From positions 1 through 35,048 of IMG/VR virus record IMGVR_UViG_3300045243_000006: a DNA stretch of 35,048 bases. One strand, given 5' to 3'. The translations under genes and the position numbers were made by a program. Origin of the DNA: a virus. The notes under the pieces were generated by a model that did no database searches, had not been told where the DNA came from, and worked only from the letters and a program-made list of their open reading frames with translations. Shown piece by piece: positions 1 through 35,048 of this stretch; position 1 is the stretch's first letter; each line of letters starts with the position of its first letter.

Positions 1-573
1 GCCAAGTTAACATACTGGACTCAAACTATGAATAACTTTGGTGTTAAAGTCATTGGTAATAATGAAAATGAAGAAATACAACAGTTCGACACCTCTCTTG
101 CAGATTTAGACGCTGTGATTATGTCGCAATTCCAACTTGTCGCAGCAGCAGCAGAAGTGCCAGCAACGAAACTCCTCGGCACTACCCCAAAAGGGTTTAA
201 CTCAACTGGTGAATATGATGCACGTTCATATCATCAAAAACTCACCAGTATACAACAACACGGATTATCACCATTACTTGACCGTCATCATTTATTATTG
301 ATAAAAGCTTTTGTTGCTCCTAAATTCGGCATTGCTCCATTTAAACTCGAATCAAACTGGAATCCAGTAGATGAGCCTACAGCGGCAGAATTAGCAGATA
401 TCAACCTAAAGAAGGCACAAGCAGATAGTACTTATGTACAAACAGGCGCAATTGACGGTGTCGATGTACGCGATAAACTCATTGCCGATAAAGATTCAGG
501 ATTCAATGGTATTCAGCCTATAAGTGACCCGCTGAATATGGAAGAAAAAGTGGATAGTGATAATATGGATTAA
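1..573 (+). CDS. Phage portal protein, C-terminal part (DUF1073/Phage_portal_3 type), truncated by window start
   Basis: The frame is open from base 1, so this is the 3' end of a longer gene (190 residues seen). The portal forms the dodecameric ring at the capsid vertex through which DNA passes. The stretch VPATKLLGTTPKGFNSTGE, followed by DARSYH, is the hallmark C-terminal block of the DUF1073 portal family, and the next gene but two is a MuF-like minor head protein, the usual partner. The tail of the protein is acidic. Its stop codon (571-573) overlaps the stop codon of the convergent minus-strand gene, so there is no spacer between the late operon and that cassette. Family assignment is from motif recognition. 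Confidence 0.88.
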   Translation, partial: AKLTYWTQTMNNFGVKVIGNNENEEIQQFDTSLADLDAVIMSQFQLVAAAAEVPATKLLGTTPKGFNSTGEYDARSYHQKLTSIQQHGLSPLLDRHHLLLIKAFVAPKFGIAPFKLESNWNPVDEPTAAELADINLKKAQADSTYVQTGAIDGVDVRDKLIADKDSGFNGIQPISDPLNMEEKVDSDNMD

Positions 574-830
574 AAATCAAGTTCGTAAATTCTGCCATAA
601 ACACAGGTATTAACAAAAATAAAATAATCTATACGGCGTTTAGCTTCTTTTGGATGTAAGCCATCTTCATCAATTAATTTTCGATATAATCGGCAAAAGA
701 CCGCTTCACCAAATTTGAATTTTAAAATAAATATGAATAATGCCCCGTGAAGATATAATTTTACCTTTGCAAGGGTTGTCCCCTCAATTTCAAGTTTAGC
801 CTTCTTTTTGTCAAACTTTGTTATTTTCAT
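570..830 (-). CDS. Hypothetical 86-aa basic protein in reverse-strand cassette
   Basis: I do not recognise this protein. It is 86 residues, with a Lys-rich N-terminus (MKITKFDKKKAKLEIEG), a hydrophobic aromatic middle (LYLHGALFIFILKFKFG) and a mixed basic C-terminus. The middle could be a buried beta region or a short membrane segment. It starts 2 nt after the stop of the HTH gene upstream on the minus strand, with AAGGA just before ATG, so the two are probably translated together. The pair stands against the late operon between portal and MuF genes. An antitoxin/toxin-like or regulator/effector pairing is an inference from gene order only. Confidence 0.6.
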   Translation of the reverse strand: MKITKFDKKKAKLEIEGTTLAKVKLYLHGALFIFILKFKFGEAVFCRLYRKLIDEDGLHPKEAKRRIDYFIFVNTCVYGRIYELDF

Positions 831-832
831 AA

Positions 833-1102
833 TTAATCCTTCGGCATAAATAAAATTGGCAAATCAGTTCTTTCTTTTACTTTTATGCCATTATTTATAC
901 TTTTAATATCGACATATTTAGAAATAAATGTAAAACCGCCAGCTTTCCAAAGTTCAAGGCATCTTATAGCACTTCCCGGTATTCGGGCCTCGCCTTTCTC
1001 CCACGCCCTCACGCGTCTATCACTAGTGTATAGCCATGCGCCAAATTCTTTTTGGGTCATGCCAGTTGCAAGGCGGCTTATTTTAAATTGTAGGGGTGTC
1101 AT
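833..1102 (-). CDS. XRE-like helix-turn-helix DNA-binding protein, 89 aa
   Basis: A small HTH protein. The first ~55 residues fit the Cro/CI (XRE) fold: FKISRLATGMTQKEFGAWL, then the recognition segment TSDRRVRAWEKGEARIP, close to the antitoxin or antirepressor type in which a Trp follows the recognition helix (RAWEKG). The C-terminal ~30 residues are not recognised. A strong SD (AAGGAGAA) precedes ATG at 1102, and a TTGACA-like promoter lies upstream on the minus strand. Followed 2 nt later by the 86-aa gene. It probably autoregulates the short divergent region 1103-1201, which would also let it affect the MuF gene; that is inference. Confidence 0.8.
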   Translation of the reverse strand: MTPLQFKISRLATGMTQKEFGAWLYTSDRRVRAWEKGEARIPGSAIRCLELWKAGGFTFISKYVDIKSINNGIKVKERTDLPILFMPKD

Positions 1103-1131
1103 TTTTCTCCTTTATAATTTCAGCACTCACC

Positions 1132-1159
1132 ACAATAGGCTATTCCCGCCGCTTGTCAA
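1132..1159 (-). promoter_or_regulatory. Predicted sigma70 promoter of the reverse HTH cassette
   Basis: Read on the minus strand: TTGACA (1159-1154) is a perfect -35, followed by a 16-bp spacer and TATTGT (1137-1132), 4 of 6 to the -10 consensus. Predicted start near 1125, giving a leader of ~20 nt with the SD of the HTH gene. The promoter gives the cassette independent transcription within the late operon. Confidence 0.55.
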
Positions 1160-1195
1160 ATGGATATTTCACTATACTTCAATCCCTCCTATAAT
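1160..1195 (+). promoter_or_regulatory. Candidate late promoter upstream of the MuF gene
   Basis: Bases 1160-1175 (ATGGATATTTCACTAT) match 13 of 16 positions of the exact repeat found at 2025 and 7125. A perfect TATAAT follows at 1190-1195, 30 bp from the start of the element, and TTCACT (1168-1173) sits 16 bp before it as a 4/6 -35. The predicted start falls at about 1202, the A of the MuF start codon, so the message could be leaderless. Confidence 0.4.
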
Positions 1196-1201
1196 CACCA
1201 C

Positions 1202-2020
1202 ATGAGAGCAAAACAAAAGCAAAATGTCTTACGTGGCAAAGCGTTAAATCCCAATCTTTCCGATGCAGCTAGGTATCAGGCAAGGCTTGATAAGCTCATT
1301 AAGCAAATGACAACTCAAGTTGAGGCCGAACTTAAAGCATTATTCAAAACTGAAACGGCAAAAGAATATTTCGCTACAGATGATACTTTAAGCAATCAAG
1401 CTCGCATTGTTACTAGCTTATTAATGGAGAAGTTTAACGACATATTCGCATTTTGGTCAAAGCCTATAGCTGAACAAGTCGTTCAAGAAGCTAATAAATC
1501 CAGTGAAGTTTCAGTTGCTTCAAGTCTTAAGGAATTATCAGGTGGCATGACTCTAAATGTCAAATCCATATCCCCAGAAATGCTTGATATACTTCAAGCC
1601 AGCACAACGGAAAATGTAGCATTAATCAAATCAATCTCCGAGAAATATCTTAATGGTGTTCAACAAGCCGTTATGCGCTCTATTACTCAAAGCGGAGGCT
1701 TACAAGACCTTATTCCCTATCTGCAAAAGAGCAAAGAAATAACTTATCGCCGCGCCAGAATGATTGCATATGACCAAACCCGCAAAGCCTACAATTCTAT
1801 AAATCGTGGGCGCATGGAAAGGCTAGGTATTAAACAGTTTGAATGGTTGCATAGTGGCGGTTCGAACGAGCCTAGAAAGCTGCATATCGAACTATCAGGC
1901 AAGATATTCTCATTAGATAATCCGCCAGTTATCGATAAAAAAACAGGACAACGAGGTTTTCCTGGGGACTTGGTAAATTGCGCTTGTAGGTACTTGCCTA
2001 TAATTAAATTCGAAGATTAA
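1202..2020 (+). CDS. MuF/SPP1 gp7-like minor head morphogenesis protein, 272 aa
   Basis: Minor capsid protein that binds the portal and is packaged during head assembly. The C-terminal ~110 residues carry the MuF signature: RRARMIAYDQTRKAYNSINR, then LGIKQFEWLHSGGS, RKLHIELSGKIFSLDNPP, and RGFPGDLVNCACRYLP (FPG plus NCxCRY). The N-terminal half is helical, as in the family. Start: an in-frame ATG at 1160 exists, but 1202 gives the usual MxxKQKxxxxRG head and follows a TATAAT at 1190; no good SD precedes either. The stop is followed by the 16-bp late element at 2025. The function is well supported by order (portal, MuF, protease). Confidence 0.88.
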   Translation: MRAKQKQNVLRGKALNPNLSDAARYQARLDKLIKQMTTQVEAELKALFKTETAKEYFATDDTLSNQARIVTSLLMEKFNDIFAFWSKPIAEQVVQEANKSSEVSVASSLKELSGGMTLNVKSISPEMLDILQASTTENVALIKSISEKYLNGVQQAVMRSITQSGGLQDLIPYLQKSKEITYRRARMIAYDQTRKAYNSINRGRMERLGIKQFEWLHSGGSNEPRKLHIELSGKIFSLDNPPVIDKKTGQRGFPGDLVNCACRYLPIIKFED

Positions 2021-2024
2021 CGTA

Positions 2025-2063
2025 ATGGATATATCGCCATTATAAATTCTGTCTCATTATAAC
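2025..2063 (+). promoter_or_regulatory. Late-gene element (exact copy 1) with -10-like box
   Basis: ATGGATATATCGCCAT at 2025-2040 is an imperfect palindrome (ATGG..ATAT..CCAT) and is repeated exactly at 7125-7140, with four shared flanking bases (cgta) before it. TATAAC at 2058-2063 lies 33 bp from its start, and another AT-rich box, TATAAA, abuts it at 2041. The element stands in the 70-bp gap between the MuF and protease genes. A late promoter or activator site is the simplest reading; an RNA processing site is an alternative. Confidence 0.4.
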
Positions 2064-2090
2064 AATCAACAAAGTAAATATGGTTTAAAA

Positions 2091-3320
2091 ATGCCACTTG
2101 CAAAAGGGTCAAGTCAAGCTGTCATTTCTCAAAATATTGAGGAATTGATGAATGCAGGACACAGCAGAGAACAAGCCGCTGCCATTGCTTATAAAGAAGC
2201 TGGAAAAGATACGGCTGATAGTGCGCGTGAAGTGGATAATAATGGATGGATTGAAGTAAAAAACAACCCATTATCGAAAGTTGGTGTGTTTCCTTATTCG
2301 GGCGGACAAGTAGGAGGAGACCCTACAAAGATTTATAATGTTTATAGGCCAGCAGAGGAATTATCACATCCAGAGGCAATAGATTCTTTGAAGTTAATAC
2401 CATGGGTAAATGACCATGTAATGCTCGGAAGTAGTAAAGATGGATTAACACCAGCCGAAGAGAAAGGCGTAGAAGGTGTTATCGGAGAGGATGTTTATTT
2501 TAAGGACGGAATTTTATATGGGAATATTAAAATATTTTCTGAAAATCTCGCAAACTTAATAGAAGACGGCAAGAAGCAATTAAGCGCGGGATATCGTTGC
2601 GTTTATGATTTTGTAAGCGGTGTTTTTAATGGACAACCTTACGATGCGATACAGAAAAATATTAGATTCAATCACTTAGCTTTAGTGGATGAAGGTAGAA
2701 TGGGTAAGGAAGTTGCCGTATTAGACCACGTTTATACTTATGATTCAATCGACATAAAGGAGTTCAAAATGTCAGAAAAAGAAGACGAACAAAAGAAGGC
2801 AATGGATGCTATGTCAGCACAGCTTGCAAAAGCTTTAGATGACATTGAAGACCTCAAGAAAAAAGCTGAGGAAAAAAAAGCAGAAGATGCTGAAGAAGAC
2901 AAAGAGAAAGAGAAAAAAGCCGAAGACGATAAAGACGATGAAATGGCTTTGGATGAAGATAAAGACAAAGACGATGAAAAAAAAGGCATGGATAAGGCCG
3001 CAATGGATGCAGCTTTTGACGCTAAATTTGAAGGCCTTAAAAAGTCTATGTTTTCTGAAGTCACAAAACGTAATGCCTTGGCTGAACGCGCTTCTTACGA
3101 CATTGGTACTTTTGATAGTTCTGAAATGACGTTGAATGAAACGGCGGCTTATATTGTTGAAAAGCTAGGCATTCATTGCCCTAAAGGTTCAGAGCATATC
3201 GCCCTTGATGCGTATTATCATAGTCGTCCTGTTGATAAAACAGCATATGCCCTTGATGCTAATGTTAAACCAAAAGAGGGTGTGTTTACAGACTTCTTAA
3301 AAAATAAAGGAGATAAATAA
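2091..3320 (+). CDS. DUF2213-type prohead protease fused to scaffold, 409 aa
   Basis: Three parts are visible. Residues 1-45 (MPLAKGSSQAVISQNIEEL, then QAAAIAYKEAGKD) match a small module that is often free-standing. Residues ~50-220 are the DUF2213 domain: VYRPAEELSHPEAIDSLKLI, the probable catalytic His in WVNDHVML, GVIGEDVYFKDGILYGNIKI, and the probable catalytic Ser in KKQLSAGYRC, then HLALVDEGRMG. Residues ~227-320 are a very acidic/Lys-rich coiled coil typical of scaffolds. The C-terminus is a compact domain. It would assist capsid assembly and then cleave itself and the coat proteins. An internal start at 2769 likely makes free scaffold. It overlaps the next start (TAATG). Confidence 0.85.
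   Translation: MPLAKGSSQAVISQNIEELMNAGHSREQAAAIAYKEAGKDTADSAREVDNNGWIEVKNNPLSKVGVFPYSGGQVGGDPTKIYNVYRPAEELSHPEAIDSLKLIPWVNDHVMLGSSKDGLTPAEEKGVEGVIGEDVYFKDGILYGNIKIFSENLANLIEDGKKQLSAGYRCVYDFVSGVFNGQPYDAIQKNIRFNHLALVDEGRMGKEVAVLDHVYTYDSIDIKEFKMSEKEDEQKKAMDAMSAQLAKALDDIEDLKKKAEEKKAEDAEEDKEKEKKAEDDKDDEMALDEDKDKDDEKKGMDKAAMDAAFDAKFEGLKKSMFSEVTKRNALAERASYDIGTFDSSEMTLNETAAYIVEKLGIHCPKGSEHIALDAYYHSRPVDKTAYALDANVKPKEGVFTDFLKNKGDK
2769..3320 (+). CDS. Nested in-frame scaffold protein, 183 aa (internal start in the protease gene)
   Basis: The codon for Met227 of the protease-scaffold is preceded by AAAGGAG at 2756-2762, with 6 nt to ATG at 2769, one of the best SD sites in the window and better than that of the full-length gene. 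The product (MSEKEDEQKKAMDAMSAQL...) is exactly the scaffold portion: a heptad-rich Lys/Glu/Asp segment, then a C-terminal domain that would contact coat protein. The arrangement repeats the known lambda C/Nu3 design, in which scaffold is made in excess from a start inside the protease gene. The position is seen; the function is by analogy. Confidence 0.7.
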   Translation: MSEKEDEQKKAMDAMSAQLAKALDDIEDLKKKAEEKKAEDAEEDKEKEKKAEDDKDDEMALDEDKDKDDEKKGMDKAAMDAAFDAKFEGLKKSMFSEVTKRNALAERASYDIGTFDSSEMTLNETAAYIVEKLGIHCPKGSEHIALDAYYHSRPVDKTAYALDANVKPKEGVFTDFLKNKGDK

Positions 3321-4288
3321 TGGTAGGATTTCCACAACAAGCACCACTGACTACATATTCAGGTGCGGCAACTCCTGGTGATATCGCTTTTGATGCGCCA
3401 ATGAATGCCAGCACTTATAATTTATATTCAGCTGGCACGCCTAATAAAGTAGGTTACGCTTATACAGTAACTAATGGCGCAATTCCTAATGGTTCTGCTG
3501 TCGCTCCTAATGCGGGTACGGCAACAGTTGGTGGTACTGGCAAATTTGCTGGTATTCTAGTGCAATCTAAACAATATGTTGGATACGGCACGACTTCCGG
3601 TGGTCCACTTGCTCCTACACTTACTCTCCCAGATTATCAATGGGGCGAACTTTGCTATTTCGGTCAAGTTTGGGTATATATGGACAATATTCCTAATATT
3701 GGTGATTTGGTAACTTATGACCCGCTAGACGGCTCGATTTCATCCATTACGCCAACTGTTAATTTTGTCGGTTCAAGTTCAACTACAACTCTTACAGTAG
3801 CTTCGATTTCTTCCGGACGTATTTATGTTGGTATGCTTATCGGAACTCCTGCGAATCCGGGTGTGACTCCAGGTACTTTTATCACAGCTTTAGGCTCTGG
3901 TTTGGGTGGTACAGGCACTTACACAATTAGCGTAAGTCAAAGTATTGCTGGTTCTACAGCTATAACAGCTCCTAACATTCCAGCTCCTGCATTTTCGGGT
4001 ACTGCGACATGTTCTACCACAACTATGACAGTGGCAACTGTTGTATCTGGTCAAGTTTATGTCGGTATGCCTGTTAATGCGGCAACAGGATTCCCAGCAG
4101 GAACTGTAGTTACAGCTTTCGGTTCGGGCGTGGGTGGCACTGGAACATATACTATTAACACTAGCCAAACAGTAAGCCCAGCAGTAGCGATTACTGATAC
4201 CGCTAATGTTTTAATCCCGAATGCGATTGTATCGCATTTTGATGTAACAACCGCAGGGCTGGCCGTTATCAGCATGACAAATCCATAG
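3320..4288 (+). CDS. Probable capsid decoration/structural protein with two inserted beta repeats, 322 aa
   Basis: It lies between scaffold and major capsid, where decoration proteins of DUF2190 type are found. The N-terminal ~147 residues (GDIAFDAPMNAS, then GKFAGILVQSKQYVGYG, GDLVTYDPLDGSISSI) and the last ~28 residues (VLIPNAIVSHFDVTTAGLAVISM) read as one small beta-barrel domain. Between them are two ~70-residue Gly/Thr/Ser-rich repeats (about 148-217 and 224-292), each with VGM and GSGxGGTGTYTI. ATG overlaps the stop of the protease gene (TAATG). An exposed capsid-surface ornament is inferred. No transmembrane or signal segment. Confidence 0.7.
   Translation: MVGFPQQAPLTTYSGAATPGDIAFDAPMNASTYNLYSAGTPNKVGYAYTVTNGAIPNGSAVAPNAGTATVGGTGKFAGILVQSKQYVGYGTTSGGPLAPTLTLPDYQWGELCYFGQVWVYMDNIPNIGDLVTYDPLDGSISSITPTVNFVGSSSTTTLTVASISSGRIYVGMLIGTPANPGVTPGTFITALGSGLGGTGTYTISVSQSIAGSTAITAPNIPAPAFSGTATCSTTTMTVATVVSGQVYVGMPVNAATGFPAGTVVTAFGSGVGGTGTYTINTSQTVSPAVAITDTANVLIPNAIVSHFDVTTAGLAVISMTNP
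3761..4195 (+). repeat. Two tandem ~70-residue beta-domain repeats within the decoration-like protein
   Basis: Copy 1 (about 3761-3970) and copy 2 (about 3989-4195) encode aligned segments: STTTLTVASISSGRIYVGM and STTTMTVATVVSGQVYVGM, then GSGLGGTGTYTISVSQS and GSGVGGTGTYTINTSQT. The protein repeats are clearly related while the DNA has diverged, so this is an old duplication. Confidence 0.75.
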
Positions 4289-4299
4289 GAGTTAAATAA

Positions 4300-5433
4300 A
4301 TGAGAGAAGCAACCCCAATTTTAAGTCATTTTAGCGGTCGTGAAATAGCGGCTATAAATGGATTTAAACCAAGAAACGCCGCAGACGGTCATTATTCAAT
4401 GGATTCGATGGAGTCTATTGCCGAATTGCAAAAAGCTGGCATTTATCTAAATCGTTATAATACGCGTGATGCAATGGACGCTATTCAGCCATTAATCAGT
4501 ACAGCATCAGTCGGTACTCCAGTACAGTTCGTGCAAGCATTCTTGCCTGGACTTGTAAGGGCAGTGACTAACGCTAAATTGATGGATGAAATCGTTGGCG
4601 TTACTACTATCGGTACTTTCAAAGATGAGCAAATCGTTCAGTTATTCGTTGAAAATACTGGTGTAGCAACACTTTACGCAGATACATCAAATGTACCAAT
4701 GTCGGGTTTTAACCAAAATTTCGTATGGCGTGATGTGGTTCGTTATGAATCGGGTTTCGAAGTTGAGATTTTGGAAGAAATGCGTGGCGATGCTATGCGT
4801 ATTAATGTAGCAAATGAAAAGCGTCTTTCGGTTACTGATTTCGTATTGGAAAGAGCAAGAAATGAAGTGGGATTCTACGGCTATAATAGCGGTAATAATA
4901 ACACTTATGGTTTCTTGACTGACCCAAATTTACCAGCTTATGTAACTGTTGCTACAGGTGCGGTTTCAAGCTCTAAATTATGGGCTAATAAAACTTTCTT
5001 AGAAATCATTAACGATTTGCTTTTAGCTATTCAGTCATTGCGTACACAAACTGGTGAGCAGATTAATCCTAAACGCGTTCCTCTTACTTTGGTGTGTTCG
5101 ACTGCGGTTGTGGATTATCTAAGCAAGCCTACTGATTTCCCAGGCCAAACTGCATTAACATGGTTACAAGCAAATTATCCTGGTATTCGTGTTATTTCAG
5201 CGCCTGAATTAAACGGTGCGAATGGTGGAGCTAACGTGTTCTATCTATTCGCAGACCGTGTTGAAGATGGTTCTACCGATGGTGGGGCAACCTTTATTCA
5301 GATGGTTCCTGTTAAATTTATGACTACTGGTGTAATAAAAGTTCTAAAAGGTTACAAAGAAAGCTTTGCAAATGCTTTAGCTGGTGTATTCTGTAAACGT
5401 CCCTTCGCCGTGTTTAGGGCAAGTGGCATATAA
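4300..5433 (+). CDS. Major capsid protein, DUF2184 type, 377 aa
   Basis: Expected HK97-fold coat subunit of the icosahedral head. The size, the position after scaffold and decoration genes, and recognisable segments support the DUF2184 family: TASVGTPVQFVQAFLPGLVR near residue 70, a central YADTSNVPMSGFNQNF with VVRYESGFEVEILEEMR, RARNEVGFYGYN, and a C-terminal MVPVKFMTTGVIKVLKGYKE with KRPFAVFRASGI. The SD GGAG precedes ATG by 8 nt. There is 11 nt between genes. The N-terminal ~50 residues may be the part removed by the DUF2213 protease, which is inference. Confidence 0.88.
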   Translation: MREATPILSHFSGREIAAINGFKPRNAADGHYSMDSMESIAELQKAGIYLNRYNTRDAMDAIQPLISTASVGTPVQFVQAFLPGLVRAVTNAKLMDEIVGVTTIGTFKDEQIVQLFVENTGVATLYADTSNVPMSGFNQNFVWRDVVRYESGFEVEILEEMRGDAMRINVANEKRLSVTDFVLERARNEVGFYGYNSGNNNTYGFLTDPNLPAYVTVATGAVSSSKLWANKTFLEIINDLLLAIQSLRTQTGEQINPKRVPLTLVCSTAVVDYLSKPTDFPGQTALTWLQANYPGIRVISAPELNGANGGANVFYLFADRVEDGSTDGGATFIQMVPVKFMTTGVIKVLKGYKESFANALAGVFCKRPFAVFRASGI

Positions 5434-5461
5434 CAGATACATTTAACTTATAGGAAGAGCT

Positions 5462-5851
5462 ATGCCTTATATTTATTCTACACTTACGAATGATGTTGAT
5501 TATGCGACTTATAAATACGATACGCCTTTGGCCAATGGTCATAAACAGGCACGTTTAGATAGGTCAATTATTATAAAAGGTGGTACGAATGTCGCCACGC
5601 CGATAAAAAGGCGTGGTGGCGAGCCTGATACTCCAATTGGAGTCAGAACGGAAGTTACAAGAGAAGAAATGGCTTTATTGATGGAAAATGAAACCTTTCT
5701 TGAGCATATGAAAAAAGGCTTTATTAAAGAAGATAGTCGTAAAGTTGACCCTGAAAAGTTAGCTGCAAAGATGGACATAAAAGACCCATCACGCCCACGC
5801 ACTCCTGAAACTGATAAAGCCAGTAGAATTCCAGTGGCACAAGTTGCCTAG
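5462..5851 (+). CDS. Hypothetical head-associated protein, 129 aa
   Basis: I cannot name a function. It is polar, with a Tyr-rich start (MPYIYSTLTNDVDYATYKYD) and a Pro/Arg/Lys-rich, probably flexible C-terminus (DPSRPRTPETDKASRIPVA). Proteins with this kind of beginning are common between coat and DUF4054 connector genes in related myoviruses, so a structural or connector-accessory role is likely. GGAAGAG lies just before ATG. The coding DNA holds two neighbouring inverted repeats at 5592-5619 and 5630-5643. Confidence 0.6.
   Translation: MPYIYSTLTNDVDYATYKYDTPLANGHKQARLDRSIIIKGGTNVATPIKRRGGEPDTPIGVRTEVTREEMALLMENETFLEHMKKGFIKEDSRKVDPEKLAAKMDIKDPSRPRTPETDKASRIPVAQVA
5592..5643 (+). repeat. 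Two adjacent inverted repeats inside the 129-aa gene
   Basis: CCACGCC (5595-5601) and GGCGTGG (5610-5616) enclose an 8-nt loop; with G-U pairs the RNA stem extends to about 10 bp. Fourteen bases later, ACTCCAATTGGAGT (5630-5643) is a perfect 14-bp palindrome. Both lie within codons, so they may be chance. Confidence 0.3.
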
Positions 5852-5859
5852 GAGATTAT

Positions 5860-6309
5860 ATGACTAATGTTATATTTAATCCCGCATTATTCAGGGAGCA
5901 ATATCCCGCATTCCAATGTACTCCTCCAGCATCCGATTCGGTATTGCAGGGGTATTTTGATATGGCGACAGCTTATATAAGTAATAGGAATTGCCGTAAT
6001 TATTGCTATCTTGGTAGAATGTCTTTAGCGCAACAAACTCAAGCGTTGTATTTAATGACGGCGCATTTAGGTACTATTGCACGTTCTGTTTATAATAACG
6101 ATGCTATTGGCGTGATGACTCAAGCTACCGTGGATAAAGTTTCGGTAACACTTGAGCCTCCTCCCGCTTTAAATCAATGGCAATATTGGTTAAACTCTAC
6201 TCCTTATGGTCAGCAATTATTAGCGTTACTACAGGTAATTTCAGTTGGTGGTTATTTTGTAGGAGGGAGGCCAGAGCTTGCGGCCTTTAGACGTGCGGGA
6301 TGGAATTAA
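5860..6309 (+). CDS. DUF4054-type head-tail connector protein, 149 aa
   Basis: Adaptor that closes the portal vertex and accepts the tail. The family pattern is clear: FNPALFREQYPAFQ at the start, then helices with YLMTAHLGTIAR, AtvDKVSVTLEPPPA and the aromatic NQWQYWLNSTPYGQQLLALL, ending FVGGRPELAAFRRAG. GGAG is 5 nt before ATG. The 3' end overlaps the next gene by 10 nt, as is normal in compact neck modules. Confidence 0.8.
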   Translation: MTNVIFNPALFREQYPAFQCTPPASDSVLQGYFDMATAYISNRNCRNYCYLGRMSLAQQTQALYLMTAHLGTIARSVYNNDAIGVMTQATVDKVSVTLEPPPALNQWQYWLNSTPYGQQLLALLQVISVGGYFVGGRPELAAFRRAGWN

Positions 6310-6776
6310 CCTCGTCAAATCCAAACGCCTTACAGACAATTCAATTACGATTGAAAGAACTTGCTTCGCTACAAGCCAAAGCGGGATGGTTTCCTACAGC
6401 CAAATATCCTGATGGTACTTATGTTGCAGAAGTCGCTGCTCAAAATGAATTTGGCAATCCTACAAAGAAAATCCCTCCTCGTCCTACAGTGCGTCCCGCT
6501 GCGACTGAAAATCAAAAAGCATGGGAAGCAATAGCAGCGCAGGGAGCTAATAGAGTCTTAGTAGGAAAAGCCACCGCAAGGGATGTGATGGAGCTTTTAG
6601 GAGAGGCAGCAGAAAGTGCTATAAGAAAAAACATAGCAGCCTTAACCTCGCCGAAACTTGCAGAATATACACTTGCAAAGCGTAGAGAACGAGGCAATAG
6701 CTCAGAAAAGCCTCTTGTGGATACTAGATTGGAATTTAACACTGTAACAAGCGTGGTAGAAGATGCGACTACCTAA
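6300..6776 (+). CDS. Neck/HK97 gp10-like head-tail joining protein, 158 aa
   Basis: A small protein with the features of gp10-like or virion-morphogenesis neck proteins: an N-terminal helix, then AGWFPTAKYPDGTYVAEVAAQNEFG, PTKKIPPRPTVRPA (the conserved iPpRPf motif of these proteins), and a C-terminal KLAEYTLAKRRERG with KPLVDTRLEFNTVT (the 'PLvdTG.m..si' block). It overlaps the preceding gene by 10 nt and the following gene by 14 nt. It probably acts at the tail-completion ring between connector and tail terminator. Confidence 0.78.
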   Translation: MELTSSNPNALQTIQLRLKELASLQAKAGWFPTAKYPDGTYVAEVAAQNEFGNPTKKIPPRPTVRPAATENQKAWEAIAAQGANRVLVGKATARDVMELLGEAAESAIRKNIAALTSPKLAEYTLAKRRERGNSSEKPLVDTRLEFNTVTSVVEDATT

Positions 6777-7125
6777 TCTATTAAACGCAGCAATGAAATT
6801 AACAGGAAAGCAGAATTTTCTCTATATCAAATATCTTTCCCGAACTCCAAATGGTATAGGTCAATGGGAAACCACTTACGATATCCCTCGACAAGTTTCG
6901 GGACAAGTTCAGGCCGTGCCTAGAAATCTATTTGAAAAATATGGGTTGGATTTCCAAGGGACTTATTTAACATTTTATATATCAAAAGATATTCTAGATG
7001 TTCAACGTGATGTTTCGGGAGACCAGATTAAATTCGGGAATGATACTTATAAATGTCTCTCCGAAACTGATTGGTTTTTAATCAATGGCTGGACTGGTGT
7101 GATGGCCGTTAAAATTAATACGTAA
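6763..7125 (+). CDS. Phage collar/neck-type protein, 120 aa
   Basis: Small beta-rich protein in the head-closure position. It reads ...FLYIKYLSRTPNGIGQWETTY, then QVQAVPRNLFEKYGLDFQ, ending TYKCLSETDWFLINGWTGVMAV. This resembles the collar protein encoded beside the gp10-like gene in KPP10/Bcep-like myoviruses; the exact family is uncertain. It begins inside the upstream gene (14-nt overlap) without a strong SD, so it is likely translationally coupled. Its TAA stop is the first part of the second copy of the late element. Confidence 0.65.
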   Translation: MRLPNLLNAAMKLTGKQNFLYIKYLSRTPNGIGQWETTYDIPRQVSGQVQAVPRNLFEKYGLDFQGTYLTFYISKDILDVQRDVSGDQIKFGNDTYKCLSETDWFLINGWTGVMAVKINT

Positions 7126-7160
7126 TGGATATATCGCCATTTAAAAACCCCTCTTATTGT
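7125..7160 (+). promoter_or_regulatory. Late-gene element (exact copy 2) with -10-like box
   Basis: ATGGATATATCGCCAT at 7125-7140 is identical to 2025-2040, including the four bases before it. A -10-like TATTGT (7155-7160) starts 30 bp from the element's first base, the same distance as TATAAT at the degenerate copy upstream of MuF. The -10-like box lies in the left arm of the hairpin at 7151-7183. Confidence 0.35.
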
Positions 7161-7183
7161 TAAGGTAGAATTAACAATAAGGG
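7151..7183 (+). promoter_or_regulatory. Hairpin covering the ribosome-binding site of the tail terminator gene
   Basis: CTTATTGTTAA (7153-7163) and TTAACAATAAG (7171-7181) are a perfect 11-bp inverted repeat with a 7-nt loop; in RNA a G-U and a C-G pair extend it to 13 bp. The right arm contains AAGGG (7179-7183), the SD of the gene starting at 7189. The structure would hide the SD, or the DNA palindrome could be an operator. No U-tract follows, so it is not a standard terminator. Confidence 0.6.
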
Positions 7184-7188
7184 TCATA

Positions 7189-7728
7189 ATGACTGACAAT
7201 CAGCTTTTTGCATTAATAACAAGTCAGATTAATCTGATGAAGGTGGCCGCCGGCATACCGGATATTGTTGTATTGCAAGCTTTTCAGCCAACACAACAGG
7301 GTGTTAAAACAGTCCCCGCAGCATACATATATAAAATCAGCGATAACCGTTATGGTTATCCTGAATGGACTGAGGTTTGGGATGAAGATTCTGAAACGAT
7401 GATACATAGTGATTCGCAGCAATATCAAACTACTTTCCAGTTTTCCGCTTTAGCTACTCAAGACCCAACAACTCCGAGTGCTTTTACGGCTGCGGATATA
7501 TTAAATCGTATTGCATATATTTTACAAAGTCAGCCTACAGTGGCGGCTTTTGAAGCACAAAGCGTAGGGATTTTAAGAGTAACAGATATTCGCAATCCAT
7601 ATTTTAAAGACGACAGAGCGAGAAACGAAGCCTCGCCTAGCTTCGATTTCGTCTTAACGCATAAGCAAATAAACCTCTCAATTACACCAATTATAACCAC
7701 AACAGAATTAAACGTTTTATCTATATAG
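7189..7728 (+). CDS. Neck/tail terminator gp12-like protein, 179 aa
   Basis: Probable tail terminator that caps the sheath/tube and joins the head. The pattern fits the LIC_12616/gp12-like neck terminator group: an N-terminal helix (QLFALITSQINLMKVAAG), QAFQPTQQGVKTVPAAYIYKI, an EDSETMIHSDSQQYQTTFQFSA strand pair, AADILNRIAYILQS, then VTDIRNPYFKDDRARNEASPSFDFVLTH near the C-terminus. The start is preceded by AAGGG enclosed in a hairpin, so its translation may be tuned. The sheath gene follows after 8 nt. Confidence 0.75.
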   Translation: MTDNQLFALITSQINLMKVAAGIPDIVVLQAFQPTQQGVKTVPAAYIYKISDNRYGYPEWTEVWDEDSETMIHSDSQQYQTTFQFSALATQDPTTPSAFTAADILNRIAYILQSQPTVAAFEAQSVGILRVTDIRNPYFKDDRARNEASPSFDFVLTHKQINLSITPIITTTELNVLSI

Positions 7729-7736
7729 GAGTTATC

Positions 7737-9242
7737 ATGACAACCACTATTCCAATTAGCCGCTATGTAGCCATTACCTCTGGCGTGGTCGGAGCCGCAG
7801 CAGTTCCAGAAAGGGAATTAATAGGCCGTTTCTTTACTGAAAACCCACTTGCGCCGACTGATACTGTTTTAGAATTTGAATCGGCAGCGGACGTAGGTAC
7901 GTATTTTGGCTCGACTTCTGATGAATATAAACGCGCCGTTTTCTATTTCGGATGGGTGAGCAAAAATGATACTGCACCGCAGAAAATCAGTTTTGCAAGA
8001 TGGGCGAATGTTGATGTAGCATCTACGATTTATGGTAATGTAGCTACTTATTCTGTAAGTCAATTTACCAGCGTTACAACTGGTGATTTTACACTTACTC
8101 TTGGTGGATTTACTCATCATCTCACAGGTATTGATACACATTTGGCAGGTAGCCTTGCAACGGTAGCTACTGATATTCAAACGGCTATACAAGCTTTTTC
8201 AGGTGGTGGCACGGCATGGACTTCTGCGACTGTAACTTATAATTCAACTCGTAAATCTTTTGATTTAGTTTCTGGTGATGTTGGTGATGATACTATTGCT
8301 GTGACTGCGGGTGTTGTTGTAGATATGGCTGCTTTATTGGGTTGGGAAACTGGTGCGATATTCTCCAATGGTCAAGATGCTCAAACCATTACCGAAGTGC
8401 TTACAGCTTCGGCAAGTACATCAAATAATTTCGGCTCATTTACATTTATTCCATCTTTGACACTTGATGAAGTTACCGAAGCTGCTGAATGGAATAATGC
8501 ACAAAATGTACAGTTTATTTATTCAGTCGCTGTATCGGCTGCGAACGCTTCGGCATGGAATGCGGCTTTGGCAGATATCGGAGGTGTAACTCTTACACTT
8601 GCTCCATTATCTACTGAATACCCAGAAGAAGCCCCAATGATGATATTTGCGGCAACTGATTATGAAAAACGTAACAGTGTACAAAACTACGAATTCCAAC
8701 AGTTCAATTTAACGCAGTCAGTCTCAACAACTGCTAACGCTGATTTGTACGATGGACTAAGCATTAACTATTACGGCCAGACACAAAACGCAGGACAGTT
8801 AATATCATTCTATCAACGTGGTGTGATGTTTGGCTTGCCAGTAGACCCGATAGACCAGAATCTTTATGCAAACGAGATTTGGCTTAAAGCGGCAATGACA
8901 TCTTCATTGATGACTCTGTTACTAGCTCTATCTCAATTATCAGCAAACGCAACAGGACGGGCGCAAGTTTTAACAATCATCCAAGGTGTGATTAATCGCG
9001 GTTTGACTAACGGTGTTATTTCAGTTGGTAAGACTCTTTCCGATATTCAGAAGGCTTATATCACCAATGCTACAGGTGACAACCTTGCATGGCATCAAGT
9101 GCAAAATAACGGTTACTGGATAGATGCGGAAGTCGTACCATACGTTGAGAGCTTAGTTACAAAGTACAAAATTGTTTATACTTTGATTTATAGCAAAGAT
9201 GACGTGATTAGAAAAATCGAAGGAAGCGACCAACTTATATAA
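7737..9242 (+). CDS. Contractile tail sheath protein, DUF3383 type, 501 aa
   Basis: Sheath subunit that contracts to drive the tube into the cell. The DUF3383 family is indicated by the N-terminal ISRYVAITSGVVGAAAVPERELIGRFFTENPL, the FESAADVGTYFGSTSDEYKRAVFYFGWVSKN block, and the C-terminal NGYWIDAEVVPYVES plus VYTLIYSKDDVIRKIEGSDQLI. The middle (residues ~110-200) is a variable surface domain rich in Thr/Gly. The long coding sequence with a GGAG SD, directly before a tube gene, makes the call firm. Confidence 0.9.
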   Translation: MTTTIPISRYVAITSGVVGAAAVPERELIGRFFTENPLAPTDTVLEFESAADVGTYFGSTSDEYKRAVFYFGWVSKNDTAPQKISFARWANVDVASTIYGNVATYSVSQFTSVTTGDFTLTLGGFTHHLTGIDTHLAGSLATVATDIQTAIQAFSGGGTAWTSATVTYNSTRKSFDLVSGDVGDDTIAVTAGVVVDMAALLGWETGAIFSNGQDAQTITEVLTASASTSNNFGSFTFIPSLTLDEVTEAAEWNNAQNVQFIYSVAVSAANASAWNAALADIGGVTLTLAPLSTEYPEEAPMMIFAATDYEKRNSVQNYEFQQFNLTQSVSTTANADLYDGLSINYYGQTQNAGQLISFYQRGVMFGLPVDPIDQNLYANEIWLKAAMTSSLMTLLLALSQLSANATGRAQVLTIIQGVINRGLTNGVISVGKTLSDIQKAYITNATGDNLAWHQVQNNGYWIDAEVVPYVESLVTKYKIVYTLIYSKDDVIRKIEGSDQLI

Positions 9243-9274
9243 CATTATCGTTACAAATATAAAAGGATTATAAA

Positions 9275-9721
9275 ATGACAGATATTTCAGGTTTTGGGTC
9301 GGTAATAGCAATTATCGCTTCTAATACATTCCCGATAGGTTTTCCTATTACTAACTTCGCTGATGATGCAGATGCGTTTGACTTCCCGTCAATAGCAATT
9401 GCAGATGCGGCTATGGGTGTAAATGGTGACTTCATATCGTGGGCTAAGGCTGTTCCTTTAAAGGGTACAATTAGCGTTGTGGTAGGTTCATTGAGTGACC
9501 AAGCCTTACAAACGATAGCAAAGAATAACCGTCCTAGCCAGAATAAACAAAATGCTGGTGACATCATCACTATGACAGAAGTCTTACCAGACGGCACAAC
9601 TGCTACGTGGACAGGCGGAAAGATGACAGAAGCACCTTTTGGAAAGAGTTTATCGAGCGCGGGACGTTTAAAAACACGTACTTATGGATTTGCTTTTGAG
9701 AGCGTAGTGGGAGGTTTATAG
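9275..9721 (+). CDS. Tail tube protein, DUF3277 type, 148 aa
   Basis: The tube subunit stacks inside the sheath. The size, the location after the sheath, and the sequence fit DUF3277: GFGSVIAIIASNTFPIGFPITNFADDADAFD, then GDFISWAKAVPLKGTISVVVGS, and the C-terminal GKMTEAPFGKSLSSAGRLKTRTYGFAFESV. AAAGGATT lies 8 nt before ATG. One nucleotide separates its stop from the chaperone start. Confidence 0.88.
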   Translation: MTDISGFGSVIAIIASNTFPIGFPITNFADDADAFDFPSIAIADAAMGVNGDFISWAKAVPLKGTISVVVGSLSDQALQTIAKNNRPSQNKQNAGDIITMTEVLPDGTTATWTGGKMTEAPFGKSLSSAGRLKTRTYGFAFESVVGGL

Positions 9722-9722
9722 A

Positions 9723-10190
9723 ATGTTTGAGCCCAATCTCGAAGCGGCAAGAGCTGCTGGTTTACTTGACCCAACTCCATTTAGTATAACTGATACGGCT
9801 GGTGTAGTTCGTAATTTTATTTTGTCAAAACCGCCTGCTATACAAGCTCGTGAAATTATTGCTAAATATCCTGTAAGCAATATGCCTAAACTCGGAGATT
9901 ATGCAGTCAGTGAAGAAATCATGCTTAAACTTATGTGTTTTGTAGCAATAGAACTTCCAGGCGGCATAATTCAAAGATTAGAATCTCGCATGTTGGTGGA
10001 TAATCATGTCGGTGATTGGGAAACTCTAGCCAAAATCGAAATGGCAATGATGGAGAAAAATTGTAGTTTTTTTCGCAACGGGCGAATCTCGGATTTCTTA
10101 AACGAGTTCGCTCTGACATCATTACCGAAGATTTTAAAAACGTTGATGGCCTCATTGGGACAATCATCGCAAACGGATACGCAACCTTAA
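9723..10190 (+). CDS. Tail assembly chaperone, short (zero-frame) form, 155 aa
   Basis: The gene between tube and tape measure is the tail assembly chaperone (lambda gpG equivalent) in nearly all long-tailed phages. The protein is mostly helical (GGIIQRLESRMLVDNHVGDWETLAKIEM). GGGAGG precedes ATG. Near its end, codons ATT-TTA-AAA place TTTAAAA (10133-10139) in the canonical -1 slippery phase, and an open frame continues past its stop, so this is the unshifted product of a G/GT-type pair. Confidence 0.85.
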   Translation: MFEPNLEAARAAGLLDPTPFSITDTAGVVRNFILSKPPAIQAREIIAKYPVSNMPKLGDYAVSEEIMLKLMCFVAIELPGGIIQRLESRMLVDNHVGDWETLAKIEMAMMEKNCSFFRNGRISDFLNEFALTSLPKILKTLMASLGQSSQTDTQP

Positions 10191-10312
10191 ATGAACTGCT
10201 TACTATATACACAGTTGAGGATGCTTTTGTTATGTGGGAAATTATTGCCGTAAAAAATCATAACGAATATTTAATTCAAGAAGCGAATCGTATTAAAGCG
10301 GGGCGCAAATGA
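9723..10312 (+). CDS. Tail assembly chaperone, long -1 frameshift product, 196 aa
   Basis: Joining 139 codons of the zero frame (through AAA 10137-10139) to the -1 frame starting at base 10139 gives 57 further residues: NVDGLIGTIIANGYATLNEL and on to QEANRIKAGRK, ending at TGA 10310-10312. The second frame has no start codon in its early part but reads as a helical protein, and its stop overlaps the tape measure ATG. That is the expected G-T arrangement: the long form binds tape measure, the short form binds tube protein. Ribosomal slippage is inferred from the sequence. Confidence 0.85.
10133..10139 (+). other. Slippery heptamer TTTAAAA for -1 programmed frameshifting
   Basis: The heptamer is in the correct phase (T TTA AAA), so both tRNAs can re-pair on TTT AAA after a one-base backward slip. 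Only a weak hairpin (GATG 10143-10146 with CATC about 15 nt later) can be seen downstream. Confidence 0.85.
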
Positions 10313-11772
10313 TATTAGACACGTTTTATTTACTTTTCAAAGCCAATTCAGAACAAGCCGTCAAAGATGTCGATGCGCTTGATAAAAAGGTTGATAATCT
10401 CCGCCAGACAGGAAAGAAGCAATCTGAGCAACAGCAAAAAGATACAAAAGAAACCACCAAACAGCATAAAGACCTTAACGATATATTAAAAGATACTGGC
10501 TATCATTATACTAAAATCGGTGAAGGTTTGGCTCAAGTAGCAATTAGCGCATTATCAGTTGGTGCGGTTCTAAAAGGCATATTCCAAACCAGTGATATAA
10601 ATTCTAACATTGCCGTTCAAAGTACATTAATCGGTAAAAGTGCAACCGAATTAAAAGCTTATGGCGCAGCAGCAAAAGCAGCGGGCGGAGATAGTGCAGC
10701 TTTTCAAGCGGAGATAGGAGCGCAATTCCAGCGGTTCGCATCTTTAGGATTGGATACTCCATCAATTGAGGCAGTGCTTAGAAAAGAAAGGGCGTATTTA
10801 AAACAAGCGGGAACTGACCCCGCCAGAAGAGAGCAGGCGTTCCAAAATCTGAATATTTCAGAAACAGGGCATAAACTTCTAACTATTTTATCAGACGAAG
10901 AATTTGAGAAGCAAATCGCTTTGACTAAAAAACTTTCCGACAATATGGAAGAAGGGGCGAAAACTGCGAGGGAATTTAGTCAATCATGGTCGGGTGTAGA
11001 AACCGCCCTTGAGGGTGTTTTTACTGCGCTGGGGAATAATCTGCTCCCTATTTTGACAGTACTTAATAAAGCCACAGTTGAAATCCTTAATCATTTTAAA
11101 AATACGAATTTACTACAAGCCAATCCAGCTACTAATTTAGGCTATACTTTATATGAAATAGCCAAGGCCAAACTTGGAGGGGGGGCGCAACCCAAATCTG
11201 GCTCTTTATCTCGCCGTGACCAAGACTTAGCTTTCTGGCAATCACAAGGTTATACAAAAGAACAGGCCGCAGCATGGGTGGCCGCCTCACAAAGAGAAAG
11301 TAATGGAAATCCCAATGCTATAGGCGATAATGGCCAAGCAAGGGGATTGTTTCAATGGCATCCTGATAGACAAGCTGCAATTCTTAAAGGCACGGGAATT
11401 GATGTAAGAACTGCAAGTTATGATGAGCAACTCAAAGCCGCAGCATGGGAGGCCGAACAGCGAGGCGATGCGGCCAGAATAAAAGCAACTCATAACGCAG
11501 CAGAAGCCGCAGCGATACATACGCAATATTTCGAACGTCCGGCTGATATTACGGGGGAATCAATAAGGCGTGGTCAATCCGCCCTCAACATTGCTCAAAG
11601 TATGCCTGTTTCGCAAAGTGGCGGAAGCAAAACCATTAGCGTTAAAATCGGCGATGTCCATGTACATAGCGCAGCCGCAGACGCAACAGGAATTGCAACC
11701 GACACGGCAAGCGAGATGGAACGCCAAATCAACATAGCTATTAACAATATGGATGATGGGGTGAAATACTAA
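10309..11772 (+). CDS. Tape measure protein with tail-lysozyme domain, 487 aa
   Basis: Determines tail length and enters the periplasm. N-terminus: FYLLFKANSEQAVKDVDALD and a Lys/Gln-rich coiled coil (to ~60), a hydrophobic segment near 73-92 (LAQVAISALSVGAVLKGIF), then helices. Residues ~300-430 match a phage tail lysozyme domain: FWQSQGYTKEQAAAWVAASQ, RESNGNPNAIGDNGQARGLF, QWHPDR, where Glu330 is the likely catalytic acid. At 487 residues it is short for a tape measure, so the tail should be short for a myovirus. The start overlaps the frameshift product's stop by 4 nt. Confidence 0.88.
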   Translation: MILDTFYLLFKANSEQAVKDVDALDKKVDNLRQTGKKQSEQQQKDTKETTKQHKDLNDILKDTGYHYTKIGEGLAQVAISALSVGAVLKGIFQTSDINSNIAVQSTLIGKSATELKAYGAAAKAAGGDSAAFQAEIGAQFQRFASLGLDTPSIEAVLRKERAYLKQAGTDPARREQAFQNLNISETGHKLLTILSDEEFEKQIALTKKLSDNMEEGAKTAREFSQSWSGVETALEGVFTALGNNLLPILTVLNKATVEILNHFKNTNLLQANPATNLGYTLYEIAKAKLGGGAQPKSGSLSRRDQDLAFWQSQGYTKEQAAAWVAASQRESNGNPNAIGDNGQARGLFQWHPDRQAAILKGTGIDVRTASYDEQLKAAAWEAEQRGDAARIKATHNAAEAAAIHTQYFERPADITGESIRRGQSALNIAQSMPVSQSGGSKTISVKIGDVHVHSAAADATGIATDTASEMERQINIAINNMDDGVKY

Positions 11773-12362
11773 TGGCTGCTATATTCTCCGCATTATCAGT
11801 AATAAACGATTTGCTCAGCACTGCTATTAACGTGGATATTATCGGTATCTATGATGAAGAGTTACAGCCTTTATTTATTGATGTTCAATACTTACAAGGC
11901 GAGGTTAAGGAATCATCCCAAGTAATGCGCCATCCAGTAGAAACTGGCACGATGATTGCTGACAATCATATTATAAATCAAGTTGAGATTAACTTGTCAT
12001 TGATGATTATGTCGTCATTTTACAACTCAATGTACAGCCAGTTAAAACAAGCTTTTGTCGAGGGGCGTAGTTTAACAGTTCAAACTCGCACAAGCGTATA
12101 TCACAATATGATTATCGCCGATATGCCGCATCAAGAAAATGCTGATATTTTCGATGGTGTTGTGATGCACCTTCATCTTATGGAAGTTTTATATGTTGTG
12201 CCGACTTCGGTATCAGCACAAGCTGCACCTGCTAATTTCAGCCCAGAAGACCCTGTTAATTCCAACACGGTACAAGCTGGTTTGAAATCGCCACAAGCTC
12301 TTTCTACTACGAATATAGCAACTGTAAACTCCTCATTAACTTCTATAACGAATCAGGAGTGA
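11772..12362 (+). CDS. Dit-like tail/baseplate protein, 196 aa
   Basis: The first protein after the tape measure. The N-terminal ~145 residues resemble the Dit-like N-terminal domain of contractile phages: DIIGIYDEELQPLFIDVQYL, KESSQVMRHPVETGTMIADN, then INQVEINLSLMIMSSFYNSMYSQLKQ, and VYHNMIIADMPHQENADIFDG. The remaining ~50 residues are Ser/Thr/Asn-rich and probably unstructured. It would form the ring where tube meets baseplate. ATG overlaps the stop of the tape measure (TAATG). Confidence 0.72.
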   Translation: MAAIFSALSVINDLLSTAINVDIIGIYDEELQPLFIDVQYLQGEVKESSQVMRHPVETGTMIADNHIINQVEINLSLMIMSSFYNSMYSQLKQAFVEGRSLTVQTRTSVYHNMIIADMPHQENADIFDGVVMHLHLMEVLYVVPTSVSAQAAPANFSPEDPVNSNTVQAGLKSPQALSTTNIATVNSSLTSITNQE

Positions 12363-12363
12363 T

Positions 12364-12828
12364 ATGCAGTCCATACCTTTACAAGCTATACCGAATCAAT
12401 CTTTCTCAATAACCCTAGATGGCAATCAATGGAATTTCACATTGAAGACTACCAATGGGGTTATCTCGGTTACGCTTGCAAAGAACAATGTTACTTTGAT
12501 TGAAAATATGCGGGCAGTAGCAAATGGTTTAATCATTCCAGCAAAATATCTTGAGGATGGCAATTTCCTATTTTTAACGCAGAATTTCCAACTGCCTGAT
12601 TACACACAGTTTGGTGTTACACAACTATTAATCTACATTACAGCAGCAGAGTTAACGGCCTCAAGAACGCCGACATCGAGCATAATTACAGTGGCTTCAT
12701 TTAGTCCTATTGCGGCGTTGCCTTTGAGATTCGCACCAACTGGATATACCGAAGTGACCTTTATAACTGATGATAGCGGTAACTTAATAACCGATGATAG
12801 CGAAGAATTTTATGTGAGGTTAGGATGA
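12364..12828 (+). CDS. Baseplate plug-like protein (DUF6983 type), 154 aa
   Basis: The N-terminal ~100 residues follow the plug family: IPLQAIPNQSFSITLDGNQW, then ITLAKN-like strands and GLIIPAKYLEDGNFLFLT. The C-terminus adds two short imperfect repeats (EVTFITDDSGNLITDDSEEF), the same TDDxG motif that makes up most of the protein at 18576-18854. The SD is GGAG, 4 nt before ATG. It overlaps the hub gene by 4 nt. A plug at the central baseplate is inferred from family and position. Confidence 0.72.
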   Translation: MQSIPLQAIPNQSFSITLDGNQWNFTLKTTNGVISVTLAKNNVTLIENMRAVANGLIIPAKYLEDGNFLFLTQNFQLPDYTQFGVTQLLIYITAAELTASRTPTSSIITVASFSPIAALPLRFAPTGYTEVTFITDDSGNLITDDSEEFYVRLG

Positions 12829-13673
12829 AGGCCTTTGACCCTCGCATAGTGCAAGTAACGATACAATTTCCTGATGAAACCTTAACGTTTGAAGGATTGT
12901 CAATCTATGCCTCTGGGCGCAAATATCGTGCCACTTTAAATAACACTTGTGAATGCCGTATATATAATCTTACGAAAGAACAGCGTAATTATATCCTATC
13001 TCGCACCTCTCCGCTTAATAACCCCCGCCAAAGAATCAATATGGCGATTAACGTAGGACGTGAGAGTTATGGAACGTTTACATTATTTAACGGTTCTATC
13101 GGAAGAAGTAGTGCAACACAACCACCTGATATTGGTGTTAGTCTTATCGCTTTAACAAACAATTTAGAAATAGGTGTAATTCTTGGCGATAACCAAGCAG
13201 GATTAGCACAGCTTAGTCAAATAGCTGCTAAAGTAGCCAGTAGTAACGGTTTGTCTTTGGACTTTAAAGCCACGGATAAACAGATTGCGAACTTCTCTTA
13301 TAATGGTTCGGCAGCTTATCAAATCCGTGAATTAAACGATATGGGAGATATTATAGCCTCAGTAGATAATAATGTCTTAACTGTAGTCAATGTCGGACAG
13401 GCTAATAATGATGGTTCATTCTTGGTCAACTCTGCAAACGGTATGGTGGGTATTCCACAATTTACCGATTCGGGCGTGTTAGTCAAAATAATGATTAATA
13501 ATATCGTTCAGTTGGGAAATAGGATAACCCTGCAAAGTGATATGCTTCCTGCCGCTGATGGGGATTATATCGTGCAAGGAATTATTTACGATGTGGCAAG
13601 CCGTGACCAACAGTTTTTCTATACTTTAGATTGCCTTACTATCACAAGAGCTTTTGTAGCGGGGTCATTATGA
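12825..13673 (+). CDS. Baseplate hub protein (gp27/gpD-like), 282 aa
   Basis: Hub subunit connecting tube and spike. The N-terminus reads FDPRIVQVTIQFPDETLTFE, followed by RATLNNTCECRIYNLTKEQR, typical of phage hub proteins, and a central LSQIAAKVASSNGLSLDFKATD resembling the 'iA...gl.l.v.....n..f.G' segment of LysM-bearing hubs. The C-terminal beta half (GNRITLQSDMLPAADGDYIVQGIIYDVASRD) is typical. It overlaps both neighbours by 4 nt (ATGA), as expected for stoichiometric baseplate genes. Confidence 0.75.
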   Translation: MKAFDPRIVQVTIQFPDETLTFEGLSIYASGRKYRATLNNTCECRIYNLTKEQRNYILSRTSPLNNPRQRINMAINVGRESYGTFTLFNGSIGRSSATQPPDIGVSLIALTNNLEIGVILGDNQAGLAQLSQIAAKVASSNGLSLDFKATDKQIANFSYNGSAAYQIRELNDMGDIIASVDNNVLTVVNVGQANNDGSFLVNSANGMVGIPQFTDSGVLVKIMINNIVQLGNRITLQSDMLPAADGDYIVQGIIYDVASRDQQFFYTLDCLTITRAFVAGSL

Positions 13674-14467
13674 CAATAGCCCCACCTTCAAGGAATATGG
13701 CAAAAGATGGTTCGCTTGCGGGAGCTTTTGATTTGTTCACATCAAAACTTCTACAAAGAACTGATGATATGCTTCCTGCCAAGGTGATAGCCTATAACCG
13801 TGTGACTAATCGGGCGCAAGTGCAGCCTTTAATCGTAACGGTAACTACTGATAACGTACAAGTACCTAAAGCGCAAATCGCCTCTGTACCAGTATATCAA
13901 GCAGGGGCGGGAGGATATGTAATTAGCTTCCCAGTACAAGCAGGGGATTTGGGATGGATAAAAGCTAACGATAGAGACATATCTTTATTTCTAAAGAATT
14001 ACTCACAGGCTGCACCAAATACTCAACGTAAACATAAGTTTTCGGATGCGGTTTTTATACCCGATTCTTTCATGAAAGACGTTACTATCAATTCAGAGGA
14101 TGATGCAAATCTCGTAATTCAGACAAAGGACGGAACTGTAAGAGTAGCAATATGGTCGAGCAAAGTAAAAGTCACCGCTCCGACAGTAGAAATAGTTGGA
14201 GGAACAGAAATCTCATTCACTGCTCCACAGGTGACTATCACAGCTTCAACTAACATTACTTTAGATACACCGCTTACTACAATCACAGGAGCTATCGAAG
14301 GTGGCACTAATCCTATGTATGCACAAACAACTACATTTAACGGTGATATTACAACAACAGGCGACATGGCCGCCGATGGTGATGTAACGGCGGACGGCGT
14401 TAGTTTACATAACCATACGCACGGTGGTGTTCAGACAGGTGGCGGAAATACAGGAGTACCAAATTGA
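13670..14467 (+). CDS. Baseplate spike, Gp138 N-terminal domain type, 265 aa
   Basis: Membrane-piercing trimeric spike. The ATG at 13670 forms an ATGA overlap with the hub stop and is preferred over an in-frame ATG at 13631. The first ~120 residues carry the Gp138-type OB domain: LPAKVIAYNRVTNRAQVQPL, VPVYQAGAGGYVISFPVQAG, DLGWIKANDRDISLFLKNY. Residues ~140-235 are short beta repeats (VTINSEDDANLVIQTKDGTV, TITGAIEGGTNPMYAQTTTF) forming an intertwined beta-prism. The end, HNHTHGGVQTGG, is the His-rich apex that binds a metal ion in Mu gp45/P2 gpV-like tips. Confidence 0.85.
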   Translation: MTIAPPSRNMAKDGSLAGAFDLFTSKLLQRTDDMLPAKVIAYNRVTNRAQVQPLIVTVTTDNVQVPKAQIASVPVYQAGAGGYVISFPVQAGDLGWIKANDRDISLFLKNYSQAAPNTQRKHKFSDAVFIPDSFMKDVTINSEDDANLVIQTKDGTVRVAIWSSKVKVTAPTVEIVGGTEISFTAPQVTITASTNITLDTPLTTITGAIEGGTNPMYAQTTTFNGDITTTGDMAADGDVTADGVSLHNHTHGGVQTGGGNTGVPN

Positions 14468-14811
14468 CCCGAACTTTAGGACTTAATAGTGGAAATGATA
14501 TTTATTTGGGACAAGATGGAAACATCGTTTTGTTGAGTGGCTTGCCAGCAATCGCAGGAGCTTGTGAGACTATTTCAAAATCACAACTTGGCGAGATGGT
14601 TTTAACCACAACTCAAGGAATACCCAATTTTACTACTGTATGGAATGGAACGCCAAATTTAGGATTGTGGCAATCCTATCTTAGAAACGCTTTGCAAAAT
14701 GTAGATGGTGTTACGCAAGTCAGTGATTTGTCTTTTACGGCAAAAGACGGTGTTCTTTCTTATACGGCGAAAATAAAAACAGCTTTTGGCGCAACTCAAA
14801 TAAGTGGTTAA
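14464..14811 (+). CDS. gp25/W-like baseplate wedge protein, 115 aa
   Basis: It starts at TTG (14464), overlapping the spike stop as TTGA; the frame and length suit a gp25-like protein. The sequence DIYLGQDGNIVLLSGLPAI, then ETISKSQLGEMVLTTTQGIP, LWQSYLRNALQNVDGVTQV, resembles XkdS/gp25-like proteins that bind sheath to baseplate and initiate sheath polymerisation. No separate SD is needed given the coupling. It ends 1 nt before the J-like gene ATG at 14813. Confidence 0.78.
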   Translation: MTRTLGLNSGNDIYLGQDGNIVLLSGLPAIAGACETISKSQLGEMVLTTTQGIPNFTTVWNGTPNLGLWQSYLRNALQNVDGVTQVSDLSFTAKDGVLSYTAKIKTAFGATQISG

Positions 14812-14812
14812 T

Positions 14813-16345
14813 ATGGCATATCAATATATAGATACTAGCGGTACAGTCGTTCCTGATTCATCGGAAATTCTTGCGGGCGTGCAAACTGAATATAAAGCGG
14901 CTTTTGGAGCTGCTGATTTAGTCGTTAGCTCAGATACCCCCCAAGGCGTATTAATTACCGCTGAAGCCCTCGCACGTATACAAGAGACAAATAATAATGC
15001 GGCTTTGGCTAACCAAATAAATCCTAATATTTCGGGTGGGATATTTCTTGACGCTATTATGGCACTTACACTTCCTTCTGGCCGTACAGCAGCGACACAA
15101 ACGGTAGTTTCTAACGTAGCTTTAACAGGTGTTGCGGGAACAATTATACCAGCAGGAGTGCAAGCTAAAACCGGAGCGGGAGATTTGTTCGCTACACTAA
15201 CCCAAGTTACTTTAGATGGAAGTGGTAATGCTACGGTTACTTTCGCTTCGGTTGAATTTGGCGCGATTCCTTGCGCTGCTCATGCGCTTAATACTATTGT
15301 ATCTAACGTTCTGGGATGGGAAACTGTAGATAATAGTGCAGGTGGCGTGTTGGGTTCTGCAACTCAAAGTGACCAAGCCGCAAGAGCATTACGTCTTAAT
15401 ACTTTAGGATTTCAGGGCGTAGCATTGCCAGTATGTATAATTTCATCACTTTATTATGTTAATGGAGTGCAAAGCCTTTCGTTTCTTGAGAATTACAATA
15501 GTGAACCGATGGGAGCTTTGGGTTATGTTACGGGGGGTGATACGCTTGATGATACGATATGGGGTATATCAACAACGGGAAATATTGTTATTGGTACTGA
15601 TGACATGGAATTTATTGAAAGTTTGCAGACTTTACCAATTCCTAATCCTTGGCCAATTGCCGCTTTTACTACTACAGGAAATATTGCTTTATCAGGACTT
15701 TCAACACGGATGGGTGGTGATTGGGGCAGTTCGCTAACTGGTGGTGATATTATTTTAGTAAAAGACCAGACAGATAAAACCCAAAATGGCTGGTGGGTCG
15801 CCGCTTCTGGTGCGTGGGCTAGGCAAGCATACAATACTAACGGTTCAACAATTCTGGGTTCAAATTCTGGTATATCGTTAATTAAAAATTCTTATTATGT
15901 TTGTGTTAATGGCGGGTCAGATATTGACGTGGCTTCGTCAATGCTCGAAAATAAATCCTCTGGTGCTGCATGGAACGGAAGTGTTGAGGTTGATATTATC
16001 GAGCCAGCCAGCACCCAATCTTATTCGGTATTATTTGACCGCCCTACAATTGTGGGAATAGTTGTTCGAGTTACAACCACAAACGGCTCAACCAATAATA
16101 TCATTCAAGCGGTTGTTGATTATGCCAACGGCTTGATTAATGGAAGAGCAGGTTTTATTGTCGGTGCTGACGTCTCAACTTGGGATATCGCAGGAGCAAT
16201 TTTAAGCCAATATCCTCAATATGATATTACAAAGTTAGAAATCAGTTATTCGGATAGTATTTCTTATGCCACTACTACATTGGCAATAGCCCTTAATGAA
16301 ATAGCCTATACTCAGTCATCGTATGTCACGGTAGTAATAGCATGA
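14813..16345 (+). CDS. Baseplate J-like wedge protein with an inserted domain, 510 aa
   Basis: The N-terminal ~220 residues match baseplate J: YIDTSGTVVPDSSEILAGVQ, VSSDTPQGVLITAEALARIQ, GGIFLDAIMALTLPSGRTAA, SNVALTGVAGTIIPAGVQAK. Residues ~245-370 are different: TTGNIALSGLSTRMGG, GGDIILVKDQTDKTQNGWW, VAASGAWARQAY, a motif common in phage fibres rather than J proteins. The J fold then resumes (SYSVLFDRPTIVGIVVRVTT, VDYANGLINGRAGFIVGADV). ATG 14813 is chosen over GTG 14804, which lies in the upstream gene. It overlaps DUF2612 by 4 nt. Confidence 0.85.
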   Translation: MAYQYIDTSGTVVPDSSEILAGVQTEYKAAFGAADLVVSSDTPQGVLITAEALARIQETNNNAALANQINPNISGGIFLDAIMALTLPSGRTAATQTVVSNVALTGVAGTIIPAGVQAKTGAGDLFATLTQVTLDGSGNATVTFASVEFGAIPCAAHALNTIVSNVLGWETVDNSAGGVLGSATQSDQAARALRLNTLGFQGVALPVCIISSLYYVNGVQSLSFLENYNSEPMGALGYVTGGDTLDDTIWGISTTGNIVIGTDDMEFIESLQTLPIPNPWPIAAFTTTGNIALSGLSTRMGGDWGSSLTGGDIILVKDQTDKTQNGWWVAASGAWARQAYNTNGSTILGSNSGISLIKNSYYVCVNGGSDIDVASSMLENKSSGAAWNGSVEVDIIEPASTQSYSVLFDRPTIVGIVVRVTTTNGSTNNIIQAVVDYANGLINGRAGFIVGADVSTWDIAGAILSQYPQYDITKLEISYSDSISYATTTLAIALNEIAYTQSSYVTVVIA

Positions 16346-16935
16346 CAACAGACATTCAGGATATAGATTTTTCAGTCGATGTATTAAAAGCTTTGTTGTG
16401 GCAGTATAATGATGCGACAAATTTACGCGCATTACTCGAAGCTAAACAAACTTGGTATGATGAAAACCAGAAACAATTTTGGGAAGATTGGGTAACGAAT
16501 GTTTTTGATTTAAGGACGGCGAATGATTTTGGTTTGTCGGTATGGTCAATAATTCTGGGACAATCACTTTACACCACTTTTGTACCAAGTGTAACAACGC
16601 CATTTTTTGGATTTGGAACGGGCAATGAAAATTTCGGAGTTTATAATTTTGGCTCATTAAGTGGCGGTAATAATGTCTATTCCACCGAAACTTCAAGAAT
16701 ATTATTACGTCTCCGTTATTTTCAACTTACAAGTAGCGGAACAATTCCAGAAACCAATCGAATGCTTAAATATATTTTCGGCGATATGGGTAATGGATAT
16801 ATCGTCGATAATCAAGATATGTCACAAACATATATGTTCGGATTTACTTTATCTTCCGAATTGAGATTTATGTTAGAAAACACAGACATATTACCCCGTC
16901 CTGCGGGTGTTAAAAGTACAATAGTGGAATTTTAG
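16342..16935 (+). CDS. DUF2612-type baseplate/tail protein, 197 aa
   Basis: Protein after the J-like wedge in many myoviruses, where a gpI-like, fibre-attachment role is expected. The pattern is VLKALLWQYNDATNLRALLE, then KQFWEDWVTNVFDLRTANDF, GLSVWSIILGQ, FGFGTGNENFGVYNFGS, ILLRLRYFQLTSSGTIPETN, LKYIF and ENTDILPRPAGVK, matching DUF2612. Starts in ATGA overlap with the J-like gene. A stretch of its codons (GYIVD) gives a DNA match to the late element at 16793, judged coincidental. Confidence 0.82.
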   Translation: MTTDIQDIDFSVDVLKALLWQYNDATNLRALLEAKQTWYDENQKQFWEDWVTNVFDLRTANDFGLSVWSIILGQSLYTTFVPSVTTPFFGFGTGNENFGVYNFGSLSGGNNVYSTETSRILLRLRYFQLTSSGTIPETNRMLKYIFGDMGNGYIVDNQDMSQTYMFGFTLSSELRFMLENTDILPRPAGVKSTIVEF

Positions 16936-16944
16936 GGGTAAAAC

Positions 16945-17868
16945 GTGCCAATATCTAATTACTTCGATATAGTATGGGCGGTAGATGGGGATATTACAAC
17001 TATTCCTGATGCTTTAGACCCTAGTGGTTTTGTAAGTTTCACTCAGGGTTATACTAGTAATTACCAATCTCCCTCTGGTACATATCCAATCGAACGAGAT
17101 AAATTCAATTATTTAATGAATCAAGTCACTGGCGCAATTCAAGCATATCAACAATTCGGCACTCCCCCATTTATTACTTCGGCGATGAATGGTGGTAGTC
17201 CTTTTTCATATTCAGCAGGAGCGAGAGTTCTCAAAAGTGGTGTAGTTTATACATCCTTGACCGATTCTAATACGCAAACTCCGCCAGATACTAATTGGAC
17301 AACAGGAACTTCCGTATTAAAAGGCGGCACTGGTTTGACGACAATAACGGCTCATTATTTACCTATTGGTAATGGAACATCGCCATTGACTTTATTAGCT
17401 CCATCGGCGGCGGTGGGAATACCTTTAGTAAGTCAAGGTGTTTCGGCAGACCCCGCTTATAGTACGGTGATAATTGCTGGCGGTGGAACAAGTGCCACTA
17501 CGGCTTTAGGCGCTTTTGACAATCTAAAACAAGCAGCAACAACTTCGTATGCTGGTGTAATTCAATTAGGCGCGCAATCTTTAGGAACTAATGGTTATCA
17601 AATATTTCCTGACGCAAGCGGAGGCACTCCTTTAATTATTCAATGGTGTACGTTAAATGTAGGTGCGAATACTACGGGTTCTGGAACGTGGCCTATTGCC
17701 TTTCCAACGGCTTGTTATGGCGCACAAGCTACAAGCACATTAAATCAAATTAGCGGCGGCAGTGCTGTGCAGACTGCAATGTCAGTAAGTGCAAAATCGA
17801 CTTCGGGATTTACGATTGCTAACGATACTAATACGCAAGATGTTTACGTTTGGGCGGTGGGGAAATAA
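16945..17868 (+). CDS. Tail fibre with gp53-like C-terminal domain, 307 aa
   Basis: Begins at GTG (16945) after GGGG. The N-terminal ~60 residues (FDIVWAVDGDITTIPDALDP, TYPIERDKFNYLMNQVTGAI) look like the baseplate-binding part. The next part is a Thr/Gly/Ser-rich repetitive shaft (ITAHYLPIGNGTSPLTLL, AGGGTSATTALGAFDN). The last ~90 residues, NGYQIFPDASGGTPLIIQW followed by GSGTWPIAFPTACYG and STSGFTIANDTN, match the C-terminal adhesin domain of gp53-like fibres. It would bind a host receptor. Followed in TAATG overlap by the fibre chaperone-like gene. Confidence 0.82.
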   Translation: MPISNYFDIVWAVDGDITTIPDALDPSGFVSFTQGYTSNYQSPSGTYPIERDKFNYLMNQVTGAIQAYQQFGTPPFITSAMNGGSPFSYSAGARVLKSGVVYTSLTDSNTQTPPDTNWTTGTSVLKGGTGLTTITAHYLPIGNGTSPLTLLAPSAAVGIPLVSQGVSADPAYSTVIIAGGGTSATTALGAFDNLKQAATTSYAGVIQLGAQSLGTNGYQIFPDASGGTPLIIQWCTLNVGANTTGSGTWPIAFPTACYGAQATSTLNQISGGSAVQTAMSVSAKSTSGFTIANDTNTQDVYVWAVGK

Positions 17869-18200
17869 TGTTTTATTCAAAATCAACTGGTGGTTTTTAT
17901 TTAGAAGAAATTCATGGCGATAATATGCCAAAGGATTGCATAGAAATCACTGATAAGGCTTATCAGAAATTACTAGATGACCAGACTAAAGGAAAAATGA
18001 TTGTTGCTGATGAAAATGGCAAACCTATTTCTGCATCGAGACCACCATTAAGCGATAATCAAATAATAATAAATAAAATTAAAGCATTAGAAGCACAGCA
18101 AACCCCTCGCCGATTGAGAGAATCATTTATAGACCCGACATGGCTAAATAAATTAGATAAGAAAATATCGGATTTGCGGGCGCAATTAACAGGAGAATAA
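17868..18200 (+). CDS. Probable tail fibre assembly protein, 110 aa
   Basis: The ATG at 17868 overlaps the fibre stop (TAATG) and is preferred over in-frame upstream codons. It opens FYSKSTGGFYLEEIHGDNMP, then ITDKAYQKLLDDQTKGK, VADENGKPISASRPP and ends with basic helical sequence (SDLRAQL). This is the plan of Caudovirales tail fibre assembly proteins. It directly follows the fibre gene it should help fold. No membrane or signal segment. Confidence 0.78.
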   Translation: MFYSKSTGGFYLEEIHGDNMPKDCIEITDKAYQKLLDDQTKGKMIVADENGKPISASRPPLSDNQIIINKIKALEAQQTPRRLRESFIDPTWLNKLDKKISDLRAQLTGE

Positions 18201-18201
18201 A

Positions 18202-18573
18202 ATGAGTGTAATAGATTTTACAACTGATACACCAAGTGCAAGTCAAGGCATGTTCGTTGCAACTTGGGCGAATTTAACCAGTGGCGATACCGGACAGCCT
18301 TTAGCATATTCGAATCTGGCTGATAAAACTGTACAGGTATTTGGAACTATAGCTGGAACATTAACGATACAAGGCAGTAATGACCCGCGCGTATTAACTG
18401 ATTATACAAATAACACCAATACAGCCGCGTGGGCTACTTTAACAGATAATTTAGGCAATCCTATAGTTTTCGGGGCGGCGGGATTAAAACTCATCGCGGA
18501 GGCTCCAAGATATATAAGACCTAATTCATCAGCAACTCTTGCGACGGTTATCATTATCTCAAATGCGAGCTAA
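18202..18573 (+). CDS. Small beta-rich phage structural protein, 123 aa
   Basis: The sequence VATWANLTSGDTGQPLAYSN, LADKTVQVFGTIAGTLTIQG, SNDPRVLTDYTN and a tail of LKLIAEAPRYIRPNSSATLA resembles a small beta-sandwich family recurrent in phage structural regions. I do not know a demonstrated function; a virion decoration or fibre tip role is inferred from its location. The SD AGGAGA is 6 nt before ATG. Confidence 0.65.
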   Translation: MSVIDFTTDTPSASQGMFVATWANLTSGDTGQPLAYSNLADKTVQVFGTIAGTLTIQGSNDPRVLTDYTNNTNTAAWATLTDNLGNPIVFGAAGLKLIAEAPRYIRPNSSATLATVIIISNAS

Positions 18574-18575
18574 CC

Positions 18576-18854
18576 ATGTCAAGAAGACGCAGAAGATTAT
18601 TATTAAGTGGAAGTGCCGAGCCTATTCCTGATGGTGCAATCACTACGGATGACGGCATATATATTACTACGGACGATGGTGTTTTTATTACAACTGACAT
18701 TCCGTACGGCGTCATAACGACAGATGATGGCACGTATATAACAACAGATGATGGCAGATATATCATGATTGATATTCCGCTTGATACACTAACAACAGAT
18801 GATGGATTAATTATAACAACAGATGATGGTCGATACATCACAACAAACACTTAG
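18576..18854 (+). CDS. Asp-rich short-repeat protein (TTDDG repeats), 92 aa
   Basis: After a basic start (MSRRRRRLLLSGSAEP), nearly all of the protein is an 8-12-residue repeat with the core ITTDDGxYI: about eight copies of (T/I)TDDG, sometimes with IP or PYG spacers. The regular Thr-Asp-Asp-Gly turns with alternating Ile/Tyr suggest a stacked beta-strand or Ca2+-binding fibre. The plug protein at 12364-12828 has the same motif at its end. The preceding gene ends 2 nt before ATG. Function unknown; adhesin or linker is a guess. Confidence 0.6.
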   Translation: MSRRRRRLLLSGSAEPIPDGAITTDDGIYITTDDGVFITTDIPYGVITTDDGTYITTDDGRYIMIDIPLDTLTTDDGLIITTDDGRYITTNT

Positions 18855-18865
18855 GAGATTTTAAA

Positions 18866-19624
18866 ATGACGACTACAGTAAAAATAAGCGAATTACCAGC
18901 AGGACAGGCAATATCCCCAATCTCTGGCACTCTTCCAGTTGATGGAGTGGTAATCGGAGGGGTAACGCCAGAGGCAGGGCATTTTACTACTTTAGAAGCA
19001 ACGGGACATACGACTTTTGAAGGCGTGACTTCCACAGGCGCAACTGGAACGGCTAAAATAGTGTATAGCAATACTCCGACTTTAGTATCGCCACTTTTAG
19101 GCACTCCGACTTCTGGTGTTTTAACAAACTGTACTGGTACAGCATCGGGCTTGACCGCTGGGACTGTAACAACGAATGCCAATTTAACAGGGGCGGTTAC
19201 TTCTTCTGGTAATGCCACTTCTCTTGGTTCGTTTACTTCTGCTAATCTTGCGACAGCTCTAACGGATGAAACTGGTACGGGGGTAGCAGTTTTCGCAACT
19301 TCGCCTACTTTAGTAACTCCAAATATTGGAGCGGCAACGGGTGCTAGTCTTACTATCACAGGAGCCACTGGTACACTTACTTTAAAACAAGGTGCTAATG
19401 GTAAAACAGGTACGTTTGTATTAAATGGTGTTACTCCAGTGACTGTTAATAATACTTCTATTACAGCAAATTCAGGAATAAATTTTACATTAAAAACAGT
19501 CGGAGGAACGGTTGGAGCTTATCCTGCTATACAGACTATCACTCCCACAACTGGGTTTACCGTTGCTGGAACTGTTGGCGATACTTCGACCTATAAGTAT
19601 GATATAATAGAATCGGCAGCATAA
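18866..19624 (+). CDS. Tail fibre-like repetitive protein, 252 aa
   Basis: Begins KISELPAGQAISPISGTLPV, typical of phage fibre starts, and continues in Thr/Gly/Ala-rich repeats such as TPTLVSPLLGTPTSGVLTNC, VTTNANLTGAVTSSGNATSL and ALTDETGTGVAVFATSPTLV. These repeat types form long beta shafts in phage fibres. The C-terminus (TITPTTGFTVAGTVGDTSTY) is a small beta domain. The SD is AGGAG. Which receptor it binds cannot be read from the sequence. Confidence 0.75.
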   Translation: MTTTVKISELPAGQAISPISGTLPVDGVVIGGVTPEAGHFTTLEATGHTTFEGVTSTGATGTAKIVYSNTPTLVSPLLGTPTSGVLTNCTGTASGLTAGTVTTNANLTGAVTSSGNATSLGSFTSANLATALTDETGTGVAVFATSPTLVTPNIGAATGASLTITGATGTLTLKQGANGKTGTFVLNGVTPVTVNNTSITANSGINFTLKTVGGTVGAYPAIQTITPTTGFTVAGTVGDTSTYKYDIIESAA

Positions 19625-19625
19625 T

Positions 19626-19982
19626 ATGCAGTGGGAAACTACAGAAATAGACGAATGTACTAATAATAATGAAGCGATTATAATTCAGGCGCAAGGTGAT
19701 AATACGCCTACAGTTTTTATATTTCCGTACGATATTTCTACCATAGATTTTGTTGGTACTATAAAATTCCCCGCTCCTATTGATTTGTTGGTAGGAAGTG
19801 GGATTACTATAATTGACGCGCCAAATGGGCAAATTAGTATTCAATTAACCTCTGAACAGACACAAACCGTACCAGAAGGGCAATATCCTTTTGATATATG
19901 GAGTAAGAGCTTAGGGGGAATTAATACACAAGTCATTACTGGATATTATAATATAAATAATACATATACGGTAATATCATGA
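19626..19982 (+). CDS. BppU-like N-domain protein of the fibre module, 118 aa
   Basis: Core pattern: AIIIQAQGDNTPTVFIFPYD, DFVGTIKFPAPIDLLVGSGI, APNGQISIQLTSEQTQTVPE, GQYPFDIWSKSLGG. This is the small immunoglobulin-like 'baseplate upper/fibre' domain that anchors fibres in many phages. Here it stands alone, just before the long fibre gene with which it overlaps by 4 nt. Likely an adaptor for that fibre. Confidence 0.65.
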   Translation: MQWETTEIDECTNNNEAIIIQAQGDNTPTVFIFPYDISTIDFVGTIKFPAPIDLLVGSGITIIDAPNGQISIQLTSEQTQTVPEGQYPFDIWSKSLGGINTQVITGYYNINNTYTVIS

Positions 19983-21670
19983 TAGAACTTGTTAATAATC
20001 AATTTGTAATTCAAATTTCTAATCAAGGCATTCAAGGCGTGGGCGTTCCTTCTGGTGGCACGACAAATCAGGTGTTAGCTAAAAAATCAGATACAAATTT
20101 TGATACTGAATGGCAAACTAACGCAGCTACGGGAGTGCAAAGCGTTTCTGTGACTTCCGCTAATGGCTTTGCGGGAACAGTTGCTAGTCCGACTAGCAAT
20201 GCTGCTATTTCAATTTCAACTACTATTACAGGTGTTTTAAAGGGCAATGGTACGGCTATAAGCTCATCAACAACAACTGATTTGCCAGAGGGGACTAATC
20301 TATATTTTACTGATGAAAGGGCGCAAGATGCTGTTGGCGCAATGGTTGATTCAACTATCGTTTATGTTGACTCAACTCCTCTTTTAACTAGAGCGGCTTT
20401 AACTGGTGTTATAGCCGCCCCGCAAGCAAGTAATACAACAAGTTTTGCTGCTGGTACAGTTTCGGATTTAAACTCGCTCACGCCAACAGTTAATACTTTT
20501 GCTGCATTTTCAGCGACCAACCTTATTAAACAAACCGCCTCACAAGCCAAAACCAGCCTAGCGATTACTAATACCGATGTGTCAGGGCTTGGCACTTTAG
20601 CAACACAAAATGGCACATTTTCTGGCACTTCATCGGGTACGAATACAGGTGACATTACTTTTTCAGGAGAGAATTATTTAAGCCTAACAGGACAAGCCTT
20701 AACAGCTAACGCGGTAAATCTTGCTGGTTCTAACGTCACGGGCGTATTGCCAATTGCGAATGTTAATGTATCAACTTTAGTTCCCTATACAGGCGCAACA
20801 ACCGATTTAACAATGGGTTCGCATAATATCACAGCTGCAACAGCGACATTATCAGGTGGGGCGTTAAAACAAAATCCAGTTATTACTAACACAGGAAGTG
20901 CTTATACTATAGACCCTGCTAATGGTGCGATATTTACTCTTACTATGACTAGCGCAACACCAGCTCTTACTATTGCTGCGGGAGCATCAAGTTATGGTCA
21001 ATTAATACAAGTTAATCTCATACAAGATTCGAGCGGGAATCGTGCGCCCACTTTTTCAGGAGCTTCATACTATACGGGTGTTGCACCTACTGTTAATCAA
21101 GGTGTCGGTGCAGTTACAACGTTATCATTGATATGGACTAATGGGGCGTGGATTTTATATGAGCAATCTCCTTTAATCGGTAAAGCATCACAGGGTTATA
21201 CTGGCATATCAAATCTCGATACCAGCACAATAACTCTTGGCGGCGCATTTACAATGTCGGGAGCTTATACTTTTGGCGGAACTTTAACAGCAAATACGGC
21301 GGTAACATTCCCAACTACCGGCACTCTATTATCCACGACAACAAACGCTGTAGTGGGTGATAATACCACAATAACCGGCACGACTTATACGCCAGTTGTC
21401 GCTGATGCGGGAAAAGAATTTTATTGCAGCAATGCCGCATCACAGACAATTACTTTTGACACGTATGCTAACCAAGCATTTTTACCCAATGCTGAATTGA
21501 TTTATACATGGGCTGGAGTTGGTCAAACCATATTCGCCGCTGCTGGTGGAGTAACATTAAAAACTCCCAATTCAATGTTAAAAATTGCAGTGCTAAATGG
21601 TAGTGTTTTTTGGAAAAAAGACCCGACTGCTATTAATACGTGGTGGGGTTGTGGCAATATGTCAGCATAG
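19979..21670 (+). CDS. Long tail fibre protein, 563 aa
   Basis: The start has the fibre motif IQGVGVPSGGTTNQVLAKKS, then DTNFDTEWQ and many Ser/Thr/Gly repeats with TTITGVLKGNGTAISSSTTT and TDLPEGTNLYFTDERAQDAV. The last ~100 residues (YTPVVADAGKEFYCSNAASQ, GVGQTIFAAAGGVTLKTP, FWKKDPTAINTWWGCGNMS) form a compact terminal domain, possibly the receptor-binding tip. It is the largest fibre in the window. Starts in ATGA-type overlap with the BppU-like gene. Confidence 0.8.
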   Translation: MIELVNNQFVIQISNQGIQGVGVPSGGTTNQVLAKKSDTNFDTEWQTNAATGVQSVSVTSANGFAGTVASPTSNAAISISTTITGVLKGNGTAISSSTTTDLPEGTNLYFTDERAQDAVGAMVDSTIVYVDSTPLLTRAALTGVIAAPQASNTTSFAAGTVSDLNSLTPTVNTFAAFSATNLIKQTASQAKTSLAITNTDVSGLGTLATQNGTFSGTSSGTNTGDITFSGENYLSLTGQALTANAVNLAGSNVTGVLPIANVNVSTLVPYTGATTDLTMGSHNITAATATLSGGALKQNPVITNTGSAYTIDPANGAIFTLTMTSATPALTIAAGASSYGQLIQVNLIQDSSGNRAPTFSGASYYTGVAPTVNQGVGAVTTLSLIWTNGAWILYEQSPLIGKASQGYTGISNLDTSTITLGGAFTMSGAYTFGGTLTANTAVTFPTTGTLLSTTTNAVVGDNTTITGTTYTPVVADAGKEFYCSNAASQTITFDTYANQAFLPNAELIYTWAGVGQTIFAAAGGVTLKTPNSMLKIAVLNGSVFWKKDPTAINTWWGCGNMSA

Positions 21671-21678
21671 GAATTGTT

Positions 21679-21915
21679 ATGATTTATAAAAATAAACAAG
21701 GCGAAAGTATAATCGCTTATAGAATAACTAATGTTATTGAAACTATTGATAGTTATTCTTTATCACTTCCTGAATTCGGAGCTATTATAGGGTTTTGGAA
21801 AGATAAGCTAAACTTCATACCTCAAGTCGGAGATTTCTATATTCATAAAGATGAGATTATAGACAGTGAGGTTATGTCGGCTGAAAGCTTTCTTAGTTTA
21901 TATACTGAGGTATAA
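21679..21915 (+). CDS. Hypothetical 78-aa protein in fibre cluster
   Basis: Not recognised. The start at 21679 is chosen because AGGA lies 6 nt before ATG and the gene then follows the fibre by 8 nt; the open frame extends upstream only into the fibre gene. The sequence (MIYKNKQGESIIAYRITNVI, PEFGAIIGFWKDK, FIPQVGDFYIHKDEII) is a small alpha/beta protein. Perhaps a fibre accessory or chaperone. Confidence 0.6.
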   Translation: MIYKNKQGESIIAYRITNVIETIDSYSLSLPEFGAIIGFWKDKLNFIPQVGDFYIHKDEIIDSEVMSAESFLSLYTEV

Positions 21916-21916
21916 A

Positions 21917-22852
21917 ATGACATTTTCAGCCTTAGCGGGAATTATATCAGCCAGCAACTTAATACCATATCAAGGATTAACGGCATGGATAGATTATTCC
22001 GACGTTAACACCATCACAAAAGCTTATGGGAATATATCTCAAACAGGTTCGGGAACTTCTGGAACGACAACGATAACAGCGTCCTCTACGGTTGCGAATA
22101 TTGTACAAATTGGTATGAAAATCCGAATAGGTGGCACTGATATTTATACGGTGTCGAATGTTGTGACCACAACAATAACAACAGTTGAAACGTTGAGTGC
22201 GACTTATACGGCGGGTTCAGCTCTCGCACTTGACCAGATTTCACAAGTTAATGATAAATCGGGATTGGGAAATAACTACACCCAAAGCACCAATAGCAAA
22301 AAACCAGTTTACACGCCAAGTATTCTCAATAGCAAGCCAGTTGCCATATTCAACGGTGCAAATGTTATGGCCGCACCTTCGGGATTATTTTCACTTCCTA
22401 ATGGAGGTAATACTTCTTTTGTTGTTTCCAAAAGAAATACCGAAACGGGAGCGCAACAATATATTACAACTTTGACTGCTGGTGGTGTCGCAAGACGACA
22501 TTTTCGATATGCCGGCACTGCTGGTTCAATAGCGTTTTGGAACTCAAACGCAGCACCTGGCACTGAAATTGCTAAGACTGGGAATACTAATACAAACTTC
22601 AATATTATTCGAGGGTTAAGAAACGGTACTACACTTACTGTTGCGGTGAATAATGGGAGTGCGGTTTCTAACACTAATGGTGCAAGTGCAAGCGATGTTG
22701 ACGGTGGTTACATTGGTTCATTAACGGATGCTTCTAGTTGGTTAATCGGAGCGGTGGCAGAAGAAATTGATTACAATCGAGTTTTAACAGCCGCCGAGAT
22801 TATCCAAGTAAACCGCTACCTCTCCGCAAAATATGCAATTACAATATCGTAG
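21917..22852 (+). CDS. LamG/concanavalin-like lectin domain tail adhesin, 311 aa
   Basis: A carbohydrate-binding-type domain: GLTAWIDYSDVNTIT, then VNDKSGLGNNYTQSTNSKKP, VAIFNGANVMAAPSGLFSLP, TSFVVSKRNTETGAQQYITT, GLRNGTTLTVAVNNGS, GGYIGSLTDASSWLIGAVAE, ILTAAEI-like end. The standard LamG-like pattern is broken at residues ~38-106 by a Thr/Gly-rich segment (GTSGTTTITASSTVANIVQI, GMKIRIGG) recalling the repeats of the decoration-like protein. The ATG at 21917 follows the previous stop by 1 nt. Likely a tail-tip lectin. Confidence 0.75.
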   Translation: MTFSALAGIISASNLIPYQGLTAWIDYSDVNTITKAYGNISQTGSGTSGTTTITASSTVANIVQIGMKIRIGGTDIYTVSNVVTTTITTVETLSATYTAGSALALDQISQVNDKSGLGNNYTQSTNSKKPVYTPSILNSKPVAIFNGANVMAAPSGLFSLPNGGNTSFVVSKRNTETGAQQYITTLTAGGVARRHFRYAGTAGSIAFWNSNAAPGTEIAKTGNTNTNFNIIRGLRNGTTLTVAVNNGSAVSNTNGASASDVDGGYIGSLTDASSWLIGAVAEEIDYNRVLTAAEIIQVNRYLSAKYAITIS

Positions 22853-22858
22853 GTGGCC

Positions 22859-24202
22859 ATGCTTTTAACTCCTCATTATAACGGATATTTAATACCACCT
22901 ACAGGATTTAGTATATCTATTCCGGTTAAGGTTTTTTGGAACGGCCTAACCTATATCACCAATCTAAACCGTTTTGATTATCAAATTTCTGCTTCAAACA
23001 GTTATTATCTTGCTTCGTGGGGCAATGATAGCAATAGTGGCACTTCGCTTAATAATGCCTTCGCAACACCTAATGCACTTATCGCCGCAGCCAACGCTAC
23101 GGGCTTAGGTGCTAATTTCTTTGTGGATGGTACTGGTAATTATGTCTATGACCGCAATAAAGCGTGGACAACTTCTCCGACAGTGCCAGTTAATGTTATT
23201 GGAATAAATGGCACTCCTACGTTTTCAGCACGACAAGATTTAACTTTCTCAGCATTTAGTGGTGCTGCATATCAAGCGACTAGAAGCTCTATTTTATGGG
23301 AGTTTGATAGCGCAATATTGAATGCCAACGGGGACGCTTCAAGACTTGCGAAAGTTGCAGATGCGGCAACCGTAGTATCTACTGCTGGTTCATTCTTTAC
23401 CGATAACGTAACTCTTTATGTTAGAACGGCAGATAGCAGGAATCTTGCTACAAGTTCACTTGGCATGTTGAATATGCTAAAAATCAATCCACCTACGCTG
23501 ACCACAAATAACAATATCTATGTCGAAAACATTAACTTTGAAGGCTTCCAAACAGCAGCCTTCAGTATTTCCAATTCATCAAGCAATGATACTATAACAG
23601 CTTATTTCCGCTCTTGTTCATTCAAATATGCGAATGATTCTGGCAGTTCAGAATTAACTGGTAACGGCTTGGCTATCTTGGGAGCAGCCAAGACAATTCT
23701 TGATAATTGCGTTACAGCTTCAAATTTCTTAGATGGCAATAACTACCACTTCAAGAATACCGTCATACCTCATGCAGTCGAGTTTAACTGCATATCAAGA
23801 GGAAACGGCTATAGCACTATCACCCCAGAAGCAAACAATGCCTCAACAATTCATGATGGCGGTAGAATAATCCGTGTTAATGGACAATATTATGATTCTC
23901 AAGGGCGCAATCTTCATGATGTTAATGCAAATGCCGCAACCGAGGTGCAATCTTGGAATATAGGCACTAATTCGCATAGTTCACGAGCATTAACTTCAAC
24001 AGGCGGTGCAAATTATGCCTCTGGCGATGGCACTGGTGGTCACACTAAAATGTGGTTAACTAATCCGTTATCCTCTGGCAGTGTCGAGGATTACATTATT
24101 AATTCAGGTGATACTTTACTTTACAATCTAGGTAGTCAGGCCTCTGGCTGGACTGGTGTAAATAATGGTGGAACTTTATCAACATTTACTCAGGGGTATT
24201 AA
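22859..24202 (+). CDS. Right-handed beta-helix tailspike, 447 aa
   Basis: The start of the helix reads YYLASWGNDSNSGTSLNNAF, ATPNALIAAANATGLGANFF, the pattern of pectate-lyase-like phage tailspikes. Further rungs: NNNIYVENINFEGFQTAAFS, RSCSFKYANDSGSSELTGNG, ILDNCVTASNFLDGN. The Asn/Gly-rich stacks then turn into a C-terminal beta region (YASGDGTGGHTKMWLTNPLS). The first ~45 residues may attach to the baseplate. ATG 22859 has TAGGTGG upstream; an in-frame GTG at 22853 is an alternative. Catalytic residues cannot be assigned, so depolymerase activity is only possible. Confidence 0.75.
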   Translation: MLLTPHYNGYLIPPTGFSISIPVKVFWNGLTYITNLNRFDYQISASNSYYLASWGNDSNSGTSLNNAFATPNALIAAANATGLGANFFVDGTGNYVYDRNKAWTTSPTVPVNVIGINGTPTFSARQDLTFSAFSGAAYQATRSSILWEFDSAILNANGDASRLAKVADAATVVSTAGSFFTDNVTLYVRTADSRNLATSSLGMLNMLKINPPTLTTNNNIYVENINFEGFQTAAFSISNSSSNDTITAYFRSCSFKYANDSGSSELTGNGLAILGAAKTILDNCVTASNFLDGNNYHFKNTVIPHAVEFNCISRGNGYSTITPEANNASTIHDGGRIIRVNGQYYDSQGRNLHDVNANAATEVQSWNIGTNSHSSRALTSTGGANYASGDGTGGHTKMWLTNPLSSGSVEDYIINSGDTLLYNLGSQASGWTGVNNGGTLSTFTQGY

Positions 24203-24460
24203 ATGACCACACAAAAATCATGGCATGTAGATAAGGCCGTTTCTTTAGGAATATTGATTGCTTTAGTATGCAATATATTTGCTGGTATCTGGTATGCCTC
24301 CAAGATAGACTCACGGGTTGCGGCTTTGGAGGTGGCGACAAAAGATAATACACAAGTATTTGAACGCTTAGTAAGAGTAGAAACTCAACTTGATAATTTC
24401 AAAGACGCTATTAACCGTATTGATTTGAGCGTTGCTAAAATGGCGGATAGAAGTAGATAA
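24203..24460 (+). CDS. Single-TM coiled-coil protein (possible lysis accessory), 85 aa
   Basis: Residues ~13-32 (VSLGILIALVCNIFAGIWYA) are one membrane helix with a short N-terminus in front; the remainder (RVAALEVATKDNTQVFERLV, RVETQLDNFKDAINR) is a coiled coil, presumably periplasmic or cytoplasmic depending on topology. The type is frequent at the 3' end of late operons near lysis genes and resembles XhlA-like or DUF-type membrane accessories. No endolysin gene lies nearby, so a holin role is a hypothesis only. Last gene before the terminator. Confidence 0.6.
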   Translation: MTTQKSWHVDKAVSLGILIALVCNIFAGIWYASKIDSRVAALEVATKDNTQVFERLVRVETQLDNFKDAINRIDLSVAKMADRSR

Positions 24461-24500
24461 CTTTGTAAACCTTAGTCCTGTTTATTGTCAACTTTAACTC

Positions 24501-24530
24501 TTTGCTGACGACATTGATGTCGTCAGCAAA
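24501..24530. terminator. Bidirectional hairpin between convergent late and early transcription units
   Basis: TTTGCTGACGACAT (24501-24514) and ATGTCGTCAGCAAA (24517-24530) are a perfect 14-bp inverted repeat with 2 bases between them. It lies between the last plus-strand gene (ends 24460) and the last minus-strand gene (ends 24535). Neither side has a long T-run, so Rho-independent strength may be modest, but position and symmetry suit a shared terminator. Confidence 0.75.
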
Positions 24531-24534
24531 CTAA

Positions 24535-24792
24535 CTATTCCAAATCCTCTGGCTCTCTTCTGCTTGGGCTAGCATCTGATTCCCCTTGTAGTATTTTCCT
24601 TACACCGCTCGACAAAATACCGGCGCGAACCATATCACAATCATAACTGGTATCCGCCTCATAAATCTTAAGTACCTCATCAATGGCTATTAGCTTTTCG
24701 GCCATCCGTTCGCAAAAATAAGTGTAATGCTCTAAACTATCTGGTACGATTTGTTTATGTAGGCGCACTTCATCCATAAATGGTTTAGTCAT
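24535..24792 (-). CDS. Hypothetical 85-aa protein, last gene of minus-strand region
   Basis: Not recognised. An acidic helical protein: PFMDEVRLHKQIVPDSLEHY, then YFCERMAEKLIAIDEVLKIY, ILSSGVRKILQGES. It overlaps the upstream gene's stop by ATGA, so it is coupled to the 51-aa membrane protein. Location next to the terminator indicates the promoter-distal end of the early transcript. Confidence 0.6.
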   Translation of the reverse strand: MTKPFMDEVRLHKQIVPDSLEHYTYFCERMAEKLIAIDEVLKIYEADTSYDCDMVRAGILSSGVRKILQGESDASPSRREPEDLE

Positions 24793-24944
24793 TTGTTTTT
24801 GCCCTCATAATAGGAAATTAAAGCCCACCCCAAAGATATAATCAGTATAAAAACAAAATTCATAATCGGAAGGTGTTCGCTCGCAATTCCAATAGACATC
24901 GGACATAAAAAGTCAATTAATCGAAAAACAAATTTTCTACTCAT
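24789..24944 (-). CDS. Small membrane protein, 51 aa
   Basis: Start at 24944, just after GGGGAG and the upstream gene's TGA; a longer frame to 25028 exists but lies wholly inside the upstream gene. The product (MSRKFVFRLIDFLCPMSIGI, then LPIMNFVFILIISLGWALIS, YYEGKNK) has one clear C-terminal membrane helix and perhaps a weaker one near the start. Unknown function. Confidence 0.55.
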   Translation of the reverse strand: MSRKFVFRLIDFLCPMSIGIASEHLPIMNFVFILIISLGWALISYYEGKNK

Positions 24945-24945
24945 A

Positions 24946-25191
24946 TCACTCCCCCATAGCCTTAAGTTGTCGGTAAAATTTAGATTCATGACAACGGGCA
25001 GCATTATCACCACATGGCCAAGGGGCATTAGGCAGTTCCCTAGCTATAGCCTTTATGGCGGCTTCTGCTAAACCCCGATAATGAAGCAATACATAATCAG
25101 TTAGGTCTTCATAACCCGAGTTATTACCATCTAAATCTCGCTCATAAAGAGTTTTTGCCACCGCCTCGGCCAGCTTCTTTTCGTCCATCAT
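24946..25191 (-). CDS. Hypothetical 81-aa protein (phage HTH-less alpha-helical)
   Basis: MMDEKKLAEAVAKTLYERDL, then VLLHYRGLAEAAIKAI, and a Cys/His-bearing end (CGDNAARCHESKFYRQLKAM). The first part is the recurring 'a..va.aly......w......Y...A.aai..l' pattern of small phage proteins, function unknown. ATG lies 7 nt after AAGG and overlaps the stop of the 33-aa gene (ATGA). Confidence 0.6.
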   Translation of the reverse strand: MMDEKKLAEAVAKTLYERDLDGNNSGYEDLTDYVLLHYRGLAEAAIKAIARELPNAPWPCGDNAARCHESKFYRQLKAMGE

Positions 25192-25289
25192 TTCGCAACC
25201 TTTTTTATAATTGCATCTAAATCTTTTTGAAACTCAGGATACAAATCAACCAACGCCTGTAATCTGCCTATATGCCAGTCAATCTGCAT
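25188..25289 (-). CDS. Tiny 33-aa protein
   Basis: Reads MQIDWHIGRLQALVDLYP, then EFQKDLDAIIKKVAK. GAGGTGA is 5 nt before ATG, a strong SD, and the stop overlaps the next ATG (ATGA), both signs of real translation. It begins within the 3' end of the 59-aa gene. A short amphipathic helix protein of unknown role. Confidence 0.5.
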   Translation of the reverse strand: MQIDWHIGRLQALVDLYPEFQKDLDAIIKKVAK

Positions 25290-25458
25290 CTTTCACCTCT
25301 TTTATTTCGTAGCCTTGTTTTAAAACATGTGTCAGTATTCCTGTTTGAGTATCGAACGTAGAATCTCTCCATCCTCTTTCATAAGCAAATACAAAAGCGG
25401 ATTCATAATTTCCGTAACGTCCTTTAAATTCAACTCCGTCTTTTAATAAGATATACAT
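25279..25458 (-). CDS. Hypothetical 59-aa protein
   Basis: AGGAGG precedes ATG by 6 nt. MYILLKDGVEFKGRYGNYES, AFVFAYERGWRDSTF, ILTHVLKQGYEIKEV is a small beta-alpha-like sequence with several aromatic residues. It overlaps the 33-aa gene by 11 nt. Not recognised; too short for confident family assignment. Confidence 0.55.
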   Translation of the reverse strand: MYILLKDGVEFKGRYGNYESAFVFAYERGWRDSTFDTQTGILTHVLKQGYEIKEVKDAD

Positions 25459-25467
25459 CTAAGCCTC

Positions 25468-25641
25468 CTACTTATTTAAATACCAGTCCGCAAAACAGGC
25501 AACTATCATAATTATCAACATCCACGTATAAGGAGCTTTAAACCCAGCCTCTTTAACAATCATAGCAATAATACCCATATTAGCTGCTGCTATACTTATT
25601 AATATCGGTATATAGATAATTTTAAAAATCCAAGTTTTCAT
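25468..25641 (-). CDS. Two-TM small membrane protein, 57 aa
   Basis: Reads MKTWIFKIIYIPILISIAAA, NMGIIAMIVKEAGFKAPYTW, MLIIMIVACFADWYLNK: two membrane helices (residues ~8-28 and ~39-52). AAGGAGG precedes ATG, and the SD lies in the end of the Lar-like gene. Size and topology are compatible with a small holin, but the location in an early-type operon argues for some other membrane role. Confidence 0.55.
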   Translation of the reverse strand: MKTWIFKIIYIPILISIAAANMGIIAMIVKEAGFKAPYTWMLIIMIVACFADWYLNK

Positions 25642-25642
25642 T

Positions 25643-25906
25643 TCACCTCCTTCTCTTTTTGATTAATTTATAAGGGTTATTTATTGATGTGCGATAAAGA
25701 TGTTTTAGTCTCCTTGTCACATTGCACCTCAATATCACATACCACTCTTTTCCACTACTCCAAGCCGCATTCGCTTCTTCTCCCCTAATTTTCTCAATTG
25801 CGAAATAATGCTTCCAACAAACTATTCTCATATTTCTAAACTGGGCGTTTTCAGGTATTTCAATACCACCATCTGCCGAGCCGCAAATATCACATAGCTG
25901 GCTCAT
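25643..25906 (-). CDS. Possible nested product of the Lar-like gene, 87 aa
   Basis: In-frame ATG at 25906 (Met138) is preceded by AAGGAG (25917-25912) at 5-nt spacing. The resulting protein (MSQLCDICGSADGGIEIPEN to KKRRR) starts exactly at its Cys motif, so either two genes have fused by loss of a stop, or a shorter form is made. The full-length gene's SD is weaker. Confidence 0.45.
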   Translation of the reverse strand: MSQLCDICGSADGGIEIPENAQFRNMRIVCWKHYFAIEKIRGEEANAAWSSGKEWYVILRCNVTRRLKHLYRTSINNPYKLIKKRRR

Positions 25907-26317
25907 ACTTACTCCTTGTCTATTCAGGTTGAATAGGGGAGCTTTTCTGAGAACTTTTGATGCCTTAAGCCATGCAGACACACGCGCCCTATTAACAGCA
26001 GCACTTTCATCATAGCCACTTCCTATAATTTTTACATACTCTCTAATGGTTTCCATTGTCTGAGAGTGCATATCATGAGCATCATATAAACCTTGCAAAG
26101 CCTCTCTCGCCTCCTCTAGCTGGGCGGTGAGGGTGGATATTCGGGTGTCAGAGGTGCGGGTGTTCCATCTTTGCGGTGTTTGCCATGTTTCGCCTGTCTC
26201 AAGGCGGCATCCGCAATCACAACATGAATATATAGTAGATATTCTATTTGTACCTTGCTGCTCTATCACCGCCTCGCCATTGCAAAAAGGGCAGTTCTTA
26301 AGTTCTATATCTTCCAT
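25643..26317 (-). CDS. Lar-like zinc-finger protein fused to second Cys-rich domain, 224 aa
   Basis: N-terminus IELKNCPFCNGEAVIEQQG, then SCCDCGCRLETGETW, matches Lar/restriction-alleviation-type zinc ribbons (CPFC...C..C). Residues ~62-125 are a helical linker (LTAQLEEAREALQGLYDAHD). Residues 138-224 begin with a second Cys cluster (MSQLCDICGSADGG), then VCWKHYFAI and end strongly basic. Lar of Rac prophage dampens host restriction; the N-terminal resemblance suggests, but does not prove, such a role. An internal start (25906) has a better SD than the main one. Confidence 0.65.
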   Translation of the reverse strand: MEDIELKNCPFCNGEAVIEQQGTNRISTIYSCCDCGCRLETGETWQTPQRWNTRTSDTRISTLTAQLEEAREALQGLYDAHDMHSQTMETIREYVKIIGSGYDESAAVNRARVSAWLKASKVLRKAPLFNLNRQGVSMSQLCDICGSADGGIEIPENAQFRNMRIVCWKHYFAIEKIRGEEANAAWSSGKEWYVILRCNVTRRLKHLYRTSINNPYKLIKKRRR

Positions 26318-26563
26318 TTAACTATTCTCTCTAGGTGGTTGGGGTAACTCTATTAAATCTAGCCCATCAATTCTGGTAATGTGATTTGTATCTCGAATAT
26401 GCACTAATGCACCTACAAGCTGGTCTATGTACTCGTCTTGACGGGCGATTAAATCGGCGGCTCGGCGCAATATTGGTATATTTAATGCTGTTGCTTCGCC
26501 TGTAGTAATCTTATCACTATCAGAAATAAACCCCTTAGCTTCACGCTTTAGCTGCTCTCTCAT
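26318..26563 (-). CDS. Hypothetical 81-aa protein
   Basis: MREQLKREAKGFISDSDKIT, LRRAADLIARQDEYIDQLV is a helical protein; AADLI..QD..I..Lv is a recurrent motif of small phage proteins ('i..AAd.Ie.l..ri..L'), generally without known function. It ends 1 nt before the Lar-like start and overlaps the 74-aa gene by ATGA. Confidence 0.6.
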   Translation of the reverse strand: MREQLKREAKGFISDSDKITTGEATALNIPILRRAADLIARQDEYIDQLVGALVHIRDTNHITRIDGLDLIELPQPPRENS

Positions 26564-26784
26564 TTGTCAACACCCCCATAATGTCCCCAGTAGTTCAGAT
26601 AGGGCAATTTCTTTAAATCTTTACACAAATCATCATTCACTAAAGGCATTGTATTCCAGTCGATAAAATGCTGCGCTACTATTCCGATTTTCTCAAACTG
26701 GATAATTCCATTTTTTAACCAAAAGACAAATTTATCACCATCGCTTGCAAAACAATCTTCTATGCGTTTTGGTAGTTCTTTCAT
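26560..26784 (-). CDS. Hypothetical 74-aa protein
   Basis: Not recognised. MKELPKRIEDCFASDGDKFV, FWLKNGIIQFEKIGIV has mixed alpha/beta character and an aromatic C-terminus (LPYLNYWGHYGGVDK). Its ATG follows the upstream TAA directly, and its end overlaps the next gene, so it belongs to a tight co-translated string. Confidence 0.55.
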   Translation of the reverse strand: MKELPKRIEDCFASDGDKFVFWLKNGIIQFEKIGIVAQHFIDWNTMPLVNDDLCKDLKKLPYLNYWGHYGGVDK

Positions 26785-26958
26785 TTACTTGTCCCCAACT
26801 TGTTTATAATCCCAAACTCCATCAATATACCGGCTATTAGTTTTACCGCATTTCTCACACCTTTCTAGTATGCAGGTGTGTTTGATACCAGGCTCGCCTA
26901 GCGATATGTCTCGGCTGATATGACTATTTATAATTTTCCATTTATGAAAACAAAACAT
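26785..26958 (-). CDS. Small zinc-ribbon-like protein, 57 aa
   Basis: MFCFHKWKIINSHISRDISL, then CILERCEKCGKTNSRYIDG has the CxxC and CxH/CxxCGK pattern of the short phage zinc-ribbon proteins. AGGAG sits 6 nt before this ATG (3 nt for the neighbouring one at 26961). Its leader contains the 3' end of the tRNA-like element, 16 nt before the start. Confidence 0.6.
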   Translation of the reverse strand: MFCFHKWKIINSHISRDISLGEPGIKHTCILERCEKCGKTNSRYIDGVWDYKQVGDK

Positions 26959-26976
26959 CATCCTCTCCTTATTAAT

Positions 26977-27078
26977 TGGTGGGTGGTGGTTAGGGTTTCG
27001 CCAACATCTCCTCTCTCTGTAGTGCTCTATTTGACACGCCGCCAGCTGTCAGTTATGTGTTATTGAGCTACACCACCC
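26977..27078 (-). tRNA. tRNA-like element with enlarged D-loop and no clear anticodon arm (pseudo-tRNA or novel RNA)
   Basis: Read on the minus strand from 27078: GGGTGGTG pairs perfectly with CACCACCC, followed by ACCA (26980-26977). TAGCTCAAT and TAGAGCA match the D-arm consensus, but the loop between GCTC and GAGC is 37 nt and holds its own hairpin (TGACAGC/GCGTGTCA with one bulge). GTTGG-CGAAACC-CTAAC forms a 5-bp T-arm with a 7-nt loop next to the acceptor, though the loop lacks TTC. Between D-arm and T-arm are 18 nt (ACTACAGAGAGAGGAGAT) with no pairing anticodon stem. Total 102 nt. It lies in the early transcript between two genes. Not a functional tRNA as drawn. Confidence 0.5.
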
Positions 27079-27101
27079 ATAAACGGCTATGCCGCATCTG
27101 G

Positions 27102-27371
27102 TTATTTATCCATATGAAGTTTATTTGTTGGCATTCCCCTTTTGCAATCGGGACAGTAATAAACACCACATGCATTTGGATATTTTACATCCTCTGGCTT
27201 CTCTCCTTTTAGAACTTCAAGGGCAAAATTATCAGGCCATTCGTTAACAGGTTTTACTAGTGACTGTCCTATAGTAAATTCTGCTCCACGCTTATAAAAA
27301 CATTCATGCGGCGCAACTCCATAATACGGGTAATCCCCACATTCTGGATTTTTACAGATTTGTACTTCCAT
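27102..27371 (-). CDS. Cys-rich zinc-ribbon-like protein, 89 aa
   Basis: Opens EVQICKNPECGDYPYYGVAP, HECFYKRGAEFTIG and has a second pair in CGVYYCPDCKRGM; five to seven Cys/His suit one or two zinc sites. The family is not recognised. Its stop is 24 nt upstream of the tRNA-like element on the transcript. Confidence 0.55.
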   Translation of the reverse strand: MEVQICKNPECGDYPYYGVAPHECFYKRGAEFTIGQSLVKPVNEWPDNFALEVLKGEKPEDVKYPNACGVYYCPDCKRGMPTNKLHMDK

Positions 27372-27390
27372 ACTCTTCTCCTATAAGATG

Positions 27391-27633
27391 TTACTCTATG
27401 TTTAGTTCTTTAAGTGTGCCATTAGCGACAAAGAAAATATCATCCCACTTTTTGGCAGTTTTTATTGTTTTTAAGGCACGCACAAGCTTCTCCTCTCTTT
27501 CGCTGAGGGCTTTTATAAGCGCCAAGGCATCCACCAAAGCATTAAATGCCTTGACATGAGTATCAAGCTCAGAATATCCCGAACCAATATCCTTAGCTAT
27601 TTTATCCACTCTCTTTTTCAAATCCTCTATCAT
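27391..27633 (-). CDS. Hypothetical helical protein, 80 aa
   Basis: Start at ATG 27633 (MIEDLKKRVDKIAKDIGSG), preceded by GGTAAGGGTA with GGAGG 8 nt away; a longer open frame to 27726 lies in the preceding small gene. The rest is helical and Lys-rich (LIKALSEREEKLVRALKTIK). Unknown function. It begins just after the stop of the 46-aa membrane protein. Confidence 0.55.
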   Translation of the reverse strand: MIEDLKKRVDKIAKDIGSGYSELDTHVKAFNALVDALALIKALSEREEKLVRALKTIKTAKKWDDIFFVANGTLKELNIE

Positions 27634-27638
27634 TACCC

Positions 27639-27779
27639 TTACCTCCATTTTATACCACCAAACAACGCTATCAGGCAAAGAGTCGGAAAAAACACAAAGA
27701 AACGAACATCCGCTTGCCCCGCCCAAACTGAATAACCCACAGCAATTATATTAAGCAAAATTAGCTGAAACCAGTACAT
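27639..27779 (-). CDS. Small two-TM membrane protein, 46 aa
   Basis: MYWFQLILLNIIAVGYSVWA, GQADVRFFVFFPTLCLIALF, GGIKWR: two membrane helices joined by a short polar turn. The leader GGTAAGGGTAATG is identical to that of the next gene downstream. Holin-like size, but there is no lysis gene nearby, so the role is open. Confidence 0.5.
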   Translation of the reverse strand: MYWFQLILLNIIAVGYSVWAGQADVRFFVFFPTLCLIALFGGIKWR

Positions 27780-27806
27780 TACCCTTACCTATTGTTAGTT
27801 GTTAAA

Positions 27807-28025
27807 TTAAATAACTTCTCTAATATTTTTAACAGCCACGTCTTCGTTCCCCAGAAAACAAAAGAAGTCGAATTTATCTTCTAGCTTTAACCCATAAAGC
27901 TTCTCAACTTGATAGTCGTATCTTGATGTTAAAAAGTTTCTAATATCAGAAGAGTTAAAATAACCCCGCTTCATCACCAATAACAATCTATCTACAAGTG
28001 GCTCTAACCCATTATACTTACTCAC
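27807..28025 (-). CDS. Hypothetical 72-aa protein
   Basis: GTG start at 28025, 5 nt after AGGAGG (an alternative GTG is at 28028). VSKYNGLEPLVDRLLLVMKR, GYFNSSDIRNFLTSRYDYQV looks like a small helical protein, perhaps winged-helix-like. The C-terminus is DVAVKNIREVI. Not recognised. Confidence 0.5.
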   Translation of the reverse strand: MSKYNGLEPLVDRLLLVMKRGYFNSSDIRNFLTSRYDYQVEKLYGLKLEDKFDFFCFLGNEDVAVKNIREVI

Positions 28026-28048
28026 CACACCCTCCTATTTTAACGTTT

Positions 28049-28477
28049 CTATATAAGCCTAAAATATTGAATAATTTCGGCTTCTGGCAATTCCACCGCT
28101 TTAATCTGCTTTTTGCGGCTATCTTTTTGCAAGTCGATTGCCACCTCAAGAAGCAACGGAACATCATTAGAGTTAAGTTCGTGCAAATCTTCAGCCTTTA
28201 GCGGCCTTCTGTTCCTACGGCCACCGATTGAGATAAAGTCCACCCTTGTGACTTTATCTTTTAGCTCCGATATGCTATCGACTTTTAGAGCGAAGGTCAT
28301 AAAAAGTGTCGGGTGGTAAAAACGCATAACCCATTTTTTAATGAATCGATTATACAGACATTTTACCAACCAACCATTTTCTGATAATGTTTGGGTATTA
28401 GTATGAAAGCCAGCCCATTCAAAAGATATAATAGGAATATTAGTATCATCACAAGGTACGTAGAGCTGGCTTATCAT
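28049..28477 (-). CDS. Hypothetical 142-aa protein
   Basis: Alpha/beta sequence with strands in the first half (ENGWLVKCLYNRFIKKWVMR, FYHPTLFMTFALKVDSISEL), a GGRRNRRPLKAEDLHELNSN loop and a helical end (VAIDLQKDSRKKQIKAVELP). No family recognised. GGAGT is 8 nt before ATG, and the start overlaps the upstream stop (TAATG). Confidence 0.55.
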   Translation of the reverse strand: MISQLYVPCDDTNIPIISFEWAGFHTNTQTLSENGWLVKCLYNRFIKKWVMRFYHPTLFMTFALKVDSISELKDKVTRVDFISIGGRRNRRPLKAEDLHELNSNDVPLLLEVAIDLQKDSRKKQIKAVELPEAEIIQYFRLI

Positions 28478-28713
28478 TATTTTAACTCCTTCAATAAGTC
28501 ATTAAGCTCACCCTTCTCAACTTCCTGTTCTTTCAATAAGTCTTTCAATTCACCCTTTAAAGTATTGCAAACTTTCTGGGCGTCACGAATAGCCTTAATT
28601 TTATCAACCACTTTAGATTGCATCGCCTTAACGGCAGCCTCTCTAATGTTGTTAATACCGGACTCAACCGGACTAGCTTTCTTATTTTCATTAATGTCTT
28701 TTACGTCTGACAT
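28477..28713 (-). CDS. Coiled-coil protein with a 14-residue internal duplication, 78 aa
   Basis: A helical, charged protein. The C-terminal part repeats KGELKDLLKEQEVE and KGELNDLLKELK, 14 residues apart (two heptads), and the DNA shows the same 42-nt periodicity. GGAGA lies 6 nt before ATG. A small oligomerising or scaffold-type protein; function unknown. Confidence 0.6.
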   Translation of the reverse strand: MSDVKDINENKKASPVESGINNIREAAVKAMQSKVVDKIKAIRDAQKVCNTLKGELKDLLKEQEVEKGELNDLLKELK

Positions 28714-28742
28714 ATCAGTCTCCTTTTTAAGTTGTTGTGCCG

Positions 28743-28934
28743 CTACTTTCCCGACTGGTCATTTTTTAAACTGTCTATATAAGCCTTAACCTTGTCTACC
28801 CATTCAGGACGCCTGATTAAATCTTTGATGATTTGCACTATACTTGCGGGCAACCAGAATTCTTTATGCAACAGCCCTGCTTGTTTTTTTTTTGCTCTGC
28901 GTTTTCTCTGACGAGCCGCATCTGATTCAGCCAT
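28743..28934 (-). CDS. RHH-like basic DNA-binding protein, 63 aa
   Basis: MAESDAARQRKRRAKKKQAG, LLHKEFWLPASIVQIIKDLI matches small phage ribbon-helix-helix regulators, in which a basic 'aeRQrryR.R.aAGl' start leads into the short strand and helices. The ATG at 28934 has no SD, but the 45-aa gene stops 12 nt upstream. It may regulate its own operon. Assignment is by pattern. Confidence 0.55.
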   Translation of the reverse strand: MAESDAARQRKRRAKKKQAGLLHKEFWLPASIVQIIKDLIRRPEWVDKVKAYIDSLKNDQSGK

Positions 28935-28946
28935 TTTACAAACCAA

Positions 28947-29084
28947 TTATTTCTTTAAAATTTCTTCTAGTTTAGGCGACCATTGCGCAATCTTTGCTTT
29001 TAAAGCAGCATCCGAACTAAAAATTAGGAACAGCCCCAAACAAATTGTTACAGAGGTCGGTAAAAACATCACGGAAAATATCAC
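28947..29084 (-). CDS. Possible small membrane protein, 45 aa, overlapping another ORF
   Basis: GTG start at 29084, 5 nt after AGGGGG; product VIFSVMFLPTSVTICLGLFL, IFSSDAALKAKIAQWSPKLE, EILKK, with one hydrophobic segment and an amphipathic end. It overlaps the 42-aa ORF at 29017-29145 in another frame by 68 nt. One or both may be translated. Confidence 0.35.
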   Translation of the reverse strand: MIFSVMFLPTSVTICLGLFLIFSSDAALKAKIAQWSPKLEEILKK

Positions 29085-29145
29085 CGCAACCCCCTATCCA
29101 CGCACTTAAATCTGTTAACTGATTGATAATATATTTTTTAAACAT
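29017..29145 (-). CDS. Possible 42-aa protein, overlapping another ORF
   Basis: ATG at 29145 with AGGAT 8 nt upstream; product MFKKYIINQLTDLSAWIGGC, GDIFRDVFTDLCNNLFGAVP, NF. Amphipathic, with two Cys and many aromatic residues. Embedded overlap with the 45-aa ORF. It is the first ORF downstream of the VWA hairpin. Confidence 0.35.
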   Translation of the reverse strand: MFKKYIINQLTDLSAWIGGCGDIFRDVFTDLCNNLFGAVPNF

Positions 29146-29188
29146 GATTTTATCCTAAAAATGTGATATAGTTAATTATCCTAATAGG

Positions 29189-29213
29189 GGGTGGGGATTA
29201 TTAGTCCCCACCC
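29189..29213 (-). terminator. Hairpin downstream of the VWA gene
   Basis: GGGTGGGGA (29189-29197) and TCCCCACCC (29205-29213) are a perfect 9-bp inverted repeat with a 7-nt loop, very GC-rich against AT-rich surroundings, 9 nt after the VWA stop on the transcript. On the minus strand no T-run follows; on the plus strand TTTCTTAATT does. A terminator or attenuator ending the VWA transcript is likely. Confidence 0.65.
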
Positions 29214-29221
29214 TTTCTTAA

Positions 29222-29824
29222 TTAGTCGTTTAACGCACCGTCAAAAGCCTTGTAGAAGTCAACTTCTTCAAGTTTCTTAACATCAACGATGTCATATTTA
29301 GCACCTGGAATAGCATCATCAAGTTTCGTAAGGAACGCATCCAAGTTAGCTGAGCGATTACCAACAGTCACAAAAGAAATTGCGAACTCATGCTCTTGCT
29401 TAAGTTTATTGGTAATGTTTGCTATAGTTGAGAATACTGCGTTAGCGTCCATAGGCTCACCATCAGTAAAGATAATAAGAACAGTTTGCTCATTCGCACG
29501 AGTTACATGTTCGTCATACGCCTTTTGGATAACGGCATCGGTTCTGGTGCCACCTTCAAGGTTTAAGCCAAGAATCTTATCAGCAACTTCGCTAATTTTA
29601 TCAGCAGCCACATCAGGAAAGGCGTGTACATTCATGCCAAACGCATAAAGAGATACACCATCGGTATCATATTTACTAGCTTCTGTAGCAAAAGTTCTAA
29701 ACTGTTCAGTCGCATATTTTATACGCGATAATCCTTGTGGACAATCTGTAGCTGACATCGAAGCGGATATATCCAAAGCAACAATAAAATCGTCACCTTG
29801 ATTTAATTCTAAATTATTACTCAT
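29222..29824 (-). CDS. von Willebrand factor A (VWA) domain protein with intact MIDAS, 200 aa
   Basis: The whole protein is one VWA domain. DFIVALDISASMSAT supplies the DxSxS metal site (D18, S20, S22), GGTRTD the MIDAS Thr (~T93), and LIIFTDGEP the distal Asp (D121). The Rossmann-like strands are regular (VSLYAFGMNV, FAISFVTVGNRSA). No signal peptide, membrane segment or second domain, so it is a soluble cytoplasmic protein. VWA proteins usually act as metal-dependent partner-binding modules, e.g. with MoxR ATPases or Ter proteins, but no partner is visible here. It has a strong SD (AGGAG), its own operator-promoter and a downstream hairpin, unlike its neighbours. Function in the phage unknown. 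Confidence 0.85.
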   Translation of the reverse strand: MSNNLELNQGDDFIVALDISASMSATDCPQGLSRIKYATEQFRTFATEASKYDTDGVSLYAFGMNVHAFPDVAADKISEVADKILGLNLEGGTRTDAVIQKAYDEHVTRANEQTVLIIFTDGEPMDANAVFSTIANITNKLKQEHEFAISFVTVGNRSANLDAFLTKLDDAIPGAKYDIVDVKKLEEVDFYKAFDGALND

Positions 29825-29864
29825 TTTAGTCTCCTAATAGTTATAGGCAAGATTGGCTTCTAAC

Positions 29865-29893
29865 TTTATATAGCGTGACTAGTCACGAGTCAA
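29865..29893 (-). promoter_or_regulatory. VWA promoter with a 14-bp palindromic operator in the spacer
   Basis: On the minus strand: TTGACT (29893-29888), 17-bp spacer, TATAAA (29870-29865), each 5 of 6 to consensus with ideal spacing. The spacer contains the perfect palindrome CGTGACTAGTCACG (29874-29887). A dimeric repressor bound there would block RNA polymerase. Leader about 34 nt. Confidence 0.7.
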
Positions 29894-29896
29894 CAA

Positions 29897-30016
29897 CTAT
29901 TTTCTACACTTCTCACATTTTACATGTAATCCATAAGAATCTATATGAGGGTAGTTAGGTTCTATTATGCAATTTGTTAGTATTAGGAGTAGAGCTAGTA
30001 CTAGTAGTTTATTCAT
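29897..30016 (-). CDS. Tiny putative lipoprotein, 39 aa
   Basis: Reads MNKLLVLALLLILTNCIIEP, then NYPHIDSYGLHVKCEKCRK. It has a positively charged start, a leucine-rich core and a lipobox-like LTNC, so signal peptidase II would release a 24-residue lipidated peptide with a C-terminal CEKC pair. It begins inside the end of the upstream gene (overlap of 8 nt, ATGAATAA), with AAGG 9 nt before ATG, and ends just before the VWA promoter. Small phage lipoproteins are known as superinfection-exclusion factors or outer spanins; which applies, if either, is unknown. Confidence 0.55.
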   Translation of the reverse strand: MNKLLVLALLLILTNCIIEPNYPHIDSYGLHVKCEKCRK

Positions 30017-30191
30017 CAATTATCGCCTTCTTAAAACAATTTATCATGTATTCCGCCATGAGTTTGTAATCTCGCATTCGTGAAGCTTCCAAATCCCTCT
30101 GATTACGTCTTGCTAGATTTTCTTGGTTTTGATACCATTCTAAATGCTTGTCGAACTCTTTTAATAAAATATCGGTGTCAATCTTACTCAT
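30009..30191 (-). CDS. Hypothetical 60-aa helical protein
   Basis: Start at 30191 (MSKIDTDILLKEFDKHLEWY), overlapping the end of the Cro-like gene by 8 nt; the longer frame to 30215 lies within that gene. QENLARRNQRDLEASRMRDY is strongly helical and charged. Function unknown; it may be co-expressed with the HTH protein. Confidence 0.5.
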   Translation of the reverse strand: MSKIDTDILLKEFDKHLEWYQNQENLARRNQRDLEASRMRDYKLMAEYMINCFKKAIIDE

Positions 30192-30408
30192 CGCTTTCAA
30201 GCCTCCTAAGCTCAATTATTTCTGATATTTCAAACAACCCGGTTTCTTTTAAGCTACTCACGAAATTCTTTGAAATACCATAGCCCGTATCATGGCACAT
30301 CCTCGATATGTTGGCTGTTGTGCAATTCATAGCCTTACCCAAATCTTGCATTTTCATATCTTTATCAATGAGCATTTTCTTTAAAGCTTTACCAAATTCA
30401 GTTAACAT
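30184..30408 (-). CDS. Cro-like HTH regulator, 74 aa
   Basis: MLTEFGKALKKMLIDKDMKM, QDLGKAMNCTTANISRMCHD is a plain Cro/XRE helix-turn-helix (helices 2-3 = MQDLGKAMNCTTANISRMC). The remainder (ETGLFEISEIIELRRL) is a short helical dimerisation part. Likely represses an early promoter; it may bind the palindrome in front of the VWA gene, which is the nearest operator, but that is inference. It overlaps the upstream gene by 7 nt and the following one by 8 nt. Confidence 0.72.
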   Translation of the reverse strand: MLTEFGKALKKMLIDKDMKMQDLGKAMNCTTANISRMCHDTGYGISKNFVSSLKETGLFEISEIIELRRLESDE

Positions 30409-30656
30409 ACATCCTCAATAAAAATTATTTTAGTGTTGGCGTTAAAAATATACAACTCACCGTTTCTGACTTGTCCCCGCCCGCTTGCGATAAGCTCATC
30501 GAACAGCGCAAATTTATCCAGCGCAGGGCATTCCAGCTCTAGCGGTGGAATGCCAGTTGCTTTCTTGGCCTTTTCGTAATCGCCCCATAGTTTGTTTATA
30601 ATCATCGATGTATCCAATTCGTTATAATCGTAATAATTGCCTTTGCAGAATACCAA
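30402..30656 (-). CDS. Hypothetical 84-aa protein (start uncertain)
   Basis: Open from TTG at 30656; an internal ATG at 30605 is an alternative. The sequence includes GDYEKAKKATGIPPLELECP, ALDKFALFDELIASGRGQV and ends FNANTKIIFIEDVC. No family recognised. A TATAAT (30671-30666) ends 10 nt before the TTG, so a transcript from there would be nearly leaderless, or the real start is 30605. Confidence 0.45.
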   Translation of the reverse strand: MVFCKGNYYDYNELDTSMIINKLWGDYEKAKKATGIPPLELECPALDKFALFDELIASGRGQVRNGELYIFNANTKIIFIEDVC

Positions 30657-30665
30657 CCTACTGAT

Positions 30666-30693
30666 ATTATAAATACCATCAAGAATAGGTCAC
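30666..30693 (-). promoter_or_regulatory. Candidate internal early promoter
   Basis: A perfect -10 TATAAT (30671-30666) on the minus strand with GTGACC (30693-30688) 16 bp upstream as a weak 4/6 -35. It lies in the ~60-bp gap between the 25-aa peptide and the 84-aa gene, upstream of the Cro-like gene. Two GTGAC half-sites in inverted order flank the -35. Confidence 0.4.
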
Positions 30694-30714
30694 ATGCGCT
30701 TTGAGGGGTGACTA

Positions 30715-30792
30715 TCATTTGTTAGCCAATATTATGACTATAAATGTCAATTGGAATATTATAAGCAACAGATACCAATCAGTTAACAGCAT
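30715..30792 (-). CDS. Possible 25-aa membrane peptide
   Basis: MLLTDWYLLLIIFQLTFIVI followed by ILANK is nearly all one membrane helix. GAGGGG lies 6 nt before ATG, and the start overlaps the end of the 55-aa TM protein. Similar short TM peptides are frequent in phage early regions, so it is kept as a candidate. Confidence 0.4.
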   Translation of the reverse strand: MLLTDWYLLLIIFQLTFIVIILANK

Positions 30793-30950
30793 GGCTTCCC
30801 CTCTATAACATCCTCTACCGTTCTAGCCTTCGCCTCTTTTGGCTCGCCTACATAATGACCCGCATAAAAAGCAAATACTATAAAAGCTACTACTATAAGC
30901 ACCAGATAAATAGTAACCGGTATTGGTTCATCATCATATTTTCTAGACAT
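30783..30950 (-). CDS. Single-TM small protein, 55 aa
   Basis: MSRKYDDEPIPVTIYLVLIV, VAFIVFAFYAGHYVGEPKEA has a charged start, one membrane helix (~11-30) and a hydrophilic tail ending in CC. GGAGA is 7 nt before ATG; it overlaps the end of the CI-like gene by 8 nt. Unknown function. Confidence 0.55.
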   Translation of the reverse strand: MSRKYDDEPIPVTIYLVLIVVAFIVFAFYAGHYVGEPKEAKARTVEDVIEGKPCC

Positions 30951-31308
30951 GTTGATTCTCCGATAAGGTGCGAACTAAAAGATTAATAGCACTTTGGTGG
31001 ATAGGATTTTTAATATTTAAAAAATTACGCGAAACTTCAATACCCATTCTTAAATGCTCATCAGGCAAATTAACCACATCCTCATTGAACATAATAGCAA
31101 TTGGTATTTGAAAGATTCTGGCAATTATTTTTAACTTATGGGGCGGAACCCGATTGTGACCTTTCTCATATTTTTGCAATTGTTGGTGGGTAACATCTAT
31201 TTTACTAGCTAATTGTTGGCGTGACCATCCACGGGCTATTCTCGCCTCGTGAATTTTTAAACCAATATCCACATCAAACTGTCTACTTTCATCATTAGCT
31301 CTAGGCAT
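30943..31308 (-). CDS. CI/XRE-type transcriptional regulator, 121 aa
   Basis: Residues ~13-68 are a standard HTH_3 domain: IGLKIHEARIARGWSRQQLA, SKIDVTHQQLQKYEKGHNRV, PPHKLKIIARIFQIPI. The C-terminus (~50 residues) is helical and lacks the Ser/Lys peptidase of SOS-inducible lambda-type repressors. All neighbours are on the same strand with overlaps, so it is not at a divergent switch; it could be a repressor, an activator or a lysogeny regulator. Its presence hints at, but does not prove, a temperate phage. Confidence 0.75.
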   Translation of the reverse strand: MPRANDESRQFDVDIGLKIHEARIARGWSRQQLASKIDVTHQQLQKYEKGHNRVPPHKLKIIARIFQIPIAIMFNEDVVNLPDEHLRMGIEVSRNFLNIKNPIHQSAINLLVRTLSENQHV

Positions 31309-31555
31309 TAAACTTCTCCTTTAAATAATCGTTACAAATTCCATTAATAGCCATAATTTCCCGCTCAATTGGTTTGTGTTTATTCTTATCCAAAAAGGAG
31401 GAGCTTAAAGCTGATATTCTCAAGATAACCTCATTGGCTTTTGCTATGCTAAAATGACTAGCATTTTCTAAAGCCATAAAAATATCATGTTCTAATGTTT
31501 CGCTTTCCATATCAGCACTTCCTGCCAACCGTTTAGCTTCTTCGTCTAGTTTCAT
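31301..31555 (-). CDS. Hypothetical 84-aa acidic helical protein
   Basis: MKLDEEAKRLAGSADMESET, LEHDIFMALENASHFSIAKA, then SSFLDKNKHKPIEREIMAI reads as an all-helical protein. The SD is GGAGA. It overlaps the CI-like gene by 8 nt, so the two are probably made together. A modulator of the regulator is possible only by location. Confidence 0.5.
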   Translation of the reverse strand: MKLDEEAKRLAGSADMESETLEHDIFMALENASHFSIAKANEVILRISALSSSFLDKNKHKPIEREIMAINGICNDYLKEKFNA

Positions 31556-31563
31556 ATTCTCTC

Positions 31564-32052
31564 CTAAAGTTTTGATAGGTTATCTGCGTATTTATTCTCT
31601 AGTTTCCAGCTATCGAATTTAATTAGCATTTCCTTGAATTTTTCTTGTGCATTAATATTAAATGCGAGTTGAGAGCGGGAATTTATACCGCAAAAATTAT
31701 AAATAGCTTGAGCCGCACTTTTTTCGCCATCTTCATAATATGTCCCATGCTTTTCCCAACAATATTCTTTGAAATGTCCATCTTGGCAAAGCAATACGGC
31801 TCTCGTCCGCAGTTTCCCCCCCTCTGTTTGTTGTATATCAGACTTAGCAAGAACAGGTGGTTTGTTGTATGTTGAACTATCCAGCAATGCCACCGCAACA
31901 GGCTTGCTTTCGCCTCCTATCGGCATCCCCAAAGTGTTAATTACATGTTGAAACAATTCCTCTGGCACTTCAACTTCTAGGATAACAACTTTGCGAGTCT
32001 TCACGTGTTTGAAATGGGTATAATCGCCCCGAACTATTGCATTAGTCGACAT
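31564..32052 (-). CDS. Conserved phage protein of unknown function, 162 aa
   Basis: The plan is a two-domain protein: strands near the start (YTHFKHVKTRKVVILEVEVP, EELFQHVINTLGMPIGGESK, PVAVALLDSS), then VLLCQDGHFKEYCWEKHGTY, AAQAIYNFCGINSRSQLAFN and a helical end. This 'evP.E.......lG.P......VA.A.L' plus 'C.I.SR.eL' plan recalls a widespread phage protein found beside recombination and nuclease genes, without known activity. AGGAG precedes ATG at 10 nt. Confidence 0.6.
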   Translation of the reverse strand: MSTNAIVRGDYTHFKHVKTRKVVILEVEVPEELFQHVINTLGMPIGGESKPVAVALLDSSTYNKPPVLAKSDIQQTEGGKLRTRAVLLCQDGHFKEYCWEKHGTYYEDGEKSAAQAIYNFCGINSRSQLAFNINAQEKFKEMLIKFDSWKLENKYADNLSKL

Positions 32053-32290
32053 GTTTCCAACTTCTCCTGTTTTTTATATCCCATATGGTTGAGGCGGCGC
32101 AATTATACATTCTTCCTATTTTAGCATTTGAATATATTTTCTTGTTAATAAGTAACCTGATTTCTTTGATTAGAATATCATTGAATTTTGCACCAGTGAC
32201 TCTTTCTCCTTTTACGCTCAGGCCAACACCCGATTAAATCCCTCTCCCTCGATTTTCCACATGTCTTTTTTCTTTAGTGGTACTACTGCC
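32042..32290 (-). pseudogene. Decayed C-terminus of an HNH homing endonuclease
   Basis: On the minus strand, one frame reads GSSTTKEKRHVENRGRGI, a TAA, then SGVGLSVKGERVTGAKFNDI, LIKEIRLLINKKIYSNAKIG, RMYNCAASTIWDIKNRRSW, KHVD. This is the tail plan of phage HNH homing endonucleases (Gt..eN..dm..rgr, kGer...aKl....v.eIR, HTH iar.y..s..tI..I..r..W.hV). No start codon or HNH motif remains, and it overlaps the next gene's start. It is therefore a remnant. Confidence 0.55.
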
Positions 32291-32293
32291 ATA

Positions 32294-32596
32294 TTATTTT
32301 CCTATAGTTTGGTTATATAAATTAGTTGCTATTTCCTTAACTTCATCAAGACTAAACCCATATTTAGCCCAGAATGTCTTTTCACCTATTCGGTGTAGTT
32401 CTGCATGATGCCCGACTGAAAGAGGCACTACCCAATTATCACCTACTTTCTTAGCCATTCCGCCTTCGTGGATGAAGGTTAAATGGTGGGCTATAACATG
32501 ACCATTACAATGCACCCCCTCGCTATTGGTTATCAAGCAAGGTAAACTCCGAACTCTCCGTAAATGCTGGGGGCTGCGGATTGGTTTAGTTTTCAT
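32294..32596 (-). CDS. HNH-type nuclease-like protein (DUF968-like), 100 aa
   Basis: The pattern HLRRVRSLPCLITNSEGVHC, NGHVIAHHLTFIHEGGMAKK, VGDNWVVPLSVGHHAELHRI, GEKTFWAKYG is the small HNH/treble-clef protein found in phage recombination or replication regions. Paired HH37/38, HH63/64 and H68, with C20 and C30, supply metal and catalytic residues. It acts on DNA, probably in recombination or end processing. Start overlaps the upstream stop (ATGA). Confidence 0.78.
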   Translation of the reverse strand: MKTKPIRSPQHLRRVRSLPCLITNSEGVHCNGHVIAHHLTFIHEGGMAKKVGDNWVVPLSVGHHAELHRIGEKTFWAKYGFSLDEVKEIATNLYNQTIGK

Positions 32597-32841
32597 CTCA
32601 AAGTATCCACGTTAACAAATTTTACCATATTAAGCCTTTGAGCTATTTGCCCCATTGCAAATTTATCTTTATGCCGGTTCCAAAAACCTCGACAACAAAC
32701 ATCTTTTGAATGGTGGCAAACTCTATGTCCTTTAAATCCGCCGTACTTATCTGCGACATCTCCTTCAAGTTTTTTCAAACTCAAAGTCGAATCCTTCCGA
32801 TAAATACAAGTGCTACAAGCCTTCTTTTGAACTTTGAACAT
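32593..32841 (-). CDS. Conserved Cys-rich phage protein, 82 aa
   Basis: CSTCIYRKDSTLSLKKLEGD, VADKYGGFKGHRVCHHSKDV, CCRGFWNRHKDKFAMGQIAQ, RLNMVKFV is the conserved signature of a small protein found next to HNH and exonuclease genes. Cys8, Cys11, His53/54 and Cys58/59 could bind a metal (zinc or an Fe-S cluster). Function unknown. Overlaps both neighbours. Confidence 0.7.
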   Translation of the reverse strand: MFKVQKKACSTCIYRKDSTLSLKKLEGDVADKYGGFKGHRVCHHSKDVCCRGFWNRHKDKFAMGQIAQRLNMVKFVNVDTLR

Positions 32842-33302
32842 TATAAATAATACCCCTCATCCTGTAGTAGTTTTAATAATCTTGGAACATGTCCCAAAGC
32901 TGAATCGTATAGTTTTTGTATTCCGTCAATATATCTAGTTCCATCATCCCGAACGGTATAATAAAAATCACGCCATATCCGATACAAGTCACTTCCTTTT
33001 TTAACATCCACGGCATTGTGGTAGTAAAGCAGCATTCCTAGCCTAGTAACAATTATAAACGCCTTTTGTGTGGTTATCTTTTCCTTCGCAAAATAGGAGT
33101 TGCATAAATTCACCAGCCTATCCAGCCGCCTTATTAACTTTGCATCGCCAGCATTTTCAAATATAACATCCTTCAGGATGGGATAGACATTATAAAAAGG
33201 GCTTTCTTCTTCCTTACAATCTCCATCCCGCAGTTTCATTATGCTAATCATCAATGCGGGAAGTAAGGCATCCTCTATCCTATGCCTGTCTATTTTACAC
33301 AT
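32841..33302 (-). CDS. Hypothetical 153-aa protein between exonuclease and Cys-rich gene
   Basis: Mostly helical, basic: LPALMISIMKLRDGDCKEEE, IRRLDRLVNLCNSYFAKEKI, IIVTRLGMLLYYHNAVDVKK, YIDGIQKLYDSALGHVPRLL. Not recognised. It overlaps the exonuclease by 8 nt, so it may be part of the recombination unit. Confidence 0.55.
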   Translation of the reverse strand: MCKIDRHRIEDALLPALMISIMKLRDGDCKEEESPFYNVYPILKDVIFENAGDAKLIRRLDRLVNLCNSYFAKEKITTQKAFIIVTRLGMLLYYHNAVDVKKGSDLYRIWRDFYYTVRDDGTRYIDGIQKLYDSALGHVPRLLKLLQDEGYYL

Positions 33303-33900
33303 CGAACTTTCTCAAAATTTGCTCTACCATGTCTTGAAGTTGTTTCTCAAAAAGCACTATTTCGATTTTGAGATTGGTAACGTAATCCAAATCGGGATAA
33401 ACCCTTTTTATAAACAACGGCATGTTGGGGCAGTAAGATACATAATCAAGATACTCTCGCCCACTTATCCACAATCCCCCTTGAATCTGCGCTATATTTT
33501 CACTTGGAATTTTATCACTTAATAACGTTTCTGCTTGAATATGAGCCAACCTTGATTTGATTTCCACAAGGCCATTTTCAGCAATCAAACCATCAGGCGA
33601 ATAACCAACATTGTCATTTTTCATAAAGCCGCACTCAACAATCTCGACTCCTTTGTATGCCTCATAAAGCTCCCGTGCCGTGCCTTCCTGCTCCTTCCCA
33701 CGTTCCATGTGACCATTGCTGTATGATTCTGCTGGATTGCCTGTAATGCGCTCCCCAGCTTTTTTAAGCATTAATGTCTTTCGTGTTAATCCGGCGCCCT
33801 TTGCAAGCAATTGACTGAACTCACTGCATGTAATAAGCCCCGCTCTTGCAGAAAACCATTCTGGCGTGCCTTGCTGGCAATCAATAATTTCCAATCCCAT
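33295..33900 (-). CDS. YqaJ/lambda-exonuclease-type nuclease, 201 aa
   Basis: 5'-3' dsDNA exonuclease that supplies single strands to the annealase. The YqaJ fold is readable: CQQGTPEWFSARAGLITCSE at 8-27, RGKEQEGTARELYEAYKG (E70, E72), VGYSPDGLI with D103, LVEIKSRL with E113 and K115, IAQIQGGLWISGREYLDYVS (the Q-x-Q helix), then the C-terminal helix. All expected catalytic positions (D, E-x-K, Q) are present. Directly downstream of the ERF gene with shared ATG/TAA bases, as is usual for two-component recombinases. Confidence 0.85.
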   Translation of the reverse strand: MGLEIIDCQQGTPEWFSARAGLITCSEFSQLLAKGAGLTRKTLMLKKAGERITGNPAESYSNGHMERGKEQEGTARELYEAYKGVEIVECGFMKNDNVGYSPDGLIAENGLVEIKSRLAHIQAETLLSDKIPSENIAQIQGGLWISGREYLDYVSYCPNMPLFIKRVYPDLDYVTNLKIEIVLFEKQLQDMVEQILRKFDV

Positions 33901-34616
33901 TACTTTTTCTCCGCAATTGATTTATTAAGTTTTGCTATTATTTTATCAACATCGGCTTTGGCAATATTCAAAATGCCTCCGGTCTTTTCATCAAAACTTG
34001 CTTTTTGTTCGTCAGTTAATTGTCGATATAATTTTCCAATAACATCACATTGGGTTTGCGTGGCCATAACAACCTCAGCAGATTTGCCATTATCATCTTC
34101 ACCGCAAGTAACGATATTTAATATAGCACACATAGCGTAACGCTTGCCATAAGAAGTAGAAGAGCCTACTGCTTGAACATTATTTTTGTTACCACTTGCA
34201 TCATGAGGAAGTGATATATCTGTAGTTTCGGCATGACCGCCCTTATGAGACAACAAAGCCGTAACAATGATTTGATTATTAGCCTGGCTTATTCTAAATG
34301 ATATTGCAAAACCATACTTACTCAGTACAGGCTGAACTGCTGCATTAATATTTTCAAAAGAGGCGTACTTGGTATTATGACCATCCGCTTTCTCTTCTAT
34401 CTGTGGCAATTCTGCTTGCATAAATGAAAAATCAGCATAATATTTTTGCTTGGCAACTCTGGCCATTTCCTGATTTCGCATTTCCATTAAGCGTTCCATC
34501 TTGGCTATGTCAGCATCAGGATTTGAAGCCACACGCTCAATCATTGACAACATGGCATCTTCGCTAGACACAGTGGCAACCGTAGTATTTTCATAGTTTA
34601 TAATTTCTTCGCTCAT
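33900..34616 (-). CDS. ERF-family single-strand DNA annealing protein, 238 aa
   Basis: Recombinase that anneals complementary strands (P22 Erf/RecT class). N-terminal helix (MLSMIERVASNPDADIAKME), then the ERF motif HNTKYASFENINAAVQPVLS, KYGFAISFRI and NVQAVGSSTSYGKRYAMCAI, LNIVTCGEDDNGK, matching the family hallmark 'YA.f.....v.p.L...Gl' and 'G...sYarRYaL..ll.i'. The C-terminus is a basic helix pair. ATG overlaps the stop of the 45-aa TM gene (ATGA). Together with the exonuclease it forms the phage recombination module. Confidence 0.88.
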   Translation of the reverse strand: MSEEIINYENTTVATVSSEDAMLSMIERVASNPDADIAKMERLMEMRNQEMARVAKQKYYADFSFMQAELPQIEEKADGHNTKYASFENINAAVQPVLSKYGFAISFRISQANNQIIVTALLSHKGGHAETTDISLPHDASGNKNNVQAVGSSTSYGKRYAMCAILNIVTCGEDDNGKSAEVVMATQTQCDVIGKLYRQLTDEQKASFDEKTGGILNIAKADVDKIIAKLNKSIAEKK

Positions 34617-34750
34617 CTTAAAATCCCCATATCAAATAGTTTATCCATTCCCAAATCCGCTATAATTAGCACCAGCGCACTGGCTATAATTAGCACCAGC
34701 GCACTGGCTATAATTATCATTTGAATTTTAGTCTCCATCCTAATTCGCAT
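34613..34750 (-). CDS. Small TM protein with duplicated helix, 45 aa
   Basis: MRIRMETKIQMIIIASALVL, then IIASALVLIIADLGMDKLFD, MGILR. The TM helix is a tandem octapeptide IIASALVL x2. A very strong SD (AGGAGG) stands 7 nt before ATG. It overlaps the ERF start by ATGA. In-frame duplication of 24 bp explains the repeat. Confidence 0.55.
   Translation of the reverse strand: MRIRMETKIQMIIIASALVLIIASALVLIIADLGMDKLFDMGILR
34659..34716 (-). repeat. Two tandem 24-bp repeats plus a partial third
   Basis: Units 34659-34682 and 34683-34706 are identical; 34707-34716 begins a third (GCTATAATTA). They are multiples of 3 and code for the TM helix of the 45-aa protein. Confidence 0.85.
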
Positions 34751-34890
34751 TTTAAATCCTCCTGATTATTTATGCTGGACTTTTTTGCCCTTTTATTTTC
34801 AACGGCAACTTTTCGATTTGCTATTAAATGTAATATGGATATTGTACTGACTACCTGTACAGACTGTATCCTGCTAACTCTTTTTGACAT
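34717..34890 (-). CDS. Possible small basic protein, 57 aa
   Basis: MSKRVSRIQSVQVVSTISIL, HLIANRKVAVENKRAKKSSI, then INNQEDLKCELGWRLKFK. Open frame from ATG 34890; GGGG lies ~9 nt upstream. It overlaps the start of the 45-aa gene by 34 nt, and the AGGAGG there falls within it. Lys/Arg-rich, which would fit nucleic-acid binding; function unknown. Confidence 0.4.
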   Translation of the reverse strand: MSKRVSRIQSVQVVSTISILHLIANRKVAVENKRAKKSSINNQEDLKCELGWRLKFK

Positions 34891-34966
34891 CGCCGTACCC
34901 CATAAGTTTAATTGCGTAATGCTTCCGTAGTTTTCTAAAAGCCTTATTTGCCTTTGCGGAGGCGGC
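34874..34966 (-). pseudogene. Open, protein-like stretch after an in-frame TAA (possible readthrough or decayed extension)
   Basis: In the frame of the partial gene to its right, 30 codons follow the TAA (AASAKANKAFRKLRKHYAIK, LMGYGDVKKS) before TAG at 34876-34874. No early start codon precedes them. The basic helical character suits a C-terminal extension or remnant. Evidence is weak. Confidence 0.25.
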
Positions 34967-35048
34967 TTATAAGTCCTTATGATACTCCGCTGATATTTCG
35001 TTTTCCTGCTGTTTAACCCACCGACCGATTGAACCCTTAGTTGGCTCT
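34967..35048 (-). CDS. Partial gene, C-terminal fragment, cut by window end
   Basis: In the minus frame the last 26 codons before TAA (34969-34967) read EPTKGSIGRWVKQQENEISA, EYHKDL. Too short to name. Only the end of the gene lies in the window. The frame is open to the last base. Confidence 0.4.
   Translation of the reverse strand, partial: EPTKGSIGRWVKQQENEISAEYHKDL

Follow-up and report, generated by a model that had tools for sequence, protein, structure and literature searches.

Viral VWA proteins have been tied to AAA+ chaperone pairs and to Ter-type sub-membrane systems (PMC7824862, PMC7911831, PMC4193335). vWFA is a core gene of the N4-like phages (PMC4193335), and Ter systems, which combine membrane components with vWA proteins, have been proposed to block phage entry (PMC7824862). 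Here we describe a VWA gene in an IMG/VR virus record of 35,048 bases, apparently incomplete (the whole stretch is called the window), together with related loci, which are given L numbers. Like gp25 of the gp25 vWFA/gp24 ATPase pair of N4-like phages (Schitoviridae), the window protein is a phage early VWA protein, and PHROG 1314 matches it weakly, over the C-terminal part only. However, the window family consists of a VWA domain only (200 aa) and does not have the long N-terminal region, and the window holds no AAA+ partner. One relative, L011, does carry an AAA+ ATPase beside its VWA gene, of a family that occurs commonly among the N4-like phages. The annotation of these proteins is not uniform: the product of 2335-3435 in Escherichia phage Pollock (L034) is called 'HNH endonuclease' with the note 'N4 gp25-like', while N4 gp25 is listed as vWFA. 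PHROG 1314 bears the same HNH label, yet matches the window VWA protein.

In the published model of the Ter system, TerF (PF10138) is a cytoplasmic vWA protein that acts with membrane components (PMC7824862), which resembles the pairing of a VWA protein with a membrane miniprotein reported below, but the TerF-like score of the window protein lies under the cut-off and TerD is missing. Distant relatives occur in the Streptomyces phages Karimac (gp173) and Samisti12 (tblastn with the L018 protein, about 42% over 80 aa, E about 3e-6; fold similarity, E 3.6e-9). The Karimac protein is longer (264 aa), is encoded inside a tRNA array and is similar to the window family over part of its length.

The VWA protein and its surroundings

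Late genes of the window run on the + strand (28 to 24,460); the early genes occupy the - strand, from the right end down to about 24,535. Where the two sets converge there is a perfect 14-bp inverted repeat, TTTGCTGACGACAT/ATGTCGTCAGCAAA (24501-24530, arms 2 nt apart), which looks like a two-way transcription stop. The VWA gene (29824-29222, - strand; 200 aa) lies in or beside a recombination/replication module with Erf and a YqaJ-type exonuclease, and is preceded by the Shine-Dalgarno sequence AGGAGA (29835-29830, - strand). In Pfam, the protein matches PF00092 above the cut-off (1.9e-10; 41.7 bits, cut-off 23.8) and VWA_2 at 6e-10, whereas its match to vWA-TerF-like (PF10138; 4e-6) stays below it (27.5 bits, cut-off 29.4). 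The MIDAS is complete (D18-x-S20-x-S22, T93/T95, D121) and invariant in 15 of the 15 aligned VWA proteins. The same alignment revealed unusual, family-specific conserved flanking motifs, LELN.GD.FI on the N-terminal and DIV...L..VDF..A on the C-terminal side. A preliminary description of the locus had reported a strong Shine-Dalgarno sequence and a 200-aa VWA protein with all MIDAS residues, and both were borne out.

An AlphaFold2 model built from the alignment of 15 family members (pLDDT 88.6) was submitted to Foldseek, a check proposed in that description, and matched metal-binding VWA folds. The nearest solved structures are RGLG/copine-type and Rpn10 VWA domains, the best being the RGLG1 MIDAS VWA (8e-10), which binds calcium; these proteins differ in being eukaryotic, in sharing 12-21% identity and in having extra domains attached. 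No PADLOC anti-phage defence profile matched the VWA protein up to E 0.01.

The earlier account of the upstream side was incomplete, having overlooked a 39-aa lipoprotein-like ORF (29897-30016, - strand; MNKLLVLALLLILTNC...CEKCRK) directly upstream of the VWA promoter-like site. Its product has a hydrophobic stretch followed by LTNC, and CEKC near the C-terminus. The ORF overlaps its own upstream gene and ends at 29897, a few nucleotides before the -35-like element.

Relatives and spread of the VWA gene

Scans of IMG/VR yielded about 15 distinct carriers of the VWA gene, with 47-71% identity to the window protein or to another member. In a tree, the window VWA groups with L011 and L002 with full support. 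When the other window proteins were compared with the fetched flanks of the VWA loci (rather than with whole genomes), only the YqaJ-type exonuclease (L004/L005) and one weak match (L003) were recovered. With most relatives VWA is the only gene shared in the stretches compared; the VWA gene thus moves between phages, as expected of an accessory gene that spreads horizontally. This agrees with its earlier description as an accessory gene, for which the identity range, the near-unrelated flanks, the varied neighbourhoods and the several temperate carriers all speak.

The gene lies in or next to recombination/replication genes in the window, L003 (RecT), L005 (SSAP and exonuclease), L018 (Sak4), L019 (SSB) and L002 (DinG-type helicase and primase). 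In L014, L018 and L027 it is found between the recombination/replication module and an integrase gene, the integrase being close to the VWA-TM genes. The association with recombination genes is not constant, since the VWA gene adjoins a tRNA in L015 and, by eye, lysis-region genes in L026 and L030. Several carriers are temperate; an integrase was detected in 6 of the 17 VWA records at E <= 0.001, in five of them over the family cut-off. L027 appears to be an integrated prophage, because the phage is adjoined by a tRNA-Leu and by a gene of host type that, by eye, looks like diaminopimelate decarboxylase (from 9109 onwards). In L030 the VWA gene is apparently interrupted by an insert carrying other ORFs (4930-6100).

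A near-identical copy of the L005 VWA gene is present on a 5.1-kb MAG contig (L006); the gene was not found in the remaining 397 of 398 bacterial genomes sampled from one phylum. Among the isolated phages of INPHARED, tblastn with the window, L011 or L027 VWA gave no match, and with the L018 VWA it gave the distant Streptomyces phages only. A literature search returned no paper on this VWA family. Directly upstream of the L002 VWA gene, positions 7897-7945 resemble a tRNA acceptor and T-arm with no other arms; ARAGORN made no call there, and Rfam gave only a weak tmRNA T-arm match. Rfam searches of the VWA flanks of the window and L003 gave nothing above curated cut-offs. An interpretation along Ro60/Y-RNA lines was dropped on these results.

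A membrane miniprotein beside the VWA gene

According to the preliminary description no partner gene was visible; this is refuted by a small membrane-protein gene 76 nt downstream of the VWA gene (28947-29145, - strand), identified by homology to L027 and split into two frames at a G run. Its halves (29145-29017 and 29084-28947) align with an intact 65-aa protein encoded directly downstream of the L027 VWA gene, at 78% (18 aa) and 56% (45 aa) identity. L005 encodes a 66-aa protein in the same place, which aligns with that of L027 at 43% and, by eye, is related to the split window miniprotein. As the frame of the window gene is disrupted, the window pair may be inactive, or the contig may contain an indel error. 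The window miniprotein thus has its matches in L027 and L005, while its VWA protein groups with L011 and L002.

Small membrane ORFs adjoin the VWA gene at 10 of 13 informative loci, compared with 9% of same-strand genes. With one close group collapsed, this corresponds to a binomial P of about 8e-5, in a test that was framed post hoc and with gene calls that are crude in the GC-rich loci. A second miniprotein type is common to L018 and L031. A third type, in L017, L019 and L020, is encoded upstream and overlaps the VWA gene by 4 nt, so that the two genes are probably co-transcribed there. The first type (L027/L005) aligns with neither of the others; it is therefore a kind of partner that recurs, not one partner. 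Homologous miniproteins are thus retained next to VWA proteins that share only about half of their residues, both among the window, L027 and L005 and between L018 and L031. When the first and third types served as queries in reciprocal scans, VWA-bearing contigs alone were recovered. The predicted model of the miniprotein is weak (pLDDT 63). L003, L011 and L015 have no adjacent miniprotein; the AAA+ ATPase takes its place in L011, and L003 and L015 have neither.

The promoter-like site and the hairpin

Re-reading of the sequence upheld the reported letters TTGACT-17-TATAAA with a palindrome inside the spacer. The -35-like TTGACT (29893-29888, - strand) and the -10-like TATAAA (29870-29865, - strand) are separated by 17 nt, and this spacer opens with the perfect palindrome CGTGACTAGTCACG (29874-29887). 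The parts are ordinary: the window contains 25 promoter-like sites with at least 10/12 matches (23.8 +/- 4.8 in shuffled sequences) and four perfect 14-nt palindromes (3.1 +/- 2.0), both at chance level. Their coincidence is uncommon: 100 shuffles never placed a palindrome of 14 nt or longer inside a promoter-like spacer, and palindromes of 10 nt or longer arose there 0.17 times per window, for a feature that had been selected post hoc. An operator repeated in the window or common to relatives was rejected: CGTGACTAGTCACG has no second copy with up to two mismatches in the window, is absent from every related VWA locus, and the operator 20-mer is absent from all of IMG/VR. Nor is there a conserved promoter before the VWA gene, as the -10-like element is not conserved among relatives and, of 13 other loci, L026 alone has a site reaching 10/12 ahead of its VWA gene. 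From this distribution, an operator-promoter of the window VWA gene is possible but would be specific to this phage.

Downstream of the VWA stop codon lies a GC-rich hairpin, GGGTGGGG-9 nt-CCCCACCC (29213-29189, - strand), with an RNA MFE of -18.3 kcal/mol (z -2.0), stronger than 33 of the 34 other post-stop stretches on the same strand. The hairpin reported earlier is thus present, but its reading as the gene's own intrinsic terminator failed, as no U-tract follows on the VWA strand and the terminator scan did not call it. L002, L014/L016 and L027 have a hairpin at the corresponding position, before the membrane-protein gene, and so does L011, before the AAA+ gene. Those of L002, L014 and L027 are each the top post-stop structure of their locus, while that of L011 is average for its GC-rich surroundings; by reading, none of the relatives has a clear U-tract. 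The next gene starts about 20-70 nt past the hairpin in the window, L002 and L027. Since the U-tract is lacking and the hairpins mostly precede a membrane-protein gene in relatives, the element is better read as intercistronic than as a terminator.

Discussion

We suggest that the VWA protein is the soluble component of a phage module of two genes whose other product is a membrane miniprotein of about 60-75 aa, usually encoded next to it, and we put the chances of this reading at about even. It is based on the recurrent adjacency, the recurrent hairpin, the spread among otherwise unrelated phages and the invariant MIDAS. The VWA protein would be a cytoplasmic single-domain MIDAS protein that the miniprotein docks at the inner membrane; there, the divalent-metal site of the VWA protein may bind a target of phage or host origin. 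Most probably this would serve to alter the host membrane in infection or lysogeny, for example to block entry or exclude superinfecting phages; docking of a phage recombination/replication complex ranks second. In the window, the local promoter may help VWA expression. The hairpin may control how strongly the VWA and miniprotein cistrons are expressed relative to each other, or their relative stability. Very small phage-encoded inner-membrane proteins of superinfection exclusion, such as T4 Imm and HK97 gp15, are like the miniprotein in kind; we know of no VWA partner for them. Several observations count against the module: the window copy of the partner gene is frame-disrupted, the miniprotein families do not align, and three loci have no adjacent miniprotein. 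The annealing-protein, SSB and exonuclease neighbours would also fit a role in DNA metabolism.

Such a role, in which the VWA protein is an accessory recombination factor and anchors annealing or replication proteins at the membrane, draws on the position of the gene within or beside the recombination/replication genes of the window and five relatives. We nevertheless consider it improbable, as early regions hold recombination and replication genes anyway and the VWA genes of L015, L026 and L030 lie elsewhere. It is similarly doubtful that the protein serves as a MoxR-type co-chaperone of an AAA+ ATPase, as is thought for N4 gp24/gp25 or RavA-ViaA. The L011 VWA gene directly upstream of an ATPase gene of an N4-like family, and the core status of vWFA in those phages, agree with that idea, and a host ATPase could still serve. 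However, profile searches of the window, a partial record, detected neither MoxR-type AAA_5 nor AAA nor TerD genes, and in the 17 VWA records, themselves partial, one AAA (PF00004) match was obtained and, in another record, one AAA_5 match over the cut-off, far from the VWA gene. The association with MoxR or Ter systems on which the preliminary description had drawn was therefore not found beyond these isolated AAA matches. Least probable of all is a minimal module of the Ter type, TerF/TerY-like and acting in stress or superinfection: the pairing of vWA with membrane components and the proposed entry block of Ter systems would suit it, but the TerF-like match of the VWA protein is sub-threshold, the scanned window proteins gave no other Ter match, and TerD is present in none of the 17 records.

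The preliminary description had proposed a self-contained moron with its own operator-promoter and hairpin. As a stand-alone unit, the gene would be expressed in lysogeny from a promoter under repressor control and would end at a terminator of its own. The promoter and palindrome are real as sequence and seldom coincide in shuffled sequences, a 10/12 promoter also lies before the VWA gene of L026, and the gene is mobile, with temperate carriers. The mobile accessory character thus stands. Self-containment does not, given the recurrent membrane partner, the failed terminator and the unproven operator: sites and palindromes of this quality occur at chance level, the operator has no second copy and no counterpart in relatives, and the hairpin precedes a downstream gene. 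The search for relatives that the same description had called for also turned up the three loci in which the VWA gene overlaps its upstream neighbour and is likely to be co-transcribed with it. On balance we regard a stand-alone moron as unlikely, though somewhat less so than the co-chaperone and recombination alternatives.

A bolder form of the two-gene module, which we put forward tentatively, is that these loci represent an undescribed mobile two-component system, in which a stand-alone MIDAS VWA protein and interchangeable membrane miniproteins, replacing the AAA+ ATPase, would probably remodel or guard the host inner membrane, as in superinfection exclusion. VWA proteins are widespread in phages and their function is mostly unknown, the best-described ones being paired with AAA+ ATPases. 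A VWA family kept beside tiny membrane proteins in unrelated phages offers a concrete, testable partner.
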